A program made the translations under genes and the position numbers. The notes under the pieces are model-generated. The model was not told the origin of the DNA and made no database searches. It worked only from the letters and a program-made list of their open reading frames with translations. A DNA stretch of 64,000 nt from Verrucomicrobium sp. GAS474 (GTDB taxonomy: Bacteria > Verrucomicrobiota > Verrucomicrobiia > Methylacidiphilales > GAS474): NCBI RefSeq assembly GCF_900105685.1, contig NZ_LT629781.1, positions 2,418,001 through 2,482,000 on the forward strand, read 5' to 3'. Positions 1-64,000 of the stretch are shown here, piece by piece. Position 1 is the stretch's first letter. Each line of letters opens with the position of its first letter.

Positions 1-1248
1 CCGGCGGGTGCCATCGTCGACACTGTCAACGATCGCTACCGTTACCGCCTCCGGGTCGGTGCCAACTACACCTACGATTCCCATTGGTCGGCCACGGTTC
101 GCCTCGAGACCGGCTCCCAGAACGACTCGGCCAACAGCGACTGGGGTAACTACTGGTCGAAGAACGGCACCGGCGATCCGATCGCCGTCGGACAGCTCTA
201 CCTGACCTACAAGACGAAGTTTGAAGTCTTCGACTCGACCAGCACCGTTCCGGACGGGAAGAGCTTCAAGACCATCCACGATCCTGGCCTCACCATCGGC
301 AGCACGACCATCATCGGTCGCGCCCCGAAGACCGTCCTCCTCAGCGACGCGTTCTTCTTCGGCGACCTCAACCCCGAAGGCCTGACCCAGGAGTTCACGT
401 TCGACAACGTCGGCATCGACGGCCTCAGCTTCGCCCTGCGCGGCGCGGGCTACCTGACGACGAACGAGCAGTCCACGGCCCCCAACGGCCCGATCCACAA
501 CACCAGCGTCGACGGCGGCGACGGCGGCCTCTTCATCGCCCAGTTCGAAGGCAAGTATGCCTTCTCCACGGGCATCCTGAAGGGCTCGAACGTTCGTATC
601 GCCCCGCTCTACCTCCAGGAATCGGCCGGCGCCTCGCAGCTCGCGGCGACCAACAACGCCACCGGCGTTGCGGAAGGTGGCTCGACCAGCGGTGCGGGCT
701 CGATCCCCTCGCAGGGTAACCTGCGGGTCATCGCGCTCCCTGCCGAGTTCAACTGGAAGAGCGACGTCTTCGGCCTCTTCGGCAAGAAGCTCCCCCAGCA
801 GATCTTCGGCACCTACGGTGCGAACCTCGCCGGGAACAGCCGTCTGGCCGAAATGTACGCCAGCAACGGCGGCGCCGGTCCGACTCCCCTCCATGGCAAC
901 AACACCTTCTGGAACGCGGGTTACCAGATCGGCCAGAACAAGGCCAAGGGTGATTGGTCCCTCAAGGGTGAATGGCGCTGGATCGAAGCCGCTTCCTACA
1001 CGACGAATCTCACCGATTCGAATTGGGCCGGTGGCGGTGCGAATCAGCAGGGCTTCGTGGTCTCGGCCGGGTATAACCTGACCGACGCCGTGCAGGTCCA
1101 GGGTACGTGGTACCACAGCAACCCGATCGCCGACTCCCGCGGCGCGGGCACGATCAACGCGACGCCGAGCGCCAACTACGGTGCCAGCACGTTCTTCAAC
1201 CAGGGCCAGGTCGACATCGTTCAGGCCGACCTCCTCTGGAAGTTCTAA
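1..1248 (+). CDS. Putative outer-membrane porin, 5' end outside window
   Basis: The frame is open from base 1 to a TAA at 1246-1248, giving 415 residues of a longer protein. It is rich in Gly, Asn, Ser, Thr and aromatic residues in short alternating stretches, as in outer-membrane beta-barrels, and ends in Leu-Leu-Trp-Lys-Phe; a C-terminal Phe after alternating hydrophobic residues is the usual barrel-assembly signal. Segments such as RYRYRLRVGANYTYDSHW and the final VDIVQADLLWKF look like barrel strands. The overall look matches the putative porin family (Pfam Porin_5) common in Verrucomicrobiota and Bacteroidota. It would allow passive diffusion of small solutes. A strong terminator follows directly. 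The N-terminus and any signal peptide cannot be seen, so family assignment is by composition and C-terminus only. Confidence 0.75.
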   Translation, partial: PAGAIVDTVNDRYRYRLRVGANYTYDSHWSATVRLETGSQNDSANSDWGNYWSKNGTGDPIAVGQLYLTYKTKFEVFDSTSTVPDGKSFKTIHDPGLTIGSTTIIGRAPKTVLLSDAFFFGDLNPEGLTQEFTFDNVGIDGLSFALRGAGYLTTNEQSTAPNGPIHNTSVDGGDGGLFIAQFEGKYAFSTGILKGSNVRIAPLYLQESAGASQLAATNNATGVAEGGSTSGAGSIPSQGNLRVIALPAEFNWKSDVFGLFGKKLPQQIFGTYGANLAGNSRLAEMYASNGGAGPTPLHGNNTFWNAGYQIGQNKAKGDWSLKGEWRWIEAASYTTNLTDSNWAGGGANQQGFVVSAGYNLTDAVQVQGTWYHSNPIADSRGAGTINATPSANYGASTFFNQGQVDIVQADLLWKF

Positions 1249-1285
1249 GCTCAGCTCTTAGTTCGACCTAGAAGAAAGCGGACAG

Positions 1286-1319
1286 AAAAGCCGACCCGGC
1301 AACGGGTCGGCTTTTTTAT
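1286..1319 (+). terminator. Rho-independent terminator after the porin gene
   Basis: A perfect 8-bp GC-rich stem (CCGACCCG at 1291-1298, CGGGTCGG at 1303-1310) encloses a GCAA tetraloop and is flanked by AAAAG and CTTTTTT. The flanking A and T runs extend the stem and make it usable from both strands, which suits the convergent antiporter gene ending at 1342. Confidence 0.92.
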
Positions 1320-1341
1320 TGGTGATGCGCCGTCGTTGCCT

Positions 1342-2613
1342 TCAAAGGACCGCCCAGGCCACCACGAAGAGGATCGGCAACAGGATCGGAACGGCGTAGC
1401 GGAAGAGATAGCCGAAGAACCCCGGCATCGTCACCCCCGCCTCCTCGGCCACCGCCTTGATCATGAAATTCGGCCCATTGCCGATGTAGGTCATCGCCCC
1501 GAAGAAAACGGCCCCCAGCGAGATCGCGACGACGAAGATTCCGTGGCGAGACGTTTCCGCCAACACCGCGTCCGGCGTCGGCCCCCCTCCGCCATGGAGG
1601 CCGATCGAGGCCGCCAGGAACGTCACATAGGTCGGCGCATTGTCGAGGATCGCCGACAGCATCCCCGTCATCCAATAAAACGCCTGCGGCGTCGTCAGGC
1701 CGAGCGCGGGCGCATGGGCGGGGAGGATCTCCAGGGCCGGTGCCATCGTGATGAAGATTCCCGCGAAAAGCCACGCCACTTCCCGCAACGGGGCCAAGGA
1801 GAACGCATTGGCCCGATGGACATGGGCCGGCGTCGCGAAGAACGAAGCCGCTGCCATCGCCACCAGCACCGCCTCCCGCCAAGGGGAGGGGAGGAAGAGC
1901 GCCCCCACGGCGAAGCCGAGGAAGAGGACATTGATCTTCCCGTGAATCGCGATCGACCCCCGCCTTTGCCTCGTCGGGAGCGGCTCTGTCCTCCTTCCCC
2001 GCGCCCGGCGTTCCAATACATAGAAAACGGCGAGCAGCAGTCCGGTCGCCATCAGCCAGCCCTTCCACAAATGAAGCAAAGGCCAGAAGAACGGCACCCC
2101 CTTCAAAAAGCCGAGGAACAACGGCGGATCGCCCATCGGCGTCAGGCATCCGCCCACATTGCCGACCAGGAAAATGAAGAAGACCACGTGCCTCGGCGTG
2201 ACCGACCCCTCATTCATCCTCAGCCAAGGACGGATCAGCAACACCGCCGCCCCCGTCGTTCCGAAGAAATTCGCCAGCACCGCTCCCAGCGCCAGAAACG
2301 CCGTATTCCGCCCCGGCGTCCCCCCGCCTTCGGGAACCGTCACGTGGATGCCCCCGGCAATCACGAAGAGCGAGGCAATCAACGCCATGAATCCCGCATA
2401 CTCTCCCACCGCGTGAAGCAGCGGCCCTGGCCGATGGAGCCAGAGCAGAAAATACGAGGCCGTTGCCGCCCCCAGCAAAACGGCCACCTTCGGATAATGC
2501 CGTTCCCATCCCTCCCGGTGCAAAAGCGGCCCCAACGCAATCGCCCCCAGCAGGAGGGCGAAAGGAATCAACGTCCAAATGGGCAAGGACAGGGGAAGGG
2601 GAGGCGTTTCCAC
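1342..2613 (-). CDS. NhaD-like sodium:proton antiporter (citrate-transporter superfamily)
   Basis: 423 residues, almost entirely hydrophobic helices separated by short loops, with about ten to twelve membrane segments. It starts METPPLPLSLPIWTLIPFALL. Recognisable features are the GGIHVTVPEGG and FGTTGAAVLLIRPWLRMN stretches near residues 90-135, followed by the NVGGCLTPMGDPPLFLGFLKG motif around residues 150-170. These are typical of the NhaD/ArsB/CitM ion-transporter superfamily, where the Asn/Gly/Asp-rich re-entrant loop binds cations. The second half repeats the fold (FAGIFITMAPALEIL, then ILDNAPTYVTFLA), as expected for an inverted-repeat transporter. It would exchange Na+ for H+ across the inner membrane. 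It is convergent with the porin and divergent from the proline-rich protein, so monocistronic. Confidence 0.85.
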   Translation of the reverse strand: METPPLPLSLPIWTLIPFALLLGAIALGPLLHREGWERHYPKVAVLLGAATASYFLLWLHRPGPLLHAVGEYAGFMALIASLFVIAGGIHVTVPEGGGTPGRNTAFLALGAVLANFFGTTGAAVLLIRPWLRMNEGSVTPRHVVFFIFLVGNVGGCLTPMGDPPLFLGFLKGVPFFWPLLHLWKGWLMATGLLLAVFYVLERRARGRRTEPLPTRQRRGSIAIHGKINVLFLGFAVGALFLPSPWREAVLVAMAAASFFATPAHVHRANAFSLAPLREVAWLFAGIFITMAPALEILPAHAPALGLTTPQAFYWMTGMLSAILDNAPTYVTFLAASIGLHGGGGPTPDAVLAETSRHGIFVVAISLGAVFFGAMTYIGNGPNFMIKAVAEEAGVTMPGFFGYLFRYAVPILLPILFVVAWAVL

Positions 2614-2714
2614 GTCGTCGGTTATACCTTCTTTTCACGTACTTATAAGAAAAATACCGTTGCCATTATAGCTTTTATTGGGATAGCGTTTAGATTACTC
2701 TTCCCTCCTTTCCT
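2614..2714. promoter_or_regulatory. AT-rich divergent promoter region
   Basis: This 101-bp gap separates the antiporter start (minus strand) from the proline-rich protein start (plus strand). Bases 2630-2705 are markedly AT-rich against GC-rich neighbours (TATAAGAAAAATACC, then ATTATAGCTTTTATT). It must hold both promoters. No exact -35/-10 pair could be fixed with confidence. Confidence 0.5.
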
Positions 2715-3866
2715 ATGGCTGATTTCCCTGTTCCACCGAAGCCGCCGACACCTTCCGCCTCCGGCATTCCCAAAGTTCCCTCTCCCATCGCGCCGCCGCC
2801 CCCCGTTCCCCCGGCCTCGGCCAAGCCGATGGCCAAGCCGCCTGTCGCCCCGTCCCCCATCACCCCACCTCCGGTCGGCGGCCTTCCGAAGCCCCCGCTC
2901 CCCGGCGGCATCGTCCCCCCTCCCGTTCCCCCGCCCCCGGCCCTCGGCAAGGCTCCCCTCCCGGGCTCCCTCCCGCCGCCACCCGCGCCGGCCTTGGCCC
3001 CTTTGGCTCCCTCGGCCAAAGGTCCCGCCCCCACGGCTCCCATCCCCATTCCGCCTCGGGCCAGCACCGCCCCCATCCCGATCCCGCCCCGTGCCGGAAC
3101 TGCGGCCGTGCCCGTCCCCGTTGTCACTGCTCCCGTCGCGGTCGTTGTGGCTCCCGCTGTCGGCGCGGGCCTGCCTCCCGGCATGCCTCCCATTCCGGCC
3201 GATGACGAGGAGAGCGGCGCTCCCGCCCCCACGGCTCCCGTTGCCGTCGTCGTCGCACCCTCCCTTCCGAAGCCCCCCGGCGCTCCCCAGCCTCCCGCGC
3301 CCCCCGTTGCCGCCGGTGGCCCTCCGCGTCCCCCCGTGCCCGGCATGCCGACGGCACCTCGCCCCCCCGGCCCTCCGGTCGCTCCTAGCGGCGGCCTGAA
3401 GCCCCCGGGCGCTCCCGGAGCCCCCCTCCCGCCGAAGCCCGGCGTCCCCGCCGCTCCTGCTCCTGCCGCCGCCGCAGGTGGCGTCCAGGCCACCGCCGCC
3501 ATTCCCGTTCCCCCCCGTCCCGGCGGCGTTCCCGGCGCAGCCCCCGCCGCCATCAAACCCGGAGCTGGCAAGCCCCCCGGCGTCCCCGGTGCCGCTCCCG
3601 CCGCCATCAAGCCCGGCGCTCCGGGCAAGCCTCCCGGCGCCCCCGGCGTTTCCGCCCCCGCCCGCCCGCCCGGTGCGGGAGGCCCCGGAGTCCAGGCCCC
3701 CGCCGCCCCGCGCCCCTCTTCCGCTCCGGCTCCCGCCCCCGTCGAAGTAGTCGAAGTCGAGTCCGAAGGGAAAGGAACCCTCATCCTGGCCGTGGCCGCT
3801 TTCGTCGTCAGCGTATTGACGACCGGTGGTCTTGCATTACTGTACCTGAACATCGTTCAGTTCTAA
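2715..3866 (+). CDS. Proline-rich protein with C-terminal membrane anchor
   Basis: 383 residues. Residues 1 to about 345 are low-complexity Pro/Ala/Gly/Val sequence with repeated PP, KPPG, PIPIPPRA and GAAPAAIKPGA units; only the last 30 residues are ordered-looking. There is no N-terminal signal peptide. The C-terminus is an acidic Val/Glu patch (VEVVEVESEGKG) followed by one hydrophobic segment (TLILAVAAFVVSVLTT) and LLYLNIVQF, so the protein is probably tail-anchored with its proline-rich part in the cytoplasm. It lies 25 bp before the thioredoxin gene and may be co-transcribed. Proline-rich tails often bind SH3-, WW- or peptidoglycan-related partners, but nothing here identifies one. The opposite strand is also open because of base composition; codon pattern and the clear anchor favour this strand. 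Function unknown. Confidence 0.7.
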   Translation: MADFPVPPKPPTPSASGIPKVPSPIAPPPPVPPASAKPMAKPPVAPSPITPPPVGGLPKPPLPGGIVPPPVPPPPALGKAPLPGSLPPPPAPALAPLAPSAKGPAPTAPIPIPPRASTAPIPIPPRAGTAAVPVPVVTAPVAVVVAPAVGAGLPPGMPPIPADDEESGAPAPTAPVAVVVAPSLPKPPGAPQPPAPPVAAGGPPRPPVPGMPTAPRPPGPPVAPSGGLKPPGAPGAPLPPKPGVPAAPAPAAAAGGVQATAAIPVPPRPGGVPGAAPAAIKPGAGKPPGVPGAAPAAIKPGAPGKPPGAPGVSAPARPPGAGGPGVQAPAAPRPSSAPAPAPVEVVEVESEGKGTLILAVAAFVVSVLTTGGLALLYLNIVQF

Positions 3867-3891
3867 CCCCCCCTCAACACCCCCCCCTCCC

Positions 3892-4221
3892 ATGGCCAGC
3901 GAATATGTTAAAAACGTGACCGCCTCCGATTTCGACGCCGAAATCCAGAGCGGCAATCAGATCGTCCTCGTCGATTTCTGGGCGCAATGGTGCGGCCCCT
4001 GCAAGGCCATTGCCCCCCTCCTCGACGACGTCGCCACCGAACAGGGCGGCAAGCTCAAGGTCCTCAAAGTCGACGTCGACAAGGAAGGCGCCCTTGCCGC
4101 CAAATACGGCATCCAGTCCATCCCCACCCTCTTCTTCTTCAAGGACGGCCAGCAGAAGGAAGCCCACGTCGGCAGCCTCTCCAAGAAGTCCCTCCTCGAT
4201 AAGCTCGCGGCCCTCGCCTAA
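3892..4221 (+). CDS. trxA: Thioredoxin
   Basis: 109 residues, the usual thioredoxin length. The active site WCGPC is at residues 34-38 within VDFWAQWCGPCKAIAP. The central KVDVDKEGALAAKYGIQSIPTLFFFKDG carries the cis-Pro after SIPT (about residue 79) needed for the fold. It is a cytoplasmic disulfide reductase that would be recycled by thioredoxin reductase and would serve ribonucleotide reductase and peroxiredoxins. It lies 25 bp downstream of the proline-rich gene and is followed by a strong terminator. Confidence 0.97.
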   Translation: MASEYVKNVTASDFDAEIQSGNQIVLVDFWAQWCGPCKAIAPLLDDVATEQGGKLKVLKVDVDKEGALAAKYGIQSIPTLFFFKDGQQKEAHVGSLSKKSLLDKLAALA

Positions 4222-4243
4222 GCAGCAAGCGAGACTTCTCCCC

Positions 4244-4290
4244 ACGCCGTGTCCGATCCCCATCGGCCACGGCGTTTTCTTTTTCTCTTT
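4244..4290 (+). terminator. Rho-independent terminator after trxA
   Basis: ACGCCGTG at 4244-4251 pairs with CACGGCGT at 4268-4275, with a second stem CCGAT/ATCGG inside. The hairpin is followed by TTTTCTTTTTCTCTTTTT. It separates trxA from the tRNA gene. Confidence 0.9.
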
Positions 4291-4338
4291 TTAGTTGCCA
4301 ACCGCAACCCCGATCCGCACACTAACCACTCTTCTGAT

Positions 4339-4415
<77 letters not shown>

Positions 4416-4428
4416 ATTTCGACGGTTT

Positions 4429-4472
4429 AAAACGCCCTCGGAGCCTCTTAAAACAAGGTTCCGGGGGCTTTT
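4429..4472 (+). terminator. Probable terminator after tRNA-fMet
   Basis: GCCCTCGGAGCCT pairs, with two G:U pairs, with AGGTTCCGGGGGC around a TTAAAACA loop, followed by TTTTCG. The same stem sequence in a better-conserved form ends the gene near 61.99-62.03 kb. Confidence 0.6.
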
Positions 4473-4537
4473 CGTTTGCTGAGGTAGGGTAAGTCGTTCG
4501 AAGGCTGGTTTTGCCGAAAACGAGGCTAGGTAGGGAA

Positions 4538-4570
4538 GGAAGTGTCCTCAAGGTGTCCTCCGCTTTTGGG
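4538..4570. repeat. Dispersed repeat, copy 1
   Basis: First of three copies of a short repeat whose core is AAGTGTCCTCAAGGTGTCCT, itself a near tandem duplication of GTGTCCTC. Copies 1 and 2 also share CCGCTTTTGGG at the right end. A GAGGCTAGGTAGGGAAGG stretch stands just left of it and recurs in variant form near 5275, 6338 and 6979. Confidence 0.85.
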
Positions 4571-4630
4571 CTATGACGTAGCTCTTGCTCTCTGTATCTT
4601 GACGGTTAATCCAAAGAGAGAGATTTGAGT

Positions 4631-4870
4631 ATGCGGATCAACCTGAAAAAGCCCTTAAAGGGCAAATTCGCTATTTTGGATCTCAAATGCCGGGATGGTG
4701 CGATTATTAGGGGCGTCGTTATCGATGGTTCCGGAGCAACTTTGGGGATGCTTGTTGGTGGTCATACTGGCGTCGAACCTGTTCTCTCTTTCAACTCCGA
4801 AGATATTGTCGCCTATCGTCTACGGGGAATAGCTAGCTGGCTGGGACTAGCGAAGTGGCATAGCACGTAG
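4631..4870 (+). CDS. Small protein of unknown function in tRNA-adjacent island
   Basis: 79 residues from ATG 4631 (MRINLKKPLKGKFAILDLK), preceded by an AGAGAGAG stretch that can serve as ribosome binding site; an in-frame TTG lies two codons upstream. The sequence alternates charged and hydrophobic residues (DGAIIRGVVIDGSGATLGMLVGG) and looks like a small beta-rich domain; no signal peptide or membrane segment. It sits between repeat copies 1 and 2. I do not recognise the family. It could be a real small gene or a conserved scrap of a mobile element. Confidence 0.45.
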   Translation: MRINLKKPLKGKFAILDLKCRDGAIIRGVVIDGSGATLGMLVGGHTGVEPVLSFNSEDIVAYRLRGIASWLGLAKWHST

Positions 4871-4874
4871 GGCT

Positions 4875-4907
4875 GGAAGTGTCCTCAAGGTGTCCTCCGC
4901 TTTTGGG
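4875..4907. repeat. Dispersed repeat, copy 2
   Basis: Same core as copy 1, identical from GGAAGTG through CTTTTGGG (33 bp). Confidence 0.85.
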
Positions 4908-4910
4908 GGA

Positions 4911-4926
4911 GTTGCAGCGCTGCAAC
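4911..4926. repeat. Perfect 16-bp palindrome
   Basis: GTTGCAGCGCTGCAAC equals its own reverse complement and lies 3 bp after repeat copy 2. It could be a dimer-binding operator or a recombination site; nothing else nearby decides. Confidence 0.6.
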
Positions 4927-5290
4927 TGGCAGCCAAGTTTCCATACGCCAGGGTCTTCTGTTGGGTCGCCGTACCCCATTGCGAGTCTGCGAGAACCAGT
5001 ATGCGTGGACATAATCTGTTTCGAACAGACCGCGCTGGATCGAGTTGAGGTTGATGTAGTATTTCCCGAGGCGATGTCTGGGATCGTTTGAGTCATAACT
5101 TGTCGTCATGACTGGCGAGGCGTGTCAAGTCAGCGAGGGTTAGGTGCTTCCTCAAAAGCTGCTCGGAGGAAGCTATCTAAGCTTTCTAAAGGCTCCTACG
5201 CTGCTCTGAGAGGCGCTTTCTTGAGGCGAGCCTATCCGTCCAGGCGATCTGACGTAACCCGTTTCGACGAAACGGAGGCTAAGTAGGGAG

Positions 5291-5315
5291 GGAAGTGTCC
5301 TCAAGGTGTCCTCCG
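5291..5315. repeat. Dispersed repeat, copy 3
   Basis: The same 25-bp core (GGAAGTG to CTCCG); the right flank differs from copies 1 and 2. A variant GAGGCTAAGTAGGGAGG lies directly to its left, as in copy 1. Confidence 0.85.
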
Positions 5316-5358
5316 AGTACAGAGAGGGGGACGCAAAGCTCATTCGAGAGCCCTTCGG

Positions 5359-6261
5359 TCACTTGATGTCGAGTTGAGCCTGGGAAAGCTTCTCTACCGT
5401 AGGAATGTGATCGGGTGAGGTTGCATCCAGTCTCAAGAGAAAGGTCCCCTCGTTGGTCGTGACCCAAATCTGAACAACGGTTGGTGAAACCCATCGAATT
5501 TTCAAAAGTCCCAGACGTAAGAGATGCCGGGTCTCGGGGTCCAACTTGCTGTGTTCTGCTGCCAATGAGGAAAGCAGGTCGAGCGAAGTTTGCTGCCACT
5601 GTTTCGAAGCCGTGTCGTAGGTGAATAGCCAGAAATAGATGTTTCCGTTATCCGGGGCATCACTGAGGAGGCAATAGGTCGATGTCGGGTCCCATGTCGC
5701 TAACGATTGCCGGTGGACTGTGTTTCTAGTGAAGATCGGTTGGGTCCTTGTGGTCGTTTTGAATTGGATTTGCCAATTGCTTTCCTCATCGATTCGTTCG
5801 AACCACTCAACATAGGACTGCCCATTGGGTGCGTATTGGGTCACCGTGTTGGTGTTTCCGCTCGGCATCATTAGGCCAGCGAGTGAGCGCAGAGAGAGGA
5901 CTGACAGAACGCTGATTAGGACGATCTTTACCCATCGTCTTTCAGTGCTAGGAGAGCGTTTCAATCCTAGCGTCAGCCATCCAGCTAAGAACGGGAACAG
6001 AAAGAATACGATGGAAGGGCCGAGCGTGTAGCAGAGTGCCGTGGGTATTTGGGAGAGGACTGTTTTCATCCCGTACCCCTTCCAAGTGCTGATGTAATAC
6101 TTAAATTCCACTGCGAAGTTGGAGACGACTAGCAGGAAGAAAATCGACGTGAGCAACCACCTTCTTCGCGGAGACAAGCGACGAAGGCCCATTCCCAGGC
6201 CGAAACACGTTGCTATGACTGCGAGGATCGCCAGAATAGGTTGGATAAGGCTGGATTTCAT
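5359..6261 (-). CDS. Membrane-anchored protein of unknown function
   Basis: 300 residues. The N-terminal half has about four hydrophobic helices (IQPILAILAVIATCFGLGMG; WLLTSIFFLLVVSNFAV; YTLGPSIVFFLFPFLAGWLT; IVLISVLSVLSLRSLAGLMM) separated by Arg-rich loops. After about residue 135 the sequence is soluble and beta-rich, with many Trp/Thr/Gln residues (QIQFKTTTRTQPIF; YFWLFTYDTASKQWQQ; VVQIWVTTNEGTFLLRL), suggesting a periplasmic or cytoplasmic sensor-like or beta-propeller-like domain. It lies in the tRNA-adjacent island and has no operon partner. I do not recognise a family. Codon usage is less GC-biased than the chromosome, consistent with acquisition. Confidence 0.6.
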   Translation of the reverse strand: MKSSLIQPILAILAVIATCFGLGMGLRRLSPRRRWLLTSIFFLLVVSNFAVEFKYYISTWKGYGMKTVLSQIPTALCYTLGPSIVFFLFPFLAGWLTLGLKRSPSTERRWVKIVLISVLSVLSLRSLAGLMMPSGNTNTVTQYAPNGQSYVEWFERIDEESNWQIQFKTTTRTQPIFTRNTVHRQSLATWDPTSTYCLLSDAPDNGNIYFWLFTYDTASKQWQQTSLDLLSSLAAEHSKLDPETRHLLRLGLLKIRWVSPTVVQIWVTTNEGTFLLRLDATSPDHIPTVEKLSQAQLDIK

Positions 6262-6296
6262 TAGAGATGCGTTGGAGGAAGAGGACGGGGCTTTCC

Positions 6297-6470
6297 TGGG
6301 CCTACGCTGCCCATCGTAGAGGCTTTTGAGAGGCGAGGCTGGCTAGGGAAGGGGAGAGGCTTTTGCATCGTACAGCCTGTAGGATTAGTCGGAGAGCTAT
6401 TTCGAGCTACAAATAGATTGTCCTTTGATGCGACTGCACGTAGCTCTTAAGAATGAGCCAAACCCTTACC
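6297..6470. repeat. Long imperfect direct repeat, left copy
   Basis: This block resembles 6940-7118 along its length. Shared landmarks in order are: a hairpin CTACG(C/A)TG-CC-CATCGTAG followed by AGAGG; GCGAGGCT; GAGCTACAA; CGTAG(C/T)T(C/A)TTAAG-like sequence; and ATGAGCCAAACCCTTA(C/T)CTG. In the right copy the final ATG starts the WYL-like gene; here it opens a decayed frame. Confidence 0.75.
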
Positions 6471-6920
6471 TGCGATTGCTTGCTGCAAGGGGTGGGTTCG
6501 CTTTGGTGCGCTAGGGCTTGTTCTCGTCTCTCTAGCCGCAATCTGCGTGGATCACGTCAAAGGAATGGAGTGGCAGCAAAAGCGGATTATGCGTCAGCAG
6601 GAAGCGTTTGCTCCGTCCCCTGAATTGGGCGACTCGCTTGGCTGATTGATCGTCAATTGGTTTTGGACGATCCCATCGGCGTGGAGGAGTATCGCTTTGC
6701 GAAGGACGGCGTAGTTAGCGCCAGCGTTGGGCGAAGGGTGATGCTGTGGCTGGTCCAGTCTTCACGTGGAGAATGCGAGGCGGTTGGCTTCAGATTCTCG
6801 ATGAACACGAAAAGGTGGTCGATGAACTGCGCTTTGTTGTTCGCAAAGGAAAGATGGTCTTGGCCGTTCAACGCGATAGCGGGAAAATCCAAAGCTTCAG
6901 CATATCGCCCTCATTGCCCT
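6453..6920 (+). pseudogene. Decayed coding remnant (probably two fused remnants)
   Basis: The ATG at 6453 begins MSQTLTCD, like the WYL-like gene at 7100 (MSQTLICG), but the similarity stops after a few codons. A second frame then reads a hydrophobic segment (FGALGLVLVSLAAICVDHVKG) and GMEWQQKRIMRQQEAF before a stop near 6644. Downstream, frames must be changed at about 6745 to join EEYRFAKDGVVSASVG to TWRMRGGWLQILDEHEKV and VVRKGKMVLAVQRDSGK, ending near 6920. Pieced together it looks like a small membrane-anchored protein with a soluble tail that has suffered frameshifts. Family unknown; the interpretation rests on residue pattern alone. Confidence 0.4.
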
Positions 6921-6939
6921 GATGCTCAAGCCTCCTCCT

Positions 6940-7118
6940 TGAGCCTACGATGCCCATCGTAGAGGACTTTGGAGCGGCGAGGCTACCTGAGGGCAAGGGA
7001 TGGGCTTGGAGCAGCGTGCGAAGCCTTTGGGTTTTGGACGAGAATTGTTTGAGCTACAATGGGGTTGTTCTTTAGAGGCTACATCCGTAGTTATAAGCAA
7101 TGAGCCAAACCCTTATCT
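6940..7118. repeat. Long imperfect direct repeat, right copy
   Basis: Second copy of the block at 6297-6470. Its hairpin is perfect (CTACGATG-CC-CATCGTAG). A TACAAT hexamer at about 7051-7056 may serve as the -10 of the WYL-like gene that starts at 7100 inside the repeat. Confidence 0.75.
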
Positions 7119-7396
7119 GTGGCGCAATCAGAGATCGAAAGCTGATTAGTTTTTTCTACAAGGACGGAGAAAGGGTAGTAGAGCCCTACTTGGTAGGACT
7201 GAATGAGAAAAACCATGTCGAATTGGTTGCATGGTTCGTCCGGGGTTATAGCAAGAGCGGTCGTGGCATGGCTTGGAAACAGTATCTTCTAAGCGAAATG
7301 ACTTCGATTCGGGTCTTGGATGAAGAGTGCGGGCCCCGTCACTCGGACTATAATCCGAACGACTCTCGGATGAGCCAAATCTATTGCCGAGTGTAA
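7100..7396 (+). CDS. Stand-alone WYL-like domain protein
   Basis: 98 residues starting MSQTLICGAIRDRKLISF. The pattern AIRDRKLISFFYKDGERVVEPYLVG matches the start of WYL domains (AI..R..v.f.Y...gE..vePY.lg), and the tail (WKQYLLSEMTSIRVLDE, then acidic/aromatic HSDYNPND) matches their end, but there is no helix-turn-helix before it. WYL domains sense nucleic acid or nucleotide ligands and often regulate phage-defence genes. The Mrr-like nuclease gene begins 60 bp downstream on the same strand, so the two are probably a transcription unit. Family assignment is from sequence pattern only; the short length makes it an orphan ligand-binding module or a domain-swapped relic. Confidence 0.6.
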   Translation: MSQTLICGAIRDRKLISFFYKDGERVVEPYLVGLNEKNHVELVAWFVRGYSKSGRGMAWKQYLLSEMTSIRVLDEECGPRHSDYNPNDSRMSQIYCRV

Positions 7397-7456
7397 TCTG
7401 CCTGTGTTCTGTGCGTGATCCTTCACCGACCGTGTTTATAAAGAGAGGAAGAGATA

Positions 7457-8404
7457 ATGGATAATCCACGCATTGCACTTTTCGATAAGTGGTGGCCGAT
7501 TCATATAGGAACCGAACAAATGTTGCTGGATGCGGATGATCCTGATGTGTGGTCACGTAATCTTGGTGATCCTATTTTTAAGGAGTCAGGTCGATCTAAT
7601 GGTAAGCGTTATTTTTATATAGACGACACACGTGCCAATCGTGAAGTCCATCGCTTAACGCAGTACCAGACTTGCGCGATCTGCAGAAAAGCGATGACGC
7701 AGGTATCAGATATTGAGGATGAGGTTCTGCTGCTCTGCACTGATTGTGGGTATTGGGGGGGAAGAGGATTTCGTGAGTGGAATAGTCATCTTCACTCGGT
7801 GCCGCTGCGTGGTGTGATAGGGCGATACAAATCTCTTCTAGATCTTGATGAAGCATCAACCGACTATCTTGTTAGCCACTTAAGACGTTATCCGGAGGCA
7901 ATGACGCAAATTTCGCCCTTTCGAGCAGAGAAATTTGTTGTCGATCTATTGAAGGACTATCTTGGTTGTGAAGTGCAAGCGTTAGGCGGACGCAAGGATG
8001 GTGGTGTCGATGCATACATCTTGGCCAACGATAAAATTCGAACGATTATCCAGATTAAGTGGCGCGAAACAAGAAAGGGGGCGGAAAGCGTTTCAACTGT
8101 TCGTGAAGTTGCAGGTACGTTGCTCGCGCGTGATGTGCCAAACGGTATCATTATCTCTACACGTGAGCGATTTTCAAATGATGCAAAAAAGGAGGCCGAA
8201 TACATTTCTAGCCGTTCTGTTCAAGGTCTTGGCGAGCTGAGTCTGTCCCTTTATGATTACCATACGATTCTCGATATGTTGCAAATCTCAAATGCTAAGC
8301 TCGCTGATCGATGGACTCCGAAGAAGTTAATGGAACTTCATGATAAATTTTGTGTTTTCGATGGTGCGGCGATGATTTCTGAAGATTACATCTCAAATCA
8401 TTAA
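7457..8404 (+). CDS. Zinc-ribbon Mrr-like restriction endonuclease
   Basis: 315 residues from ATG 7457, behind a GAGGAAGAG ribosome binding site. Residues about 75-105 form a zinc ribbon: CAIC, then after about 20 residues CTDCG. From about residue 152 a PD-(D/E)XK nuclease core of the Mrr type follows: the helix Glu in SPFRAEKFVVDLLKDYLG, the catalytic Asp in GGRKDGGVDAYI, and the QIK triad element in TIIQIKWRE, then a long helix and GIIISTRERFS. Mrr-family enzymes cut modified or foreign DNA. With the WYL-like gene just upstream and the island context this is a plausible phage-defence pair. Codon usage is clearly AT-richer than the chromosome. No methylase is present, which fits a type IV-like, modification-dependent enzyme but does not prove it. 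Confidence 0.75.
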   Translation: MDNPRIALFDKWWPIHIGTEQMLLDADDPDVWSRNLGDPIFKESGRSNGKRYFYIDDTRANREVHRLTQYQTCAICRKAMTQVSDIEDEVLLLCTDCGYWGGRGFREWNSHLHSVPLRGVIGRYKSLLDLDEASTDYLVSHLRRYPEAMTQISPFRAEKFVVDLLKDYLGCEVQALGGRKDGGVDAYILANDKIRTIIQIKWRETRKGAESVSTVREVAGTLLARDVPNGIIISTRERFSNDAKKEAEYISSRSVQGLGELSLSLYDYHTILDMLQISNAKLADRWTPKKLMELHDKFCVFDGAAMISEDYISNH

Positions 8405-8827
8405 CTCTACGACGCTTCCTTTCAAAGCTACTTTGGTCGTTAGTTAGTCTTTTTGGATTTCCTATAAATTGCAGTTTCGCCGACGTGTCGAGCTGAACCT
8501 CTTTGTCAGCCATGCCATGTACGTGCGCCGAAAGCCGTTTCATGACGGGGCCCTGAGTGAGAAAGTCAAAACCACTTGTGTCCCGCGCGACAATGTGGAG
8601 GTCTTGGACTGTAACCACGAGAGAGATTGTACGAGAACAGGTGCCTTGTTCCTGCCGATTACGTTTGCACAAAAGGTGCGAGTCGCTTTTGTAGCTACGC
8701 TTCGAATGCCCGCTTTTCGATAAAAGGGGACATTCGCGAGGGAGGTCTTTTCTATGGGGGATTGCTGAACCAGAAGGAGGATGATGTTCGAGTTGTATTG
8801 AAGGGAAGGATATTCTATAAACAATAG
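8405..8827. other. Intergenic end of the island; no convincing gene
   Basis: 423 bp between the nuclease gene and the heparinase-like gene. Open frames exist on both strands (84 codons at 8469-8723 plus; about 90 codons minus) but neither shows a domain I recognise. The right 40 bp contain the promoter of the next gene. Confidence 0.45.
8793..8821 (+). promoter_or_regulatory. Sigma-70-type promoter of the heparinase-like gene
   Basis: TTGTAT at 8793-8798, a 17-bp spacer, and TATAAA at 8816-8821. The ATG at 8828 is only 6 bp past the -10, so the transcript would be leaderless or nearly so unless a later start is used. The following ACAATAG recurs near 30590 and, as ATAATAG, near 23886. Confidence 0.6.
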
Positions 8828-10738
8828 ATGAATCCCGCCGACCAAGCCGATTTTCCGGATATCCCGCAAGGCAAGGAGGGCGGCGGGAAATCCCATCCCC
8901 GACTTATTCTCGATGCGGCGGGCTGGGGGGGCTTGAAGGGGCGGGTACGGGAGGACGCCCTCTCCGCTCGGCTCTTCGCGGTCGTCCTTCGAGCGGCCCA
9001 GAGGATTGTCGGGGAGCCTCCCGTCGCGCTCAAAATGGAGGGGCATCGCCTTCTCGGTCCGGCCCGGCTGGTGCTTCGACGCGTGCTCTGCCTCGCGATC
9101 ACGGCGCGGTTGACGGAAGAAGCCGAGTTCGCCCGGGCCTATGCGGAGCGGGCGATCGTCGAGCTGCGCGCGGCGGCCCGCCTTGCCGACTGGAACCCGT
9201 CCCACTTCCTCGACACGGCCGAGATGACCCTTGCCATGGCTCTCGGACGCGATTGGCTTCATGACTACCTGACGCCCGAAGAGCGGACTGAATTGGAGCG
9301 GGCCATTGCCGAAAAGGGGATCGCCGTTTCTTTCCCCGAGGAGGAGACGGGGCTTTTCCGCTTCTGGCTGCGGGGGACGAACAACTGGACCCAGGTCTGC
9401 CACGCGGGCATCGCGGCCGGGGCGCTGGCCATCGATGACATCGATCCGGCCTTGGTGCGGCGTGTGATCGAGCGGGCCGTCGCCGCCTTCCCCGCCGTCG
9501 CCGAGGCGGCCTATGCGCCGGAGGGAGTCTATGCCGAAGGGGCGAATTATTGGGGCTACGGCACGGCCTACCACGTCGTCCTGATCGATCTCCTTCGCAG
9601 CGTCTTCGGGCGTTCCTTCGACCTGGAGAAATTTCCCGGCTTTCTCGCCAGCGCCGATTACCTTGCCCAGATGACGGCGCCGACGGGGATTTTCTACAAC
9701 TACGCCGACGCGCGGGAGCTGCGCCCCTTCCAGCCGCCCTTGTTCTGGTTCGCCCGGGAGCGCCGCCAGGGCGACTTGGCCCGGGCCGACGTGGCCGGAC
9801 TCGACGCGCTCCTCGAACGGATCGAACGGGATGACGCGGGCGACCGCATCGCCCTCGAGGAGGCCCGGTTCTTCCCCCTGGCCCTCCTCTGGCACGATCC
9901 CTCGTCGGAGGCGGAAGAAGGGGACGCTCCCGCTCGGCCCTTGGCCTGGCTTGGCCGGGGTAAGGTTCCGGTGGCCGTCTTCCGCTCGGCCTGGGACGAT
10001 CCCGAGGCGGTCTTTGTCGGCATCAAGGGGGGCTCTCCTTCCGATCCCCATGCCCACATGGACGTCGGCAGCATGGTCGTGGAGGCCGACGGAATCCGCT
10101 GGGCCGTCGATCCCGGAATGCAGGAATACGACACGCTGGAGAGCGTCGGCGTCAACCTCTGGGACGGCTCGCCGGAGGGGGACCGCTGGAAGATCTTCCG
10201 GCTTGGCCCCGAGGCCCATTCGATCCTCCGCTTCGGCGAGGAGGGGGCGGGGCAGCGGATCGACGGGAGGGCGGATTTCGTGGGGTTCGGCACGGAAGGG
10301 TGCCCCCATGCGATCCTCGATCTCACCCCGCTTTATGACGGGCAAGCGGCCTCGGTGCGGCGGGGAATCGCTTTCCGTGCCGACCGCCGCGTGATGATCC
10401 AAGACGAGTGGACGATCAAGCCGGACCTTTCCGGAATGAGGGTCACCTGGCAATGGCTGACCCGGGCGGCGGTGACGATCGAAACCTCCGGCGTGCTGCT
10501 GGAGGAAGGAGGGAAGACGCTCCGTCTGCGCGTCCTGGCGCCCCTCGAGGCCGGGATCGAAGTCGAGGACGTGGGGGAGCCGCGCCGCCCTTACGACGCG
10601 CCCAATCCGGGCCTCCGCCGCATCCTCTTCCGAATCGATTCGCTGCCCGGCGTGCCGACGCGTCTGGCTGTCCTTGTGGAGCCGGGTTCGGCGGCCCCTG
10701 CCGCGCATCCCTTCGTCGTCCCGTTGAGTGATTGGTAG
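8828..10738 (+). CDS. Heparinase II/III-family protein (polysaccharide lyase-like)
   Basis: 636 residues. The first 370 residues are helical, as in the (alpha/alpha) toroid of alginate/heparin lyases, including WNPSHFLDTAEM (about residue 120) and NNWTQVCHAG (about 184), where Asn and His residues are expected to bind the uronate substrate. The C-terminal half is beta-rich and starts with the heparinase II/III signature GGSPSDPHAHMDVGSMV (about 400-416), then WAVDPGMQEYD. No signal peptide is visible, so it may act in the cytoplasm on imported oligosaccharides. It would cleave a uronic-acid-containing glycan by beta-elimination. It converges on the dehydrogenase/symporter operon; a second, diverged member lies at 25607. 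Confidence 0.82.
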   Translation: MNPADQADFPDIPQGKEGGGKSHPRLILDAAGWGGLKGRVREDALSARLFAVVLRAAQRIVGEPPVALKMEGHRLLGPARLVLRRVLCLAITARLTEEAEFARAYAERAIVELRAAARLADWNPSHFLDTAEMTLAMALGRDWLHDYLTPEERTELERAIAEKGIAVSFPEEETGLFRFWLRGTNNWTQVCHAGIAAGALAIDDIDPALVRRVIERAVAAFPAVAEAAYAPEGVYAEGANYWGYGTAYHVVLIDLLRSVFGRSFDLEKFPGFLASADYLAQMTAPTGIFYNYADARELRPFQPPLFWFARERRQGDLARADVAGLDALLERIERDDAGDRIALEEARFFPLALLWHDPSSEAEEGDAPARPLAWLGRGKVPVAVFRSAWDDPEAVFVGIKGGSPSDPHAHMDVGSMVVEADGIRWAVDPGMQEYDTLESVGVNLWDGSPEGDRWKIFRLGPEAHSILRFGEEGAGQRIDGRADFVGFGTEGCPHAILDLTPLYDGQAASVRRGIAFRADRRVMIQDEWTIKPDLSGMRVTWQWLTRAAVTIETSGVLLEEGGKTLRLRVLAPLEAGIEVEDVGEPRRPYDAPNPGLRRILFRIDSLPGVPTRLAVLVEPGSAAPAAHPFVVPLSDW

Positions 10739-10759
10739 AGACTTTCCCCGACCGAGGAA

Positions 10760-11764
10760 TCAGGCCATCCGTTCGACCTGGGCTCGGTCGACTGAGTAAA
10801 GAAGGGATTCACCGCGCAGGTAGCGTGCCGCTTCTTCGACCATGGCCCGGCCCAGGCGGCGGCATTCGAGGTTGGAGCTGCCCGCGAGGTGGGGGGTGAG
10901 GATCACGTTGTCGAGCTGGTAGAGGGGGGAGTCGGGCGCGGGCGGCTCCGGGGAGGTGACGTCGAGGAGGGCGAGCAGGTCGGGGCGCCGGGACAGGACC
11001 TCGATCATCTCCCCTTCGCGGACGACGGCACCGCGCGCCGTGTTGATGAAGGTGGCCGACGGCTTCATCAGGTCGAAATGGCGCCCTTCGATCATTCCTT
11101 CGGTCTCCTTGAGCAGGGGCGTGTGGCAACTGACGACGTCGGCCCGCGCGAAGGCTTCTTCCAGCGAGACTTTTTCGACGTTCAGGGCGGCTGCCGCCTC
11201 GTCCGAGACGAAGGGATCATAGGCGATCACGTGATGGTCGAACGGGCGGAGCCGTTCTGCGACGAGACGGCCGGTCAGCCCGAGCGAGAGGAGCGCCACA
11301 GTGGAGCCGAAGTTCCCCGGGGGGCGGTAGACCTCGTAGGGGAAGGTCCGCTCGCGCCGGAGGCGGAGGACCTGTTGCCAGCCTTGTTTCAGGGCGTAGA
11401 GGATCTGGGAGACGGTGAATTCGGCGACCGGCACGGCGTTCGCCGCGGCGGCGGTGGAGAGGGCGATGTTCCGTTCCCAGAAGGCCTCGGTGACGAGGCC
11501 CTTGACGGAGCCGGCCCCGTAGAAGATCGCCTTCAGGTTGGGGAACCGCCGCAGGAAGGCTTCGTCGAAGCGGACGATGCCCCAGCTCGCGAACAGGAAA
11601 TCGACCTCGGGCCACGACTGGGCGGTGGCGTGGTACCCTTTCTCCGTCAAGAGCGGGCCGCCGATGCGCATCAGCCGTTCGATGCCGGACCGTTCCTCGG
11701 GACCGTAGACTTGATCGTAACGGTCGGTGGAAAGGAAGAGGAGGCCGCAGGGGGAGGGGATCAT
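10760..11764 (-). CDS. D-2-hydroxyacid dehydrogenase (NAD-dependent)
   Basis: 334 residues. The catalytic triad of the D-isomer-specific 2-hydroxyacid dehydrogenase family is present: Arg in FINTARGAVV, Glu in VTSPEPPAP and His in ILTPHLAGS. The nucleotide-binding turn is SLGLTGRLVAERL (about residues 160-172). It would oxidise or reduce a sugar-derived hydroxyacid such as glycerate or a glyoxylate-type intermediate. It starts 1 bp after the symporter stop on the same strand, so both form an operon that probably imports and oxidises the same substrate. Confidence 0.85.
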   Translation of the reverse strand: MIPSPCGLLFLSTDRYDQVYGPEERSGIERLMRIGGPLLTEKGYHATAQSWPEVDFLFASWGIVRFDEAFLRRFPNLKAIFYGAGSVKGLVTEAFWERNIALSTAAAANAVPVAEFTVSQILYALKQGWQQVLRLRRERTFPYEVYRPPGNFGSTVALLSLGLTGRLVAERLRPFDHHVIAYDPFVSDEAAAALNVEKVSLEEAFARADVVSCHTPLLKETEGMIEGRHFDLMKPSATFINTARGAVVREGEMIEVLSRRPDLLALLDVTSPEPPAPDSPLYQLDNVILTPHLAGSSNLECRRLGRAMVEEAARYLRGESLLYSVDRAQVERMA

Positions 11765-11765
11765 G

Positions 11766-13736
11766 TCACGCCGCCCGTTCGCGTTCGTCGAGGTTCTGAT
11801 GGTCCTTCACGGTGCCGTCGTCGAGGTGGTTCACCCGCTCGTTTCTCAGGCGGGCAAAGAAACGGCGCATGCCGCGCACGCCGCCCCAGGTGAACCAGAG
11901 TCCGGTGACGACGGCGAAGAAGACGGGAAGGACGAAGGAGACGACGTGCCAGAACGACGGCCAGAGCGCGGCAGACCAGGGGGAGACGAAGTACCACGTC
12001 GTGCCCACGAGGAAGATGAGGGTGAAGAGCGAACTCCAGCCGAAGAGAAGGCCGGCGATCCATTTGTCCCCCCTGGAGAAATTCTCGTCGAAGCCGATGA
12101 GCCGCCCCAGCCATGCCCCGCGAGGCGCGGGGGCGGGAGAGGCCGCGGCTTTCGCGACCTCATCGGTCCGCGCATAGGCGCCGCGATGGAGGAGGCGGTC
12201 CATGTTGAAGTCCTCGCGGCTCGTCAGGAGGGAGACGGCGACGTAGAGGGTCATCGCCGTGAGACAGGCGATGAAGGAAATCTGGGTTCCGTTCAGCGGA
12301 AAGTGGGGATGGAGTTGTCGGGCGAGGATGCCCCCGACGGAGAGGGTCGATCCGGCGAAGAGGGCGGCCCAGGCCCCCGCCGTCGTCCCTTTTTTCCAGT
12401 AGAGGCCGCCGATGATGACCGCGCCGATGCCGCCGACGTAGATGGCGCAGGTGACGGCCCACCACATGGCGATGTAGTCGACCTGCCGGTAGAGGGCTCC
12501 GAAGAGGAAGGCGAAGAGGGCGACGCCGCCGATGGAGCAACGGAGGACGAAGAGGTGCTGTTTGGGGCCGAACGGTTTCTTGCGGAGGGGAACGAGGACG
12601 TCCTGGACGAAGATGCTGCCCCATGAATGGAGATGGGTGGCGTCCCCGCCGAAGACGCCCATGAGGAAGATGGCGCAGAGGACGCCCTTCACGCCGACGG
12701 GAAGGAGGTGGGAGACGGCGATGGGCATCCGCATCTGGTTCTGGACGTTGGGATCGGAGATGCGCGCGACCTCGTCGCCGACGGCGGCGGCCTGGGCGGA
12801 GAAGTCGTGGTGGGCGAGGAAGGTCATGGCGCAGATGCCGAGGAGGGTGACCGTCGCGCTCTTGCCCATCTCCCGCCATCGGCCGAGGAGGCCGCCCATC
12901 CGAGCCTCGTGCGGGTTGAGCGCCGCCCCCTGGTATCCGGCCGCGTTCTGCCAGGCCATCGTGCCGTAGATGCTGATGACGAGCCCCATGAGGACGTACC
13001 AGACGTTGAAGTCCTTCACGCCGCTCGAGTCGAAGGGATTGAGGAAGGAATGGCCGGGAGGACGGTCCTGGAGGACGGTGACGATCTGGGACCAGTCGAA
13101 CGTCGTCAGGAGGGCGACGATGATGACGATGTAGAAGAGTTGGGCGACGATGCCCTCGAGGCAGTTCACGATCATGACGGTCACGAGGCCGCCGGAGAGG
13201 GCGACGAAGAGGGAGATCGAAAGGAAGAGTCCCATCATGAGGACGTAGGTGGGGCAGGGGACGCCGAGGATCGCGACGTGTTCCGGGAACCCCCAGAAAT
13301 AGGCGAGGCACCGGGCTCCCACGGCGGGGATGATCCCGAAATTGAGGATCCCCGCGAAGAAGCCGAGGAAGCCCGTGAAGAGGCGGAAACGCTTGCTGTA
13401 GCGGAGCTCGAAGAACTGGGCGAGGGTCATCGCCCGCGTCTCGCGGTAGCGGTAGACGACGAAGCCGGAGATGCTGACGATGAGGCCGATCGGCCCGGCT
13501 AGCCAGCCCCACCAGCCCAGGGCGAATCCGGAATGGGAGAGGACCTCGAAGAGGGCGACGAAGACGACGGCCCCGGCCTGCAGCTCCCCCCCGGCGATGC
13601 AGAGGAGATACCGGTCCGCCGACCGCCCTCCCGACATGAAGTCGGCCACGCCCCGAACATGGCGGCGGGAATAGAGGCCGACGGCCAGGACGAGGAGGAG
13701 GGGGGCGATCGTGATGAGCCAGTCGAGGGGGGTCAT
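11766..13736 (-). CDS. Sodium:solute symporter (SSS family)
   Basis: 656 residues with roughly 14 hydrophobic helices. It begins MTPLDWLITIAPLLLVLAVG; SSS features include SGGRSADRYLLCIAGGELQAGAVVFV (helix 1-2 region with the sodium-binding backbone), GLVTVMIVNCLEGI and IYVGGIGAVIIGGLYWKKGT. The last 100 residues carry an extra soluble loop and two further helices. It would take up a sugar or organic acid with Na+. It is the first gene of an operon with the dehydrogenase and faces a GntR-type regulator across a 178-bp AT-rich intergenic region, the normal layout for a regulator and its transport target. Confidence 0.9.
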   Translation of the reverse strand: MTPLDWLITIAPLLLVLAVGLYSRRHVRGVADFMSGGRSADRYLLCIAGGELQAGAVVFVALFEVLSHSGFALGWWGWLAGPIGLIVSISGFVVYRYRETRAMTLAQFFELRYSKRFRLFTGFLGFFAGILNFGIIPAVGARCLAYFWGFPEHVAILGVPCPTYVLMMGLFLSISLFVALSGGLVTVMIVNCLEGIVAQLFYIVIIVALLTTFDWSQIVTVLQDRPPGHSFLNPFDSSGVKDFNVWYVLMGLVISIYGTMAWQNAAGYQGAALNPHEARMGGLLGRWREMGKSATVTLLGICAMTFLAHHDFSAQAAAVGDEVARISDPNVQNQMRMPIAVSHLLPVGVKGVLCAIFLMGVFGGDATHLHSWGSIFVQDVLVPLRKKPFGPKQHLFVLRCSIGGVALFAFLFGALYRQVDYIAMWWAVTCAIYVGGIGAVIIGGLYWKKGTTAGAWAALFAGSTLSVGGILARQLHPHFPLNGTQISFIACLTAMTLYVAVSLLTSREDFNMDRLLHRGAYARTDEVAKAAASPAPAPRGAWLGRLIGFDENFSRGDKWIAGLLFGWSSLFTLIFLVGTTWYFVSPWSAALWPSFWHVVSFVLPVFFAVVTGLWFTWGGVRGMRRFFARLRNERVNHLDDGTVKDHQNLDERERAA

Positions 13737-13914
13737 GGAAAGAGAGGGGCCGTTTGGCTGTAAAAATGTTTAAATATTAAATGTTTATTGAAAAGTCTTT
13801 TTTGCAATCGCTCTTTTTTCCTGCCGGGGTTGCGGGGAACGTCTTTTCGGTCTCGCGGAGCCGTAAGACGTTGATTTTGTGTAAACAATGAAATAATCTC
13901 GTGGAACTTTCCCT
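13737..13914. promoter_or_regulatory. Divergent promoter region with candidate operator (13764-13788)
   Basis: Between the symporter and GntR-type regulator starts. The sequence AATGTTTAAATATTAAATG (13765-13783) followed by TTTATTGAAA is close to the AT-rich palindromic element found in front of the pseudopilin, GH-A, second regulator and PEP-CTERM genes. Its placement between regulator and transporter suggests autoregulation and control of both operons. Confidence 0.6.
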
Positions 13915-15114
13915 ATGGCTTCCTCCTCCTCTTCCCGTCCCTCCACTGCTTCCAAAACGGCGGCGGCCTGGGACAAGCTCTTCCAGTCGGTTTCCATCGA
14001 TCGGGGAAGCTCCCACTCCCTTCATGCCCAGCTCCGCACCGCCCTGCGCCAGATCATCCTGCGCGGGCTGAAGGACGGGGATCTCTTCATGCCCGAGCTG
14101 GAGATCGTCCGCCGCCTCGGCCTTTCCCAGGGCACGGTCCGCCGGGCGCTGAGCGAATTGGCGGGGGAGGGGCTTCTGGAGCGCCGCCGCGCGATCGGCA
14201 CCCTCGTCCGGCATCCCGCCGCTGCCGGTCTCAAGCATCTGGCGCTCGTCGCCGCCGATTTCAACGCCCTCTACACCGGGACCATCATCGGCCATTTCCA
14301 GATGGAGTGCCAAAAGCGGGGGGTCACCCTGCGCATCCTCCGGCTCGGGCCGACCGACGATTCCCAGACCGTCGAGCGCAATCTGGCATTTCCTCCCGAC
14401 GAGGGCGCCGTCGCCTTCCTGGCTCTGCCGGACGCCGTGGTCCGCAGCATGACGCAAATCCTGGGCGACCGCGGCTACCGGACCCTGGTGATCGACCGGA
14501 ACATGGAGAACTACGCCGGTTCCCAGGTCGGCCTGTGCAACCGGAGCGCGGTCGAAATGGGCATGGATCGCCTGACCAAGCTGGGGCATCGCCGCATCGC
14601 CTTCCTGGTCGGGGAACCCGAGGAGAGCGAGGCGGTGCAGGAACGGTGCCGACTTTTCACGGCCGAGGCGCGCAAGCGGGGTCTGCGCGAGGCCCGCGTC
14701 TTCCATTGCGGCATCCATGCGTGGGAGAACGGCGCGGAGGCGGTCGTCCGGGCCATGCCCGAACTGTGGAGCGGGGGCGAACCGCCGACGGCGGTCTTCG
14801 CCATTTCCGACGTCTGCGCCCTCGGGGCATTGAGCTGGCTGCAGCAGCAGGGCGTCCGCCTTCCCGAGGAGGTTTCTCTCCTCAGCTTCGATGGGACTCA
14901 GTTGACCGGATACAGCCACCCGAAGATCAGCACGCTCGTCCAGCCGTTCGAGGAGTACGCGGAACGGGCCCTCGACATCCTTTCCGATCCGCGGGCCGTT
15001 TCCAAAAACCTCTCCCTTTCCCCCGCGTATCGGGAAGGCGGAACGACGGCGCCTCTCGCCCGCCCCCGGAAAACGGCGAAGTCGGCCGGACGCGGGGCGG
15101 TCGAAAAGGCGTGA
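13915..15114 (+). CDS. GntR-type transcriptional regulator with LacI-like effector domain (paralogue 1)
   Basis: 399 residues. The winged helix of GntR type is at about residues 35-100, with the recognition helix in LGLSQGTVRRALSELAGEG and the wing LLERRRAIGT. Residues about 107-375 look like a periplasmic-binding-protein fold as in LacI or AraR (LGHRRIAFLVGEPEESEA; FAISDVCALGALSWLQQ; ISTLVQPFEEYAERALDIL). Such AraR-like proteins release DNA on binding a sugar. It is divergent from the symporter operon and upstream of the pseudopilin genes, and is strongly similar throughout to the regulator at 27591. Probable targets are the promoters sharing the AT-rich element. Confidence 0.88.
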   Translation: MASSSSSRPSTASKTAAAWDKLFQSVSIDRGSSHSLHAQLRTALRQIILRGLKDGDLFMPELEIVRRLGLSQGTVRRALSELAGEGLLERRRAIGTLVRHPAAAGLKHLALVAADFNALYTGTIIGHFQMECQKRGVTLRILRLGPTDDSQTVERNLAFPPDEGAVAFLALPDAVVRSMTQILGDRGYRTLVIDRNMENYAGSQVGLCNRSAVEMGMDRLTKLGHRRIAFLVGEPEESEAVQERCRLFTAEARKRGLREARVFHCGIHAWENGAEAVVRAMPELWSGGEPPTAVFAISDVCALGALSWLQQQGVRLPEEVSLLSFDGTQLTGYSHPKISTLVQPFEEYAERALDILSDPRAVSKNLSLSPAYREGGTTAPLARPRKTAKSAGRGAVEKA

Positions 15115-15149
15115 TTGCCTAAAATAAGGCCGGAGGCAAAAAAAAGAGA

Positions 15150-15180
15150 TTGAAATAAAACATCAAATATTTAAATATTA
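15150..15180 (+). promoter_or_regulatory. Promoter with perfect 14-bp palindromic operator
   Basis: AATATTTAAATATT (15166-15179) is a perfect palindrome inside TCAAATATTTAAATATTA. A TTGAAA at 15150-15155 can act as -35, with the -10 inside the palindrome. It lies about 95 bp before the first pseudopilin-like gene. Confidence 0.6.
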
Positions 15181-15272
15181 CGTTTTCACCGGGAAAACGT
15201 AAGCGAGGCCTAGGCAAAACCACTCCTTACCGCCGGGCGCGGGATACCCTAGACTCGAAGAGAAGCGGAGGC

Positions 15273-15770
15273 ATGAGAGACGTGAAGCATCGCGCCGGAA
15301 TGGTCCGAGGTTTTAGCCTCGTCGAAGTCGTGTTCGCCCTCGGCCTTTGCAGCTTCGTGCTGGTCGCCCTGCTCGGGCTGGTCCTGGCCGGATTGCGGCA
15401 GGATCGGGATTCTCGGGAAGCTCTCGCGGCGATGACGGCCGCCAACCGCATTATCGAAAGCTACCGCGCCGTCGCATCGACCAAGAACGCGCTGCCCAAT
15501 TTCCCGTTGCCCTCCGACCTGGCGACGCGGAGCGCCAACGATGCCTCTTCCCCCCTCTACGTCGACGATCAGGGCGTGAAGACCGGCGTCGCCGCGGCGG
15601 CGGCGTTCGGGGTCCTCTACCGGGTGCTGCCTTCTTCGGCCTCGACCCCGCCCTCCAGCAGCCAGGTCTACCTCTACGTCTATTGGCCCGCCGCGGCCTC
15701 GGTGGCCATGGCGCGCGGGCACTACGAGGTGGTCACCACGATCTCGCTCGCGGCGACGTCCGCGAATTGA
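15273..15770 (+). CDS. Pilin-like protein, Verru_Chthon cassette protein B type (GspI-like)
   Basis: 165 residues. A class III prepilin leader MRDVKHRAGMVRG is followed by FSLVEVVFALGLCSFVLVALL: cleavage after Gly 13, Phe +1, Glu +5 and a hydrophobic helix. The mature part is about 150 residues with a beta-rich C-terminus (YLYVYWPAAASV). Size and first position in the set resemble minor pseudopilin GspI. The combination with the next three genes matches the four-gene 'Verru_Chthon cassette' described in TIGRFAM/NCBIfam for Verrucomicrobium and Chthoniobacter (from memory). It would be processed by a prepilin peptidase and act in the periplasm. Confidence 0.8.
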   Translation: MRDVKHRAGMVRGFSLVEVVFALGLCSFVLVALLGLVLAGLRQDRDSREALAAMTAANRIIESYRAVASTKNALPNFPLPSDLATRSANDASSPLYVDDQGVKTGVAAAAAFGVLYRVLPSSASTPPSSSQVYLYVYWPAAASVAMARGHYEVVTTISLAATSAN

Positions 15771-15771
15771 C

Positions 15772-16569
15772 ATGGAATCCCTCATCGAGTCCCCGGCCCC
15801 GCGCCTCCCTTTCCGCCGCACGGCGGGAGGGGCCTTCACCCTGGTGGAGGTGCTCGTCGCGGTCTCGATCCTCTCCCTGCTCATGGTGGCGATGATCCAG
15901 ATCTCGGCCACGGTCTCCCATGCGTGGCGCAAGTCCCAGGCCATGGCCGACAACTACGCCCAGGCCCGCGTCACCCTCTGGCTGATCAAGCAGGACGTCC
16001 AGGCGATGGTGCTCCGGCCCGACCTGGCTTCGTTCGTCGACAAGGGGGGCGCCCCCTCCTGTTCCTTTTACACCGAGGCGACGGGAAGCGGGAGCAGCCG
16101 TCCGGTCTCGCTCGTGAGCTACGCGCTCAGCGACGCGACAGGCCGTCTCCAGCGCGGCGACCACTCCCTCGACTACGGGACGCTGGGGGCCACCCTGGGA
16201 ACGACCGACAAGCTTCCCGACTTGGGAAAGGAAACGCTGGAAGACATCGTCGACGGGGTGGTCCTTTTCAAGTTCCAGTTCTTCAACGCCGACGGGACGA
16301 TCGGGACGGTCTTCGACGCGACGAAGACCAAGAGCGTCGTCGTCTCCCTCGCGGTGCTCGACGCCGCCGCGTCCAAGCTGGCCGAGCAAAACCATTGGCA
16401 ATCCCGGATCCGGGCCGCGCTGGGAGAAACGGCCTCCCCCGCGCAGATCTACGCCGACGTGTGGAATCAGGTGGTCGATTCGGGCGGGTTGAAGAAGGCC
16501 GGATTGGCCGAGCCGATCCTCTCGGGACTGCGGATCTACTCCACCGTCATCCCGATTCCCTCCACCTGA
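15772..16569 (+). CDS. Pilin-like protein, Verru_Chthon cassette protein C type (GspJ-like)
   Basis: 265 residues, starting 1 bp after the previous stop. After a 20-residue leader rich in Pro and Arg comes GGAFTLVEVLVAVSILSLLMVAM with Glu at +5; the residue before Phe +1 is Ala rather than the usual Gly, which prepilin peptidases may process less well. The mature protein (about 240 residues) contains HAWRKSQAMADNYAQARVTLWLIKQDVQAMV, the long N-terminal helix typical of GspJ-like minor pseudopilins, then beta-rich sequence. Second member of the cassette. Confidence 0.8.
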   Translation: MESLIESPAPRLPFRRTAGGAFTLVEVLVAVSILSLLMVAMIQISATVSHAWRKSQAMADNYAQARVTLWLIKQDVQAMVLRPDLASFVDKGGAPSCSFYTEATGSGSSRPVSLVSYALSDATGRLQRGDHSLDYGTLGATLGTTDKLPDLGKETLEDIVDGVVLFKFQFFNADGTIGTVFDATKTKSVVVSLAVLDAAASKLAEQNHWQSRIRAALGETASPAQIYADVWNQVVDSGGLKKAGLAEPILSGLRIYSTVIPIPST

Positions 16570-16589
16570 GGGGTGGCGGTGTCTCGGGC

Positions 16590-16618
16590 TTGACTTTAAT
16601 AAGTCAAATATTTAAAGT
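16590..16618 (+). promoter_or_regulatory. Promoter with overlapping AT-rich operator before protein A
   Basis: TTGACT (16590-16595), 17-bp spacer, TAAAGT (16613-16618). The spacer contains AAGTCAAATATT, so a bound regulator would cover both -35 and -10. The arrangement is nearly identical to the promoter at 32829-32857. Confidence 0.65.
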
Positions 16619-16764
16619 TTAAATGCAACATTCTAATTTTAGGAAATAATGGTTTTAGGATCTCTGGGGCGCCGCCTCCCCGCGTCTCGAGCGAGAGGCT
16701 TCCAAGCCCCGGAAAACTCTTCCCGGCGCGGTTTCCCCGAGGCGGGGTCCTCCCGCACACTCCC

Positions 16765-19700
16765 ATGAATTCCTCGTTCCGCCGCATGCCGAAAGGGGGG
16801 CGCGCCATGGCGCTTCTCCTGGCCTTGGCGCTCGTGGCGCTCCTCTCCATCCTCGTCGTCTCCTTTTTCTCCTCGATCCAGCTGAATCAGGGCTCCCAGC
16901 ACAACTTCGTCGAGTCGTCCCGGGCGGAGGAGATCGGGCGGGGCGCTTTGCAGGAGATCCTGGGCGACCTGCGGCAGGAGATGGATGCGGGATCGCTGCA
17001 GGACGGCACGCCCTCGGGGACGGTCTACACCGTCAACGGCACCCGCGCCTTCGTTCCCGCGACGAATCTCACGACGGTTCCCGCCCGGATCGGCTTCGCG
17101 GCCTCGGCCTACACCGTCAATCCCGTCTCCGAGACGACGAAGCTCCCCATCAGCCTGAATCGCGTGAGCCGCTACGGCGCCACCTATCCTTCCTACTATG
17201 CGACGGCGAAGCTCCCCCCCTCCCGGGCCTCGGCGCTTTCGACGACCAATTATTCGGCTGACGGCCATCGCCTCCAGGCCGCATTCTGGGGCTCGCCCGG
17301 CCTGCTCGGGACCTCCGTGCCTGCGGCCTTCGCGGCCGCCCCGCCCGATTGGGTCTACGTGACCCGTTCGGGAGGCCGTCCGGTCTCGAACGTCGCCCAG
17401 GCGGGGAACTACTCCGACATGGCGAACACCAATGCCGTGATCGGACGCTATGCCTTCGCCATGTACGACACCTCGGGCCTCCTCGACGTCAATATCGCCG
17501 GCTATCTTCCCGCCGAGGTGGCGGGAACGGCGGGCAAAGGCTATGCCTCCTACGCCGATCTCACCAAGCTGCCCGGCCTGAATGCGGCGGCCCTGAAGAA
17601 CCTCGTCCAATGGCGCAACGGCGGGGGCATCGCGAAATACGGGACCTACACCAACTCGGTCGGCATCTATTCGACTAACGGCTTTCGCTCGATGCTGGCC
17701 GGGGACAACCCCCTCTTCGGCCGTCGCGATCTCGTGGCCTACTTCGACCAGAACGGCCTCGACAAGCGGGCGCTCGCCTATCTCTCCACCTTCTCCCGCG
17801 CCGTCAATGCGTCGACGTGGCGTCCGCTCACCAACGGGACCTCGGCCGCCTTCGCCTACATGGACAACTCGGAGAAGACCTCCACGATCAACCGCGACAT
17901 GGCGAACGTCCGGAAGACCAACGGCGACGTCTATCCCGCCCAACGTTTTCCCCTGAGCCGCCTGGCTTTGCTCAACACGACCCCGCCTGCGACGGGGGAC
18001 GTCGCGAACATCCTTCTCTACTTCGGCCTCAAATGGGATGCGACGAACAAGCGGTGGACCTATGCCCACGGGACGGGAGGGACCTACATCAGCCGCCTCG
18101 ACGAGATCGCCAACTCGGGGCGCGACCCCGATTTCTTCGAGCTCCTGAAGGCCTCGCTCCTCAGCGGCTCGATCGGGCAGCATCCGGGCGCGAGGGGGGG
18201 GATGTCGACCGCCGGGGCGATGGGGGACTACTTCGACATCCGCTACGGCCTGACGGGCGGCTTGTGCGACTCCCAGATCATCCAGATCGGCGTCAACATC
18301 ATCGACCAGTACCGGAACGACAACTATCCGACTTCGATCTATTTTCCCAAGTACGCGGGGCCCGACGCCCTTGAGAACACCCTTTTCAACACCTTCACGG
18401 GCGTCAAGAACCTCCCCTACCTGAGCCAGATCGATTCGGTGATCTGGCAGAACACGGCGGCGAAGGTCTTCGGCTGGTTGCAGCCCGAGCTCTGGAACCC
18501 CCACGGCGCGGCTCCTCCGGGAACGACCGTCGCCGGGCCGACCAAATTACGGATCCGCCCCTATTGCAGCGTGAAGACGGTGATCGCCGAATGGATGCGG
18601 TCCGCGACTTCGACCAGCGACAATGACTGGAAGCCGACGCCGACGTCGTCGACCGTGACTTACGACGGAGTGACGGCCGGGAACAATCTCTATTTCTCCG
18701 TCGGGGCCGACGACTATCGGGACCACCCCCAGCCGATTCTCTTCGCCAGCCTCGACGCGGCCCAGACCTCCGCGGCCAATTACATGGCCTCGTCGATTTC
18801 CTGGGGAGGGAAGACGGTCCAGGTCGTGGGGTTCAACGCCGGCAGCCTGACGGTGGCCTCCCAGCTCATCTGGGGAAGCCTGAAGCCGTCCTATCCGTTC
18901 ACTGTCTGGACCGACATCGCGATGACGACGGCGCCGAGTGCGATCGTCCTCGAATACCTGGCGGCCGACGGCAGCTGGCGGCCCTACAATTACCTTTCCC
19001 GCTTCCAGGGGGTGGGCTTCGGCCTGCGGCGGCCCAATTATCTGCCGGACGGAACGTTGGCATCGCAGACGGCTTTCATGACGAATGCCGGGGGAAGCGA
19101 GACCTTTCCCGCGGGGTCGATCGGGTCGCCCTTGGGCGACTATGCCCTGGCCCGGGTCGATCCTCGGACTGACCGCTTCTCCGTCTCGATGGGGGAGATC
19201 ACGTGGCCGGGGAAGACCGATACCTTCTATAGTTCCAGCACCTTCCAATCCGATTCGGCCAAGACCAGCCAGGTCGTCGGCTACTGGCCCGGCAGCGCGG
19301 CGGCCAGTACGGGCGGCACCGCCACGCCGACCGCGTTCACGTACTCGCCGGGGGCCTCGAGTACCGCGCTTCCGAAATTGGCGGGCTTTGTCCAGAACAC
19401 TCCCGGATCGACGGCCACCTACGCCGATCCCGACGGCGTCGTCCGGCCCGGCGACGCCTGGAGGCAGAACACCGGCTCGGGAGACGGCTCGGTCCTCTTT
19501 CATGCGGGGAACTCCCTGCCCCGGCGTCCCGTGGTCTTGAACCGTCCCTTCGTCTCGATCGCCGAGATGGGGTATGCCTTCCGCGACCTTCCCTTCCGCT
19601 CGCTCGATTTCTCCAGCCCGCTCAGCGCCGACGGCGGCCTCCTCGACGCGTTCTGCCTCCAGGAACAGTCGAAGGTGGTCTACGGGCAGGTGAATCCGAA

Positions 19701-20157
19701 TGCGGCTCCGGTCCCCGTCCTCCAGGCGCTCTTCGCCGGCGGACAGCAATCGCCCACCGATCAAACTCTCCTCACCGACAGCGATGCGGCCGTCGTCGCG
19801 AACGGTCTTGCCGCGAGCCTGAACCCGACCACGCCCGCGGCCTCCGCGGGCGCCATCCAGAGCCGGGCCGACCTGGCCCTGCGTCTGGCGTCGGTCATCG
19901 ACGCTTCGACGCTCTCCGTCGCGGGCAAAGCGAACAAGGCTTACCGGGAGGCTCCCATCCGGGCGCTCGCCTCGTCGAACACGCGGACGTGGAACCTGAT
20001 GATCGACATCGTCGCCCAGTCGGGACGGATGAAGCCGTCGCCTTCCTCGCTGAACGACTTCGTCGTCGAGGGGCAGAAACGCTATTGGCTCCACGTCGCC
20101 ATCGACCGTTACACGGGCCAGATCGTCGACAAGTACCTGGAGCCCATTTATGAGTAG
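16765..20157 (+). CDS. Large pilin-like protein, Verru_Chthon cassette protein A type (GspK-like)
   Basis: 1130 residues. The N-terminus MNSSFRRMPKGGRAMALLLALALVALLSILVVSFF has a prepilin-like Gly-Arg junction and hydrophobic helix but no Glu at +5, as in GspK, the pseudopilin that caps type II secretion tips. It is followed by a helix rich in Glu/Arg (SSRAEEIGRGALQEILGDL). Residues about 90-1050 are a very large Ser/Thr/Gly/Tyr-rich ectodomain with helix-hairpin-like stretches (YADLTKLPGLNAAALKNLV), about three times the size of GspK. It overlaps protein D by 8 bp. In the TIGRFAM/NCBIfam naming this corresponds to cassette protein A. Probable role: tip of a pilus-like assembly presenting a big adhesin-like or substrate-handling domain; experimental function unknown to me. 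Confidence 0.8.
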   Translation: MNSSFRRMPKGGRAMALLLALALVALLSILVVSFFSSIQLNQGSQHNFVESSRAEEIGRGALQEILGDLRQEMDAGSLQDGTPSGTVYTVNGTRAFVPATNLTTVPARIGFAASAYTVNPVSETTKLPISLNRVSRYGATYPSYYATAKLPPSRASALSTTNYSADGHRLQAAFWGSPGLLGTSVPAAFAAAPPDWVYVTRSGGRPVSNVAQAGNYSDMANTNAVIGRYAFAMYDTSGLLDVNIAGYLPAEVAGTAGKGYASYADLTKLPGLNAAALKNLVQWRNGGGIAKYGTYTNSVGIYSTNGFRSMLAGDNPLFGRRDLVAYFDQNGLDKRALAYLSTFSRAVNASTWRPLTNGTSAAFAYMDNSEKTSTINRDMANVRKTNGDVYPAQRFPLSRLALLNTTPPATGDVANILLYFGLKWDATNKRWTYAHGTGGTYISRLDEIANSGRDPDFFELLKASLLSGSIGQHPGARGGMSTAGAMGDYFDIRYGLTGGLCDSQIIQIGVNIIDQYRNDNYPTSIYFPKYAGPDALENTLFNTFTGVKNLPYLSQIDSVIWQNTAAKVFGWLQPELWNPHGAAPPGTTVAGPTKLRIRPYCSVKTVIAEWMRSATSTSDNDWKPTPTSSTVTYDGVTAGNNLYFSVGADDYRDHPQPILFASLDAAQTSAANYMASSISWGGKTVQVVGFNAGSLTVASQLIWGSLKPSYPFTVWTDIAMTTAPSAIVLEYLAADGSWRPYNYLSRFQGVGFGLRRPNYLPDGTLASQTAFMTNAGGSETFPAGSIGSPLGDYALARVDPRTDRFSVSMGEITWPGKTDTFYSSSTFQSDSAKTSQVVGYWPGSAAASTGGTATPTAFTYSPGASSTALPKLAGFVQNTPGSTATYADPDGVVRPGDAWRQNTGSGDGSVLFHAGNSLPRRPVVLNRPFVSIAEMGYAFRDLPFRSLDFSSPLSADGGLLDAFCLQEQSKVVYGQVNPNAAPVPVLQALFAGGQQSPTDQTLLTDSDAAVVANGLAASLNPTTPAASAGAIQSRADLALRLASVIDASTLSVAGKANKAYREAPIRALASSNTRTWNLMIDIVAQSGRMKPSPSSLNDFVVEGQKRYWLHVAIDRYTGQIVDKYLEPIYE

Positions 20158-20809
20158 GACGGGCGGCCGGTTTTCCCGGGGCTCGCGCCGGGGCTTCACG
20201 CTCATCGAGCTTCTCGTCGTCATCGCCATCGGGGCGCTCCTCATGGCGGTTTCGATGGCCTCCCTCGGCGGGATGCGTGGGGGGGCCAAGTTCACGGCTT
20301 CCGTCAGTGCGCTCACGGGTTACCTGGAGAGCGGACGCCAGCGGGCGATCGGCGCGAACACCTACGTCTGGATCCTCTTCGCGCCGGCAAATCCCTCCAG
20401 GAAGGACGGGGAAGTCTCCGTTGTCCTTTACGAGCGCCGGGACGGAAACTCGACGCCGGCGACGGCGGGCGACGTGATCGGGACCGAGGGGGAGACCTGG
20501 AGCCCCTCCCTGAAGACGCTTTCGCTCCAGCAGGTGGAACTGAAGGACAAGGGGGAGCTTTCCTTCTCCTCGCTGCCTCAGGAGACGTCGCTCATCGGCC
20601 TGGCGCCGGTCTCGGTCACGGTCGTCCACGCGGGCCGCTCCACGACCTACACCCAGGGCCTGCTCTTCGCCCCGAACGGCACCGCGCGCGTCAGCTCCAC
20701 GTTCAGCCGTTACGTCGAGTTCGGCATGATTCCTGTCGGCATGCCGAAGAATGGTACCGTGATCCGCGTGAACGCGCTCACGGGAAAGCCGTGGGTCTAT
20801 CGTCCATGA
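20150..20809 (+). CDS. Pilin-like protein, Verru_Chthon cassette protein D type (GspH-like)
   Basis: 219 residues. The classic prepilin N-terminus is SRRGFTLIELLVVIAIGALLM, with cleavage after Gly and Glu +5, followed by FTASVSALTGYLESGRQRAIG, the GspH/FimT-like segment. The C-terminal 140 residues are beta-rich (WILFAPANPSR; VTVVHAGRSTTYTQGLLFAPNG). It starts 8 bp inside the previous gene and its stop overlaps the ATG of the next gene (ATGA), so it is translationally coupled to both. Confidence 0.83.
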   Translation: MSRTGGRFSRGSRRGFTLIELLVVIAIGALLMAVSMASLGGMRGGAKFTASVSALTGYLESGRQRAIGANTYVWILFAPANPSRKDGEVSVVLYERRDGNSTPATAGDVIGTEGETWSPSLKTLSLQQVELKDKGELSFSSLPQETSLIGLAPVSVTVVHAGRSTTYTQGLLFAPNGTARVSSTFSRYVEFGMIPVGMPKNGTVIRVNALTGKPWVYRP

Positions 20810-22053
20810 GCGGTTTCATGCGAACCGCGACGGCCTCGGCGGCGACCCTCGCGCTCTGCCTCCTGCCCCTCCGGGCCGACGATGACACGACGTTCAAGCT
20901 CCTGACCGACGTGGTGCCGACGGTCGATATCGTGACCGACGCCGCCTCGGGCCTCATCTCGGCGGGGACGGGGGAGAAAAACGTCGAGGTCATCGTCGAT
21001 TCGTCGCTGGCGATTCCCGGCGGCAAGGCGGAAGCCGTCCTGACCCGCTGCGACGCCGAGGGCTCCGCCGGAAAGGACGGTGTCCCCTCGGCGACGGCGG
21101 CCTTGAAGGCGGGCCAAACGCGCCAGCGGGTGGCCTTCCGCCTCCGGGCCGATGCGTTCGGCCTCTACGAGGTGACCTTCCGTGTCCGCGGGTCCGATAA
21201 CGCCCTCCTCGCCGAGCAGAAGAGTTCCCTCGCCGCGGTGCCGTCCCGGGACGGTGTCGGTGCCGACGACTGGGGCATCCGCGCGAATCTCGCGCGGGGG
21301 AAAGGGAGTGCCGCAGTCGCCTCGCTCGATTGGCTCCGTCTCGCGGGATTCTCCCGCGTTCGGGACGACGTTTACGGACAGGCCGCCGCTGCGGTGCCTC
21401 AGGGTATCGACTTTGCCGCCCGGGCCCAGGAACGGGGCCTGGCGGTTGACGGACAGGCGGCTCCCAGGATGCCCACCCCCTTCAAAGCCCCGGAGGCTTT
21501 TCCCGACGTACCGGAGAAGGCCGACCTCTACGGTCCCTCCAAGCGGATCGACGAATGGGGCTGGTCGACGGCACCCGTCTCCTACGGCCTCTCCGATCTG
21601 CTTCAGGCCGCCTACCTTGTCCGGACCTATCTGGGCGCGCGCCGCTCTCCCGGCGGGCCTGTTTTTTGGTATGCCTTCCGCGATGATGGGAACGATCCGG
21701 CGGAGCAGGTTCCCCACTTCGGCCTGATCCGTTCCGATTTCTCGCCCAAGGCGTCTTACGTCGCCGCCGCGGTTCTTTCCGCCACGCTGGGAAAGCGTCC
21801 GTGGAGCAAGGACTACGTCGCGACGGACGCGGCGCGGGTCATGGCCTTCGGGACCGGTGCCGATGCGGTCGTCGCAGGGTGGGTCGCCCAGCCGGGGGGG
21901 CTTTCTTCGTCCGTCCATCTGGCCCTTCCGCCCGGCAATTACCTCCTCCGCGATTGGCGGGGAAGCGACAGTCCCGTGGCGGTCGGCCCCGGGGGATACG
22001 ATTGGGTGCTCGGCCCCGTCCCCCAATACCTGATCCCCGCCTCCTCCAACTGA
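20806..22053 (+). CDS. Secreted GH-A-like protein lacking the catalytic centre
   Basis: 415 residues from ATG 20806, which overlaps the previous stop. A signal peptide (MRTATASAATLALCLLPLRA) precedes a beta-sandwich-like N-domain and then WLRLAGFSRVRDDVY. It aligns with the paralogues at 23901 and 28825 at both ends (FPDVPEKADLY; EWGWSTAPV; VFWYAFRDDGND; FSPKASYVAAAVLSATLG; LPPGNYLLRDWRGSD). However, about 135 residues are missing between FPDVPEKADLY and the nucleophile-region EWGW, including the Asn-Glu-Pro with the general acid/base Glu and the SVHPY segment. It therefore cannot be a normal retaining glycosidase. Its place in the pseudopilin operon suggests a binding or tip-adaptor role. 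The frame is otherwise intact with good codon usage. Confidence 0.8.
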   Translation: MSGFMRTATASAATLALCLLPLRADDDTTFKLLTDVVPTVDIVTDAASGLISAGTGEKNVEVIVDSSLAIPGGKAEAVLTRCDAEGSAGKDGVPSATAALKAGQTRQRVAFRLRADAFGLYEVTFRVRGSDNALLAEQKSSLAAVPSRDGVGADDWGIRANLARGKGSAAVASLDWLRLAGFSRVRDDVYGQAAAAVPQGIDFAARAQERGLAVDGQAAPRMPTPFKAPEAFPDVPEKADLYGPSKRIDEWGWSTAPVSYGLSDLLQAAYLVRTYLGARRSPGGPVFWYAFRDDGNDPAEQVPHFGLIRSDFSPKASYVAAAVLSATLGKRPWSKDYVATDAARVMAFGTGADAVVAGWVAQPGGLSSSVHLALPPGNYLLRDWRGSDSPVAVGPGGYDWVLGPVPQYLIPASSN

Positions 22054-22057
22054 TTTG

Positions 22058-23815
22058 ATGTCTCCCTCATCCCCTTCCGCCGCGCTCCATGTCGTGGGCG
22101 ATGCCTACCATCTCGGTTCCGAGCCGTTCCGGATCCTCTCCGGGGCGATCCACTATTTCCGGGTGGTGCCGGAGCAGTGGGACGACCGCCTGGCCAAATT
22201 GAAGGCCTGCGGCCTGAACACCGTCGAGACCTATGTCTGCTGGAATCTCCATGAGCCCGAGCCGGGCCTGTTCGATTTCTCCGGGCGGCTTGATCTCGTC
22301 GCTTTCATCGAAAAGGCCGCGGCCCTCGGCCTGAAGGTCATCGTCCGCCCCGGCCCCTACATCTGCGCGGAATGGGACTTCGGCGGCCTTCCCGCGTGGC
22401 TCCTGCGCGATCCGCAGATGCGGGTGCGGTGCTCCTACGCGCCGTTCCTCGCGGCGGTCGACCGTTTCTTCGGCGAGCTTCTGCCCCGGATCGCCCCGCT
22501 CCAATCGACTCGGGGAGGCCCGGTGATCGCCGTCCAGATCGAGAACGAATACGGCGCCTACGGGAACGACGGGGCCTACCTCGCCCATCTGCGGGACGCG
22601 ACGCGACGCCTCGGCATCGAGAGCTTCCTCTTCACCTCGGACCACGGCGTCTACCTCGACGTCCTCCCGGAGCTCTTCCGCACGGCGAATTTCGGGGCCC
22701 GTGTGGCGGAGAATTTCGCCGCGTTGAGGCGGAGCCAGCCGACGGGGCCGCTCACCTGCATGGAGTTCTGGGCGGGCTGGTTCGACCAATACGGGCAGGA
22801 ACGCCCGTCGCGCGATCCGGAAGAGCTGGCCTCGGTCCTCGACGAGATGCTCGCCCTCGGCGCCTCGGTCAACTTCTACATGTTCCATGGCGGAACCAAC
22901 TTCGGCTTCCTGAGCGGCGCGAACTGCGACGAGAAGGGCTTCGATCCCCGGCCCACGAGCTACGACTACGGCGCGCTGTTGAGCGAAGCGGGCGACCTTA
23001 CGCCGAAGTACAAGGCCTGCCGGAAGGTGCTCGCCCAGCACGGCCATGGAAGCGGGGAGGGGACCTTCGCCCGCTCTCCCCGGCTTGCGACCGAGCGTTT
23101 CTCTCCCTCCGCCTCGGCTCCGCTCTTCGAGGTCCTGCCCCGGCTGGGGAAGGGTGTCTCCAGCCCGACGCCGGTGCCGATGGAAGACCTTGGGCAGAAC
23201 CACGGCTTCATCCTGTACCGGACTCGACTCCACGAAGGCGGTGAGAATCGCTCCCTCTGGCTTCGCGGCGTCCGGGATCGGGCCTGGGTCTTCATTGACG
23301 GGAAACCTGTCGGGGTGATCGGAAGGGACGATGCCGTGCCGATCCTCTCGATCGGCGCCGCGAAGGGGGCGACGCTCGACATTCTCGTCGAGAATATGGG
23401 AAGGACGAACTTCGGGCCCTGGATGCATGACCGCAAGGGCATCCTCGACGGCGTCCTGCTCGACCGGAAGTACCTCTTCGGCTGGACGATCCATCCCCTG
23501 CCGCTCGATCCGCTTCCCGAGCTTTCCTTCCGGCCTGCCGACGGTGCGGCGTGGTCTGCGGGGCCCTGCTTCCACGAGGCGTCCCTCGCGATCGACGACC
23601 CGCAGGACACCTTTCTCAACCTCAGTGCGTGGGCGAAGGGCTCGGTTTTCCTCAATGGCTTCAATTTGGGCCGGTATTGGAACCGGGGCCCGCACCAATC
23701 GCTCTTCGTGCCGAAGCCGCTGCTGCGCCAGGGAGAGAACCGGCTCGTCCTCTTCGAGGTGGAGAAGGCCGGAGCGTGGCTCCGTTTCGACGAAGAGCCG
23801 ACATTCGCGATCTAG
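22058..23815 (+). CDS. GH35 beta-galactosidase
   Basis: 585 residues from ATG 22058, 4 bp after the previous stop (an in-frame TTG lies just upstream). The GH35 barrel is clear: ILSGAIHYFRVVPEQWDDRLAKLKACGLNTVETYV at the start, WNLHEPEPG, IVRPGPYICAEWDFGG, the acid/base Glu in VQIENEYGAYG (about residue 160) and the nucleophile Glu in CMEFWAGWFDQYG (about 235), then MFHGGTNFGF. The C-terminal 250 residues are jelly-roll domains with LNLSAWAKGSVFLNGFNLGRYW. No signal peptide, so it probably acts on imported beta-galactosides. Last gene of the pseudopilin operon. Confidence 0.93.
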   Translation: MSPSSPSAALHVVGDAYHLGSEPFRILSGAIHYFRVVPEQWDDRLAKLKACGLNTVETYVCWNLHEPEPGLFDFSGRLDLVAFIEKAAALGLKVIVRPGPYICAEWDFGGLPAWLLRDPQMRVRCSYAPFLAAVDRFFGELLPRIAPLQSTRGGPVIAVQIENEYGAYGNDGAYLAHLRDATRRLGIESFLFTSDHGVYLDVLPELFRTANFGARVAENFAALRRSQPTGPLTCMEFWAGWFDQYGQERPSRDPEELASVLDEMLALGASVNFYMFHGGTNFGFLSGANCDEKGFDPRPTSYDYGALLSEAGDLTPKYKACRKVLAQHGHGSGEGTFARSPRLATERFSPSASAPLFEVLPRLGKGVSSPTPVPMEDLGQNHGFILYRTRLHEGGENRSLWLRGVRDRAWVFIDGKPVGVIGRDDAVPILSIGAAKGATLDILVENMGRTNFGPWMHDRKGILDGVLLDRKYLFGWTIHPLPLDPLPELSFRPADGAAWSAGPCFHEASLAIDDPQDTFLNLSAWAKGSVFLNGFNLGRYWNRGPHQSLFVPKPLLRQGENRLVLFEVEKAGAWLRFDEEPTFAI

Positions 23816-23863
23816 GTTCTTTCGGATTTCTTGCGTTACAATGGTTACAATTGCGCTTTTTGT

Positions 23864-23892
23864 TTGATAATATTCAAATATTCAAATAATAG
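23864..23892 (+). promoter_or_regulatory. Promoter with AT-rich operator before the GH-A gene
   Basis: TTGATA (23864-23869), 17-bp spacer holding ATATTCAAATATTCAAA (two direct ATTCAAAT units), and TAATAG (23887-23892). The ATG follows 8 bp later. Same element family as at 15166 and 30576. Confidence 0.6.
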
Positions 23893-23900
23893 TCTTCCCA

Positions 23901-25493
23901 ATGAAAACACAAGGGATTCTTCCAAGATGGTTGAAGCGAGGTGCCATGGCCTTGGCCGTGCTGGGCCTGGCGATGGTCGGCAACGGCCACGCCGCCACGG
24001 CGGTGCAGATCTACGGGCCCAGTTCCACGTTGATCGGGACGGGAACGGGAACGCGGAACATCTGGGTCCAGGTCGGCTCGAACCCCGCGGTGCCGGGCGC
24101 GACCTGCACCATCGAACTCTATCCCTACGGCACCACGGGTCCGGTCCTCTACTCCGGCACGGCGGCGGTGCCGAATTCGACCTCGACGGCGACCCAGGTC
24201 ATGCAGGTGCCGATCAACGTCGGCCAGCTCGGGATCTACTCCCTCCGCGTCCAGGTGAAGAACGCCGGAGGCGGCGTGGTCTGGACGTCGAACCATCGGT
24301 ATGCTTCCGTCCCTCCCCGCGCCAACGTCGGGCCGCCCTTCATGGGCGTCTGCACCCACCTTTGCTACTCGATCTCCGACCCGGCGGCGAGGGTCCTCGA
24401 CCTCATCCGCCTCGCGGGTTTCGGCTGGATCCGGGACAATTACTGGTGGGACAGCATCGAGCCGACCGCGGGGACCTACACCTTCAACTCCCATCAGGAT
24501 GACATCGTGAGCAATGCGCAGAGCCGCGGACTGAAGGTCTTGGCCATCCTCGGCAAGGCGACCCCGGCCTACAACTTCACGGGAGGCCTGCCGGACTCGA
24601 CGACGAACGCCGCCTTCGGGCGCTATGCGGTGAAGTGCATGCAGCGGTACCCCTACGTCCTCGACTGGGAGATCCTGAACGAGCCCGACGACTACGATCC
24701 CACGACGGTCTACACGCCGCTCCTCCAGGCGGTCTACAACGCGATGAAGACCCAGAACAGCGCGGTGAACGTCATCTCCTGCGGCGGCGGCGGCGCGGGC
24801 CACAACGTCGGGGGGCAATACGAGTCGGGCGTCCTCGGGGGCGGCGGCATCGGCTACCAGAACGCCTTCAGCGCCCATCCCTACCTCGGCGACAATCCGC
24901 CCGAGATCGGCTACACGGCGACGGGGGGGCCGATCACGACGTTCAACGTCTCGACGATCTGGCCCTACCTCACCACCCTGGCGAACAACCACCCGAATCC
25001 CGCGACCGGCACCCTCAAGGTGTGGATGACCGAAATGGGCTGGTCGGTCTATCCCGACGGCGAGACCGAAATGGAGCAGGCCGCCTACTTCGTCCGCGCC
25101 TATCTCCTCGCCGCCCGGCAGGGCTGGGGCACGGTCAGCCGGCTCTTCTGGTACGAATTCCAGAACGGCGGAACCGATACCGACCAGGAGAGCAACTTCG
25201 GGCTGATCAACGCCGACTACTCCCCGAAGCCCGCCTATGTCGCCGCCTCGGTCTTCAGCGCGTCGATCGGGACCTACGCGTTCAGCCAGGCGGTCATCGA
25301 CACCTCGACGGCCAAGGTCTACAAGTACGGGCCCCGCTACGCGATCTGGGGCGTCACCGGCCCGACGTCGGTGACCTTCGCCCTCCCCGCCGGGACCTAC
25401 ACGCTGCGGGATTGGCAGGGCCGCGACACGACGATCACCAGCACCGGGACGTACACGATGACGGCCTCGATCAACCCCTCGTATATCTTCTAG
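23901..25493 (+). CDS. Secreted clan GH-A glycoside hydrolase (GH39/GH5-like)
   Basis: 530 residues. Signal peptide MKTQGILPRWLKRGAMALAVLG ending near GHAAT. An N-terminal beta-sandwich (about 35-135) precedes the barrel: GVCTHLCY, LIRLAGFGWIRDNYWWDSIEP, LDWEILNEPDDYD with acid/base Glu at about 258, FSAHPYLGD, and nucleophile Glu in VWMTEMGWSVYP at about 377. The last 100 residues form a small beta domain (YTLRDWQGRD). Clan GH-A geometry is clear; the family number is not certain. It would cut an exopolysaccharide in the periplasm or outside. It has its own promoter with the shared operator. Confidence 0.82.
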   Translation: MKTQGILPRWLKRGAMALAVLGLAMVGNGHAATAVQIYGPSSTLIGTGTGTRNIWVQVGSNPAVPGATCTIELYPYGTTGPVLYSGTAAVPNSTSTATQVMQVPINVGQLGIYSLRVQVKNAGGGVVWTSNHRYASVPPRANVGPPFMGVCTHLCYSISDPAARVLDLIRLAGFGWIRDNYWWDSIEPTAGTYTFNSHQDDIVSNAQSRGLKVLAILGKATPAYNFTGGLPDSTTNAAFGRYAVKCMQRYPYVLDWEILNEPDDYDPTTVYTPLLQAVYNAMKTQNSAVNVISCGGGGAGHNVGGQYESGVLGGGGIGYQNAFSAHPYLGDNPPEIGYTATGGPITTFNVSTIWPYLTTLANNHPNPATGTLKVWMTEMGWSVYPDGETEMEQAAYFVRAYLLAARQGWGTVSRLFWYEFQNGGTDTDQESNFGLINADYSPKPAYVAASVFSASIGTYAFSQAVIDTSTAKVYKYGPRYAIWGVTGPTSVTFALPAGTYTLRDWQGRDTTITSTGTYTMTASINPSYIF

Positions 25494-25515
25494 AAAACGC
25501 GATTTGGCACGGTCT

Positions 25516-25562
25516 GACGGGCCGCCTTCCTTCGTCCCGGGGACGGAAGAAGGCGGCCCATT
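25516..25562 (+). terminator. Strong hairpin after the GH-A gene
   Basis: GGGCCGCCTTCCTTCGTCC pairs with the near-complementary arm ending AAGGCGGCCC, a stem of about 19 bp. Only a short T-rich tail follows, so it may work as terminator or as mRNA 3'-end protection. Confidence 0.65.
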
Positions 25563-25606
25563 GCATTGAAATGTGAATTTGTGAAGACGACACTTCCCCC
25601 GCTCCG

Positions 25607-27499
25607 ATGAACCCTCCCTTCACGCCCGATTGGGACGAAGTCGCACGGAAAGCCCGGAAGGAGCCGTGGGCTCGCGACGTGGTCCGGTCCCTCGAGGAGG
25701 AGATGCTTTCCTGGAGGGAAAAGCTCGTCATCCCTCCGCCCTCGCAGCCGACGGCGTGGGCCCACCATTATTTCTGCGACGAGACGGGCGAACCGCTCGT
25801 CTGGAAGCCGGACAGTCCCCGCCGCCATCTCTGCGCGAAAAATGGGCGTCTCTATTCCGGCGAGCCCTACGACGGGGCTTGGCGCTTGATCATGCATGCC
25901 GCGAACGGGGCCCAGATCGAGCGGTGCGCCATCCTCTTGCGGCTCGGCGTCCAGACGGAGATCGCCGGGGCCGAAATCGAGCGCATCGCGGGCACCTACG
26001 TCGATACCTACCTTTCTTACGAAGTCCACGGCAGTGCGCCCAGCATGGGGAGGCTCATGCCGCAATCGCTCGACGAAGCCATCTGGATCATCACCCTCCT
26101 GCGCTCCCTGCGCTGGAGCGGGCTCGTGTCCGGCTGGGACGAGCGTCGCCGTGCAGCCCTTCGGGAGACGGTCCGCGCCGTCGTCGATCTCCTCCGCCCC
26201 CAGATTGCCTGGATCCATAACATCCATTGCTGGCTCCTCGCCGCCCTTGCCGAGGCGGCGCTTTTCCTGGAAGACGATGCGCTTCTCGATTGGTGCTGGG
26301 AAAATCCGTTCGGCATCGGGCAGCAGATCGAGAAGGGGTTCGACGGGGATGGGCAATGGTACGAGGGCAGCATCGGCTATCACTATTACGCTCTTGCCGC
26401 GCTTCTTTGCTTCCTGGAGGCGGGCGGGGCGGAATACCTTCGCCGTCGCGCCGATTTGAACGAACGGCTGGTCAAGGCCTTCACGAATCCGCCGCTCCTC
26501 GCCTACGCCGACGGGCGGCTGCCCGCCTATAACGATTGCTGGGCCAGCCCGCGGCTCGAGGACGCGGCCGACCTTTACGAGGCGGCTTCGGCGCTCATGT
26601 CCGATTCTTCCTGGCCGCCGATCCTGGCCGAGGTCTATCGAAACCATCGCCCTGCTCCCTGCCGCCGCTACACGCGGGTCCATTTCCCGGACCAGGGAGG
26701 GGAACCCTCGTTGAAGGACGCGCGGAGTTCCGTCGCCGCCCTCGTTTACGGCCCGGCCCATCTGCCGGAAGCGGCGCCCCGGGAACCCCGATCGGCACTC
26801 CTGCCCCACGCCGGGATCGGGATCCTGCGAAACCGGGACGTCCGCCTCGCGATGCGTTTCGGCCCCCATGGGGGAGGGCACGATCACCTCGACCGTCCGG
26901 GCGTCGATGTCGAGACGGCGGGCGGGTGGCAAAGCCTCGATCTGGGAACCACGGGCTATGCCAGCGCCTTCAACGGCGAATGGCTTCGTACGCCTGCCGC
27001 CCACAACATCGTGGTCATCGACGGCGCCTGGCAAACTCCAGGCCGGGGCAGGCTCGTCGCCTGGTCTGAAACGGCCCTGACCGTCGAGGTGGTCGATGCC
27101 CACCCCGGCGTCCTGCTGCGGCGGACGCTGACCTTGCTGGAGAAGGGATGGGAAGATCGCTTCGAGATCGTCGCGGACGCTCCCCGGCGCATCGACTGGA
27201 TCTTCCACGGCGACGGAATCTTCAAATGTCCGGGACGGGAAGGTACCCCGGTCGTGCTGGAGGAAGACAACGGCTACCGGAAGATGAGGGATCTCAAAAA
27301 GGCACCCTTTTCCGCTCCGCTCTGCGGAGAGTGGCGGAGCCAGGGAGAGACGGTGGCGGTTGAATTCGGTGCCGCTTCCCCGGGAGAGATCTTTTGGGGA
27401 GCCGCCGACGGCAATCCCAACGGACGTCCCTTGGGAATCGTCATGCTGCGGGCCGTGGCGTCCCTGCAGACCGTCATTGCCCGCTTTCGGTTGGGATAA
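25607..27499 (+). CDS. Heparinase II/III-like protein (second, diverged)
   Basis: 630 residues, no signal peptide. The N-terminal 400 residues are helical (toroid-like) with HHYFCDETGEPLVW, IAWIHNIHCWLLAALAEAALFLED and GDGQWYEGSIGYHYYALAALL, the latter holding Tyr/His residues of the lyase centre. The C-terminal beta part begins MRFGPHGGGHDHLDRPGVDVE (about 420-440), the heparinase II/III signature, then TPAAHNIVVIDG. It resembles oligo-uronate or heparin lyases. It lies between a GH-A enzyme and the second regulator; likely a cytoplasmic or periplasmic lyase acting after the secreted enzymes. The weak sequence TTGCATTGAAATGTGAATTT stands upstream but lacks the clear operator. Confidence 0.78.
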   Translation: MNPPFTPDWDEVARKARKEPWARDVVRSLEEEMLSWREKLVIPPPSQPTAWAHHYFCDETGEPLVWKPDSPRRHLCAKNGRLYSGEPYDGAWRLIMHAANGAQIERCAILLRLGVQTEIAGAEIERIAGTYVDTYLSYEVHGSAPSMGRLMPQSLDEAIWIITLLRSLRWSGLVSGWDERRRAALRETVRAVVDLLRPQIAWIHNIHCWLLAALAEAALFLEDDALLDWCWENPFGIGQQIEKGFDGDGQWYEGSIGYHYYALAALLCFLEAGGAEYLRRRADLNERLVKAFTNPPLLAYADGRLPAYNDCWASPRLEDAADLYEAASALMSDSSWPPILAEVYRNHRPAPCRRYTRVHFPDQGGEPSLKDARSSVAALVYGPAHLPEAAPREPRSALLPHAGIGILRNRDVRLAMRFGPHGGGHDHLDRPGVDVETAGGWQSLDLGTTGYASAFNGEWLRTPAAHNIVVIDGAWQTPGRGRLVAWSETALTVEVVDAHPGVLLRRTLTLLEKGWEDRFEIVADAPRRIDWIFHGDGIFKCPGREGTPVVLEEDNGYRKMRDLKKAPFSAPLCGEWRSQGETVAVEFGAASPGEIFWGAADGNPNGRPLGIVMLRAVASLQTVIARFRLG

Positions 27500-27541
27500 A
27501 GAGGGACCGGGCTCTTTTCCTAAGCGACGACGGTCGGTTTG

Positions 27542-27570
27542 TTGACTTTCTATAAATAATCAAATATTAT
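27542..27570 (+). promoter_or_regulatory. Promoter with AT-rich operator before regulator 2
   Basis: TTGACT (27542-27547), 17-bp spacer, TATTAT (27565-27570): a near-consensus sigma-70 promoter. ATAATCAAATATTAT overlaps the spacer end and -10, suggesting autorepression. Confidence 0.7.
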
Positions 27571-27590
27571 CCTGAAATCGCCTTCCTTTC

Positions 27591-28748
27591 ATGACTTCCC
27601 TCTCTTCACTGCATCCGAGTTCGCCCGGCACTCCGGATTGGGACAAGCTGCTCCAGGGGATCATTCTCGATCGCGGAAGCTCCCATGCGCTCCACTCCCA
27701 ATTGCGGAACGGGCTTCGGTTCATCATTCTTCACTCCCTGAAGAACGGGGAGCGCCTGTTGCCCGAACTCGAGATGGTCCAGCGGTTGAATCTCTCCCAG
27801 GGGACGGTGCGGCGGGCGCTGACGGAGTTGGCCACCGAGGGGCTGCTCGAGCGGCGGCGGGCGATCGGCACTGTCGTCTGCCATCCCCTGACTGCGGGCC
27901 TTCGCCAGCTGGCGGTCGTTCTGCCCGAATTCAGTTCCCTTTTCTCTACCGCGATCCTCTCGTCGTTGCAGCTCCGCTGTCAGCAATTGGGGATCGCCCT
28001 CCAGATCATCCGCATCGGGCCTTCAGACCACCTTCAGGCCGTCGAGAGGAATTTCGGCTTCTCGCCTGACGACGGCGCCGTCGTCGCCCTCGCGGCACCC
28101 GATCCGGTGATCCGGAGCCTTCACCAGCGGATGAGCGATCGGGGGTATCGCCTTCTCTGCCTCGGCAAGCACCTCGAGAACTATCCCGGCTCGCAGATCT
28201 CCCTCTGCAACGCGAGCGCGATGACGATGGGCCTCGATCGTCTCACCGAGTTGGGTCATCGGCGCATCCTTTTCCTGGTCGGCGAGCCCGAGGAGGATGA
28301 CGTGGTGAAGGCCCGGTGCCGTCTCTTCGAGCAGCAGGCGAAGGAGCGGGGGCTGACGGAAGCCCGCGTCTTCCACTGCGGTTCGCACAACTGGGAGAAC
28401 GGCGCGCAGGCCGTCGCGCAGGCGATGCCCTCCGTATGGAACTCGCCCTCGCGGCCGACCGCCATCTTCGCCGTCTCCGACATCTGCGCCATGGGCGCCC
28501 TCAATTGGCTCCAACAGCAGGGGGTCGACGTTCCGGGGGCGGTTTCCATCGTCGGCTTCGACGGGACCGACCTCACCCGCTACAGTTTTCCGACGATCAG
28601 CACCCTCGTCCAGCCCCTGGAGCGGTATGCGGAGGCGGCCATCGAGATTCTGGAGAACCCCAGCCGTGTCCGCCAGAGCCTCTTCCTTCCCCCCACCTAC
28701 CGCGAGGCGGGGACGACCGCGCCGCTCGCCGTGGCGTTGGCAGCCTAG
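27591..28748 (+). CDS. GntR-type transcriptional regulator with LacI-like effector domain (paralogue 2)
   Basis: 385 residues. GntR wing at about 28-95 (LNLSQGTVRRALTELATEG, LLERRRAIGTVV) and a LacI/AraR-like effector domain (LGHRRILFLVGEPEEDDV; FAVSDICAMGALNWLQQQGV; ISTLVQPLERYAEAAIEIL). It is similar end to end to the regulator at 13915, with an almost unchanged recognition helix (LGLSQGTVRRAL against LNLSQGTVRRAL), so both should bind similar DNA, while the effector pockets may differ. It is located in the middle of the polysaccharide genes. Confidence 0.88.
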   Translation: MTSLSSLHPSSPGTPDWDKLLQGIILDRGSSHALHSQLRNGLRFIILHSLKNGERLLPELEMVQRLNLSQGTVRRALTELATEGLLERRRAIGTVVCHPLTAGLRQLAVVLPEFSSLFSTAILSSLQLRCQQLGIALQIIRIGPSDHLQAVERNFGFSPDDGAVVALAAPDPVIRSLHQRMSDRGYRLLCLGKHLENYPGSQISLCNASAMTMGLDRLTELGHRRILFLVGEPEEDDVVKARCRLFEQQAKERGLTEARVFHCGSHNWENGAQAVAQAMPSVWNSPSRPTAIFAVSDICAMGALNWLQQQGVDVPGAVSIVGFDGTDLTRYSFPTISTLVQPLERYAEAAIEILENPSRVRQSLFLPPTYREAGTTAPLAVALAA

Positions 28749-28771
28749 GACAAACTTAAAACCAAGGTCTT

Positions 28772-28781
28772 GTCACGTGAC
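28772..28781. promoter_or_regulatory. GTCACGTGAC palindrome upstream of the GH-A gene
   Basis: A perfect 10-bp palindrome 44 bp before the start at 28825. It could be an operator for a different regulator; single occurrence noted. Confidence 0.3.
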
Positions 28782-28824
28782 GCGTCCTCGTAGTGCGATT
28801 AACTTTCCTTATCCGAATACCTTC

Positions 28825-30519
28825 ATGACTTCTTCCAGGTCCTCCCTGGCCGCGAGGTTCGCCTCCGGTCTGATTATCGCTGCGGCATGGTTCCCCCTCT
28901 CCCCCCTTTCCGCGAGGGCCGATGCCGTGATCACCGTCGTTTCGCCCGAGACCTCGCTCATCGTCGAGGATAAGGGGTCCAAGACCTTCCATTTCCATGT
29001 CGACGGGATGCCGACCGAGGCCTCGAAGGCTGTCGTCGAGCTGCGCCGCTTCAGTAGCGGCCCCGTTTCCGACAAAAAGATCGCCGCCCACGCGGAAGTG
29101 CCGCTCTCCGGTTCCGACATCGAGATCGCGCTCGACGTGCCGGAGATCGGCTACTACGAGTTGACTCTCCGTCTCGAGAGCGGATCGAAGCAGGCCCTCG
29201 CCTCGCTGGTCACCTCGTTCGCCGCCGTGCCGACCCATGCGGGGGCCAATCCCTCCGATTTCGGCGTCTGTACCCACTTCGCCCAGAAGAAGGATGATCC
29301 CCAGCTCTTCGAGTCGACGATGAAGCTGGTGAAGCTCGCGGGCTTCTCCCGCATCCGCGACGAGTGTTACTGGGACGGATGGGAGCGGCAGCCCGGCGTC
29401 TTCGTCCCGATGCAGGGCTGCACCGATTACATCGACGCCGCCAACCGCCTCGGCATCGCGCCTCTTGTCGTCCTCGACTTCGGCAACGGCAAGGCCTACC
29501 CGCAGCTCTTCACCGGGAAGGGGGAGGGGCATTCCTCGTTCCCCGACACGCCCGAGAAGGTCGACCTTTTCACCCGCTACGTCGAGGAGACGGTGAAGCT
29601 CTACAACTCCAAGGTGAAGGACTGGGAACTCTGGAACGAGCCGCAGTCGTGGGGGAAGCCGAGCCCGGCCGTCTACACGGCCCTCCTGAAGAAGGTCAAC
29701 GCGAAGATCAAGGAGATCGACCCCGACGCCAACGTCATCTCCTGCGGCGGCGGCGGCGCGGGCGGCGGCCCCGGCGGGGACTTCATCACCGGAATCCTCG
29801 CGGCGGGCGGCCTCAACGACCAGGACGGTTTCAGCGTCCATCCCTATATGGCGCCCTACACCCCCGAGTTCGGCTACGACGCCGCCAACTCGCCGATCCC
29901 GTCGGTGAGCGTCCCCGTCGTCTGGAAGCATCTCGGCAAGTTCGTCGACAACCATCCGAAGGCGAACGGCAAGAAGCTCCAGTTCTGGGTCAGCGAATTC
30001 GGCTGGGTCAGCTCCCCCATCAACTTCTTCGACGGTGCGCAGATGCAGGGGGCTTATGTCGCGCGGGCCTTCCTCCTCTCCCGCTCCGTCGGCACCTGCA
30101 CCGCCGTCTTCTGGTACGATTTCCAGAACGACGGCGTCGATCCCCGGAACAACGAGCACAACTTCGGTCTGATCCGGAAGGACTTTTCCCCGAAGCCCGC
30201 CTTCGTCTCGATGTCGGTGATGAGCGCGACCGTCGGGAGCCGCCCCTGCACGAAGGTCCTCGTCGACGACGCCGACGCGAAGGTCTTCGCCTTCGGCAGC
30301 GAGGACTCCAGCGGCTCGGGCGACGTCGTCTACGCGGGCTGGTCGGTCGCGAGCGTCGGCAAGGGGGCGAAGCTGAAGATTCCCCCGGGCAACTACACGC
30401 GCCGGGATTGGGACGGCCACGAGCAGGACGTCGTCGTCGACGAGAAGGGGTACAACTGGACGCTCCGGCCCTTCCCCCAATACCTCTTCGCGAAGAAGGA
30501 CGCCGCTCCCCAGGGCTAA
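28825..30519 (+). CDS. Secreted clan GH-A glycoside hydrolase (GH39/GH5-like), paralogue
   Basis: 564 residues from ATG 28825; the frame is open further upstream but the signal peptide (SLAARFASGLIIAAAWFPLS...ARA) fixes this start. Same architecture as the protein at 23901: N-terminal beta-sandwich, FGVCTHFAQ, LVKLAGFSRIRDECYWDGWE, acid/base Glu in WELWNEPQSW (about 270), FSVHPYMAPY, nucleophile Glu in FWVSEFGWV (about 391), FWYDFQNDGVD, and a C-terminal beta domain with YTRRDWDGHEQD. It is the closest intact relative of the shortened protein at 20806. Its upstream region lacks the AT-rich operator but has the palindrome GTCACGTGAC at 28772-28781. Confidence 0.82.
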   Translation: MTSSRSSLAARFASGLIIAAAWFPLSPLSARADAVITVVSPETSLIVEDKGSKTFHFHVDGMPTEASKAVVELRRFSSGPVSDKKIAAHAEVPLSGSDIEIALDVPEIGYYELTLRLESGSKQALASLVTSFAAVPTHAGANPSDFGVCTHFAQKKDDPQLFESTMKLVKLAGFSRIRDECYWDGWERQPGVFVPMQGCTDYIDAANRLGIAPLVVLDFGNGKAYPQLFTGKGEGHSSFPDTPEKVDLFTRYVEETVKLYNSKVKDWELWNEPQSWGKPSPAVYTALLKKVNAKIKEIDPDANVISCGGGGAGGGPGGDFITGILAAGGLNDQDGFSVHPYMAPYTPEFGYDAANSPIPSVSVPVVWKHLGKFVDNHPKANGKKLQFWVSEFGWVSSPINFFDGAQMQGAYVARAFLLSRSVGTCTAVFWYDFQNDGVDPRNNEHNFGLIRKDFSPKPAFVSMSVMSATVGSRPCTKVLVDDADAKVFAFGSEDSSGSGDVVYAGWSVASVGKGAKLKIPPGNYTRRDWDGHEQDVVVDEKGYNWTLRPFPQYLFAKKDAAPQG

Positions 30520-30570
30520 GCCGCTCCCTCCGCCGTTTGATTTCGAGGAGAGGACTTTTCGTTTCGCTCC

Positions 30571-30596
30571 TAATATTTGAAATTTCAAACAATAGG
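30571..30596 (+). promoter_or_regulatory. Perfect 14-bp palindromic operator before the first PEP-CTERM gene
   Basis: TTTGAAATTTCAAA (30576-30589) is its own reverse complement, preceded by TAATA and followed by CAATAG. It is 15 bp from the ATG at 30605, so a bound protein would block initiation. Same element family as at 15166 and 23864. Confidence 0.6.
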
Positions 30597-30604
30597 ATCC
30601 TCCC

Positions 30605-32806
30605 ATGAAATCCCGCCTCCCCCTCGTCGTCCTGCTGGGGGGAGTCATGGGCTGGCTCGGGGCGCACGCTTCGGCCCAGGTTTCGAGCACCTACACGGGC
30701 GCCTCGGGCGGCCTGTGGAGCGCGGCGGGCAACTGGAGCAACGGCATCCCCGGATCTTCCGGCACGGCGATCTATGCCGGGAGCAGTGCCGACACGACGG
30801 TCCTCTACGATTCCTCCGCCTCCTCTTCGCTCGGCACGATGCAATGGGGGGAGAGCAACGGGGGATTCACCAATCTCCTCGATATCGTCAAGGGAGGCTC
30901 GTCCGGGACGCCGTCGCTGACCATTGCGAGCGACCTCACGCTCGGCTCCTCTTCGGGCACGGCGCTCGTCCGCCTCGACTCGAGCGCCTCGACTGCCGTC
31001 TACCTCAAGATCGGCTCCGCCGGAACGGGCACCGTGACCCTCAATGCCGGGGGCGAACTCGATCTCCTCAGCAACGCCACGACCGCCACCCTCCGGAGCG
31101 CGAGCGTGGGCGGAAACGTTGCCCTGGCGGGAGGGATCCTTTACTTCGCCTCCACCAGTTCGACCTCGTCCACCGCCCCCACGATCACGGGAAACCTGAG
31201 CATCTCCTCGGGGACGCTCAACGTGGGCGACGTCAATTCCCGCGTCCACGTGAACGGCAATTTCACGGCGACGGGCGGGACGATCTCGGCGGCGGGAACG
31301 TCGGGCCTGGTCTATCTCTACGGGGCGACGAACTCCCTCTCCTCTTCCGTCGCCGTCACCAGCGCCGTCTACTTCCACCTCAGCGACTCGGGCGTGGCGG
31401 TGAACCAGAGCTTCAGCACCGACGCGAACATCCCCTCCCTCAACCTCCGGTCCTCCAGCGGCATCAAGACCCTCTCCGGTTCTGGCACGATCGGCGTGAT
31501 CAACCTCGGCGGCTACACCACGGCGACGACGCTGACGCTCAAGCTCGGCAGCAACCTGGCCGTCAGCGGCGGCTTCGGCACCGGCAATTGGGGCTCCGGC
31601 GGTACCGCCGCCACGAGCTTCGTCCTCGACACGAACGGGTACAACTGGGCCACCTCGGGCGCGAACACGTTGACCTTCCAGAATCCCCAGACGGTAGCGG
31701 CGACGTGGACGATCAAAAACAGCGCGTCGATCCTCAGCACGATCACCGCGAAGAATTTCGTCTTCAGCTCGGGGACGACGAACGCCATCGCCGGGCCGGT
31801 CACCCTCTCCGCGGCGGGAACGACCCAGGCTTTCTATTTCGGCGGTTCGGCGGCGGCGACGGTCAACCTCGACGGCAGCGCGGGGACGGTGACCCTCGAT
31901 GCGGGGACGAACGCCATGGCCTTCTCCGCGAGCGGCGGCGGCGCGGGCGTCGTCAACACGACGGGGAGCGTCGTCTTCAAGTCGGCCTCAACCGGCACGG
32001 CCTTCGATCTCTCGGCTCCCGGATCGTCCCGGACGAGTTTCGGCACGGGGACGGTCCTCTGGAGCACCGGCAACCGGGCGACGACCAACCTCGGGGCCGC
32101 CTCCGCGCTCAATCCGGGCGTCCTCTTCCGCTACACCGGCACCTCGGGGAAGGTCACCACGGGGACCACCGGGCAGACCGTCGGCGGCATCGAAGTCGGC
32201 GACGGCGTGGCGGCCTCGACGCTCGCCGCCCTCTCGTGGATCACCCTCGGAGGCGACCTTAACGTCAAGGCGAGCTCCACCTTCACCGCCGGGTACAATC
32301 CCGTCGTCCTCGTGGGGGCGGCGAACCTCGTCGGCACCGGAACCCTCGACGGCAATTACTCCTTCGATCCCGCCGGGACGGGCGGCATCGCGCCGAACGG
32401 GACGGGCACCGTCGGGACGCTCCATATGTCGTCCGCCAGCACCCTGACCCTCTACGCGAGCAATGTCTCGACCTTCGACATCGCCGGGTTGGCCAGCTTC
32501 GACCTCCTCGACATGAACGGCAGCGCCCTCAACTACGGCGACAGCGTCCTCCGCCTGAACTTCCTCGGCGGCTACCGCCCGGGTTTGAACGCCACGTTCA
32601 CCCTCGTGACGAACAACCAGGATGGATCGGGAACCTTCTCCTCGATCACGAGCAACATCGGGGAGACCTTCTCCTTCAACGCCGCCACGGGAACGGTGAC
32701 GGTGATCGCCGTGCCGGAACCGGCGACCCTCCTGGAGCTCCTCGCGGGGCTTCTCTGCGTCGCGGGAGGTCTTCGTCGGAAGATCCCCGGCCTTGCGGCG
32801 AACTAA
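30605..32806 (+). CDS. PEP-CTERM surface protein with autotransporter-type beta-strand repeats
   Basis: 733 residues. Signal peptide MKSRLPLVVLLGGVMGWLG...ASAQ. The first domain has the pattern GLWSAAGNWSNGIPGSS and LGTMQWGESN, and the long middle is Gly/Thr/Ser-rich beta-helix with repeats (SGTLNVGDVNSRVHVNGNF, GTISAAGTSG), as in autotransporter-associated beta-strand proteins. The C-terminus is a PEP-CTERM sorting signal: VPEPATLLELLAGLL, a hydrophobic stretch, then GLRRK. It should be exported by Sec and processed by an exosortase, which is not in this window. It shares its operator with the glycan genes and is the paralogue of the next gene. Confidence 0.85.
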   Translation: MKSRLPLVVLLGGVMGWLGAHASAQVSSTYTGASGGLWSAAGNWSNGIPGSSGTAIYAGSSADTTVLYDSSASSSLGTMQWGESNGGFTNLLDIVKGGSSGTPSLTIASDLTLGSSSGTALVRLDSSASTAVYLKIGSAGTGTVTLNAGGELDLLSNATTATLRSASVGGNVALAGGILYFASTSSTSSTAPTITGNLSISSGTLNVGDVNSRVHVNGNFTATGGTISAAGTSGLVYLYGATNSLSSSVAVTSAVYFHLSDSGVAVNQSFSTDANIPSLNLRSSSGIKTLSGSGTIGVINLGGYTTATTLTLKLGSNLAVSGGFGTGNWGSGGTAATSFVLDTNGYNWATSGANTLTFQNPQTVAATWTIKNSASILSTITAKNFVFSSGTTNAIAGPVTLSAAGTTQAFYFGGSAAATVNLDGSAGTVTLDAGTNAMAFSASGGGAGVVNTTGSVVFKSASTGTAFDLSAPGSSRTSFGTGTVLWSTGNRATTNLGAASALNPGVLFRYTGTSGKVTTGTTGQTVGGIEVGDGVAASTLAALSWITLGGDLNVKASSTFTAGYNPVVLVGAANLVGTGTLDGNYSFDPAGTGGIAPNGTGTVGTLHMSSASTLTLYASNVSTFDIAGLASFDLLDMNGSALNYGDSVLRLNFLGGYRPGLNATFTLVTNNQDGSGTFSSITSNIGETFSFNAATGTVTVIAVPEPATLLELLAGLLCVAGGLRRKIPGLAAN

Positions 32807-32828
32807 ATCTCCATTGCAATAAAGCGAA

Positions 32829-32857
32829 TTGACATTGAGACTTTGAATATTTAAAGT
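32829..32857 (+). promoter_or_regulatory. Promoter with overlapping AT-rich operator before the second PEP-CTERM gene
   Basis: TTGACA (32829-32834), 17-bp spacer, TAAAGT (32852-32857). TTTGAATATTTAAAGTTT overlaps the spacer and -10. Spacing and -10 match the promoter at 16590-16618. Confidence 0.7.
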
Positions 32858-32912
32858 TTTATAGAATTCGTTGTTTTCGATCCCTACTTCCAACCCCAAA
32901 CAGCCCGCATTC

Positions 32913-35129
32913 ATGAAAGCAAAAGCCCTCGTTGTCCTTCTCGCGACCGGCGCCGCCACTTGGTTCGGCGGCAACAGTTCCGCCTCGGCCCAGGTCACCG
33001 GCAATTACATCGGCACGACCGGCGGCCTCTGGGGCACCGGCACGAACTGGGATTCCGGCACCGCGCCGGGCGCGCTCGACACGGCGGCCTACAGCGGCGC
33101 GGCCGGGGCGAGCACCACCGTGGTCTACGACGCGACGGCCTCGGGCTCCTTGGGCACCCTCCAGTGGGGAGAGAGCAATGCGGGATTCACGAACATGCTC
33201 GACATCTCGAAGTCCGGCAATTCGGCGACTCCGTCCTTGACCATCGCGAACGACTTCACCCTCAGCTCCTCGACGGGAACGGCCATGGTCCGCGTCGATG
33301 CGACGACGCTGGCCTCCTATCTCAAAATCGGATCGACGGGCACCGGGACCATCACGCTGGAAACCGGCGGAGCACTCGATCTCCTCACAGACCCCTCCAG
33401 GGTTGCGAGCATGATGGGAAATGTCGCGGTCAACGGAGGGGTGCTCTCCTTTTCCTACGACACCAGCGGCACCGTGGCCAGCACGCCGACGATCACCGGA
33501 AACGTCAGTATGTCGGCGGGGACGATCCAGATCGCCAATAGCGCCGACCGGGTCCACATCAACGGGAATTTCTCGGCGACCGGCGGTTCGCTCACGGGGG
33601 TTGCCAATAGCCAACTTTATCTTTTGGGGGCGACGAATTCGATTTCCTCGACGACGACAGTCAGCAGCAATCTCAGTGTCTACCTCAGCGATGCGGGCAC
33701 CGTGAACCAGACTTTCAATACTGATGCCGCCATCAATAACCTCGAGTTTGTGAAGGGCGGTGGCGTCAAAACCATTTCCGGCTCCGGCACGATCGCCAAT
33801 CTTTACCTGGGCGCCTACACCGCCTCCACGAACATGACGATGAAGCTGGGAAGCAACCTGGCTGTCACCAACGGGTTCGTAAAAGGTGCGAACAGCAGTA
33901 ACGGGGTGGCGCTCGGTTATACCCTGGACCTGAACGGCTTCAACTTCACCCTCCCGACGACCAATACGCTCAATTTCCAAAACGACGGCAACGGCAATGC
34001 GGTTGTGACGTGGAACATCCAGAACAGCTCGTCGACCCTCAGCACGCTCACCGCGAAGAACTTCGTCTTCAACTCGGGGACGACGAACAACATCAGCGGA
34101 CCGATCACCTTCGTCGGGTCGGCGACGAGCGGCGGGTCGTTCTCCTTCGGCGGTTCGGGACCTGCAACGATCAACATTAACGGTACGGCGGGGACGGTGA
34201 CGTTCGACGCCGGGAACCAGGCTTTCGCCTTCTCGGGCGCAAGCACGACGGCGACCACGGTCACGACGACGGGAAGCGTCATCTTCAAGACGTCGAATGG
34301 CGGGACGGCGGTCGATCTGTCGTCCAGCTCGTCGGCCAATGCGACGTTCGGTTCCGGCACGGTCTTCTGGCTCACCGGTACGACCGGAACGGCCAACCTG
34401 GGCAGCGCCAGCGGAACGACCGCGCTGAACTCCGGCGTCCTTCTGAAATACACCGGCGCCGGGACGGCGTCGGTCACCTCGAACCGCACCATCGGCGCCA
34501 TCCAGGTGGGTGACGGGACGAGCGTCTCGAAGATCAATGCCACCTCGGCGCTGACCCTTGCGGGCGATCTCCAGGTCAACGCGCACTCGACCTTCGCGGC
34601 CCAGACGTTCGCGATCCAGCTCACCGGCGCGGCGAACCTGACCGGCGCGGGCACGCTGAGCGGCACGGCGGGCTACAGCTTCGCCTCGGGCGCGACGGGC
34701 GGCGTCTCGGCGGGCGGGACGGGGGCCGTCGCCACGCTGACCATGGCCTCGGGCAGTTCGCTCACCCTGGTCTCGACGACGGTCTCGAACTTCGACATCG
34801 CCAGCACCTCGAGCACCGACGTCCTCAACCTCGGCACCAGCGCCATCACCTACGGGGGCACGTTGAACCTGAACTTCCTGGCCGGGTACAACCCGAACCA
34901 GAACGACACGTTCACCCTCGTGACGAACGCCGGGACGGTGACGGGGACCTTCGACAACATCACCAGCAACCTCACGGGCGACACCTTCTCCTACAATGCC
35001 GCGACGGGCGTGCTGACGGTGACGGCAGTCGCGGTGCCGGAGCCGTCCGAATGGATGCTCCTCCTGATGGGCGCCTCTCTCTGCGGCACCGCATGGCTGC
35101 GGCGGAAGGGGCGGCTCGCCCTCTGCTAG
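32913..35129 (+). CDS. PEP-CTERM surface protein with autotransporter-type beta-strand repeats (paralogue)
   Basis: 738 residues from ATG 32913; an upstream in-frame TTG at 32871 would add 14 residues but the signal peptide MKAKALVVLLATGAATWFGG fits the ATG. It shows the same layout as the protein before it: GLWGTGTNWDSGTAPGALD, LGTLQWGESNAGFTNMLDI, a long Gly/Thr/Ser beta-helix, and the C-terminal VPEPSEWMLLLMGAS, hydrophobic stretch and LRRKGR. Tandem duplication with divergence in the middle third. Probable cell-surface or extracellular-matrix protein. It is followed by a terminator. Confidence 0.85.
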   Translation: MKAKALVVLLATGAATWFGGNSSASAQVTGNYIGTTGGLWGTGTNWDSGTAPGALDTAAYSGAAGASTTVVYDATASGSLGTLQWGESNAGFTNMLDISKSGNSATPSLTIANDFTLSSSTGTAMVRVDATTLASYLKIGSTGTGTITLETGGALDLLTDPSRVASMMGNVAVNGGVLSFSYDTSGTVASTPTITGNVSMSAGTIQIANSADRVHINGNFSATGGSLTGVANSQLYLLGATNSISSTTTVSSNLSVYLSDAGTVNQTFNTDAAINNLEFVKGGGVKTISGSGTIANLYLGAYTASTNMTMKLGSNLAVTNGFVKGANSSNGVALGYTLDLNGFNFTLPTTNTLNFQNDGNGNAVVTWNIQNSSSTLSTLTAKNFVFNSGTTNNISGPITFVGSATSGGSFSFGGSGPATININGTAGTVTFDAGNQAFAFSGASTTATTVTTTGSVIFKTSNGGTAVDLSSSSSANATFGSGTVFWLTGTTGTANLGSASGTTALNSGVLLKYTGAGTASVTSNRTIGAIQVGDGTSVSKINATSALTLAGDLQVNAHSTFAAQTFAIQLTGAANLTGAGTLSGTAGYSFASGATGGVSAGGTGAVATLTMASGSSLTLVSTTVSNFDIASTSSTDVLNLGTSAITYGGTLNLNFLAGYNPNQNDTFTLVTNAGTVTGTFDNITSNLTGDTFSYNAATGVLTVTAVAVPEPSEWMLLLMGASLCGTAWLRRKGRLALC

Positions 35130-35173
35130 TCGGGCGATGCCCCTTACCGTCCCCTCCCTTTTCTGTTAGCCTT

Positions 35174-35209
35174 CGCGGCGCTACCCTCGTGGCGCCGCAA
35201 CCTTTTTCA
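35174..35209 (+). terminator. Terminator after the PEP-CTERM pair
   Basis: GCGGCGC (from 35175) pairs with GCGCCGC (to 35198) around TACCCTCGTG, followed by AACCTTTTTC. Confidence 0.7.
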
Positions 35210-35216
35210 TCCCTTT

Positions 35217-37832
35217 ATGAAACGTCTCCTCGTCCTCATCCTTTCCCTGTTCGGATTCGTCCTTCCGTCCTTCGCCGCCGTCGAGGTGAAGATGGTCCCC
35301 CGCGATCCGAACCTGGAGGTCTATCCTTCTTTCGAGATCCATAATCCCGCCGCCACGCCCGCCAGGATCACGATCGAATCGAGCCTCGAGACGCCCGAGG
35401 GCAAGGTGAAGCAGGGCAGCTCCGCCTCGTACGAGGTCGCCGCCGGGGCGACGGCGACGTTCCCGGCCTATAAAGGCGAGAAGAGCCTGCGCGGCGAGAT
35501 CGACCTCCTGCGCACGTCGATCACCGAGGAAGGGGGGGCGGCTTCGCCGTTCTCCGCCATTTGCGGCACGCCCCGGCCCGTGGGGAAGGGCGGGGACCGG
35601 CTCGTCGGCATGAACGTCCATCTGGAGCGCTTCACCGCCGAGGAACAATGGAAGTGCCTGCAGATGATGAAGGCGGCGGGCGTCACGACGATCCGCCTGG
35701 AACCCGGCTTCAGGATGCCGGACGCCCAGGGCAATTACATGGTCTCCTGGGCCGATCCTTTGGTCTTGGATTGCGAGGCCTTCGGGATGGCGCCGCTGAT
35801 GGCGCTCACTTACTTTCCGAAGGAATTCTATGCCGCGCCCGAAAAGGGGAAACTGGCCTACGCCTGGGCCAAGGCGATGGGCGAGCATTACAAGGGACGG
35901 GTCATTGCCTGGCATTACGGCAACGAGGCGAACTCCGGCTGGGCCACCTTCGGCGACGCCGCCGACATGCTGGCCCACAACAATGCGATGGCGTTGGGCA
36001 CCCTGGCCGCCGACCCGGAAAACATGCCCGCCAGCTTCGGCATCGCCGAGGCGCTTCCCAACTACACAAAGGAGTTCTTCCGCCTCGGTGGCGGCGCGAA
36101 CCTGAAGGCGCTCGCTCTCCATCCCTACTGCGGCGTCCCCGAATCGGGCATCGCCAAGCTCCTCGACAACCGGCGGATCATCGACGAATACGGAGGCCAT
36201 CAGGAAATCTGGGCCACCGAGATCGGTTTCCAGTATTCGCTGCCCGGTGCGGTGAATCCCGTCACCCAGCAGATGACGCAGGTCGACGGTTTCTCGCTCG
36301 ATCAGCAGGCCGACGGGCTGGCCCGCCTCTTCCTGATGGCGAAGGCGAAAGGAATCGAGCGGATCTATTGGTACGATTTCTTCGGGAAGAAGGACCGGGA
36401 GACCTTCTGGATCGTCGATGAGGATTTCACCCCCCGCCCCGCCTACGAGGCGTTGAAAGTGGTCGGCAATCTATTGAAGGGTGCCGCCCCCCTCGGCGGA
36501 ACCGAGGCGACTGAACCCGTCCAGTATCAGCTCTTCCGCCGTCCCGACGGCTCCGTCTTCCTCGCCGCCTGGGCGCTGCGTGACGGCACGGAGCGCGATC
36601 TCCACCTCCCGCTCGGCGCCTACACCGTCCGGGATATCCTCGGCAAGAGCGTGGCCTTTGATCCCGCCAAGCCGACCGTGCTCAATGAACGGCCGATCAT
36701 CATCGAGGGCCTTTCCCCCGCGACGGCGGCCTACGCCCTCAACGGCCTTCAGGTCAACGCGCTCGACGTGCGGAACTGGGGTTCCCCCCTCCATCGTTGG
36801 AGTGCCGATCCGGGGACGACGCTGACGATTCCCTTCGTGGCCTTCAACTCGACCTCCGCGCCCCTCAAAGTCTATCCCTCGCTCCTGCGGACCTTCCCCG
36901 GCTGGAAAGTGACGCTGCCCGAACCGTTCGTCGTCGAGCCCGGCCAGACCGTGAGCCAGCCCGTCGCCGTCGTCGTTCCCTCCGACGCGACGCCCGGCGT
37001 CGATTACCATCTGGCCTTTGCCGGAGAGACGCCCGGCCCGCGCCGCGCCGTCCCCTACGAGGCGCGGATCTGGGTCAACGGGAAGTTCCCCTACACCGCG
37101 ATTCTCGACGCCGTCTCGCCTGCCGCCGACGTGCCGCCTTACAAGTCGCGCCGGGTGATCGACGAGAATGTCGTCGGTTTTGGCCGGGAGACCCTCGGCG
37201 CGCGCCATGCCACGGCGACCGCCGACGGCGAGCTCTCCGAATGGAAGCCGGAGGAGTTCGTGACCATCGACCAGGTCGGCAACTGGCGGCTGCGCGATCC
37301 CGGCCTGCCGGGCCGCGACGAGTGGTACGCCCGCGTCGCCCTCCGTTGGGACTCCAAGGCGCTCCACGCCGCCTTCGTCGTCCGGGACAACGAGCTCAAT
37401 CTCCTCGACCTCATCAGCCGGGACTGGCGGGACAGCGACAACGTCCGCCTTTTCCTCAGCACCGAGGACGCGGCAAAGCGCGCGAAGCGGCTGACCGAAA
37501 AGGATTACCTGATCCTCATGACGCCGACGCGCCAGTTCCACACGGAACCGCCCGCGGTGATGGCCGCCGCGGTCGGCGGGTTCGCCCACCAGGGCTTCGA
37601 GAGCAAAGTCACCATCGCCAGCCGGGTCTGGGACGGCGGCTACGTGATCGAGGTGACGATTCCCTTCGAGGCTCTCGGGGTGACGGCCCAGGCTGGAAAA
37701 ACTCTCGGCTGCAATATCATGGCCGACGACGCCTTCCGAGGCTACCGTCGCTACACCGGGTTGACGTTCCTCAAGGACTTCTCCTACTGGAACAACCCCC
37801 AGACCCTGGGAACCCTCAAGCTGCTCCCTTGA
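35217..37832 (+). CDS. Secreted clan GH-A-like glycosidase with C-terminal CBM9-like domain
   Basis: 871 residues. Signal peptide MKRLLVLILSLFGFVLPSFA. The N-domain is a beta-sandwich (about 22-125). The barrel has GMNVHLERFTAEEQWKCLQMM, MKAAGVTTIRLEPGF, acid/base Glu in WHYGNEANSG (about 235), LHPYCGVPE, and a nucleophile candidate Glu in WATEIGFQYS (about 334), then IYWYDFFGK. Residues about 440-640 are beta domains. The last 215 residues (ATADGELSEW; WYARVALRWDSKALHAAFVVRDNE; YVIEVTIPFEALGV; LGCNIMADDA) match carbohydrate-binding module family 9. It would attack a polymer outside the cell and hold on to it through the CBM. Only loosely related to the other GH-A proteins here. Confidence 0.82.
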   Translation: MKRLLVLILSLFGFVLPSFAAVEVKMVPRDPNLEVYPSFEIHNPAATPARITIESSLETPEGKVKQGSSASYEVAAGATATFPAYKGEKSLRGEIDLLRTSITEEGGAASPFSAICGTPRPVGKGGDRLVGMNVHLERFTAEEQWKCLQMMKAAGVTTIRLEPGFRMPDAQGNYMVSWADPLVLDCEAFGMAPLMALTYFPKEFYAAPEKGKLAYAWAKAMGEHYKGRVIAWHYGNEANSGWATFGDAADMLAHNNAMALGTLAADPENMPASFGIAEALPNYTKEFFRLGGGANLKALALHPYCGVPESGIAKLLDNRRIIDEYGGHQEIWATEIGFQYSLPGAVNPVTQQMTQVDGFSLDQQADGLARLFLMAKAKGIERIYWYDFFGKKDRETFWIVDEDFTPRPAYEALKVVGNLLKGAAPLGGTEATEPVQYQLFRRPDGSVFLAAWALRDGTERDLHLPLGAYTVRDILGKSVAFDPAKPTVLNERPIIIEGLSPATAAYALNGLQVNALDVRNWGSPLHRWSADPGTTLTIPFVAFNSTSAPLKVYPSLLRTFPGWKVTLPEPFVVEPGQTVSQPVAVVVPSDATPGVDYHLAFAGETPGPRRAVPYEARIWVNGKFPYTAILDAVSPAADVPPYKSRRVIDENVVGFGRETLGARHATATADGELSEWKPEEFVTIDQVGNWRLRDPGLPGRDEWYARVALRWDSKALHAAFVVRDNELNLLDLISRDWRDSDNVRLFLSTEDAAKRAKRLTEKDYLILMTPTRQFHTEPPAVMAAAVGGFAHQGFESKVTIASRVWDGGYVIEVTIPFEALGVTAQAGKTLGCNIMADDAFRGYRRYTGLTFLKDFSYWNNPQTLGTLKLLP

Positions 37833-37845
37833 TAGGGCCGGAACG

Positions 37846-38345
37846 ATGAGGGCCGCGAGATCGCCGGGGAGGAAGCTCCTGCGCTCCTTCCTGCTGCTCC
37901 TCGTCTTCTCCTTTGCTGCGGCCCGCCTTCAAGCTTCGAGCGTTCCGGACCCGACGGTTCCCCCTCCTCCGGCTGCGGCCCTTTCCCCCGAGGGACGCAA
38001 AACGCTGATCGAGAGCCTCGACTACGTCGTGGCCCCCTCGCTCTTCGACGGGAATGCCTTCCCCAAGGGGGCTTTCCGGAACGCCGCTTTGGTTGAGCAC
38101 TATTTCGGAAAGGTTGCGACGTCGACGGTCTATTACGCCGCCGATTTCATCCCGGTCGAGAAGCCCGGCGCGCCCGGACGTTATGGAGCGGCGGCAGACG
38201 CTCTGCCGCCTCGCGCAGCGGATCGATTGGCGGGGGCACCCACCCGACATCCACGTGACGCTGCCCGAAGCCCTCGGCGGCGCCGCCTCGCGCCAACCGG
38301 CGGTGGGAGAGTGGTTCGGCCGCGCCCTGACCGACATGCGTGGAC
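37846..38345 (+). pseudogene. Secreted protein gene, frameshifted and truncated
   Basis: The reading frame starts 13 bp after the previous gene, with signal peptide SFLLLLVFSFAAARLQAS and then PEGRKTLIESLDYVVAPSLFDG and HYFGKVATSTVYYAADFIPVEKPGAPGRYG. Near 38185, in a GCGGCGG run, the plausible coding frame shifts: the other frame reads RRQTLCRLAQRIDWRG, HPPDIHVTLPEALGG and PAVGEWFGRALTDM up to about 38340. There the GC content drops and unrelated sequence begins. The gene thus has lost its 3' part to an insertion or deletion. Family unknown. It probably was a surface or polysaccharide-related protein, judging by position behind the CBM9 enzyme. Confidence 0.6.
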
Positions 38346-39400
38346 GGGGAGGGGATTTGATCCCACCCTAGTTGGAACAAGACCTTGTCTGACGGAAGCT
38401 GGATGCCGTTGCGGATATACCACATCCCAAAGGGAGTCTCGTAGCTGAAGTGGATCTTTTCCTTGGTATCCCGATTTTCGGCCTCTAGTCCGTTGACGGC
38501 CCAAAAGCCGATCCAGCATTGCCACGGGCTTTTGGATGCATCGCCCAATTTGGCGACCTCTCCGAAATTCATGTTCGTGGCCTGATACTGGGGAGGATCG
38601 GTGATGAGGCTACGTGGATCGGGCGCGGCGACGACCTGCATTCCTATTTTCAGCTCCCGCTGGTCCTTGCCATTCAGAAGTGCCATCAAATCCCAGCCGT
38701 TTCCATTTGAATTCGGACGAACAAACAACCGATCTCCCTTATGAAGCGAATGAAGTTCCCATCTTTTCTGTGCGAGTTCCGCTGATGAGGTCTTTTCGTA
38801 GACGTTCCCGTCGACAGGAGAGATGAAGTAGACACGAACTTCTGGTGGGAATGGGATGTCGGCCAAGGGGACGACGTGCATCTGTGTGTATAAGGTTGTT
38901 CCACTGGCGATCCAGTACCATCCGAATACGACGACGTACGATGCTGTCTGTGAGATGAGCGTTGCTTTGATGCTCTTTGACTTCCACTTTTCATCCCCTC
39001 GGAAGCACCAAGCGATGAAGGGCCACTCCAAGACCAGTGTCATGCAGTACGTGATACCGACCAGAATCCAGAACCAAGTCCACCCATTGTTGAGGGTGAT
39101 CGGGAGCTGTACCACGAGCCAGCTTTGGCCGAAGAATCCACCCACCCACGTCGAAAAGTAATTGGCGGGAATCAACAGCAGGAGGCACCGCTTCTTCGGC
39201 AGCTTGAAGAGCCACGCGATCAAAAGCCCTTCTACGACGCCGATGAGGGCATTTCCGATAGTCAGGTGAAGCATCCCTGCCCAGATGAGTGGGGTTCCTG
39301 CATCAGCGTGGGCTGATTCAGGAAAAGACACTAGGGCGAGGATCGCTAATGCCACACCTGTCCAAGGCCCGAAGGTGAAAGAAAGCCACTTGAGGCGCAT
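38147..39400 (-). CDS. Membrane protein with signal-like N-terminus; 3' end chimeric
   Basis: 417 residues from ATG 39400 (an in-frame TTG lies at 39424). The first 150 residues contain a leader (MRLKWLSFTFGPWTGVALAILALVSF) and several helices (MLHLTIGNALIGVVEGLLIAWLF; RCLLLLIPANYFSTWVGGF; WFWILVGITYCMTLVLEWPFIAW). The following soluble part (EVRVYFISPVDGNVYEK; WELHSLHKGDRLFVR; PFGMWYIRNGIQ) is probably periplasmic. Codon usage is AT-richer down to about 38350; beyond that, the frame reads antisense through the host gene (low-complexity PLSHRRLARGG), so the last 65 or so residues are not original. Family unknown. In the ancestral state it followed the VOC gene by 2 bp. Confidence 0.55.
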   Translation of the reverse strand: MRLKWLSFTFGPWTGVALAILALVSFPESAHADAGTPLIWAGMLHLTIGNALIGVVEGLLIAWLFKLPKKRCLLLLIPANYFSTWVGGFFGQSWLVVQLPITLNNGWTWFWILVGITYCMTLVLEWPFIAWCFRGDEKWKSKSIKATLISQTASYVVVFGWYWIASGTTLYTQMHVVPLADIPFPPEVRVYFISPVDGNVYEKTSSAELAQKRWELHSLHKGDRLFVRPNSNGNGWDLMALLNGKDQRELKIGMQVVAAPDPRSLITDPPQYQATNMNFGEVAKLGDASKSPWQCWIGFWAVNGLEAENRDTKEKIHFSYETPFGMWYIRNGIQLPSDKVLFQLGWDQIPSPSTHVGQGAAEPLSHRRLARGGAAEGFGQRHVDVGWVPPPIDPLREAAERLPPLHNVRARRASRPG

Positions 39401-39402
39401 GG

Positions 39403-39827
39403 TTATGTCTGTGGGTGCTGCCAACTTTTATAGACCGCTTCGATGCTTAGCCGTCAGGGTCAAAGACATTTGCCGCGTAATAGCGAGGGTCGTAGTAAGC
39501 GCGAGGTCCGGGCTTTCGGTTGTCTGTCGCACCTGCCGCGATTGCAGCATCGTAGAACGCCTTTACCTCGTCTTCGCTCTGAGCCACGAAGCCCACGTGT
39601 GCGGCTTTCGCGTTCGCTTGCCCTTGCCGCAGCCAGAAGATGCGGTTATTGCAACCGAATCCCTTCAGGTCAGAGTGTCCTTCCTGCCCATCTTTGCCGT
39701 CATAATCGACTTCGTGAAGAATGGCCAGCGGCTTCAGAGCCGTTTCGTATAAGGCAATCGACCGTTTGAGATCGGTCACGGTAATGAAAACATGGTCGAG
39801 CACAGGAGGGCGATCCATCTCATCCAC
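39403..39827 (-). pseudogene. VOC-family (glyoxalase/dioxygenase-like) protein, frameshifted at the 3' end
   Basis: The intact frame encodes 126 residues: LDHVFITVTDLKRSIALYETALKPL, metal-site His early (VLDHVFI), HVGFVAQSEDEVKAFYDAAIAAGA, and YYAANVFDPDG followed at once by a stop. VOC proteins normally continue with (Y/F)xIEAV. Here, skipping one base after GGC TA restores exactly YSIEAVYKSWQHPQT and a stop at 39403, 2 bp before the next ATG. So one T has been lost. The missing tail holds the Glu that usually completes the metal site, so the product is likely inactive unless the base loss is a sequencing error. Cytoplasmic enzyme, substrate unknown. Confidence 0.75.
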
Positions 39828-39840
39828 GGCAGCCTAGTCG

Positions 39841-40033
39841 CGGCTACATTTTGAAACCAGCCTAAATTCCCCAATCCTTCTTCACCTCCTCGCCCCTGGC
39901 ACCATCGTCGGACTGTTCCCCATCTCCGCTGCGGGCAGGTTCCCATTCTTTGTCTTCGCGTAGAAGTAGCTTCTGTAGCTGTGGCGCATGGCATTCTGTG
40001 GTTATGGCTTGATTCGCGCTTTGCGGGGAACCA
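39841..40033. other. Intergenic stretch, nothing recognised
   Basis: 193 bp between the VOC gene and the 3' end of opgH. No hairpin with a T run, no repeat shared with the rest of the window, and no sizeable open frame. Confidence 0.4.
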
Positions 40034-42151
40034 TTAGGGCGTGGTTTCCGTAGGTGTCGACGTGATGCGTTCGGCCGATAAAGAGCGGCATGAGGGGTTG
40101 GAGCTCATGGAGGAGTGCAGTGTTTGCCAATCGGGGTGGAGGGCCTCGGAGGGGGTGTTCCAGAGGTCGCGGTGGAGGCGGGCGACCGATTCTGCATCCC
40201 AGAGGAGGGAAAGTTTCTCTTTGCGATCAAGGGAGTGGGGGCCCTCTTGGAGGAGTTTTTTCCGGAGTTTGATTTTGGTGTGGTCGGTCTTATTTCGGCT
40301 CACGGAAGAGCGTTGGCGGATCAGGGAAAGATGGATGGCTTGGGTGTACGGGCAAAGGAGCGCGTGGGCCCATGTTTCCGATTCCTGTCGGCTTTCAGCC
40401 TCGTCACCGCTGGGTTTGTCGAGTCGGGCAAGTTCCTCGGGGGGGTGGAGTTCTTCGGGAGTGAGGAAGAGGCCCCGGGTGCGGGTCGATGTTCCGAGGC
40501 CGTTGTGGGCGGTGAGCCATGCCAGGAGGGGGGCGACGATCCAGCCGAGGCAGACGGGGAGCAGCCAGAGACCGGGGAGGCCGAGCCAATGGAGGGCGGC
40601 CGCCAGGGTGCCGAATCCGAGCAGGGTCAATGCCCCATAGGTTTTCACGCAGTGTCTCCAGGGGAGACCGGTGTCGGCCCGGTTTTGGGTGGTCCAATGG
40701 ATCGGCACTTTGAAAAGGGAGGTGATGACGAAGAGGGTGTGGAAGACCATCAGGATGGGCGCAGTCAGGATCGAAAGGGCGGTGTGGAGGACGATGCCTC
40801 CGAACAGGGCGGGAGCGCCGCCGAATTGCTTTCGCTTCGGAAGGGCGGCGAGAAAACCGAAGCATTGAGGAATGAAGAGGAAGGCGAGCGTGATTGATAG
40901 GAGGATCCCGGCGCTGGAGGCGTCGGCGGCCCCGAGCGATTCGGGGCCGGCGGAGAGGTTGAGGAATCGGAAGTGGCTGTATTCGGCCATGGAACCGGCG
41001 ATGAGGAACAGGAGCCACAGGGGGGAGCCGAGATAGGCCATGAGGCCGATGCCGATTTGCAGTCGGCTGCCGAGACTGATGCCCCGGGCGAAGAGGAACC
41101 AGAAGTGCTGGAGGTTTCCGGCGCACCAGCGGCGATCGCGTTTCAGCATGTCGTCGAGGTTGGGGGGGCCTTCCTCGTAGCTGCCTTCTTCGTTGGCGAT
41201 GACCCAGACTTCGTAGCCTGCCCGCTGCATGAGGACGGCTTCGATCGTGTCGTGGCTCAGGATGTGGCGGTGGGTCTGCTCCGGGACAGGCAGGGAGGGA
41301 AGGCCGCAATGTTGGATGAAGGGGGCGAGGCGGAGGATGGCGTTATGTCCCCAATAGGAGGCGGTGGATGTTTGGAAGAAGCTGCATCCGCGGACGAAGA
41401 GGCCTCCGTAAAGGGCGGCGGCGAACTGATGGGTGCGGCGGAAGAGGGAGCTGCCGAGGACCATTTGGGGCTGGGTCTGGAGGATGCCGACCTGGGGGTT
41501 GGCTTCCATCGCCCGGACCAGGCGGACCATGAGCGGGCCGCCCATGATGCTGTCGGCGTCGAGGACGATCATGTAGCGGTAGCGGCGGCCCCAGCGGCGG
41601 CAGAAGTCGGCGATGTTCCCGCTCTTGCCGTTGATGGGATGGCGGCGCTTGCGATAGAAGAGCTTGCCGAAGGCCTGAAGACGGCGACAGAGCGAGAACC
41701 AGGCGCGCTCTTCCTCGATCCAATGGTCGGCGCTGTTTGAATCGCTGAGGAGGTAGAGGTCGAAGTACTCGATCTGGCCGGTTTTTTCCAGGCTGCGCCA
41801 GACGTTTTCGATGCCCCGGCTGACGCGTCCGACGTCTTCGTTGAAGACGGGGATGACGATGGCGGTGGCGGCGAGCGGGATGGTCTCCTCGTTTTTCCGC
41901 CACGCGCCGCGTAGGAGGTGGCGGGGATCGCCGCCGCGCAGGAAATCGTAGAAGCCGAAGGCGGCGAGGACGAAGCCGATGGCGAGCTGGCTGAAGAGAA
42001 TGGGGAAGAGCGACATCACGACGTAATCTCCCCAGGAGAGGCTTTGCTCGGAATAGCTGTCGATCAGGAGCGAGAAGCCGAGGGCGAGCAGAAGGACGAG
42101 TCCGATGAAGAGGACGCGCCGGAGGACGGAGTGGAGGGGGGAAAGGTTCAT
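40034..42151 (-). CDS. opgH: Glucans biosynthesis glucosyltransferase H
   Basis: 705 residues from ATG 42151, which overlaps the stop of the preceding gene. OpgH (MdoH) is a family-2 glycosyltransferase of the inner membrane that makes beta-1,2-glucan from UDP-glucose for osmoregulated periplasmic glucans. Two N-terminal helices precede the GT2 domain: ATAIVIPVFNEDVGRV, SGNIADFCRRWG, MIVLDADSIMGG (metal-binding DxD), QTQPQMV, SHDTIEAVLMQRAGY and the acceptor-site RDRRWCAGNLQH. Further helices follow (LGSPLWLLFLIAGSMAEY, LHTALSILTAPILMVFHTLF). The C-terminal 130 residues are cytoplasmic. It is the last gene of a five-gene operon. Confidence 0.93.
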   Translation of the reverse strand: MNLSPLHSVLRRVLFIGLVLLLALGFSLLIDSYSEQSLSWGDYVVMSLFPILFSQLAIGFVLAAFGFYDFLRGGDPRHLLRGAWRKNEETIPLAATAIVIPVFNEDVGRVSRGIENVWRSLEKTGQIEYFDLYLLSDSNSADHWIEEERAWFSLCRRLQAFGKLFYRKRRHPINGKSGNIADFCRRWGRRYRYMIVLDADSIMGGPLMVRLVRAMEANPQVGILQTQPQMVLGSSLFRRTHQFAAALYGGLFVRGCSFFQTSTASYWGHNAILRLAPFIQHCGLPSLPVPEQTHRHILSHDTIEAVLMQRAGYEVWVIANEEGSYEEGPPNLDDMLKRDRRWCAGNLQHFWFLFARGISLGSRLQIGIGLMAYLGSPLWLLFLIAGSMAEYSHFRFLNLSAGPESLGAADASSAGILLSITLAFLFIPQCFGFLAALPKRKQFGGAPALFGGIVLHTALSILTAPILMVFHTLFVITSLFKVPIHWTTQNRADTGLPWRHCVKTYGALTLLGFGTLAAALHWLGLPGLWLLPVCLGWIVAPLLAWLTAHNGLGTSTRTRGLFLTPEELHPPEELARLDKPSGDEAESRQESETWAHALLCPYTQAIHLSLIRQRSSVSRNKTDHTKIKLRKKLLQEGPHSLDRKEKLSLLWDAESVARLHRDLWNTPSEALHPDWQTLHSSMSSNPSCRSLSAERITSTPTETTP

Positions 42152-42705
42152 GATCCGCGAGAGAGCCAATGGTAGAGGAGGACGTAGATGACGGCCCAGA
42201 GGAGGAGGGCGGCTGCGCCCTCTTTCGGATTCCAACGGTGCCAGGTTTGGTTGGCCAGGTCGTGGATGGGGCCGTAGTCGAGGCGGCGTGGCGTCATGCT
42301 GGAAAGGGTGAGGTCGGGGCCGACGACGAGGAGGGGGCGGCGCATCGATTGTTTTAGCTCGTCGGAGAGGGGGGAGATCAGGAAGGAGTCGGGATGGTTC
42401 AGGGGAATGTCGCTGAGCAGGAGGGCGAGACGTCCCGGAGCGGTGTTTCCCGCGAAAGAGGATTCAGGCGCCCCGAGGCTTTGGGAGAGCCAATCGGCGA
42501 CCTCCTGTTGAGCCAGTTCCAAGGTCAATGTGGTCGGATGCCGCGTGGGATCGGCGCGATGCTGTTCCCGGGCGGTGTCGAGGATGCGGAGGGCGAGCCG
42601 CGCGACATGGGACTCGTCGGCCAGGGCGAAGGAACCGAGAAACTGGAGGAGACGCCGGTGGGCCTCGTTCCAGGCCTGCAGGGTTTCAAGGGAGGAGGGA
42701 TTCAT
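42148..42705 (-). CDS. Small protein with C-terminal membrane helix between opgG and opgH
   Basis: 185 residues from ATG 42705, whose T overlaps the opgG stop; its own stop overlaps the opgH ATG (ATGA), so it is translationally coupled to both. The body is helical and soluble (LQAWNEAHRRLLQFLGSFA; VARLALRILDTAREQHR; LELAQQEVADWLSQSLG), then RPLLVVGPDLTL, and a single helix at the C-terminus (AALLLWAVIYVLLYHWL). The tight coupling suggests a partner of the glucan synthase, perhaps filling the role of a small accessory subunit. I do not recognise a family. Confidence 0.65.
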   Translation of the reverse strand: MNPSSLETLQAWNEAHRRLLQFLGSFALADESHVARLALRILDTAREQHRADPTRHPTTLTLELAQQEVADWLSQSLGAPESSFAGNTAPGRLALLLSDIPLNHPDSFLISPLSDELKQSMRRPLLVVGPDLTLSSMTPRRLDYGPIHDLANQTWHRWNPKEGAAALLLWAVIYVLLYHWLSRGS

Positions 42706-44297
42706 TATTGGTGCCAGGTGTAGGTCCAAGTTTCCGTGAGGGGCTTGCCGTCGCGCAGGAGGCGGCATCGGAGTTCCGTCGGGACGTTGTGCCTGAGTGG
42801 GGTGACGGTGAAGCTGATTCTCCACGAGCCGTCGTAGCCGTTTTTATCGACTTTTCCGTTGGTGATGAGAGTGCCGGAAGGGCTGGCGTCGCAATCGATG
42901 GAGGGAGGCGAGTCGGGGGGAATGTCTTCGATTCCGTTGCCCTTGAAATCGACGAGGAATTGGACCGGGACGGTGCCGTTGCTCGGAGAGGGGAGCGTCG
43001 CCGGTTTGGGCGATTCCGGAGTGCGGGGGGGTGCCGCATTGGGCGGGGGCGGCGCGGGGGAGTTGAAGTGGGTGGCCATCGCATAGGCCAAGGAGGGACG
43101 CTCGGCGTCGTTCATGTAGAAGTCGACGGTGTAGTTGAACTCGAGTCGATCTCCCTTGGCGGGGACGCGTTCGGGCCGCCACGAAAGGACGACGTTGTCG
43201 GTGTCGGTGTTGTTGGTGGGGAGCTGGACGAGGGCGATGCTGCCCTTGCCCCAGTTTCCGTGCGGCGTTACCCAGGCGCTGGGGCGGACGTTATATTTGG
43301 TGTCGAGATCCTGGTAGTGCTGGAAGTCCCGGTCTCGTTGCAGAAGTCCGAAACCCTTCGGGTCGGTTTCGGCGAAGTCATACTGTTGCAGGAAGGGCGT
43401 GGCCTGAAGGGGGCGCCAGATCCAATCACCGTTGCCGGAGTGGACCAGAACGCCGTCCGAATCGTGGACCTCGGGGTGGATCGTGTCGCCGAAGTGGTCC
43501 CCGCTGTTCTCGCCATAAAGGTACATGCTCGAAAACGGGGCGAGGCCGATCCGTTCCACCGCTTTGCGGAAATAAAGGACGGCGTGGACGTCGACCGAGG
43601 TCGATGCGCCGGGACGGATCCTGAACTCGTAGGCCCCGGAAACGCTGGGGCTGTCGAGCAGGGCGTAGAGGGTTTGGTCGGTCGCATTGGAAGCGGGCCT
43701 GCGAAGCCACCACTCGGTGAAGGAGGGGTATTCCTCGGCCTTGCCGTCGAGGGCGGTGTCGATGGCGAGGCCCCGGGCGGTGAGGCCGTAAACCTGTTCC
43801 TTGGCCAGGGCCCGGAAGTAGCTGGAGCCGAGGACGGAGAAGAAGCCGTCGAGGGAGTCGGCTTTGTTGATGGGATAGCGGAGATAGAATCCGGCGAAGG
43901 GAAGATTGGCGGGAAGGGGCGGCCGGAGGTCGAGGTTGAGGAAGTTGAAGAAGGCGGGAGAGTAGGCGAGGGGATGGGCGCCATGCCGATCGACGGTGTT
44001 GATGCGGGGGCCGGAGGGGAATTGGCGGGAGAGGTGATAGAAATCGACCTGGAAGGGGAGCCCCTTGTCGCGCCAGAGGCGGTAGGAATCTTTCCAGAAG
44101 ATGCCGTTCTCCTGTTGAGGCGTGAGGTTCCGGAGTTGGGGAGGGAGGGCGTCGCGGAGGGGGACGAACTTTTCTTCGGCCTGCTTCGCCGCCAGCCTCT
44201 CGACTTGCGCGAAGCTGAAGGCATGGCCCGGGGAGTAGCGGAGGGAGACGAACAGGAGGAGGGCCGTGAGGGCCGCCAGGGTCAGGTGGAGTTTCAT
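42705..44297 (-). CDS. opgG: Glucans biosynthesis protein G/D (periplasmic)
   Basis: 530 residues. N-terminal signal peptide MKLHLTLAALTALLLFVSLR. OpgG-type sequence throughout: FSFAQVERLAAKQAEEKF, LRDALPPQLRNLTPQQENGIFW, FYLRYPINKADSLDGFFSVLGSSYFRAL, GLAIDTA, the conserved APFSSMYLYGENSGDHFGDTIHPEVHDSDGVLV core and WIWRPLQ, then a C-terminal Ig-like beta domain. It shapes or branches the periplasmic glucan made by OpgH. It starts 7 bp after the GH3 gene on the same strand. Confidence 0.94.
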   Translation of the reverse strand: MKLHLTLAALTALLLFVSLRYSPGHAFSFAQVERLAAKQAEEKFVPLRDALPPQLRNLTPQQENGIFWKDSYRLWRDKGLPFQVDFYHLSRQFPSGPRINTVDRHGAHPLAYSPAFFNFLNLDLRPPLPANLPFAGFYLRYPINKADSLDGFFSVLGSSYFRALAKEQVYGLTARGLAIDTALDGKAEEYPSFTEWWLRRPASNATDQTLYALLDSPSVSGAYEFRIRPGASTSVDVHAVLYFRKAVERIGLAPFSSMYLYGENSGDHFGDTIHPEVHDSDGVLVHSGNGDWIWRPLQATPFLQQYDFAETDPKGFGLLQRDRDFQHYQDLDTKYNVRPSAWVTPHGNWGKGSIALVQLPTNNTDTDNVVLSWRPERVPAKGDRLEFNYTVDFYMNDAERPSLAYAMATHFNSPAPPPPNAAPPRTPESPKPATLPSPSNGTVPVQFLVDFKGNGIEDIPPDSPPSIDCDASPSGTLITNGKVDKNGYDGSWRISFTVTPLRHNVPTELRCRLLRDGKPLTETWTYTWHQ

Positions 44298-44304
44298 GGC
44301 CGGA

Positions 44305-46697
44305 TTAGGGGGTGATCTGGAAATTGGCGCCCTGCTCGGCTTCCGAGCTGCCGCCGATCCAGACGAGGCAGGAGCAGGGTTCGACGGCCTGTTCCATCTG
44401 GAGGTTGTAGTGGGAAAGTTCGTCGAAGCCCAAGGTGAAGTCGACCTGCTTTGATTGGCCGGGAGAGAGGGTGACGCGTTGGAAGCCCTTCAATTCCCGC
44501 ACGGGCTCCTCCATGCTCCCCCCACGGTGCGGAGGTAGAGTTGGACGATTTCGGTTCCCTCCCGGGTTCCGGCGTTGCGGACCTCGGCGGTGACGTGGAC
44601 CTGCCGGGATTTGGAGAGCGTACGGCCTTCCGTGCGGAGGGAAAGATCCTGGGCGGAGATGGCGGAATGATCGACCTTCACGTTGGAGTAGGTGAAGGAG
44701 GTGTAGGAAAGGCCGAAACCGAAGGGGAAGAGGGGGGCGTTGATCTCGTCGATGTAGCGGGAGAGGTATTTCTCGTTCGGCCCCGCGGGCGGGCGGCTGA
44801 GGTCGATGCCGTTGGCGGGGCGGCCGGTGGGGAGCTGGTTGTAGAATAGCGGTTCCTGGCCGACGGAGCGGGGGAAGGTGACGGGGAGCTTGGCGCTGGG
44901 ATTGACGTCGCCGAAGAGAATGTCGGCGACGGCGGTGCCCGCCTCGATCCCGGGATACCACGCCTCGACGATGGCCGCGACGTGGGCGGCGGCCCAGGTC
45001 ACGGCCAAGGGGCGGCCGTTGAAGAGGACGAGGACGACCGGTTTCCCCTGCGCGGCGAGCGTTTCGAGGAGGGCTTCCTGGTTGCCGGGCAATCCGAGGC
45101 GGGTCACCGAGGAGGATTCCCCGGTCATGGTGGCTCCGGATTCGCCGAGGGCGACGATGACGACGTCGGCTTTCCGGGCGGCGGCCACCGCGGCGTCGAA
45201 GCCTTGGTCCGAACTGGTGAGCGTGTCGGTTCCCTGAGCGTAAAGGAGGGTGGTCTTCGTGGCGTCGCAGCGGGCCTGGAGAGCGGCCCGCAGGGTGACG
45301 ACATCGCCCGGATTCCCTGCGGCGGGCCAGGAGCCGAGCATGTCGGTCGGGGCATCGGCGAGGGGGCCGATGAGCGCGAGGGTGGGGGTTTCCTTGGCGA
45401 GGGGAAGGAGGGGAGGGCTATCGGAGGGTGGACCGCCGTTCTTGAGCAGGACGATCGATTCCTCGGCGGCCTTGCGGACGATTTCCCTTTTCTGCGGGGT
45501 GGCGGCATAGGGCGGTTTCTTTTCGTCGGCGTAGGGATGATCGAACAGACCTAGGGCGAATTTCACGCGCAGGACGCGGCGGACGGCCTCATCGACGGCG
45601 GCCCGGGGAAGCGTGCCGTTGGCAACCTGGCGGGCGAGCCGCGTTCCGTAGAGGCCGCCCTCCATTTCCATGTCGATGCCCGAGGAGAGGGCCTTGCGGG
45701 CCGCGATGTCGGGAGTCGTGGCGATGCCATGGTTCATCAGCTCCCGCACCGCACCGTAGTCGCTGACGGTGATCCCGGCGAATTGCCACTGGTTGCGCAG
45801 GAGGGTGGTAAGGAGGAAAGGATTCGCCGTGGCCGGAACGCCGTTGAGGGGATTGAAGGCGCTCATGATGGTCGCGGCCCCCGCCTTGATCCCGGCATGG
45901 TACGGGGGGAGGTAGACCTGCCGGAGGGTCAGCTCCGACATGTCGACGGTGTTGTATTCGCGCCCGGCGTTGGGCGCGCCATAGGCGGCGAAGTGCTTCA
46001 CGCAGGCGGCGACGGAGGCGGGATCGGAGAGGCGCCTGCCCTGATAGCCCCGCACGTAGGCCTCGGCCAGGACCGATCCCAGGAAGGTATCTTCGCCCGA
46101 TCCCTCCGTGATTCGCCCCCAGCGGGCGTCCCGGGCGATATCGACCATCGGGGAAAAGACCCAGCGGATCCCGTCGTCGGTCGCCTCGCCTGCCGCCATC
46201 CGGGACAAAGCCTCGATCAACGCGGGATCGAAGCTGGAGGCGAGCGCGAGCGGGACGGGGAAGATCGTCCGCTGGCCGTGGATCACATCGTAGCCGAAGA
46301 GAAGGGGGATGTGATGGGGGCTTTTCTCCACGGCGAGCCGTTGATAGCGATTCGTCTCCCCGGCGCCGACGACGTTGAAGAGGGAGCCGACGCGGCCCCG
46401 GGCGATCTCCTTGTCGTAGTTCTCCCGCCCCGTGCCGGGGCCGGTGGCAACGCCTCCGGTGTATTGGGTCAATTGGCCGATTTTTTCGTCGAGGGTCAGG
46501 GTGCGCAAGAGGGTTTCCACCCGGCGGTTCAAGGCTTTGTCGGCCAATTCGACGCTCGGAATCGGCAGTCGTTGCTCGACCCGCTTCGTGTCGATCCGCC
46601 ATTGATACCAGCGCGAGGCCGCGACCACGGCGGCGAGCAGGAGAAGGGCGGCGGGGATGCGGATCAGGAGGGAAGGGATGCGGCACGACGGTTCCAT
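44305..46697 (-). CDS. GH3 beta-glucosidase, frameshifted near the 3' end
   Basis: Start ATG 46697 (MEPSCRIPSLLIRIPAALLLLAAVV, signal peptide or anchor). GH3 domains follow: LTLDEKIGQLTQYTGG, GYDVIHGQRTIFPVPLALA, VFSPMVDIARDARWGRITEG, CVKHFAAYG, the nucleophile Asp in AGITVSDYGAV, then the C-domain (ESIVLLKNGG, GLPGNQEALLETLAAQGKPVV, FGFGLSYTSFTYSNV) and a fibronectin III-like end. At a run of six C on the plus strand (44518-44523) the frame is lost: the unshifted frame stops at 44490, while the +1 frame continues SMEEPVRELKGFQRVTLSPG, QVDFTLGFDELSHYN and ends at 44305. One G is missing in the coding strand, or slippage or sequencing error explains it. It lies in the glucan operon and may trim periplasmic glucan. 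Confidence 0.88.
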
Positions 46698-46711
46698 GCC
46701 GATTCCTTCCG

Positions 46712-47167
46712 TTATTCCTTGTCCGGTTCCGAGACGGCCATGCGGTGCTTGTACACCATTTCGCCGCCGTACCAGCCCGCCACGGTGATCAGGAGGACGC
46801 CGCCGGCCGCAAGGACGACGGGAAGGGGGCGGGCGAGGTGACCTGCGAGGTCGGCCCAGCGGAGCGAGAAGCTCCATCCGAAGATGGCGAAACCGGTCAG
46901 GTTCAAAACAAGGTGGTATATCGCGATTTTCTTCAGGCGGCCCTTGCCGGTGATTCCCGCGTAATCGACGAAGCCGGGGACGGCCGCGACGAGGGCCCCG
47001 ATCAGCCCCCCGCCGATGCAGAAGAGGGCGGCTTCCTTCCAGGCGTAATGCGACGGGAAACAAGCGAAGGCGAGATCGCAGACGAAGGCGAAGGTCCAGA
47101 GGCCGATCGGAAAAGCAACCAGGATGGGATGGAGCGGGTGGCCGGCAATGGAGGCGGAGCTTTTCAT
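46712..47167 (-). CDS. DUF2231-type membrane protein
   Basis: 151 residues, four hydrophobic helices. It starts with the family signature GHPLHPILVAFPIGLWTFAFVCDL, then AALFCIGGGLIGALVAAVPGFVDYAGI and LVLNLTGFAIFGWSFSLRW. DUF2231 proteins are inner-membrane proteins of unknown role. First gene of the glucan operon, 14 bp before the GH3 start. Confidence 0.85.
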   Translation of the reverse strand: MKSSASIAGHPLHPILVAFPIGLWTFAFVCDLAFACFPSHYAWKEAALFCIGGGLIGALVAAVPGFVDYAGITGKGRLKKIAIYHLVLNLTGFAIFGWSFSLRWADLAGHLARPLPVVLAAGGVLLITVAGWYGGEMVYKHRMAVSEPDKE

Positions 47168-47388
47168 AAAAGGAAGGGGAACTTGAACTGGAGCGGCAAA
47201 ACCCGTGCCAAGGGAGACGCATCAGAGGCGAAGGGCGAGGGCCGAAGCGACGCGGATGGCAATTTGCCTGAAAAAGCGAGGGAGGGTTTTGGCTGAGCTT
47301 GCGAAATGCACGCTGTAGGGCTTCAAACGGGAAGTGCCGTTCGGGCGATCGGTTTTTCCCAATCAGACAAGGGCCGGCGGCGGAAGAA

Positions 47389-47404
47389 TGGCACGCCCCG
47401 TGCA
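47389..47404 (+). promoter_or_regulatory. Sigma-54 (RpoN) type promoter
   Basis: TGGCACGCCCCGTGCA fits the consensus TGGCAC-N5-TTGCA with one mismatch (G for T before TGCA) and has the required 10 bp between the GG (-24) and GC (-12) pairs. The predicted start lies about 15 bp upstream of the ATG at 47430. No enhancer-binding protein gene is in the window. Confidence 0.6.
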
Positions 47405-47429
47405 CGTCTTTTGAAAAAGAGAAATCCCG

Positions 47430-48056
47430 ATGAGCGATAACCTCGATCCCTCCCTCTCTTCCGGCTGGAGCCGCCGGATTTTTCTTCGCCGGGCTTCCGG
47501 TTTCATGGGCGCGACGATGGTCGTCCCCTCGTTGGAGGCGTTCGCCGCTCCTCCCTCCTCGCCGCCTTCTCCGGGAGAGGAAGGGACCGTGGCGGTCCGT
47601 CTGCGGATCAATGGAAAAGAGGAAACACTGCGCCTCGAACCCCGGGTGACATTGCTCGATGCTCTGCGCGATCGACTTGGCTTCACGGGAACGAAGAAGG
47701 GCTGCGATCATGGGACGTGCGGCGCTTGCTCGGTAATGGTGGGAGAGCGGCGGGTGCTTTCCTGCCTCACGCTGGCCGTTGCGGCCGAAGGAACGGAGAT
47801 CACGACGATCGAGGGGCTTGCCCATGGCGAGAACCTTCACCCGGTGCAACAGGCCTTCCTCGAATGTGACGGTTTTCAGTGCGGCTTTTGTACGCCCGGG
47901 CAGATCGTCTCGGCGACCGCCTGTATCGCCGAAGGGCATGCCCGATCGGCGGAGGAGATCCGGGAGTGGATGTCAGGCAATCTCTGCCGTTGCAGCGCCT
48001 ATCCGAATATTGTCGATGCGGTTTTGAAGGCCGCGTCGGGGAAGGCGGCGGCGTGA
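47430..48056 (+). CDS. paoA: Aldehyde oxidoreductase iron-sulfur subunit
   Basis: 208 residues. Twin-arginine signal SRRIFLRRASGFMGA (about residues 14-28) shows folded export to the periplasm. Then comes a plant-type [2Fe-2S] domain, GCDHGTCGACSVMVGERRVLSC, and the second, helical [2Fe-2S] domain with QCGFCTPGQIV and GNLCRCSAY. It passes electrons from the molybdenum subunit. Subunit of a PaoABC-like (YagTSR) complex that oxidises aldehydes. Its stop overlaps the GTG start of the FAD subunit. Confidence 0.93.
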   Translation: MSDNLDPSLSSGWSRRIFLRRASGFMGATMVVPSLEAFAAPPSSPPSPGEEGTVAVRLRINGKEETLRLEPRVTLLDALRDRLGFTGTKKGCDHGTCGACSVMVGERRVLSCLTLAVAAEGTEITTIEGLAHGENLHPVQQAFLECDGFQCGFCTPGQIVSATACIAEGHARSAEEIREWMSGNLCRCSAYPNIVDAVLKAASGKAAA

Positions 48057-49018
48057 GCACGGCGTCCTCGTTTTCCTATGTGCGACCCCGGGATGTCCGC
48101 GCGGCGTTGGAGGCGGGAGCCCGCCCGGGGGCGGCCTATCTTTCCGGCGGCACCACGCTCGTTGATCTCTGGAAACTCGGGGCCTTCAGTCTCGCCACGG
48201 CCGTTGACGTGAACGGCCTGCTCTTGCGGGGCATCGAGGCCGGGCCTTCGGGCCTCCGTCTGGGGGCCGGAGAGCGAATGAGCGATGCGGCGGCCCATGC
48301 CGGAGTCGCGGCCCATTTCCCCGTGGTTTCCCAGGCCCTCCTGCTCAGTGCTTCCCCGCAGATTCGGAACATGGCGAGTCTGGGGGGGAATCTGCTGCAA
48401 CGGCCCCGGTCGATCTCCTACCGCAATCCCGATCCGACATTGCGGGACGGCCCCAGTCGGTTCGACGCGATCTTCGGCGTTACCCCGGCCAGTATGGCGG
48501 TCCATCCCTCGGACTTTGCCGTGGCGCTTCGAGCCCTCGATGGCTCGATCCGGCTCAAGACGCCGGAAGGGGGGGAGAGATCGGTGAAGGTCGGCGAGTT
48601 TTACAAGGTTCCGGGCGACGACTTGGTTTTGACGACCTTGAGGCCGGGGGAGTTGATTGTGTCCATCGAGGCGCAGTTGCCCTTCGCCCGTCACTCTGCC
48701 TATGTGAAGGTCCGGGACCGGGCTTCCTACCAGTTCGCGATCGTCTCGGCGGCGGTCGCATTGAGGATCGAGGGGGGAACGATCCGGGAGGCGCGCGTTG
48801 CCGCCGGAGGGGTGGGGACGATCCCGTGGCGCCTGCCTGCGGTGGAGGCCGCCTTGAGGGGGCAGCCAACCCGTGCCGAGGCCTTTCAAAAGGGGGTGGC
48901 CGACATTGGCGACGGATCGGCGACCCATGGGCGCAATGGTTACAAGGTGGAGTTGCTCCGGCGGACTGTGATTCGTGCCTTGGGGCAGGCCGCTTCGCAA
49001 AAAGAGGAGATCGCATGA
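48053..49018 (+). CDS. paoB: Aldehyde oxidoreductase FAD-binding subunit
   Basis: 321 residues from GTG 48053, overlapping the preceding stop (GTGA). FAD-binding motifs of the xanthine dehydrogenase family are AAYLSGGTTLVDLWK, LLLSASPQIRNMASLGGNLLQ and the C-terminal QFAIVSAAVALRIEGG. PaoB-type subunits usually carry a [4Fe-4S] cluster on cysteines that follow GGNLLQR.R; here that segment reads PRSISYRNPDPTLRDG and the whole protein has no cysteine at all, so this cluster must be absent. The small-subunit [2Fe-2S] clusters are intact, so an electron path to FAD remains possible. Confidence 0.9.
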   Translation: MSTASSFSYVRPRDVRAALEAGARPGAAYLSGGTTLVDLWKLGAFSLATAVDVNGLLLRGIEAGPSGLRLGAGERMSDAAAHAGVAAHFPVVSQALLLSASPQIRNMASLGGNLLQRPRSISYRNPDPTLRDGPSRFDAIFGVTPASMAVHPSDFAVALRALDGSIRLKTPEGGERSVKVGEFYKVPGDDLVLTTLRPGELIVSIEAQLPFARHSAYVKVRDRASYQFAIVSAAVALRIEGGTIREARVAAGGVGTIPWRLPAVEAALRGQPTRAEAFQKGVADIGDGSATHGRNGYKVELLRRTVIRALGQAASQKEEIA

Positions 49019-51345
49019 GCGCCGACGGCCCTATTCCTTTTGCTCCGGTCCGGCTCGGGGAGCCGATCAATCGGATCGACGGACGTCTGAAGGTGACGGG
49101 GAGTGCTGACTATACCTCCGATTATCGCCTGCCGGGCATGGTCTGGGGTTGCCTGGTGAAGAGCACCGTGGCGAAGGGGAAGTTGATCGCCCTCGATACG
49201 GCGGCGTCCGAGGCCCTGCCGGGGGTGATCAAGGTCTACACGTCGAGGAACCGGCCCGCCCTCTACCTTCCCAAGCCCGATCCGAAGGCCGGACAGATGG
49301 TGAGCGAGCCGCTGCTCCCCCTCTCGGACGACGCGATCCATTATTACGGCCAGGACATCGCCTTTGTCATCGCCGAAACCTACGAACAGGCCCGGGAGGG
49401 AGCCCTCCTCGTCCGGGCAACCTATGCGGAGGAAAAGCCGACGGCCTCGCGGGAGGCATCGGTTCCTCAACCTCCCAAGGAGGTCAACGGAGCCAAGCCC
49501 CATCTCGAAAGGAAGGACAAGGGCGTCTCCGCCGTCGAGGATGCCTGGAGGCAGAGCCCGGTGCGGATCGACACGACTTACCAGACCGCCTTCGTTCATC
49601 ACCACCCGATGGAGCCGCATGCCGTGGTGGCCCGCTGGGAGGAGGGACGGCTTCTGTTCTATACGCCGACGCAGTGGATGTACGGAACCCGGAATTTTCT
49701 TTCCAACGGACTCGGCATTCCAAAGGAGCGGGTGCGCGTCCTCAGCCACTATCTCGGGGGGGGCTTCGGCTGCAAGGGATCGTCGTGGATGTATATGTTG
49801 CTCACGGCCGCCGCCGCCCGGGACTTGAAGCGTCCCGTGAAGTTCGTGATGGAGCGGGAAAACATGTTCACCTCGGTCGGATACCGCCCGATGACCCGGC
49901 AGCGCCTCCAGCTGGGGGCGGCCCGGGATGGGGCACTGCTGGCGATCCGGCATCAGGCGATGTCGAGCGGATCGAAGGTGGGGGAATTCGTCGAGGGGGC
50001 GGCCCATGCGTCGAGCCCGGTCCTGTACGCCTGCCCGAACATCGAGGTCGATCACCAGGTTTTCCCTCTCGATCTCAACGGAGGGACGTTCATGCGGGCT
50101 CCTGGCGAGTCCCCGGGAATCTACGCCTTGGAATCTGCGATGGATGAGCTGGCCGTCGCCCTCGGCATCGATCCCCTCGCCTTGCGGATGAAAAATTACG
50201 CCGTCGATCACCCGATGAGCGGCCTCCCGTTCTCGGCCAAATACCTCGACGAATGCTATAGAACCGGTGCCGCCGCGTTCGGTTGGGAGAAACGGAACCC
50301 GGCTCCGGGATCGATGGGCGACGGCGAATGGCAGATCGGGTGGGGAATGGCGACCGCTTCCTATCCCGCCCATCGGCAACCCGCCTCGGCCCGGGTCCGC
50401 TTGCTGGCTGACGGTACGGCCGAGGTCATGTGTGCCACCCAGGATTTGGGGACCGGCATGTGGACGATTGTGGGGCAGGCATCCTCGGCGGCCCTCGGTT
50501 TGCCCCTGGATCGGATCAAGGTGGAGATCGGCGATTCGGACCTTCCCGAGGCCCCGGTTTCGGGAGGATCGTCGTCCACGGCCTCGGTTCTTCCCGTGAT
50601 CGACGCGGCCGCCCGGGCAGCCCTTAAAAAGCTGGGAACATTGGCCGTGGCCGACGCCGCCTCGCCTCTTTACGGGCTGGATCCGGAATCTCTCTCCCCT
50701 TTCGGCGGCAATTTGCAGGCCAAAAGCGATGCCAGCCGGAGCGAGTCGTTTCGCGCGATCCTGGCCCGGGCCGGGCAGGGGGCGGTCGATGCCACCGAGA
50801 AGATCGACCCGGCGTCGGAAACAAAGCAGAAAGGGGAGCAAAATCCCTTGGCGCCGAAAAAATCGGCCTACCAGTCGTTCGGCGCCTTTTTCGTCGAGGT
50901 GAAGGTCCATCGCCTGACCTGCGAAACCCGGGTCACCCGCATCACGGCGGCGATGAATATCGGGAAGCCGATGAACCTCAAGACGGCGCGAAGCCAGGTG
51001 ATCGGAGGGACGGTTTTCTCGGTCGGCGCGGCGCTGACCGAGCACAGCCTGCTCGACGAGACGACCGGGCGGTGGATCACCCGGGATCTGGGGACCTATC
51101 ACATTCCGGTCCATGCCGATATTCCGGAGATCGACGTCCATTTCGTCGGCGAGCCCGATTTCCAGTTCAATCCGCTTGGGGCCCGGGGGGTGGGGGAGAT
51201 CGGCAACACGGGGCTGGCCGCCGCCATCGGCAACGCCGTCTGGCATGCCACGGGTGCCCGAGTTCGGGAACTGCCGATCACGCCGGACAAGATTTTGGAG
51301 GCGACCGCAACCCCGTTGAAGCGCCCTGCCGTTTCTCCCGCATGA
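49015..51345 (+). CDS. paoC: Aldehyde oxidoreductase molybdenum-binding subunit
   Basis: 776 residues from ATG 49015, overlapping the previous stop. Family motifs are INRIDGRLKVTGSADYT, AIHYYGQDIAFVIAET, HHHPMEPHAVVA, VLSHYLGGGFGCKG (molybdopterin dithiolene binding), FMRAPGESPG, ATQDLGTGMWTIVGQ, and the catalytic Glu in GARGVGEIGNTGLAAAIGNA near the C-terminus. It would oxidise aromatic or aliphatic aldehydes in the periplasm with molybdopterin cytosine dinucleotide as cofactor, which fits the MocA gene downstream. Confidence 0.94.
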   Translation: MSADGPIPFAPVRLGEPINRIDGRLKVTGSADYTSDYRLPGMVWGCLVKSTVAKGKLIALDTAASEALPGVIKVYTSRNRPALYLPKPDPKAGQMVSEPLLPLSDDAIHYYGQDIAFVIAETYEQAREGALLVRATYAEEKPTASREASVPQPPKEVNGAKPHLERKDKGVSAVEDAWRQSPVRIDTTYQTAFVHHHPMEPHAVVARWEEGRLLFYTPTQWMYGTRNFLSNGLGIPKERVRVLSHYLGGGFGCKGSSWMYMLLTAAAARDLKRPVKFVMERENMFTSVGYRPMTRQRLQLGAARDGALLAIRHQAMSSGSKVGEFVEGAAHASSPVLYACPNIEVDHQVFPLDLNGGTFMRAPGESPGIYALESAMDELAVALGIDPLALRMKNYAVDHPMSGLPFSAKYLDECYRTGAAAFGWEKRNPAPGSMGDGEWQIGWGMATASYPAHRQPASARVRLLADGTAEVMCATQDLGTGMWTIVGQASSAALGLPLDRIKVEIGDSDLPEAPVSGGSSSTASVLPVIDAAARAALKKLGTLAVADAASPLYGLDPESLSPFGGNLQAKSDASRSESFRAILARAGQGAVDATEKIDPASETKQKGEQNPLAPKKSAYQSFGAFFVEVKVHRLTCETRVTRITAAMNIGKPMNLKTARSQVIGGTVFSVGAALTEHSLLDETTGRWITRDLGTYHIPVHADIPEIDVHFVGEPDFQFNPLGARGVGEIGNTGLAAAIGNAVWHATGARVRELPITPDKILEATATPLKRPAVSPA

Positions 51346-52451
51346 AAGAACTCCTGGCCATCGTCGAAGCGCGCGCGCGTTCTTCGCATCGTCCCCATGT
51401 TCTTGCGACCGTCGTCAAGGTCGAGGGATCGAGCTACCGCCGCCCTGGCGCCCGCATGCTGGTCTCGGCCGCCGGGAGGGTGGCAGGCTCCGTGAGCGGG
51501 GGATGCCTGGAGCGCAATGTGGTTTCCCGCAGCTTGGAGGTGCTGATGGAGAATCGCCCTCGCTTGATCCGGTACGATACCAACGATCAGGACGACCTGG
51601 AGCTGGGGAGCAGCCTCGGTTGTCAGGGGACCATCGAGATCCTCCTGCAACCGGTGCCGGCCGGCCTGTGGCCCTTGGAGGAACTGGTCGCCGGGGTGAT
51701 GGCCGAAGGAAAGCCGCTGGCATGGGCATTGCCTTATCGGGTCGATGGTTGTCCCGGGATGGTGGGGGAGGTTTTTCCCATCCGTGCGGAGGGCTCCGTC
51801 GGGGACGATTTCCTCCACGGTGAAGCCTTGCGCGAGGAGGCTGAGCGCGTGATGGCGTCGAAGCGTCCCGGCCATGTCTCCTGGAGAAACGGAGAGAGTG
51901 TCACGGAAATCCTCATCGAGCGCATTGCTCCGCCCCTCTCATTGGTCATCTTCGGTGCGGGGCACGATGCGCCTCCCCTCGTCCGGTTGGCGAAGGAACT
52001 GGGCCATCGGGTCACGGTGGTCGATCGGAGGATCGAGTTCGCCCAAGCCGAACACTTCCCCGAGGCCGATGCGGTTCTCTGTCTCCCCGTCCATCGCGTT
52101 CCCGGCAAGGTGCCACTCGGCGAGGGCTCCGCGGTGGTGGTGATGAATCACCATTACGAAACCGACCGGGCGTTGCTCGGCCTCCTTCTTTCCCGTCCGC
52201 TTTCCTACCTGGCGATGCTCGGACCGAGGAAGCGGACGGACCGGATGTTGACGGAGTTGAGCCGAGAGGGGATGGAGCTTTCTTCCGAAGGTCTTGCAGC
52301 CCTGCGAGCTCCGGCCGGCCTCGACATCGGGTCGGACAACCCCGAGGAGATTGCCCTTTCGATCCTGGCCGAAATCCAGGCCGTCGTGGCAGGGCGTTCC
52401 GCCGTTGCCCTGAGATCGCGCCCAGGGCCGATTCATACCCTGGCGTTATGA
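51342..52451 (+). CDS. XdhC-family maturation factor
   Basis: 369 residues from ATG 51342, overlapping the paoC stop. N-terminal XdhC domain: ATVVKVEGSSYRRPGARMLV, GRVAGSVSGGCLERNV. C-terminal Rossmann domain: LVIFGAGHDAPPLVRLAKELG, RVTVVDRRIEFAQ, VVVMNHHYETDRALL, YLAMLGPRKR. XdhC/PaoD proteins insert the sulfurated molybdenum cofactor into the large subunit in the cytoplasm, before Tat export. Confidence 0.92.
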   Translation: MKELLAIVEARARSSHRPHVLATVVKVEGSSYRRPGARMLVSAAGRVAGSVSGGCLERNVVSRSLEVLMENRPRLIRYDTNDQDDLELGSSLGCQGTIEILLQPVPAGLWPLEELVAGVMAEGKPLAWALPYRVDGCPGMVGEVFPIRAEGSVGDDFLHGEALREEAERVMASKRPGHVSWRNGESVTEILIERIAPPLSLVIFGAGHDAPPLVRLAKELGHRVTVVDRRIEFAQAEHFPEADAVLCLPVHRVPGKVPLGEGSAVVVMNHHYETDRALLGLLLSRPLSYLAMLGPRKRTDRMLTELSREGMELSSEGLAALRAPAGLDIGSDNPEEIALSILAEIQAVVAGRSAVALRSRPGPIHTLAL

Positions 52452-53107
52452 GGGCGGAGCGCGATAAAATCGGCCTCATCCTCCTCGCGGCGGGAGGCTC
52501 GACCCGCATGGGTTGCCCCAAGCAGTTGCTCGCCTTTTCGGGCGGCGAAAGCTTCCTGAGGCACGCCTGCCGGATCGCGTTGCAAACCCCGTTCCGGCCG
52601 ATCGTCGTGGTATTGGGATCGGAGGCCGCAAAGTGCCGCGAGCAGATCGAGGATCTTTTCGTCCTCTCCGTCGTGAACGAGGCATGGCAGGAGGGGATGG
52701 CCGGGTCTCTGCGGCTGGGCCTCGATACGTTGCTCCTGGCTCGTCCCGCCGTGGAGCAGGCCATGGTGATGCTGGCCGACCAGCCCGGGGTTTCCGCCTA
52801 TTCGCTTCTCCGCCTGGCCGACAGCGGCTCCCCGCTCGGATTGGCGGCGTCCTCCTATGGGGATGTCATCGGTGTGCCCGCCCTGTTTCCCCGTGATCTT
52901 TTCCCCGAGCTTCGGGCGCTTCGCGGGGATGCCGGAGCCCGCCGCGTCTTGGCGGCCCATTCGGGCAGAGTCACCTTGGTTCCCTTGCCCGAAGCCGCGA
53001 GGGATATCGACACCCCCCGGGATTACATCAATCATTTGAAAGGGGAGTCGGGGGTGGAGGAAGGGTTTATTTCCACAGACAGCCGCGATCTGATGACCCC
53101 GCATTGA
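52448..53107 (+). CDS. mocA: Molybdenum cofactor cytidylyltransferase-like protein
   Basis: 219 residues from ATG 52448, overlapping the previous stop by 4 bp. The nucleotidyltransferase motif is IGLILLAAGGSTRMGCPKQLLAF, then EGMAGSLRLGLDTL, VMLADQPGVSAYSL and the variant GVPALFPRDLF. It converts the pterin cofactor to the cytosine dinucleotide form needed by PaoC-type enzymes. It is the fifth overlapping gene of this operon; its stop overlaps a TTG that could start the topoisomerase gene. Confidence 0.9.
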   Translation: MRAERDKIGLILLAAGGSTRMGCPKQLLAFSGGESFLRHACRIALQTPFRPIVVVLGSEAAKCREQIEDLFVLSVVNEAWQEGMAGSLRLGLDTLLLARPAVEQAMVMLADQPGVSAYSLLRLADSGSPLGLAASSYGDVIGVPALFPRDLFPELRALRGDAGARRVLAAHSGRVTLVPLPEAARDIDTPRDYINHLKGESGVEEGFISTDSRDLMTPH

Positions 53108-53118
53108 GCCGCACCGAA

Positions 53119-54201
53119 ATGGAATATCCGCCCAAGAGGCCTGCGACGCCGCCGAGCGAATCGATCCGCGCCGCCAAGGTTGCCCGGCTGGTCTATGTCT
53201 CCGACCGGGATCCCGGGATCGAGAGGAAAGGGAGACCGGGTCGCTTCCATTACCGTCGTCCCAAGGGAGGCGGTGTCCGTGACGTGGCGACCTTGAAGAG
53301 GATCGCCGGTCTCGTGATTCCTCCGGCATGGAGCGAGGTCTGGATTTGTCTCCGGCCCGACGGGCATATCCAGGCGGTCGGCCGGGACGCGCGGGGACGG
53401 AAGCAGTATCGTTATCATTCCCGCTGGAGAGCCGTGAGGGATGGCGACAAATATGATCACATGATCGACTTCGCGCGAGCCCTGCCTCGGCTCCGGAGAC
53501 GGGTTGCCGCCGATCTCCGCCTCCCTGGCCTGCCGCGGGAAAAGATCCTGGCGACGATCGTTCGCCTTTTGGAATCGACGTTGATCCGGGTGGGAAACGA
53601 CGAGTATGCGGAGGAGAACAAATCGTACGGTCTGACCACGATCCGAAATGGCCATGCCCGAGTCCGCGGAAGCCGGGTCGAATTCTCCTTCCGGGGAAAA
53701 AGCGGCAAGAGTCACCAGGTCCAGATCGACGACCCGAAACTGGCCCGGATCATCCGCCGATGCCAGGACCTGCCCGGGCAACGGCTCTTCGAATATCTCG
53801 ACGGGGAGGGGAAAATCGGCGTGATCGGCTCTCACGACGTGAATCTCTACCTTGCCGCCGCCTCAGGTCAGGAATGCACGGCCAAGGATTTCCGTACCTG
53901 GATCGGAACCGTCCTGGCGACCATGGCCTTCGGAAAAGTGGGGGTCGCCGATTCCCCCGCCGAGGCGAAGCGACGCACTGCCGTGGTCGTTGAATCGGTT
54001 GCGGGGATGTTGAGGAATACCCCCGCTGTCTGCCGCAAGTGTTACATCCATCCCGAAGTGATGGCGGCTTACCTCGAGGGAGAAATTCCGGCTTTCATTT
54101 CCAATGCAAGCCTCCGGAAGCGGGAAGCCGCCCTGATCACGTGGCTGCGGCAGCGGATGAAACGGTCCGGCTTTCAAAAAGGGAAAGCTCCCGCCAAGTA
54201 G
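53119..54201 (+). CDS. DNA topoisomerase IB (poxvirus-like)
   Basis: 360 residues from ATG 53119; a TTG at 53104 overlapping the mocA stop (TTGA) would add five residues. Signatures: LVYVSDRDPGIERKGRPGRFHYR, IPPAWSEVWICLRPDGHIQAVG, DARGRKQYRYHSRWR, then the catalytic pattern with RVGNDEYAEENKSYGLTT, FSFRGKSGKSH, TAKDFRTWIGT and the active-site Tyr in CRKCYIHPEV near the C-terminus. It relaxes supercoils through a 3'-phosphotyrosine. In many bacteria it stands with LigD and Ku genes, as here. Confidence 0.93.
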   Translation: MEYPPKRPATPPSESIRAAKVARLVYVSDRDPGIERKGRPGRFHYRRPKGGGVRDVATLKRIAGLVIPPAWSEVWICLRPDGHIQAVGRDARGRKQYRYHSRWRAVRDGDKYDHMIDFARALPRLRRRVAADLRLPGLPREKILATIVRLLESTLIRVGNDEYAEENKSYGLTTIRNGHARVRGSRVEFSFRGKSGKSHQVQIDDPKLARIIRRCQDLPGQRLFEYLDGEGKIGVIGSHDVNLYLAAASGQECTAKDFRTWIGTVLATMAFGKVGVADSPAEAKRRTAVVVESVAGMLRNTPAVCRKCYIHPEVMAAYLEGEIPAFISNASLRKREAALITWLRQRMKRSGFQKGKAPAK

Positions 54202-54203
54202 GA

Positions 54204-54725
54204 TCAGGCCTCGATGATCTTCTGGAGGAGTTTGTAGGCGGCCACCGGGTTTCCCTTTTCGAGCGCATGGAGGGCCTTATGGGCATAGCCCTTGAGTTCC
54301 TCGACCTCATCGTCCTCTGTCTCTTCTTCCCGAGGGAAGGGGATGATCTTGTCGTGAACCCCATCCTGTTGGCCTTCCTCATTCTCGACGGTCTTTTTGG
54401 AGAAGGATTTCTTCTTCCCGCTCTTCTTTGTCGCCTTGGGCGGCTCCGGCTCCGCTTCTTGAAACAAGCTGTACTTGATGCCGACCACCCGCATCCCTTC
54501 AAATGACTTGAGCGATTTGGGGAAAATCAGGAATTGGCCATGGGCCTTCTCTTGGAATCCCACGATCCCATAGTCCTGCTTTGCCCCGTGCGCTCCGCCC
54601 AGGAGCGTCATCACCTTGTGGGCGGCAATGGCTTTCTTCAAAACAGGATCGGCCTTCGAGAGCGGCAGATAGACATCGGGCTTGCCGCTCTTTTCGACGA
54701 CCTGGGAAAATCGGACTGTTTTCAT
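54204..54725 (-). CDS. Conserved protein coupled to ligD, function unknown
   Basis: 173 residues from ATG 54725, which overlaps the ligD stop (ATGA). The first 100 residues look folded (MKTVRFSQVVEKSGKPDVY; PLSKADPVLKKAIAAHKVMTLLGG; LIFPKSLKSFEGMRVVGIKYSLF). The middle is a Lys-rich linker (KKSGKKKSFSKKTVENEE), then a short acidic segment and a final helix (ELKGYAHKALHALEKGNPVAAYKLLQKIIEA). Translational coupling suggests a DNA-repair accessory protein. I do not recognise a family. Confidence 0.7.
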   Translation of the reverse strand: MKTVRFSQVVEKSGKPDVYLPLSKADPVLKKAIAAHKVMTLLGGAHGAKQDYGIVGFQEKAHGQFLIFPKSLKSFEGMRVVGIKYSLFQEAEPEPPKATKKSGKKKSFSKKTVENEEGQQDGVHDKIIPFPREEETEDDEVEELKGYAHKALHALEKGNPVAAYKLLQKIIEA

Positions 54726-56416
54726 CGATCTTGCTTCCGTTTCGCCGTTTGCGTCTTTCTCTTGGGTCGGATCGATTTGGCCAGCGCGGCGATCCGGCCG
54801 CGGAACGACGAAGGCTTTTTCTTCGGCTTTTTCGAGGTCTTGGGATTGCCTTCGCTCTCCCGGTTGCTGATCCATTTTCTGCTCCGGGGACCGGCGAGCT
54901 GTTTCATCGATTTGCGCGAAATCGCCGAGGTATCGTCCGCCTTCGCCGAGACCGGCTTCTGGGCGCTTCCATGCTTGAGGAGCAACCATTCGTTTCCCTT
55001 GGTCGCTCGTGGGCCATGCATCTGGACCAAGGCCCATTCGCCCTTCAGCTTTTTTCCGTTGAGGCGGAAGTGGAGCTTCCCGGCCTTGAGCCCTTCGTGG
55101 GGTTCCGGCCCGAGGTTCTCCCAGGTGCCGATGTCCCAGACCATGACGGTGCCCGCGCCGTAGTTCCCTTCCGGGATGGTTCCCTCGAACCGGGCATAGT
55201 CGTAGGGGTGATCCTCGACCCTCATCGCCAGCCGCTTGGTCTCCATGTCGGTCTGGGGGCCCTTCGGGACGGCCCACGATTTCAGGACGCCGTCCAATTC
55301 GAGGCGGAAATCATAATGGAGGTGGGAGGCAGCGTGTTTCTGGATGACGAATAGGAGTTTCTTCCCCGCTGTTTTGCCTTTCTTGCCCGAGGGTTCTTTC
55401 GTCTGGGTAAAGTCACGTTTGGCATTGTAGGCCTTGATCGAGCCGTCGCCGGTTCCCTTGAGGCGCGCCTTGGTCACTTTCCTCGGCTTTCCGGATCGAG
55501 CCGCCTTCACCGCGGTCTTGAGGTTCTGCTTCAGGGTGAGGACGGGGGCGAAGAGGTCCCCCTTCTCCTCGACCCGCTTAAGGGCTTCCGCTGCCTCGAA
55601 GAAGACGAGGGAGGCATCCTTTTTGCGGAGGCACTCCTCGACCTCCTCCCACTCGAGGGGCATTGAGACGAAGGGCTTGTCCTTGGCCCGCAGCGAATAG
55701 ACGGAAACCGTCGTTTTCGTTTCGGAGTTCTGACTCCAATCGACGAGGACCTTGCCGTGGCGCAGCTCCTTCTTCATGTCGGAGACCACAAGCTCGGGAT
55801 GGGCCTTCTCCAACGCGAAAGCGACGCTCTTGGCGAACGGCGTCGTCTCGGCATAGGTGATCGGCATGTTGAGGGGAATGTACGCCTGCATGCCCTTCGA
55901 GCCGGATGATTTGATGAAGACCTCCAATCCGAGGCGGTTGAACATCTCCCTCAGCCAGAGCGCGACCTGGGCGCACTGCACCGCATTGGCGGGCGGGCCG
56001 GGATCGAGATCGAAGACGATCTGGGTCGGCTTGTGGACGTTCGGCGCCTTGGAGAGAAAGGTGTGCAATTCCAGGTCACCCAGGTTGGCGGCCCAGACGA
56101 GGGTCGGCAGGTTGTTGACGAGGCAGAACTGGATGCGGCCCGGCTTGTGGTGGCGGGCGACACTGCAGGTCTCGACGAACGGCGGCTTGGGGCGGGGGCA
56201 TTGCTTCTCATAGAAGAACGGCGCCTCGACCCCGTTGGGATACCGCTTCATCGTCAGCGGGCGTCCTTCCAGATGGGGCAGGAGAATGGGCGCGATCTTG
56301 ATGTAGTAGGCGAGCATCTCGCCCTTGGTGAACTTCGCCTTCGGATAATAGATCTTATCGAGGTTCGTCACCGGCACCTGCCTGCCTTCGACTTCGAGCG
56401 TGGCGTTCTTCGACAT
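54722..56416 (-). CDS. ligD: LigD polymerase-phosphoesterase, without ligase domain
   Basis: 564 residues. Residues about 1-290 are the LigD primase/polymerase domain: VTNLDKIYYPKAKFTKGEML, VWAANLGDLELHTF, IVFDLDPGPP (metal-binding DxD), FIKSSGSKGMQAYIPLN and VLVDWSQNSETKTTV. After a Lys-rich linker the 3'-phosphoesterase domain (about 350-500) shows FVIQKHAASHLHYDFRLELDGVLKSWAVPKGP, EDHPYDYARFEGTIPEGNYGAGTV and WALVQMHG. The C-terminal 70 residues are basic. The ligase part is encoded separately at 57380. It fills and trims ends for non-homologous end joining. Confidence 0.94.
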   Translation of the reverse strand: MSKNATLEVEGRQVPVTNLDKIYYPKAKFTKGEMLAYYIKIAPILLPHLEGRPLTMKRYPNGVEAPFFYEKQCPRPKPPFVETCSVARHHKPGRIQFCLVNNLPTLVWAANLGDLELHTFLSKAPNVHKPTQIVFDLDPGPPANAVQCAQVALWLREMFNRLGLEVFIKSSGSKGMQAYIPLNMPITYAETTPFAKSVAFALEKAHPELVVSDMKKELRHGKVLVDWSQNSETKTTVSVYSLRAKDKPFVSMPLEWEEVEECLRKKDASLVFFEAAEALKRVEEKGDLFAPVLTLKQNLKTAVKAARSGKPRKVTKARLKGTGDGSIKAYNAKRDFTQTKEPSGKKGKTAGKKLLFVIQKHAASHLHYDFRLELDGVLKSWAVPKGPQTDMETKRLAMRVEDHPYDYARFEGTIPEGNYGAGTVMVWDIGTWENLGPEPHEGLKAGKLHFRLNGKKLKGEWALVQMHGPRATKGNEWLLLKHGSAQKPVSAKADDTSAISRKSMKQLAGPRSRKWISNRESEGNPKTSKKPKKKPSSFRGRIAALAKSIRPKRKTQTAKRKQDR

Positions 56417-56484
56417 CCGGAAATCTACGTCAGAAGCGCGGCTCCGGCAATTTGCGGAGTCCGGGAGTGCGGGTAGGGTACGTC

Positions 56485-57363
56485 ATGGCACGCTCCATGT
56501 GGAAGGGATCTATTTCGTTTGGCCTGGTGACCATTCCCGTCGCCCTCTATCCCGCGACGAGTCGCGAGGAACTGACTTTCCGCCTTCTGAGGAAGACGGA
56601 CCAGAGCCCGGTGAGCTACAAGCGGGTCGCCCAAGCGGACGGCAAGGAAGTGCCCTGGGAGAACATCGTCAAAGGATACGAATACGAGAAGGGCAAGTTC
56701 GTCGTCCTGAAAGAGGAGGATTTCAAGCGGGTCGATCTCGAGGCGGCGGCGGGAGCGATCGACATCATCGATTTCGTCGAGGTCGGGGAGATCAATCCGA
56801 TGTATTTCCAGAAGCCCTATTATCTGGAACCCCAGAAGGGGGGAGACAAGGCCTATGCGCTCCTGCGCGAGGCGTTGCGGGATTCGGGCAAGATGGGGGT
56901 CGCCAAAGTGGTCATCCGTACGCGGGAGCACCTGGCCGGAGTGAAAGCGCAGGGGGATGCCCTGATCTTGGAGGTCATGCATTTCGGAGATGAGCTGGTC
57001 GATGCTGACCGCTTCAAGCTTCCCAAGGCGGCGAAGGCCCGTCCCCGAGAGGTCGAGATGGCCAAGAAGCTAGTGGCGGGGATGACCGTGAAATGGGATC
57101 CGGACAAGTACGAGGACGAGTACAAGACGCAACTGATGGCGATGATCGAGGAGAAGGTGAAGCATCCCGACAAGAAGCGGTCCTCGGCGAAGGCCGAGAA
57201 AAGGCCGAGCAACGTCATCGATCTCATGTCAGTCCTTCAAGAAAGCCTGAGCCATACCAAGGGCCATGGCAAAGTCACGGGAAAGGCGAAAGGCAGATCG
57301 GAGCGCCGCAGCGTCACGCCGAAGAAATCGCACGTGAAGGCTCGGCACAAGAAGGCGGCCTGA
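56485..57363 (+). CDS. ku: Ku protein, non-homologous end joining
   Basis: 292 residues from ATG 56485 (MARSMWKGSISFGLVTIPVALY), the standard bacterial Ku start; the frame opens earlier at 56452. Ku core features are PVSYKRVAQADGKEV, IVKGYEYEKGKFVVLKEEDF, VGEINPMYFQKPYYLEPQKG and AYALLREALRDSGKMGVAKVVIRTREHL. The tail is Lys/Arg-rich (KGHGKVTGKAKGRSERRS), as in many bacterial Ku proteins that bind DNA with the C-terminus. It binds broken ends and recruits LigD. Divergent from ligD, convergent with the ligase gene (16 bp apart). Confidence 0.96.
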   Translation: MARSMWKGSISFGLVTIPVALYPATSREELTFRLLRKTDQSPVSYKRVAQADGKEVPWENIVKGYEYEKGKFVVLKEEDFKRVDLEAAAGAIDIIDFVEVGEINPMYFQKPYYLEPQKGGDKAYALLREALRDSGKMGVAKVVIRTREHLAGVKAQGDALILEVMHFGDELVDADRFKLPKAAKARPREVEMAKKLVAGMTVKWDPDKYEDEYKTQLMAMIEEKVKHPDKKRSSAKAEKRPSNVIDLMSVLQESLSHTKGHGKVTGKAKGRSERRSVTPKKSHVKARHKKAA

Positions 57364-57379
57364 CTGGCCTCGGGAACGA

Positions 57380-58351
57380 TTATTTCGCCCGGGCGACCGG
57401 CTCCCGCACGACCTGCATCGACGGCTTGTCGTCTCGCAGCCCCAGGAAGACGGGATGACGGATCGAACCATCGTCGGTCCACTCGGTGAAGGAAATCTGG
57501 GCGACGAGGTCGGGCTTGACCCAATGGACTTTGGAAAGAGGGCCGCGCGTCCAACGAGTCCGCTTCAACTCGAACGGCGCAAACGGACTTTTCTTCCTGA
57601 CGCGGACTTGGAGGAGGCGAAAGGTCGATGCAAGGGTCTTGTCGTTGAATCCGGTTCCCACCTTGGAGGCATAGATCAATCGGCGGTCCTTGTCGTAATA
57701 TCCCAACAGGAGGGCGCCGAAGCCCGATCGGCTTCCCTTCGGTTCCGAGTAGCCGCCGATGACGAATTCCTGCTGGAGGGAGAACCGGATCTTCACCCAA
57801 TCGGCGGAACGGCTTCCCGCGACATAGGCCGAGTCCCGGACCTTGGCGATGGCTCCCTCCGCCCCGATCTTGCGCATACGGGTGAGGGTTTTTGCCACGT
57901 CGCGGTCGAAGTAGACCGAGGGGCGGACGGGGTCGTGGGCATCGACCAGCAGCGCGTCGAGGCGTTCCTTGCGCTCGACGAGGGGAAGGGTGCGGAGATC
58001 GTTGCTTCCCTCGAAAAGGAGGTCGAAGGCATAGTAGACGATGGGGACGGTCCCTTCTTCCGCATTCTGGATCAATTGAAAGGAGGTGCGCCCCTTCGGG
58101 TCGAGCGCGCAGATTTCCCCGTCGATCACGCAGCGGTCGACGGGCAGCTTCGCGATCGCGGTAACGACCTCGGGAAAGCGGACGTCGAGCGAGTTGCGAT
58201 TGCGGCTGAGAAGCTCGACCTGCTTTCCGTTCTTGATGGCGATCCCCCGATAACCGTCGAACTTCATCTCGTAGAGCCAGCGGCAATCGGCAGGCGAGGG
58301 GGGCTCCGAGGTCGAGGCCTTCATCGGAACGACGAAGGAAAGTTTTTTCAT
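57380..58351 (-). CDS. ATP-dependent DNA ligase (LigD ligase domain as separate protein)
   Basis: 323 residues. The nucleotidyltransferase motif I lysine is in YEMKFDGYRGIAI (about residue 30), motif III is VIDGEICALD and YYAFDLLFE, motif IV is EGAIAKVRDSAYVAGSRSADWVKIRF. The C-terminal OB-fold has FVIGGYSEPKGSRSGFGALLLGYYD and LVAQISFTEWTDDG. It seals nicks in the end-joining pathway with Ku and the LigD polymerase-phosphoesterase. Confidence 0.94.
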   Translation of the reverse strand: MKKLSFVVPMKASTSEPPSPADCRWLYEMKFDGYRGIAIKNGKQVELLSRNRNSLDVRFPEVVTAIAKLPVDRCVIDGEICALDPKGRTSFQLIQNAEEGTVPIVYYAFDLLFEGSNDLRTLPLVERKERLDALLVDAHDPVRPSVYFDRDVAKTLTRMRKIGAEGAIAKVRDSAYVAGSRSADWVKIRFSLQQEFVIGGYSEPKGSRSGFGALLLGYYDKDRRLIYASKVGTGFNDKTLASTFRLLQVRVRKKSPFAPFELKRTRWTRGPLSKVHWVKPDLVAQISFTEWTDDGSIRHPVFLGLRDDKPSMQVVREPVARAK

Positions 58352-58423
58352 GCCCTAGCTTACGCCACGAGGTCGCTGCCGCCAAATTGCCGCGGGCGGA
58401 GCCATGGGGTAGCTTTCTGAAGC

Positions 58424-59020
58424 ATGAGTGGCTTCCCGATTTTCCTCCTTTCCCCCGCCCATGCCGGTGGGAAGCGGGCCCGGATGTTGTTGCGGCCCGA
58501 ATCGAACAGCGCGGTGGGAAAGCGGCTCCATCGTGGGGAGGTCGTGACGCTGGGGGAGGTCTTCAGCTTTGTGAGCGGCCTCTATTTCCGGGGAAAGCTG
58601 GCCTACGCCTCCCGATTCGCCGCCGCCGAGGATGTCTTGGTCATCACGCCGCAGCGTGGACTTCTCCCCGTGTCGACGCCGGTCTCTCCCGCCGATTTGG
58701 CCGACTTCTCCCAAGCCGATATCGACGCCGGCAACGAGGAATACCGGCGTCCGCTCGAAATCGATCTGGCGGGCCTGAGGCTAACCATGGGAGACCGCCG
58801 CGTGATCTTCCTGGGAAGCCTCGCTTCGGGAAAGTATGTCGACGTCCTTCGGGGAGCGCTGCAAGGACGGCTGTTTTTCCCCATCCGCTTCGTCGGCCTG
58901 GGGGATATGGGGCGGGGGGCTTTGCTTTTGAGGCATGCCAAGGCGGAGAACGAGTTGGATTATGCCCCGATTGAGGAGCTCTCCAGATACCTTCGGAAAA
59001 AGGAGAAGGCCGGGATCTGA
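58424..59020 (+). CDS. Conserved protein next to the end-joining genes, function unknown
   Basis: 198 residues, divergent from the ligase gene. The sequence is well structured (IFLLSPAHAGGKRARMLL; LHRGEVVTLGEVFSFVSGLYFRGKLAYASRF; VLVITPQRGLLPVSTPV; LGSLASGKYVDVLRGALQGRLFFP; FVGLGDMGRGALLLRHA). The G-S-L-A-S-G-K stretch is P-loop-like but not canonical. It has no signal or membrane segment. Its neighbours suggest a role with DNA ends or nucleotides. No family recognised. Confidence 0.7.
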   Translation: MSGFPIFLLSPAHAGGKRARMLLRPESNSAVGKRLHRGEVVTLGEVFSFVSGLYFRGKLAYASRFAAAEDVLVITPQRGLLPVSTPVSPADLADFSQADIDAGNEEYRRPLEIDLAGLRLTMGDRRVIFLGSLASGKYVDVLRGALQGRLFFPIRFVGLGDMGRGALLLRHAKAENELDYAPIEELSRYLRKKEKAGI

Positions 59021-59074
59021 GAGCCGAAGACCGCGGGCCAGTTGCGTTTTCTCCGGCTCCTCTTAGATTCTGGG

Positions 59075-59452
59075 ATGAGATTATTGCGCCTTCTGTGTCG
59101 GGTCCTCCTGGGGTTGATGTTCGTCGTCTTCGGCCTCAACGACTTTTTCCACTTCATACCGATGCCCGCCCCGTCCGGACCGGCAGGGGAGTTTATGGGG
59201 GTCCTCTTCAGCACCGGCTACTACGTGGTCATTTTCGCAACCCAGGTCGTCGGCGGGGCTCTGGTCCTGTCGAACCGATGGGTGGCGCTCGGCCTCACCC
59301 TTCTGGGGCCCGTCCTGGTCAACATCCTTACGTTCCATGTAACCATGGCTCCGGCGGGCCTCCCCATGGCGTTCGTAACCCTCGCTCTTTGGGGGGGGGT
59401 CTTCTATCAGCATCGCGCCGCCTTCGCGCCGCTTTTCCGCAAGCTGGAATAG
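59075..59452 (+). CDS. DoxX-like small membrane protein
   Basis: 125 residues from ATG 59075 (MRLLRLLCRVLLGLMFVVFGLNDFFHFIP); an upstream ATG at 59042 is possible. Four hydrophobic helices, with GEFMGVLFSTGYYVVIFATQVVGGALVL and VALGLTLLGPVLVNILTFHVTMA. This pattern fits the DoxX/SURF4-like family, whose role in Gram-negative bacteria is not settled. Followed 12 bp later by the DUF72 gene. Confidence 0.75.
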   Translation: MRLLRLLCRVLLGLMFVVFGLNDFFHFIPMPAPSGPAGEFMGVLFSTGYYVVIFATQVVGGALVLSNRWVALGLTLLGPVLVNILTFHVTMAPAGLPMAFVTLALWGGVFYQHRAAFAPLFRKLE

Positions 59453-59464
59453 CTCTGCCTCTTC

Positions 59465-60262
59465 ATGGGTATCCGGGTCGGCTGCGGCAGTTGGAGCGAT
59501 GACGCGTATCGAGAGATTCTCTATCCGCCCGGAACCCCGTCGGCCGCGCGGCTGCATTGGTATGCGGAGCACTTCGACCACGTCGAGGTGAACTCCAGCT
59601 ACTATGCGGTGCCGCGCCGGGAGGCGACGGCGAAATGGGTGAAGCAGACGTCTGCCGGATTCCTCTTCGACATCAAGCTGCATCGTGCCTTTTCCCAAAG
59701 CCCGGAGAAGACGGCGAAGGAAGGGAAGCAGGTCCGGCTCCTCATGCAAGGGATAGAGCCGCTCATTCGCGCGAGGAAGCTCGGCGTCTTCCTCCTCGTC
59801 CTCGATCCCCGGTTCGGGCCGGAGAAGCATGGCTTGGAGGAGCTGGACGCCTTGGCAAAGGCGTTGCATCCCCACCTTCTGGCCGTCGAGCTTCGTCACG
59901 CGGGCTGGGTCAAGGGAAAGCGGAAGGCGGAAACCTTCGAGTTCTTCCGGGAGCGGAAGCTGGTCTGGGTGGCTGTCGATATGCCGCGGATCGCAGGCTC
60001 GAACCTCCTGCCGCCTCTCTACGAGGTCTCGAATCCCGACCTCGCTTATGTCCGACTCCATGGGAGGAATCCGAACTACCTCGAGGCCAAAAGCGCCGAT
60101 GAACGGCACGCTTACCTCTATCGTCCCAGCCAGATCCGCTCGCTCGCTCGTCATATCCGGGGACTCGCCGTCAAGGCGGCCGACGTCCGGGTCGTGGCGA
60201 ACAACCATCACGAGGACTTTGCTCCCCGCACCGCCATGGCGTTGGCTAAGGTCTTGGCCTAG
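59465..60262 (+). CDS. DUF72 (YecE-like) protein
   Basis: 265 residues, a TIM-barrel-type protein. Signatures: IRVGCGSWSDDAYREILYPPGTPSAARLHWYAEHFDHVEVNSSYYAVP, WVKQTSAGFLFDIKLHRAFS, LAVELRHAGWV and YVRLHGRNPNYLEA near the C-terminus. Usual length for the family. Biochemical function unknown; neighbours give no clear hint. Confidence 0.9.
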   Translation: MGIRVGCGSWSDDAYREILYPPGTPSAARLHWYAEHFDHVEVNSSYYAVPRREATAKWVKQTSAGFLFDIKLHRAFSQSPEKTAKEGKQVRLLMQGIEPLIRARKLGVFLLVLDPRFGPEKHGLEELDALAKALHPHLLAVELRHAGWVKGKRKAETFEFFRERKLVWVAVDMPRIAGSNLLPPLYEVSNPDLAYVRLHGRNPNYLEAKSADERHAYLYRPSQIRSLARHIRGLAVKAADVRVVANNHHEDFAPRTAMALAKVLA

Positions 60263-60292
60263 GCCGGACTGGTCCCATCCCGCCTGCCGCGC

Positions 60293-61261
60293 TCAGCGCA
60301 GCCAGCCGCGCTTCTTGATATAAAACAGGGGCAATACGGCGGAAATCAGCATGAAGGTGACGGCGAAGGGGAATCCGGCGGTCCAGGAAAGCTCCGGCAT
60401 TTTGGCCCAGTTCATGCCGTAGATCGAGGCGATGAGGGTCGGTGGCATGAAGATCGCGGAGAGAATGGTGAAGATCTTCACGATCTGGTTCTGCTTGATG
60501 TTGAGGGAGGCGTTGATTGCTTCCTGAAGGTAGTAGACCCGGTTGTGCTCGTGGGCGGCATGGGCCTCGACCCCCTCGATGTCGTCGATCAATTCCTTGA
60601 TGAGACGGGAAAGGACCGGCTCCTCTTCGTCATCGACCGCGTTCTCGAGCCGCCGCGCGGCCCGGGCGAGGAAAAGCTGTCGCTCCAGGCATTGGGAAAT
60701 AAGTTCCTCCTTCGAGTTGAGGCGCATGATCAGGCAGGTCAGATCGGTGACCCCCGCCTCGCGGCCGTGAATCTGGAGGGAGCCGGAGACGCCGATGATT
60801 TCCTCGCTCGCCCGGGTGAGGTCGTCGCTGACCTGGTCGATGAGTTGCTCGCCCGCCTCGTTGAGTGCCTGGAGGAGGAGGCGGAAAAGGGTGGCGGCGC
60901 TGCGTCCCAGGGCGGGTTTGTGTTCCAATCGTTGCAGCGCCTTCGCGAAGGCGGGAGGACCGGGGGCGACGTCGACGGTGGCGATGATCTTTTCGCCCAG
61001 GACGAAGCGGACGGGCCGCAGGCCCGGGCGCTCCCCCGCCGACATCGTGACCAATCGCACCGGAATATGAATGTAACGATCGTCCTCCCGGATCCCCTCG
61101 ATCGGAAAGACCGGATCGAGATGGCAGGTCGAGCGCAGGGACTCGATCTCGGCCTCCGTGGGGTCGAGAATTTGCAGCCACGTGGCGGCGGCCTGCTCGT
61201 CGAATGCCAGACCGTCCCGGACAACGACGCGGCCTTCCTGGACGAAGATCGTGCGGATCAT
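60293..61261 (-). CDS. corA: CorA-type divalent cation transporter
   Basis: 322 residues. Cytoplasmic alpha/beta domain followed by long helices (LTRASEEIIGVSGSLQIHG; LKELIDDIEGVEAHAAHEHNRVYYLQEAIN), then two membrane helices with the selectivity motif Gly-Met-Asn in ASIYGMNWAKMPE (about residue 290) and the final basic KKRGWLR. It forms a pentamer that takes up Mg2+, Co2+ or Ni2+. Its ATG overlaps the stop of the small gene upstream. Confidence 0.93.
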   Translation of the reverse strand: MIRTIFVQEGRVVVRDGLAFDEQAAATWLQILDPTEAEIESLRSTCHLDPVFPIEGIREDDRYIHIPVRLVTMSAGERPGLRPVRFVLGEKIIATVDVAPGPPAFAKALQRLEHKPALGRSAATLFRLLLQALNEAGEQLIDQVSDDLTRASEEIIGVSGSLQIHGREAGVTDLTCLIMRLNSKEELISQCLERQLFLARAARRLENAVDDEEEPVLSRLIKELIDDIEGVEAHAAHEHNRVYYLQEAINASLNIKQNQIVKIFTILSAIFMPPTLIASIYGMNWAKMPELSWTAGFPFAVTFMLISAVLPLFYIKKRGWLR

Positions 61262-61410
61262 GAGGCGGAGGAGCGGGCAGGAGGATTGGCGGACGGCGCG
61301 CCCTCGCGATAGTGGACGTAGAGGAGTACCCCGCTGAGCACGAGGTAGAAGAGGAGGAAAATGGCGATCACCTCATTTTCCAGACTCATCCGCATTTTGG
61401 GCTTCGGCAT
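61258..61410 (-). CDS. Small single-pass membrane protein coupled to corA
   Basis: 50 residues if the ATG at 61410 is used (MPKPKMRMSLENEVIAIF); starts at 61395 or 61389 are also possible. One helix (EVIAIFLLFYLVLSGVLLYV), then a short hydrophilic tail. Its stop overlaps the corA ATG (ATGA), which suggests joint regulation or a small accessory subunit. Confidence 0.6.
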   Translation of the reverse strand: MPKPKMRMSLENEVIAIFLLFYLVLSGVLLYVHYREGAPSANPPARSSAS

Positions 61411-61645
61411 AGGGTACGGTAGCCCGGCTACCCCGGCCTGCAAGAGGACGCTGCCAACGCTCTCCGCACGACGTTGGTGCATCATGCAAAAGCGATGACG
61501 GCAACGTTCCTTCGTGCATTAAACGGCGCGGTGGCCTCCGTTTGAGGGAGGTGTATGAATTCATCTGGTTGATTATCAATCGGTAATGATGAGGGAAAGA
61601 TCGTTGGCATGGACGTAGCTATCTTCATGTAAACCCATCATGTAT

Positions 61646-61966
61646 ATGTCCCAAACCGTTTATGCTGTTGTCGACAATGCAATTCAGGCCGAAATCATCG
61701 TTCAGCGCCTGCACCTCAATCGCTTCTTCCCTGGGGACATCTCGGTCCGCGCCTCCCACAGCGCAGAAATCGCCAGTGTTCTGGGCGGCCTCGGCCTTGC
61801 CTTTGAAAAGCTCCAGCGGCTTGAGGCGAAGATCGAGGAAGGTGGCATCCTGATCTCCGTCCGCTCCGAGAACCCAGAAGAGGCGAAGCTTGCGCAGAGG
61901 ATCTTCCGGGAAACCTGCCTCAAGGACGTTGCCCCCTCCGAGGAGAGAGAGGCGGTCCTCGTTTAG
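61646..61966 (+). CDS. Small protein resembling the YflT/general-stress 17M domain
   Basis: 106 residues from ATG 61646. The start (VYAVVDNAIQAEIIVQRLHLNRFFPGDISV) matches the first beta-alpha-beta unit of heat-induced stress proteins of the YflT/GS17M type, and GLGLAFEKLQRLEAKIEEGGILISVRSENPEEAKLAQRIF matches their second unit. The Gly-rich membrane-like loop that often separates the units is absent. It ends with a strong terminator. Cytoplasmic, role unknown. Confidence 0.6.
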   Translation: MSQTVYAVVDNAIQAEIIVQRLHLNRFFPGDISVRASHSAEIASVLGGLGLAFEKLQRLEAKIEEGGILISVRSENPEEAKLAQRIFRETCLKDVAPSEEREAVLV

Positions 61967-61988
61967 TCGATTCGGAAATGGGAATACC

Positions 61989-62030
61989 AAAAGCCCCGGA
62001 AACCTTTTAAATAAGGTTCCGGGGCTTTTA
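61989..62030 (+). terminator. Rho-independent terminator
   Basis: AAAGCCCCGGAAACCTT pairs with AAGGTTCCGGGGCTTTT, a stem of about 16 bp with one mismatch around TTAAAT. It is followed by only a few T residues. Confidence 0.85.
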
Positions 62031-62229
62031 GTTAGTGAGTGCTACAGGCCTTCCGAATTCCCATTCTCGCAACGCAGCGTTCCGAAGAGCTATTTCCTCA
62101 TGCTGGGACTAATGGGCGATGCAGTCAGGTTCCTCATCGCGGGCTCAAATTCAATAAGAGGAAATGGGAGGGAAAAAGAACTCAATCCCCATTTCGACAA
62201 TCTGCGGATCGATACGGCGGAGGCGCCGT
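62031..62229. other. Intergenic stretch, nothing recognised
   Basis: 199 bp between the terminator and the 3' end of the regulator. Small open frames only; no repeat or hairpin noticed. Confidence 0.4.
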
Positions 62230-63378
62230 TCATTGCGCGCGGCGAAAGCGCTTGCGATAGGCGGTGGGGGTCATGTCCTCGGCCTTGCGGAAGGTGATGA
62301 AGAAGGTGTTGAGGTGGGGGTAGCCGCTTTGACGCGCGATCGAATCGATCTTGTCGTCGGTCTCGGCCAGCCGTTTCCTGGCAAAATCGAGACGCGCAGA
62401 GCGGAGCGCTCCACCCGGCGTGGACCCGAGGTGCTCGACGAAGGCGTCATGGAGGCCGCGGAGCGACATCCCGGCGGCCTCGGCAATTTCCCCGACCCCG
62501 ACCGGCTCGGCGAAACGGTTCGCGATGAAACGAAGCCCCTTGGCGACGCCGGGATGGGCGACGGCGAAGATGTCGCTGCTCTTGCGGGTGATGACCCGGG
62601 CCGGGGCGATGCGCAGGGGGCGGGAGGTTTTTCTCTCTCCCCGCATCAGCAGGTCGAGCAGGGCCGCCCCCTGGTAGCCTTGCTCCTCGAGGTTCGTGTC
62701 GACCCCGGAGATCGATCGGTGCTCCCCGCCGACGGAGAGGAGATAATCCTCGATGCCGACAATGGCCACGGCATCGGGGACGGGAATGCCCGCCTCCTCG
62801 CAGAGTTCCTGGACCTCGACGGCGAGGGTGCCGTTCGCGGCGAAGACGGCGATCGGCTTCGGCAGGCGGCGAAGATGGGCCAGAAGCCACGCGCGGCGTC
62901 GGGGCCACTCGTCCCGTCCGCGCTTGTTTTCCCTGGCCTTGTGCCAGCGCAGCCATTGGGGGGTGTGGCCCCCGGCTTCCAACGCCCCTACAAAAGCCTC
63001 TCCGCGCTGCTCCTGGGACCAATTTTCGAGGTCGCTGTAGAAAAGGAAGTGTCGGAAGCCGCGCGATAGGAAATGCGCCGCGACGAGGCTTCCCGTCTTC
63101 GCATGATCCTGGATCACGCGGGCGAAAGGGAGGTGGGGACGGCGCATGCTGAAGTCGACCGTCGGCCTCTTCACTGAGACGACGAAATCGGCGAGGTCGT
63201 CCCCGGCGGCCAGCCAGGCGAGGACGCCGTCCCCCTGCCATCCCCACGGGATCACTTTCTCGTGAATGATGCTGTGCGCGGCAAGATGCCAGCGGTGCTG
63301 TGCCGCGTAGGCCGCGATGCCTTTCAGAAGGCGATGATCATACCAGCCCAAGGCCAGGAGAACGTTTTTCTGTTTCAT
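62230..63378 (-). CDS. XylR-like AraC-family transcriptional regulator
   Basis: 382 residues. Residues about 1-265 form a periplasmic-binding-protein-like sugar-sensing domain (NVLLALGWYDHRLLKGIAAYAAQHRWHL; VAAHFLSRGFRHFLFYSDLENWS; AVAIVGIEDYLLSVGGEHRSISGVDTNLEEQGYQGAALLDLLM). The C-terminus is an AraC double helix-turn-helix (VGVGEIAEAAGMSLRGLHDAFVEHLGSTPGGALR; IARQSGYPHLNTFFITFRKAEDMTPTAYRKRFR). This is the layout of E. coli XylR. It is divergent from a probable uronate epimerase, so the effector may be a pentose or hexuronate. Confidence 0.88.
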   Translation of the reverse strand: MKQKNVLLALGWYDHRLLKGIAAYAAQHRWHLAAHSIIHEKVIPWGWQGDGVLAWLAAGDDLADFVVSVKRPTVDFSMRRPHLPFARVIQDHAKTGSLVAAHFLSRGFRHFLFYSDLENWSQEQRGEAFVGALEAGGHTPQWLRWHKARENKRGRDEWPRRRAWLLAHLRRLPKPIAVFAANGTLAVEVQELCEEAGIPVPDAVAIVGIEDYLLSVGGEHRSISGVDTNLEEQGYQGAALLDLLMRGERKTSRPLRIAPARVITRKSSDIFAVAHPGVAKGLRFIANRFAEPVGVGEIAEAAGMSLRGLHDAFVEHLGSTPGGALRSARLDFARKRLAETDDKIDSIARQSGYPHLNTFFITFRKAEDMTPTAYRKRFRRAQ

Positions 63379-63455
63379 GGAAAAGGTTTAAAATGCCGTT
63401 TAATCAATAATAGATGCAGAAATCGGCAATTACAACGCGATCGTGAAGGGGCAGG
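63379..63455. promoter_or_regulatory. Divergent promoter region between the XylR-like gene and the epimerase gene
   Basis: 77 bp, AT-rich in 63385-63412 (GGTTTAAAATGCCGTTTAAT, then CAATAATAG). The repeated GTTTAA half-site may be the regulator's binding site. Confidence 0.5.
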
Positions 63456-64000
63456 ATGAAATCCAAACCGCTTCCTTCCATGCCCACTTCCCAACCGCTT
63501 GCTTCCGTCGCCCCCATCAAGAAAATCGGCCGCTTTTCCCTCGGAATGGGGGACCGCTTCGGACGCCAGGGCAAAGCCCAGCTCCAGGCGGTGGTGAATG
63601 CCCGGAACGCCGGAATCGAGGTCGAGCCTGTCTGGAACAAATCGAACCGCGAGCACACGCTGATCGGCACCGAGCCGGGCAGCGTCCGCACCGAGGCCCG
63701 GGAGGCCGTCGTGGCGCTGGGATGGGACGGCGCTTTTCACGTCGATGCCGACCACATCAACCTCGGCAACGTCGACCGCTTCATCGAGGCGAGCGATTTC
63801 TACACCATCGACGTGGCCGACTACACCGGGAAGCCCGCGAGCGATGACGACATTGAAGCCTTCGTCTCGGAGAACGACCGCTACCTGGGCGCGCTGACGA
63901 TTCCCGGCATGGCGGCGCCGCTCGCCATCGACGAGGCCCTCCTGCGGGCGACGGCGAAGAAGTTTCTCTGGGCGATGCAGGAGGCGGGCCGGATCTATCG
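63456..64000 (+). CDS. uxaE: Probable tagaturonate/fructuronate epimerase (UxaE-like), 3' end outside window
   Basis: The frame opens at ATG 63456 and runs off the window (181 codons). Sequence: IKKIGRFSLGMGDRFGRQGKAQLQAVVNARNAGIEVEPVWNKSNREH, then the metal-site-like HVDADHINLGNVDRFIEASDFYTIDVADYTG. This resembles UxaE-type enzymes that interconvert D-tagaturonate and D-fructuronate, linking galacturonate and glucuronate pathways; the match is from memory of the family and moderate. It would process uronic acids released by the heparinase-like lyases. Regulated, by position, by the XylR-like protein. Confidence 0.65.
   Translation, partial: MKSKPLPSMPTSQPLASVAPIKKIGRFSLGMGDRFGRQGKAQLQAVVNARNAGIEVEPVWNKSNREHTLIGTEPGSVRTEAREAVVALGWDGAFHVDADHINLGNVDRFIEASDFYTIDVADYTGKPASDDDIEAFVSENDRYLGALTIPGMAAPLAIDEALLRATAKKFLWAMQEAGRIY

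Follow-up and report, generated by a model that had tools for sequence, protein, structure and literature searches.

The window, by which the whole analysed stretch of 64,000 nucleotides is meant, belongs to a genome of 3.76 Mb in a single contig. Two open reading frames, both on the + strand, form the locus described here: a stand-alone WYL-like protein of 98 residues is encoded at 7100-7396 and is followed, after a gap of 60 bases, by a zinc-ribbon nuclease of the Mrr type, 315 residues long, at 7457-8404. Size, order and spacing of the two frames, as given in an earlier note made from the sequence alone, are confirmed by the ORF reading. The region of the nuclease start is purine-rich (AAAGAGAGGAAGAGATAATG); the purine-rich stretch at the WYL gene start is weaker. 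No terminator-like site was called between the two genes, and scans for sigma-70 promoters and for terminators gave nothing above chance level. Co-transcription of the pair is suggested by the layout, namely by the shared strand, the 60-base gap and the lack of a terminator-like site in between. Genome-wide scans found one match to the Mrr catalytic domain (Mrr_cat) and one small-WYL match, so that the sole genes of both kinds in the genome are neighbours; the Pfam WYL model, PF13280, has zero matches in the genome-wide scan at E <= 0.01.

The relationship of the 98-residue protein to the WYL family was evaluated by profile comparisons. The match to PF13280, a Sm-like domain, covers residues 6–72 (7115-7315, + strand) with an E-value of 0.0056 and 17.1 bits, and taken alone falls below the curated Pfam cut-off of 21.8 bits; the PADLOC WYL model is matched with E 1.4e-6, and an NCBIfam scan gave no match. 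A family alignment includes 15 small-WYL members, the window protein among them, to which the relatives are 23–38% identical: PF13280 is matched by 10 of the 15 at E <= 0.05, the lowest E-value being 2.8e-5. When the profile of this family is compared by hhalign with one built from E. coli YfjR and five plasmid proteins, six WYL regulators in all, 66 columns are aligned, with a probability of 95.4 and an E-value of 1.9e-8. In an unrelated control, the small-WYL profile against the nuclease alignment, E is 0.85 over 1 column, i.e. no alignment is obtained. The WYL identity claimed by the earlier note, while sub-threshold for the single protein, holds in the comparison of family profiles, and on these grounds the protein can be accepted as a divergent WYL module. 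The exact W, Y and L residues are dispensable for this call, since the eponymous residues are described in PMC4012209 as not strongly conserved.

The small-WYL subfamily features a GW(R/K)xF-like motif and, in the closest members, a C-terminal tail of the Y-N-P-N-D type. Two positions, candidates for the lining of a ligand groove, tend to be basic, R25 (K or R in 14 of the 15 members) and K60 (basic in 12 out of 15); near the tail, an R of the window protein lies one column off the R found in 13 of the 14 other members. The absence of a DNA-binding domain, also part of the earlier claim, is borne out: Pfam gives no match, to a helix-turn-helix or otherwise, besides WYL at residues 6–72, and in a protein of 98 residues this match leaves little space for one. 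PDB sequence searches with the WYL protein gave nothing convincing, and single-sequence AlphaFold models of the two proteins, with mean pLDDT of 40 and 36, are unreliable.

In the 315-residue protein, Mrr_cat (PF04471) is matched at residues 151–251 (7907-8209, + strand), with E 1.5e-13. Residues D181, G182, G183 and D185 (DGG.D), together with K201 and R203 (K.R), are invariant across nine aligned nuclease proteins; D185 and K201 are presumably members of the catalytic set of the family. The CxxC...CxxC ribbon spans residues 73–97 (7673-7747, + strand), where the translation reads CAIC (73–76) and CTDC (94–97); the description of the protein as a PD-(D/E)XK nuclease with a ribbon is correct. 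In the PDB, the nuclease profile finds the restriction endonuclease AspBHI, of solved structure, at 5.5e-7, while the single sequence gave nothing convincing. The PD-(D/E)XK core with DGG.D...Q.K is shared with Mrr_cat endonucleases such as AspBHI, from which the window nuclease is set apart by its N-terminal ribbon region. The best PADLOC match is mREase_IV (7.5e-5), and several other Mrr-like models match as well; in PHROGs only one unnamed family is matched. Cleavage of modified DNA is just a candidate specificity for this enzyme.

Matches to the nuclease are present in 8 of the 387 phylum genomes searched, besides the window's own, and cover the catalytic part alone. The closest ribbon-Mrr homologue is a plasmid protein from Tolypothrix/Microchaete (H13–H15), 27% identical, in which the Mrr core is aligned and CAIC...CTDC corresponds to CPFC...CNSC. 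No close relative was found in scans of phages, viral contigs and genome contigs: contigs of 84,980 species gave a single short match (34%, to a Patescibacteria bin) in a scan that uses a single protein query and exact short peptides, and is sensitive to close relatives only. With no close relative of the nuclease in these scans, conservation is hard to judge.

Both genes lie in an AT-rich accessory island of about 4.4 kb (4416-8827), with a GC content of 0.50 against 0.63 for the window. GC is 0.48 for the WYL gene and 0.45 for the nuclease gene, and their GC3, 0.56 and 0.40, compares with 0.82–0.84 in two flanking genes. For the pair as a whole GC is 0.457, a value equally low in 0.16% of the 1305-base windows tested; outside 4416-8827, the lowest 1305-base window has 0.539. 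Both genes are then AT-richer than their surroundings, as had been noticed earlier, and an imported, AT-rich origin of the pair is supported. The location of the pair beside a tRNA gene, also noticed, holds in part: tRNA-Met(CAT), at 4339-4415 on the + strand, is 2.7 kb away from the pair, but its 3' end is where the AT-rich island starts. Homology to two genomes of the same genus (G001 and G002) stops a few bases past tRNA-Met. In G002 (contig C204; L066, 4522-5775) a phage-type integrase (PF00589, E 3.4e-8) is found directly 3' of the same tRNA-Met; in G001 the frames that follow are high in GC. Among the larger ORFs of the island itself, none was recognised as an integrase.

Several repeats are associated with the island. 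A 24-nt repeat occurs in three copies within its first kilobase (4539-4562, 4876-4899, 5292-5315), where none is expected. At a second site, 2 Mb away (about 6132-6325 of L057, minus strand), the 45 nt at the 3' end of tRNA-Met are present, along with about 150 nt almost identical to the island start; the displaced tRNA 3' end and the shared 150 nt resemble att sites, and may mark a family of tRNA-Met elements. A longer repeat, of about 180 nt, involves the segment upstream of the WYL gene, including its start codon (6936-7119, + strand), which is 74% identical to 6294-6472. This first copy ends with the same ATGAGCCAAACCCTTA start-codon context as the WYL copy. Downstream of this copy no frame resembling WYL was recognised, the one at 6453-6623 being unlike WYL by eye; the repeat was considered as a possible mark of a second, lost WYL gene. 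Judging from these sequence features, the island seems to have undergone accretion and decay at an integration hot spot, tRNA-Met. Integration hot spots at tRNA genes are a usual home for accessory and defence genes, and also bring unrelated genes side by side.

The occurrence of the two genes elsewhere was evaluated by searching for the WYL protein in 142 relatives, 387 phylum genomes, 345 genomes of another class, plasmids, phages and viral contigs, and for the nuclease in the 387 phylum genomes, plasmids, phages, viral contigs and genome contigs. Small-WYL matches are present in 16 of the 387 phylum genomes, the window's genome counted, and in 12 of 72,556 plasmid records. In a joint scan of 96 loci, both genes are found in five loci only, all covering the window itself, while WYL alone is found in 58 and the nuclease alone in 11. 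After removal of repeats and of two canonical WYL regulators (L074, L076), the 58 loci reduce to 37 places: 16 from the 387 phylum genomes, 9 more from the 345 genomes of the other class, 11 from plasmids and 1 from a phage (one of five Bradyrhizobium plasmid matches and one of two phage matches were inspected). The earlier note had stated beforehand that the lack of conserved adjacency elsewhere would count against its candidate defence pair, and no such adjacency was found: a nuclease partner is present in the flanks of none of the 37 other small-WYL places, and a small-WYL partner in none of the 11 other Mrr-like nuclease places, the flanks being about 1.5–8 kb, less at contig ends, so that a more distant partner would escape. 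Around the ribbon-Mrr homologue of the Tolypothrix plasmid, 8.6 kb contain no WYL gene. A recurrent two-gene WYL-Mrr defence system is not supported.

Genes next to small WYL genes were examined at 19 places (L027, L030-L032, L034-L043, L045-L047, L090, L091), where the WYL proteins have no evident signal peptide, as judged by eye. At five of the 19 the adjacent gene on the same strand encodes a DNA-processing enzyme; scanning was limited to informative-looking neighbours, and the fraction is accordingly a lead rather than a statistic. The Aliarcobacter plasmid pCNAC48 (L027) features an operon-like order, composed of SbcD, a SbcC-like ATPase, the small WYL, AAA_13 and a NucC-like DUF6602 protein. 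Its AAA_13 ATPase matches the PADLOC candidate PDC-S06 (E 3.1e-275), and the run may be a defence operon that includes a bare WYL subunit. On the Deinococcus plasmid pDrdII, WYL is followed by an OLD-like ATPase-TOPRIM and by a PD-(D/E)XK-like protein. Genes for RecD2, in genome G163, and for a UvrA-like ATPase, in Caballeronia, adjoin the small WYL gene on the same strand; in G539 a RecJ gene is at least 341 bases upstream, again on the same strand. An Exo_endo_phos protein is also beside the WYL gene in G163 and G542, and in Rhodococcus an OLD-like ATPase is near it, on the opposite strand. No comparable DNA-processing neighbour was found at the remaining loci of the 19. Cell-surface genes surround the small-WYL locus of Natrinema; read by eye, G195 has a pilin-like frame next to the WYL gene, and G280 a response regulator. 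Surroundings differ among the four closest orthologues of the WYL protein, all from one genus (G163, G195, G539, G542), which argues against a single fixed WYL partner.

The combination of WYL and Mrr domains is already known: WYL fusions to Mrr-like restriction endonucleases (REase) were already noted in 2014 by Makarova et al. (PMC4012209), and the coupling of ligand sensing to effectors is proposed in the same source. These fusions, compared here by name only, tie together the same two domain types within one protein, while two separate genes are present in the window; literature searches found no two-gene arrangement of a small WYL and a Mrr. The direct control of an enzyme by WYL, put forward in the earlier note, has published precedents in these fusions, in Cas13d-WYL1 and in Pif1-WYL. 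RspWYL1, a separate protein, directly boosts Cas13d of type VI-D CRISPR (PMC6547453); it resembles the situation described here as a stand-alone WYL protein acting on a nuclease, and differs in its target, which is an RNase, and in two additional domains, a ribbon-helix-helix and, at the C-terminus, one for dimerisation. Pif1 is reported to depend crucially on WYL for its activity and for ssDNA binding (PMC9964779), and PafBC is activated by ssDNA via its WYL domain (PMC11804915). BrxR-type regulators share with the locus described here the WYL domain and a link to defence islands and to type IV restriction, but act on transcription through proteins with a winged HTH and a dimerisation domain, neither of which was found here (PMC9122601). 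The DNA-binding domain within the same protein, which defines WYL transcription factors such as BrxR, CapW and PafBC, is absent from the 98-residue protein.

The observations at the locus (two genes, the domain families to which they belong and the island around them) may be read in different ways. The reading tentatively preferred treats the pair as a small accessory module for restriction, where the WYL protein would bind ssDNA or a nucleotide, and assist or gate the nuclease. The island carrying it would be a decayed one that had integrated at tRNA-Met. The 315-residue protein would act as a Mrr-type DNA endonuclease, with its N-terminal zinc ribbon possibly helping to grip DNA; the bare WYL (Sm-like) module, produced from the same short operon, would serve as an accessory subunit and not as a transcription regulator, recruiting or gating the nuclease and itself binding a nucleotide ligand or the ends of single-stranded DNA. 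That the WYL protein binds nucleic acids and acts on the nuclease, and that the function is defence, is proposed by analogy: PafBC, Cas13d and the WYL-Mrr fusions are the precedents for both the accessory, non-transcriptional role of WYL and the restriction role of the nuclease. The domain calls, the core residues of the nuclease and its AspBHI match, the adjacency of two genome-unique genes, the conserved basic WYL positions, the tandem DNA-processing neighbours of relatives and the published WYL precedents are consistent with this reading. Against it are the occurrence of the pair at no second locus, the Tolypothrix homologue devoid of WYL, the differing surroundings within one genus, the lack of a close relative of the nuclease, the low-pLDDT folds, the absence of a promoter above chance and the decay of the island. 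If the WYL protein gates the nuclease, the pair would amount to a restriction module of a minimal sensor-effector kind, in which the direct control of enzymes by WYL domains could be tested in a simple case; Cas13d-WYL1 and Pif1 are the examples found of such control.

About as likely, the two genes, one for a Mrr-type restriction enzyme and one for a small WYL protein, may be independent of each other and have become neighbours by chance, as part of the cargo of the island at tRNA-Met. The pair is missing from every other locus examined, and the 24-nt repeat in three copies, the att-like tRNA 3' end 2 Mb away and the 180-nt repeat are signs of accretion, all of which fit chance neighbours. 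These have to be weighed against the shared strand, the 60-base gap and the purine-rich region ahead of the nuclease, as well as against the fact that each gene is the sole representative of its kind in the genome. Were this explanation true, the locus would be a caution against inferring systems from one adjacency in an accretion island.

The upstream WYL protein might instead restrain a nuclease able to cut the host, to be released by a nucleotide or ssDNA made by a phage. In many toxin-antitoxin pairs the small gene comes first, which is also the order seen here. WYL regulators restraining defence genes are known (PMC9122601); yet the Tolypothrix ribbon-Mrr homologue has no small WYL gene upstream and literature searches found no WYL antitoxin, and such an antidote role is regarded as improbable. 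It is just as doubtful that the small WYL acts in trans with RecD2, RecJ or SbcCD-like enzymes, independently of the adjacent nuclease, as the RecD2, RecJ, UvrA-like and SbcC-like neighbours in other genomes might indicate: a patchy distribution, with presence in so few genomes of the phylum, and contexts varying within one genus fit poorly with a core repair factor. That the WYL protein teams up with a separate DNA-binding partner to act in transcription is very improbable: WYL domains are mostly joined to DNA-binding wHTH domains (PMC4012209, PMC9122601), but no helix-turn-helix was found in the WYL protein and no gene for a DNA-binding partner was recognised next to it.

A wider reading, rather unlikely as a whole, is that WYL proteins of about 98 residues with a Y-N-P-N-D-type tail represent a portable ssDNA or nucleotide sensor subunit, encoded by a separate gene, which would directly control unrelated DNA-processing machines: the Mrr nuclease in the window, and SbcC-like, OLD-like, RecD2, RecJ and UvrA-like enzymes elsewhere.

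Two further observations concern small WYL proteins in general. At some loci (L003, L005, L008-L010, L013-L015, L092-L095), segments resembling a signal are seen by eye at the N-terminus, and exported WYL modules are possible; several of the proteins with such segments feature, again by eye, a lipobox-like C or a start that resembles a twin-arginine motif (RRGF). Finally, a relative of the WYL family is encoded by two records of huge uncultured phages, LR745206.1 (634,780 bases) and LR756502.1 (642,428 bases); in the former (L096), it is located inside a 300-residue frame.
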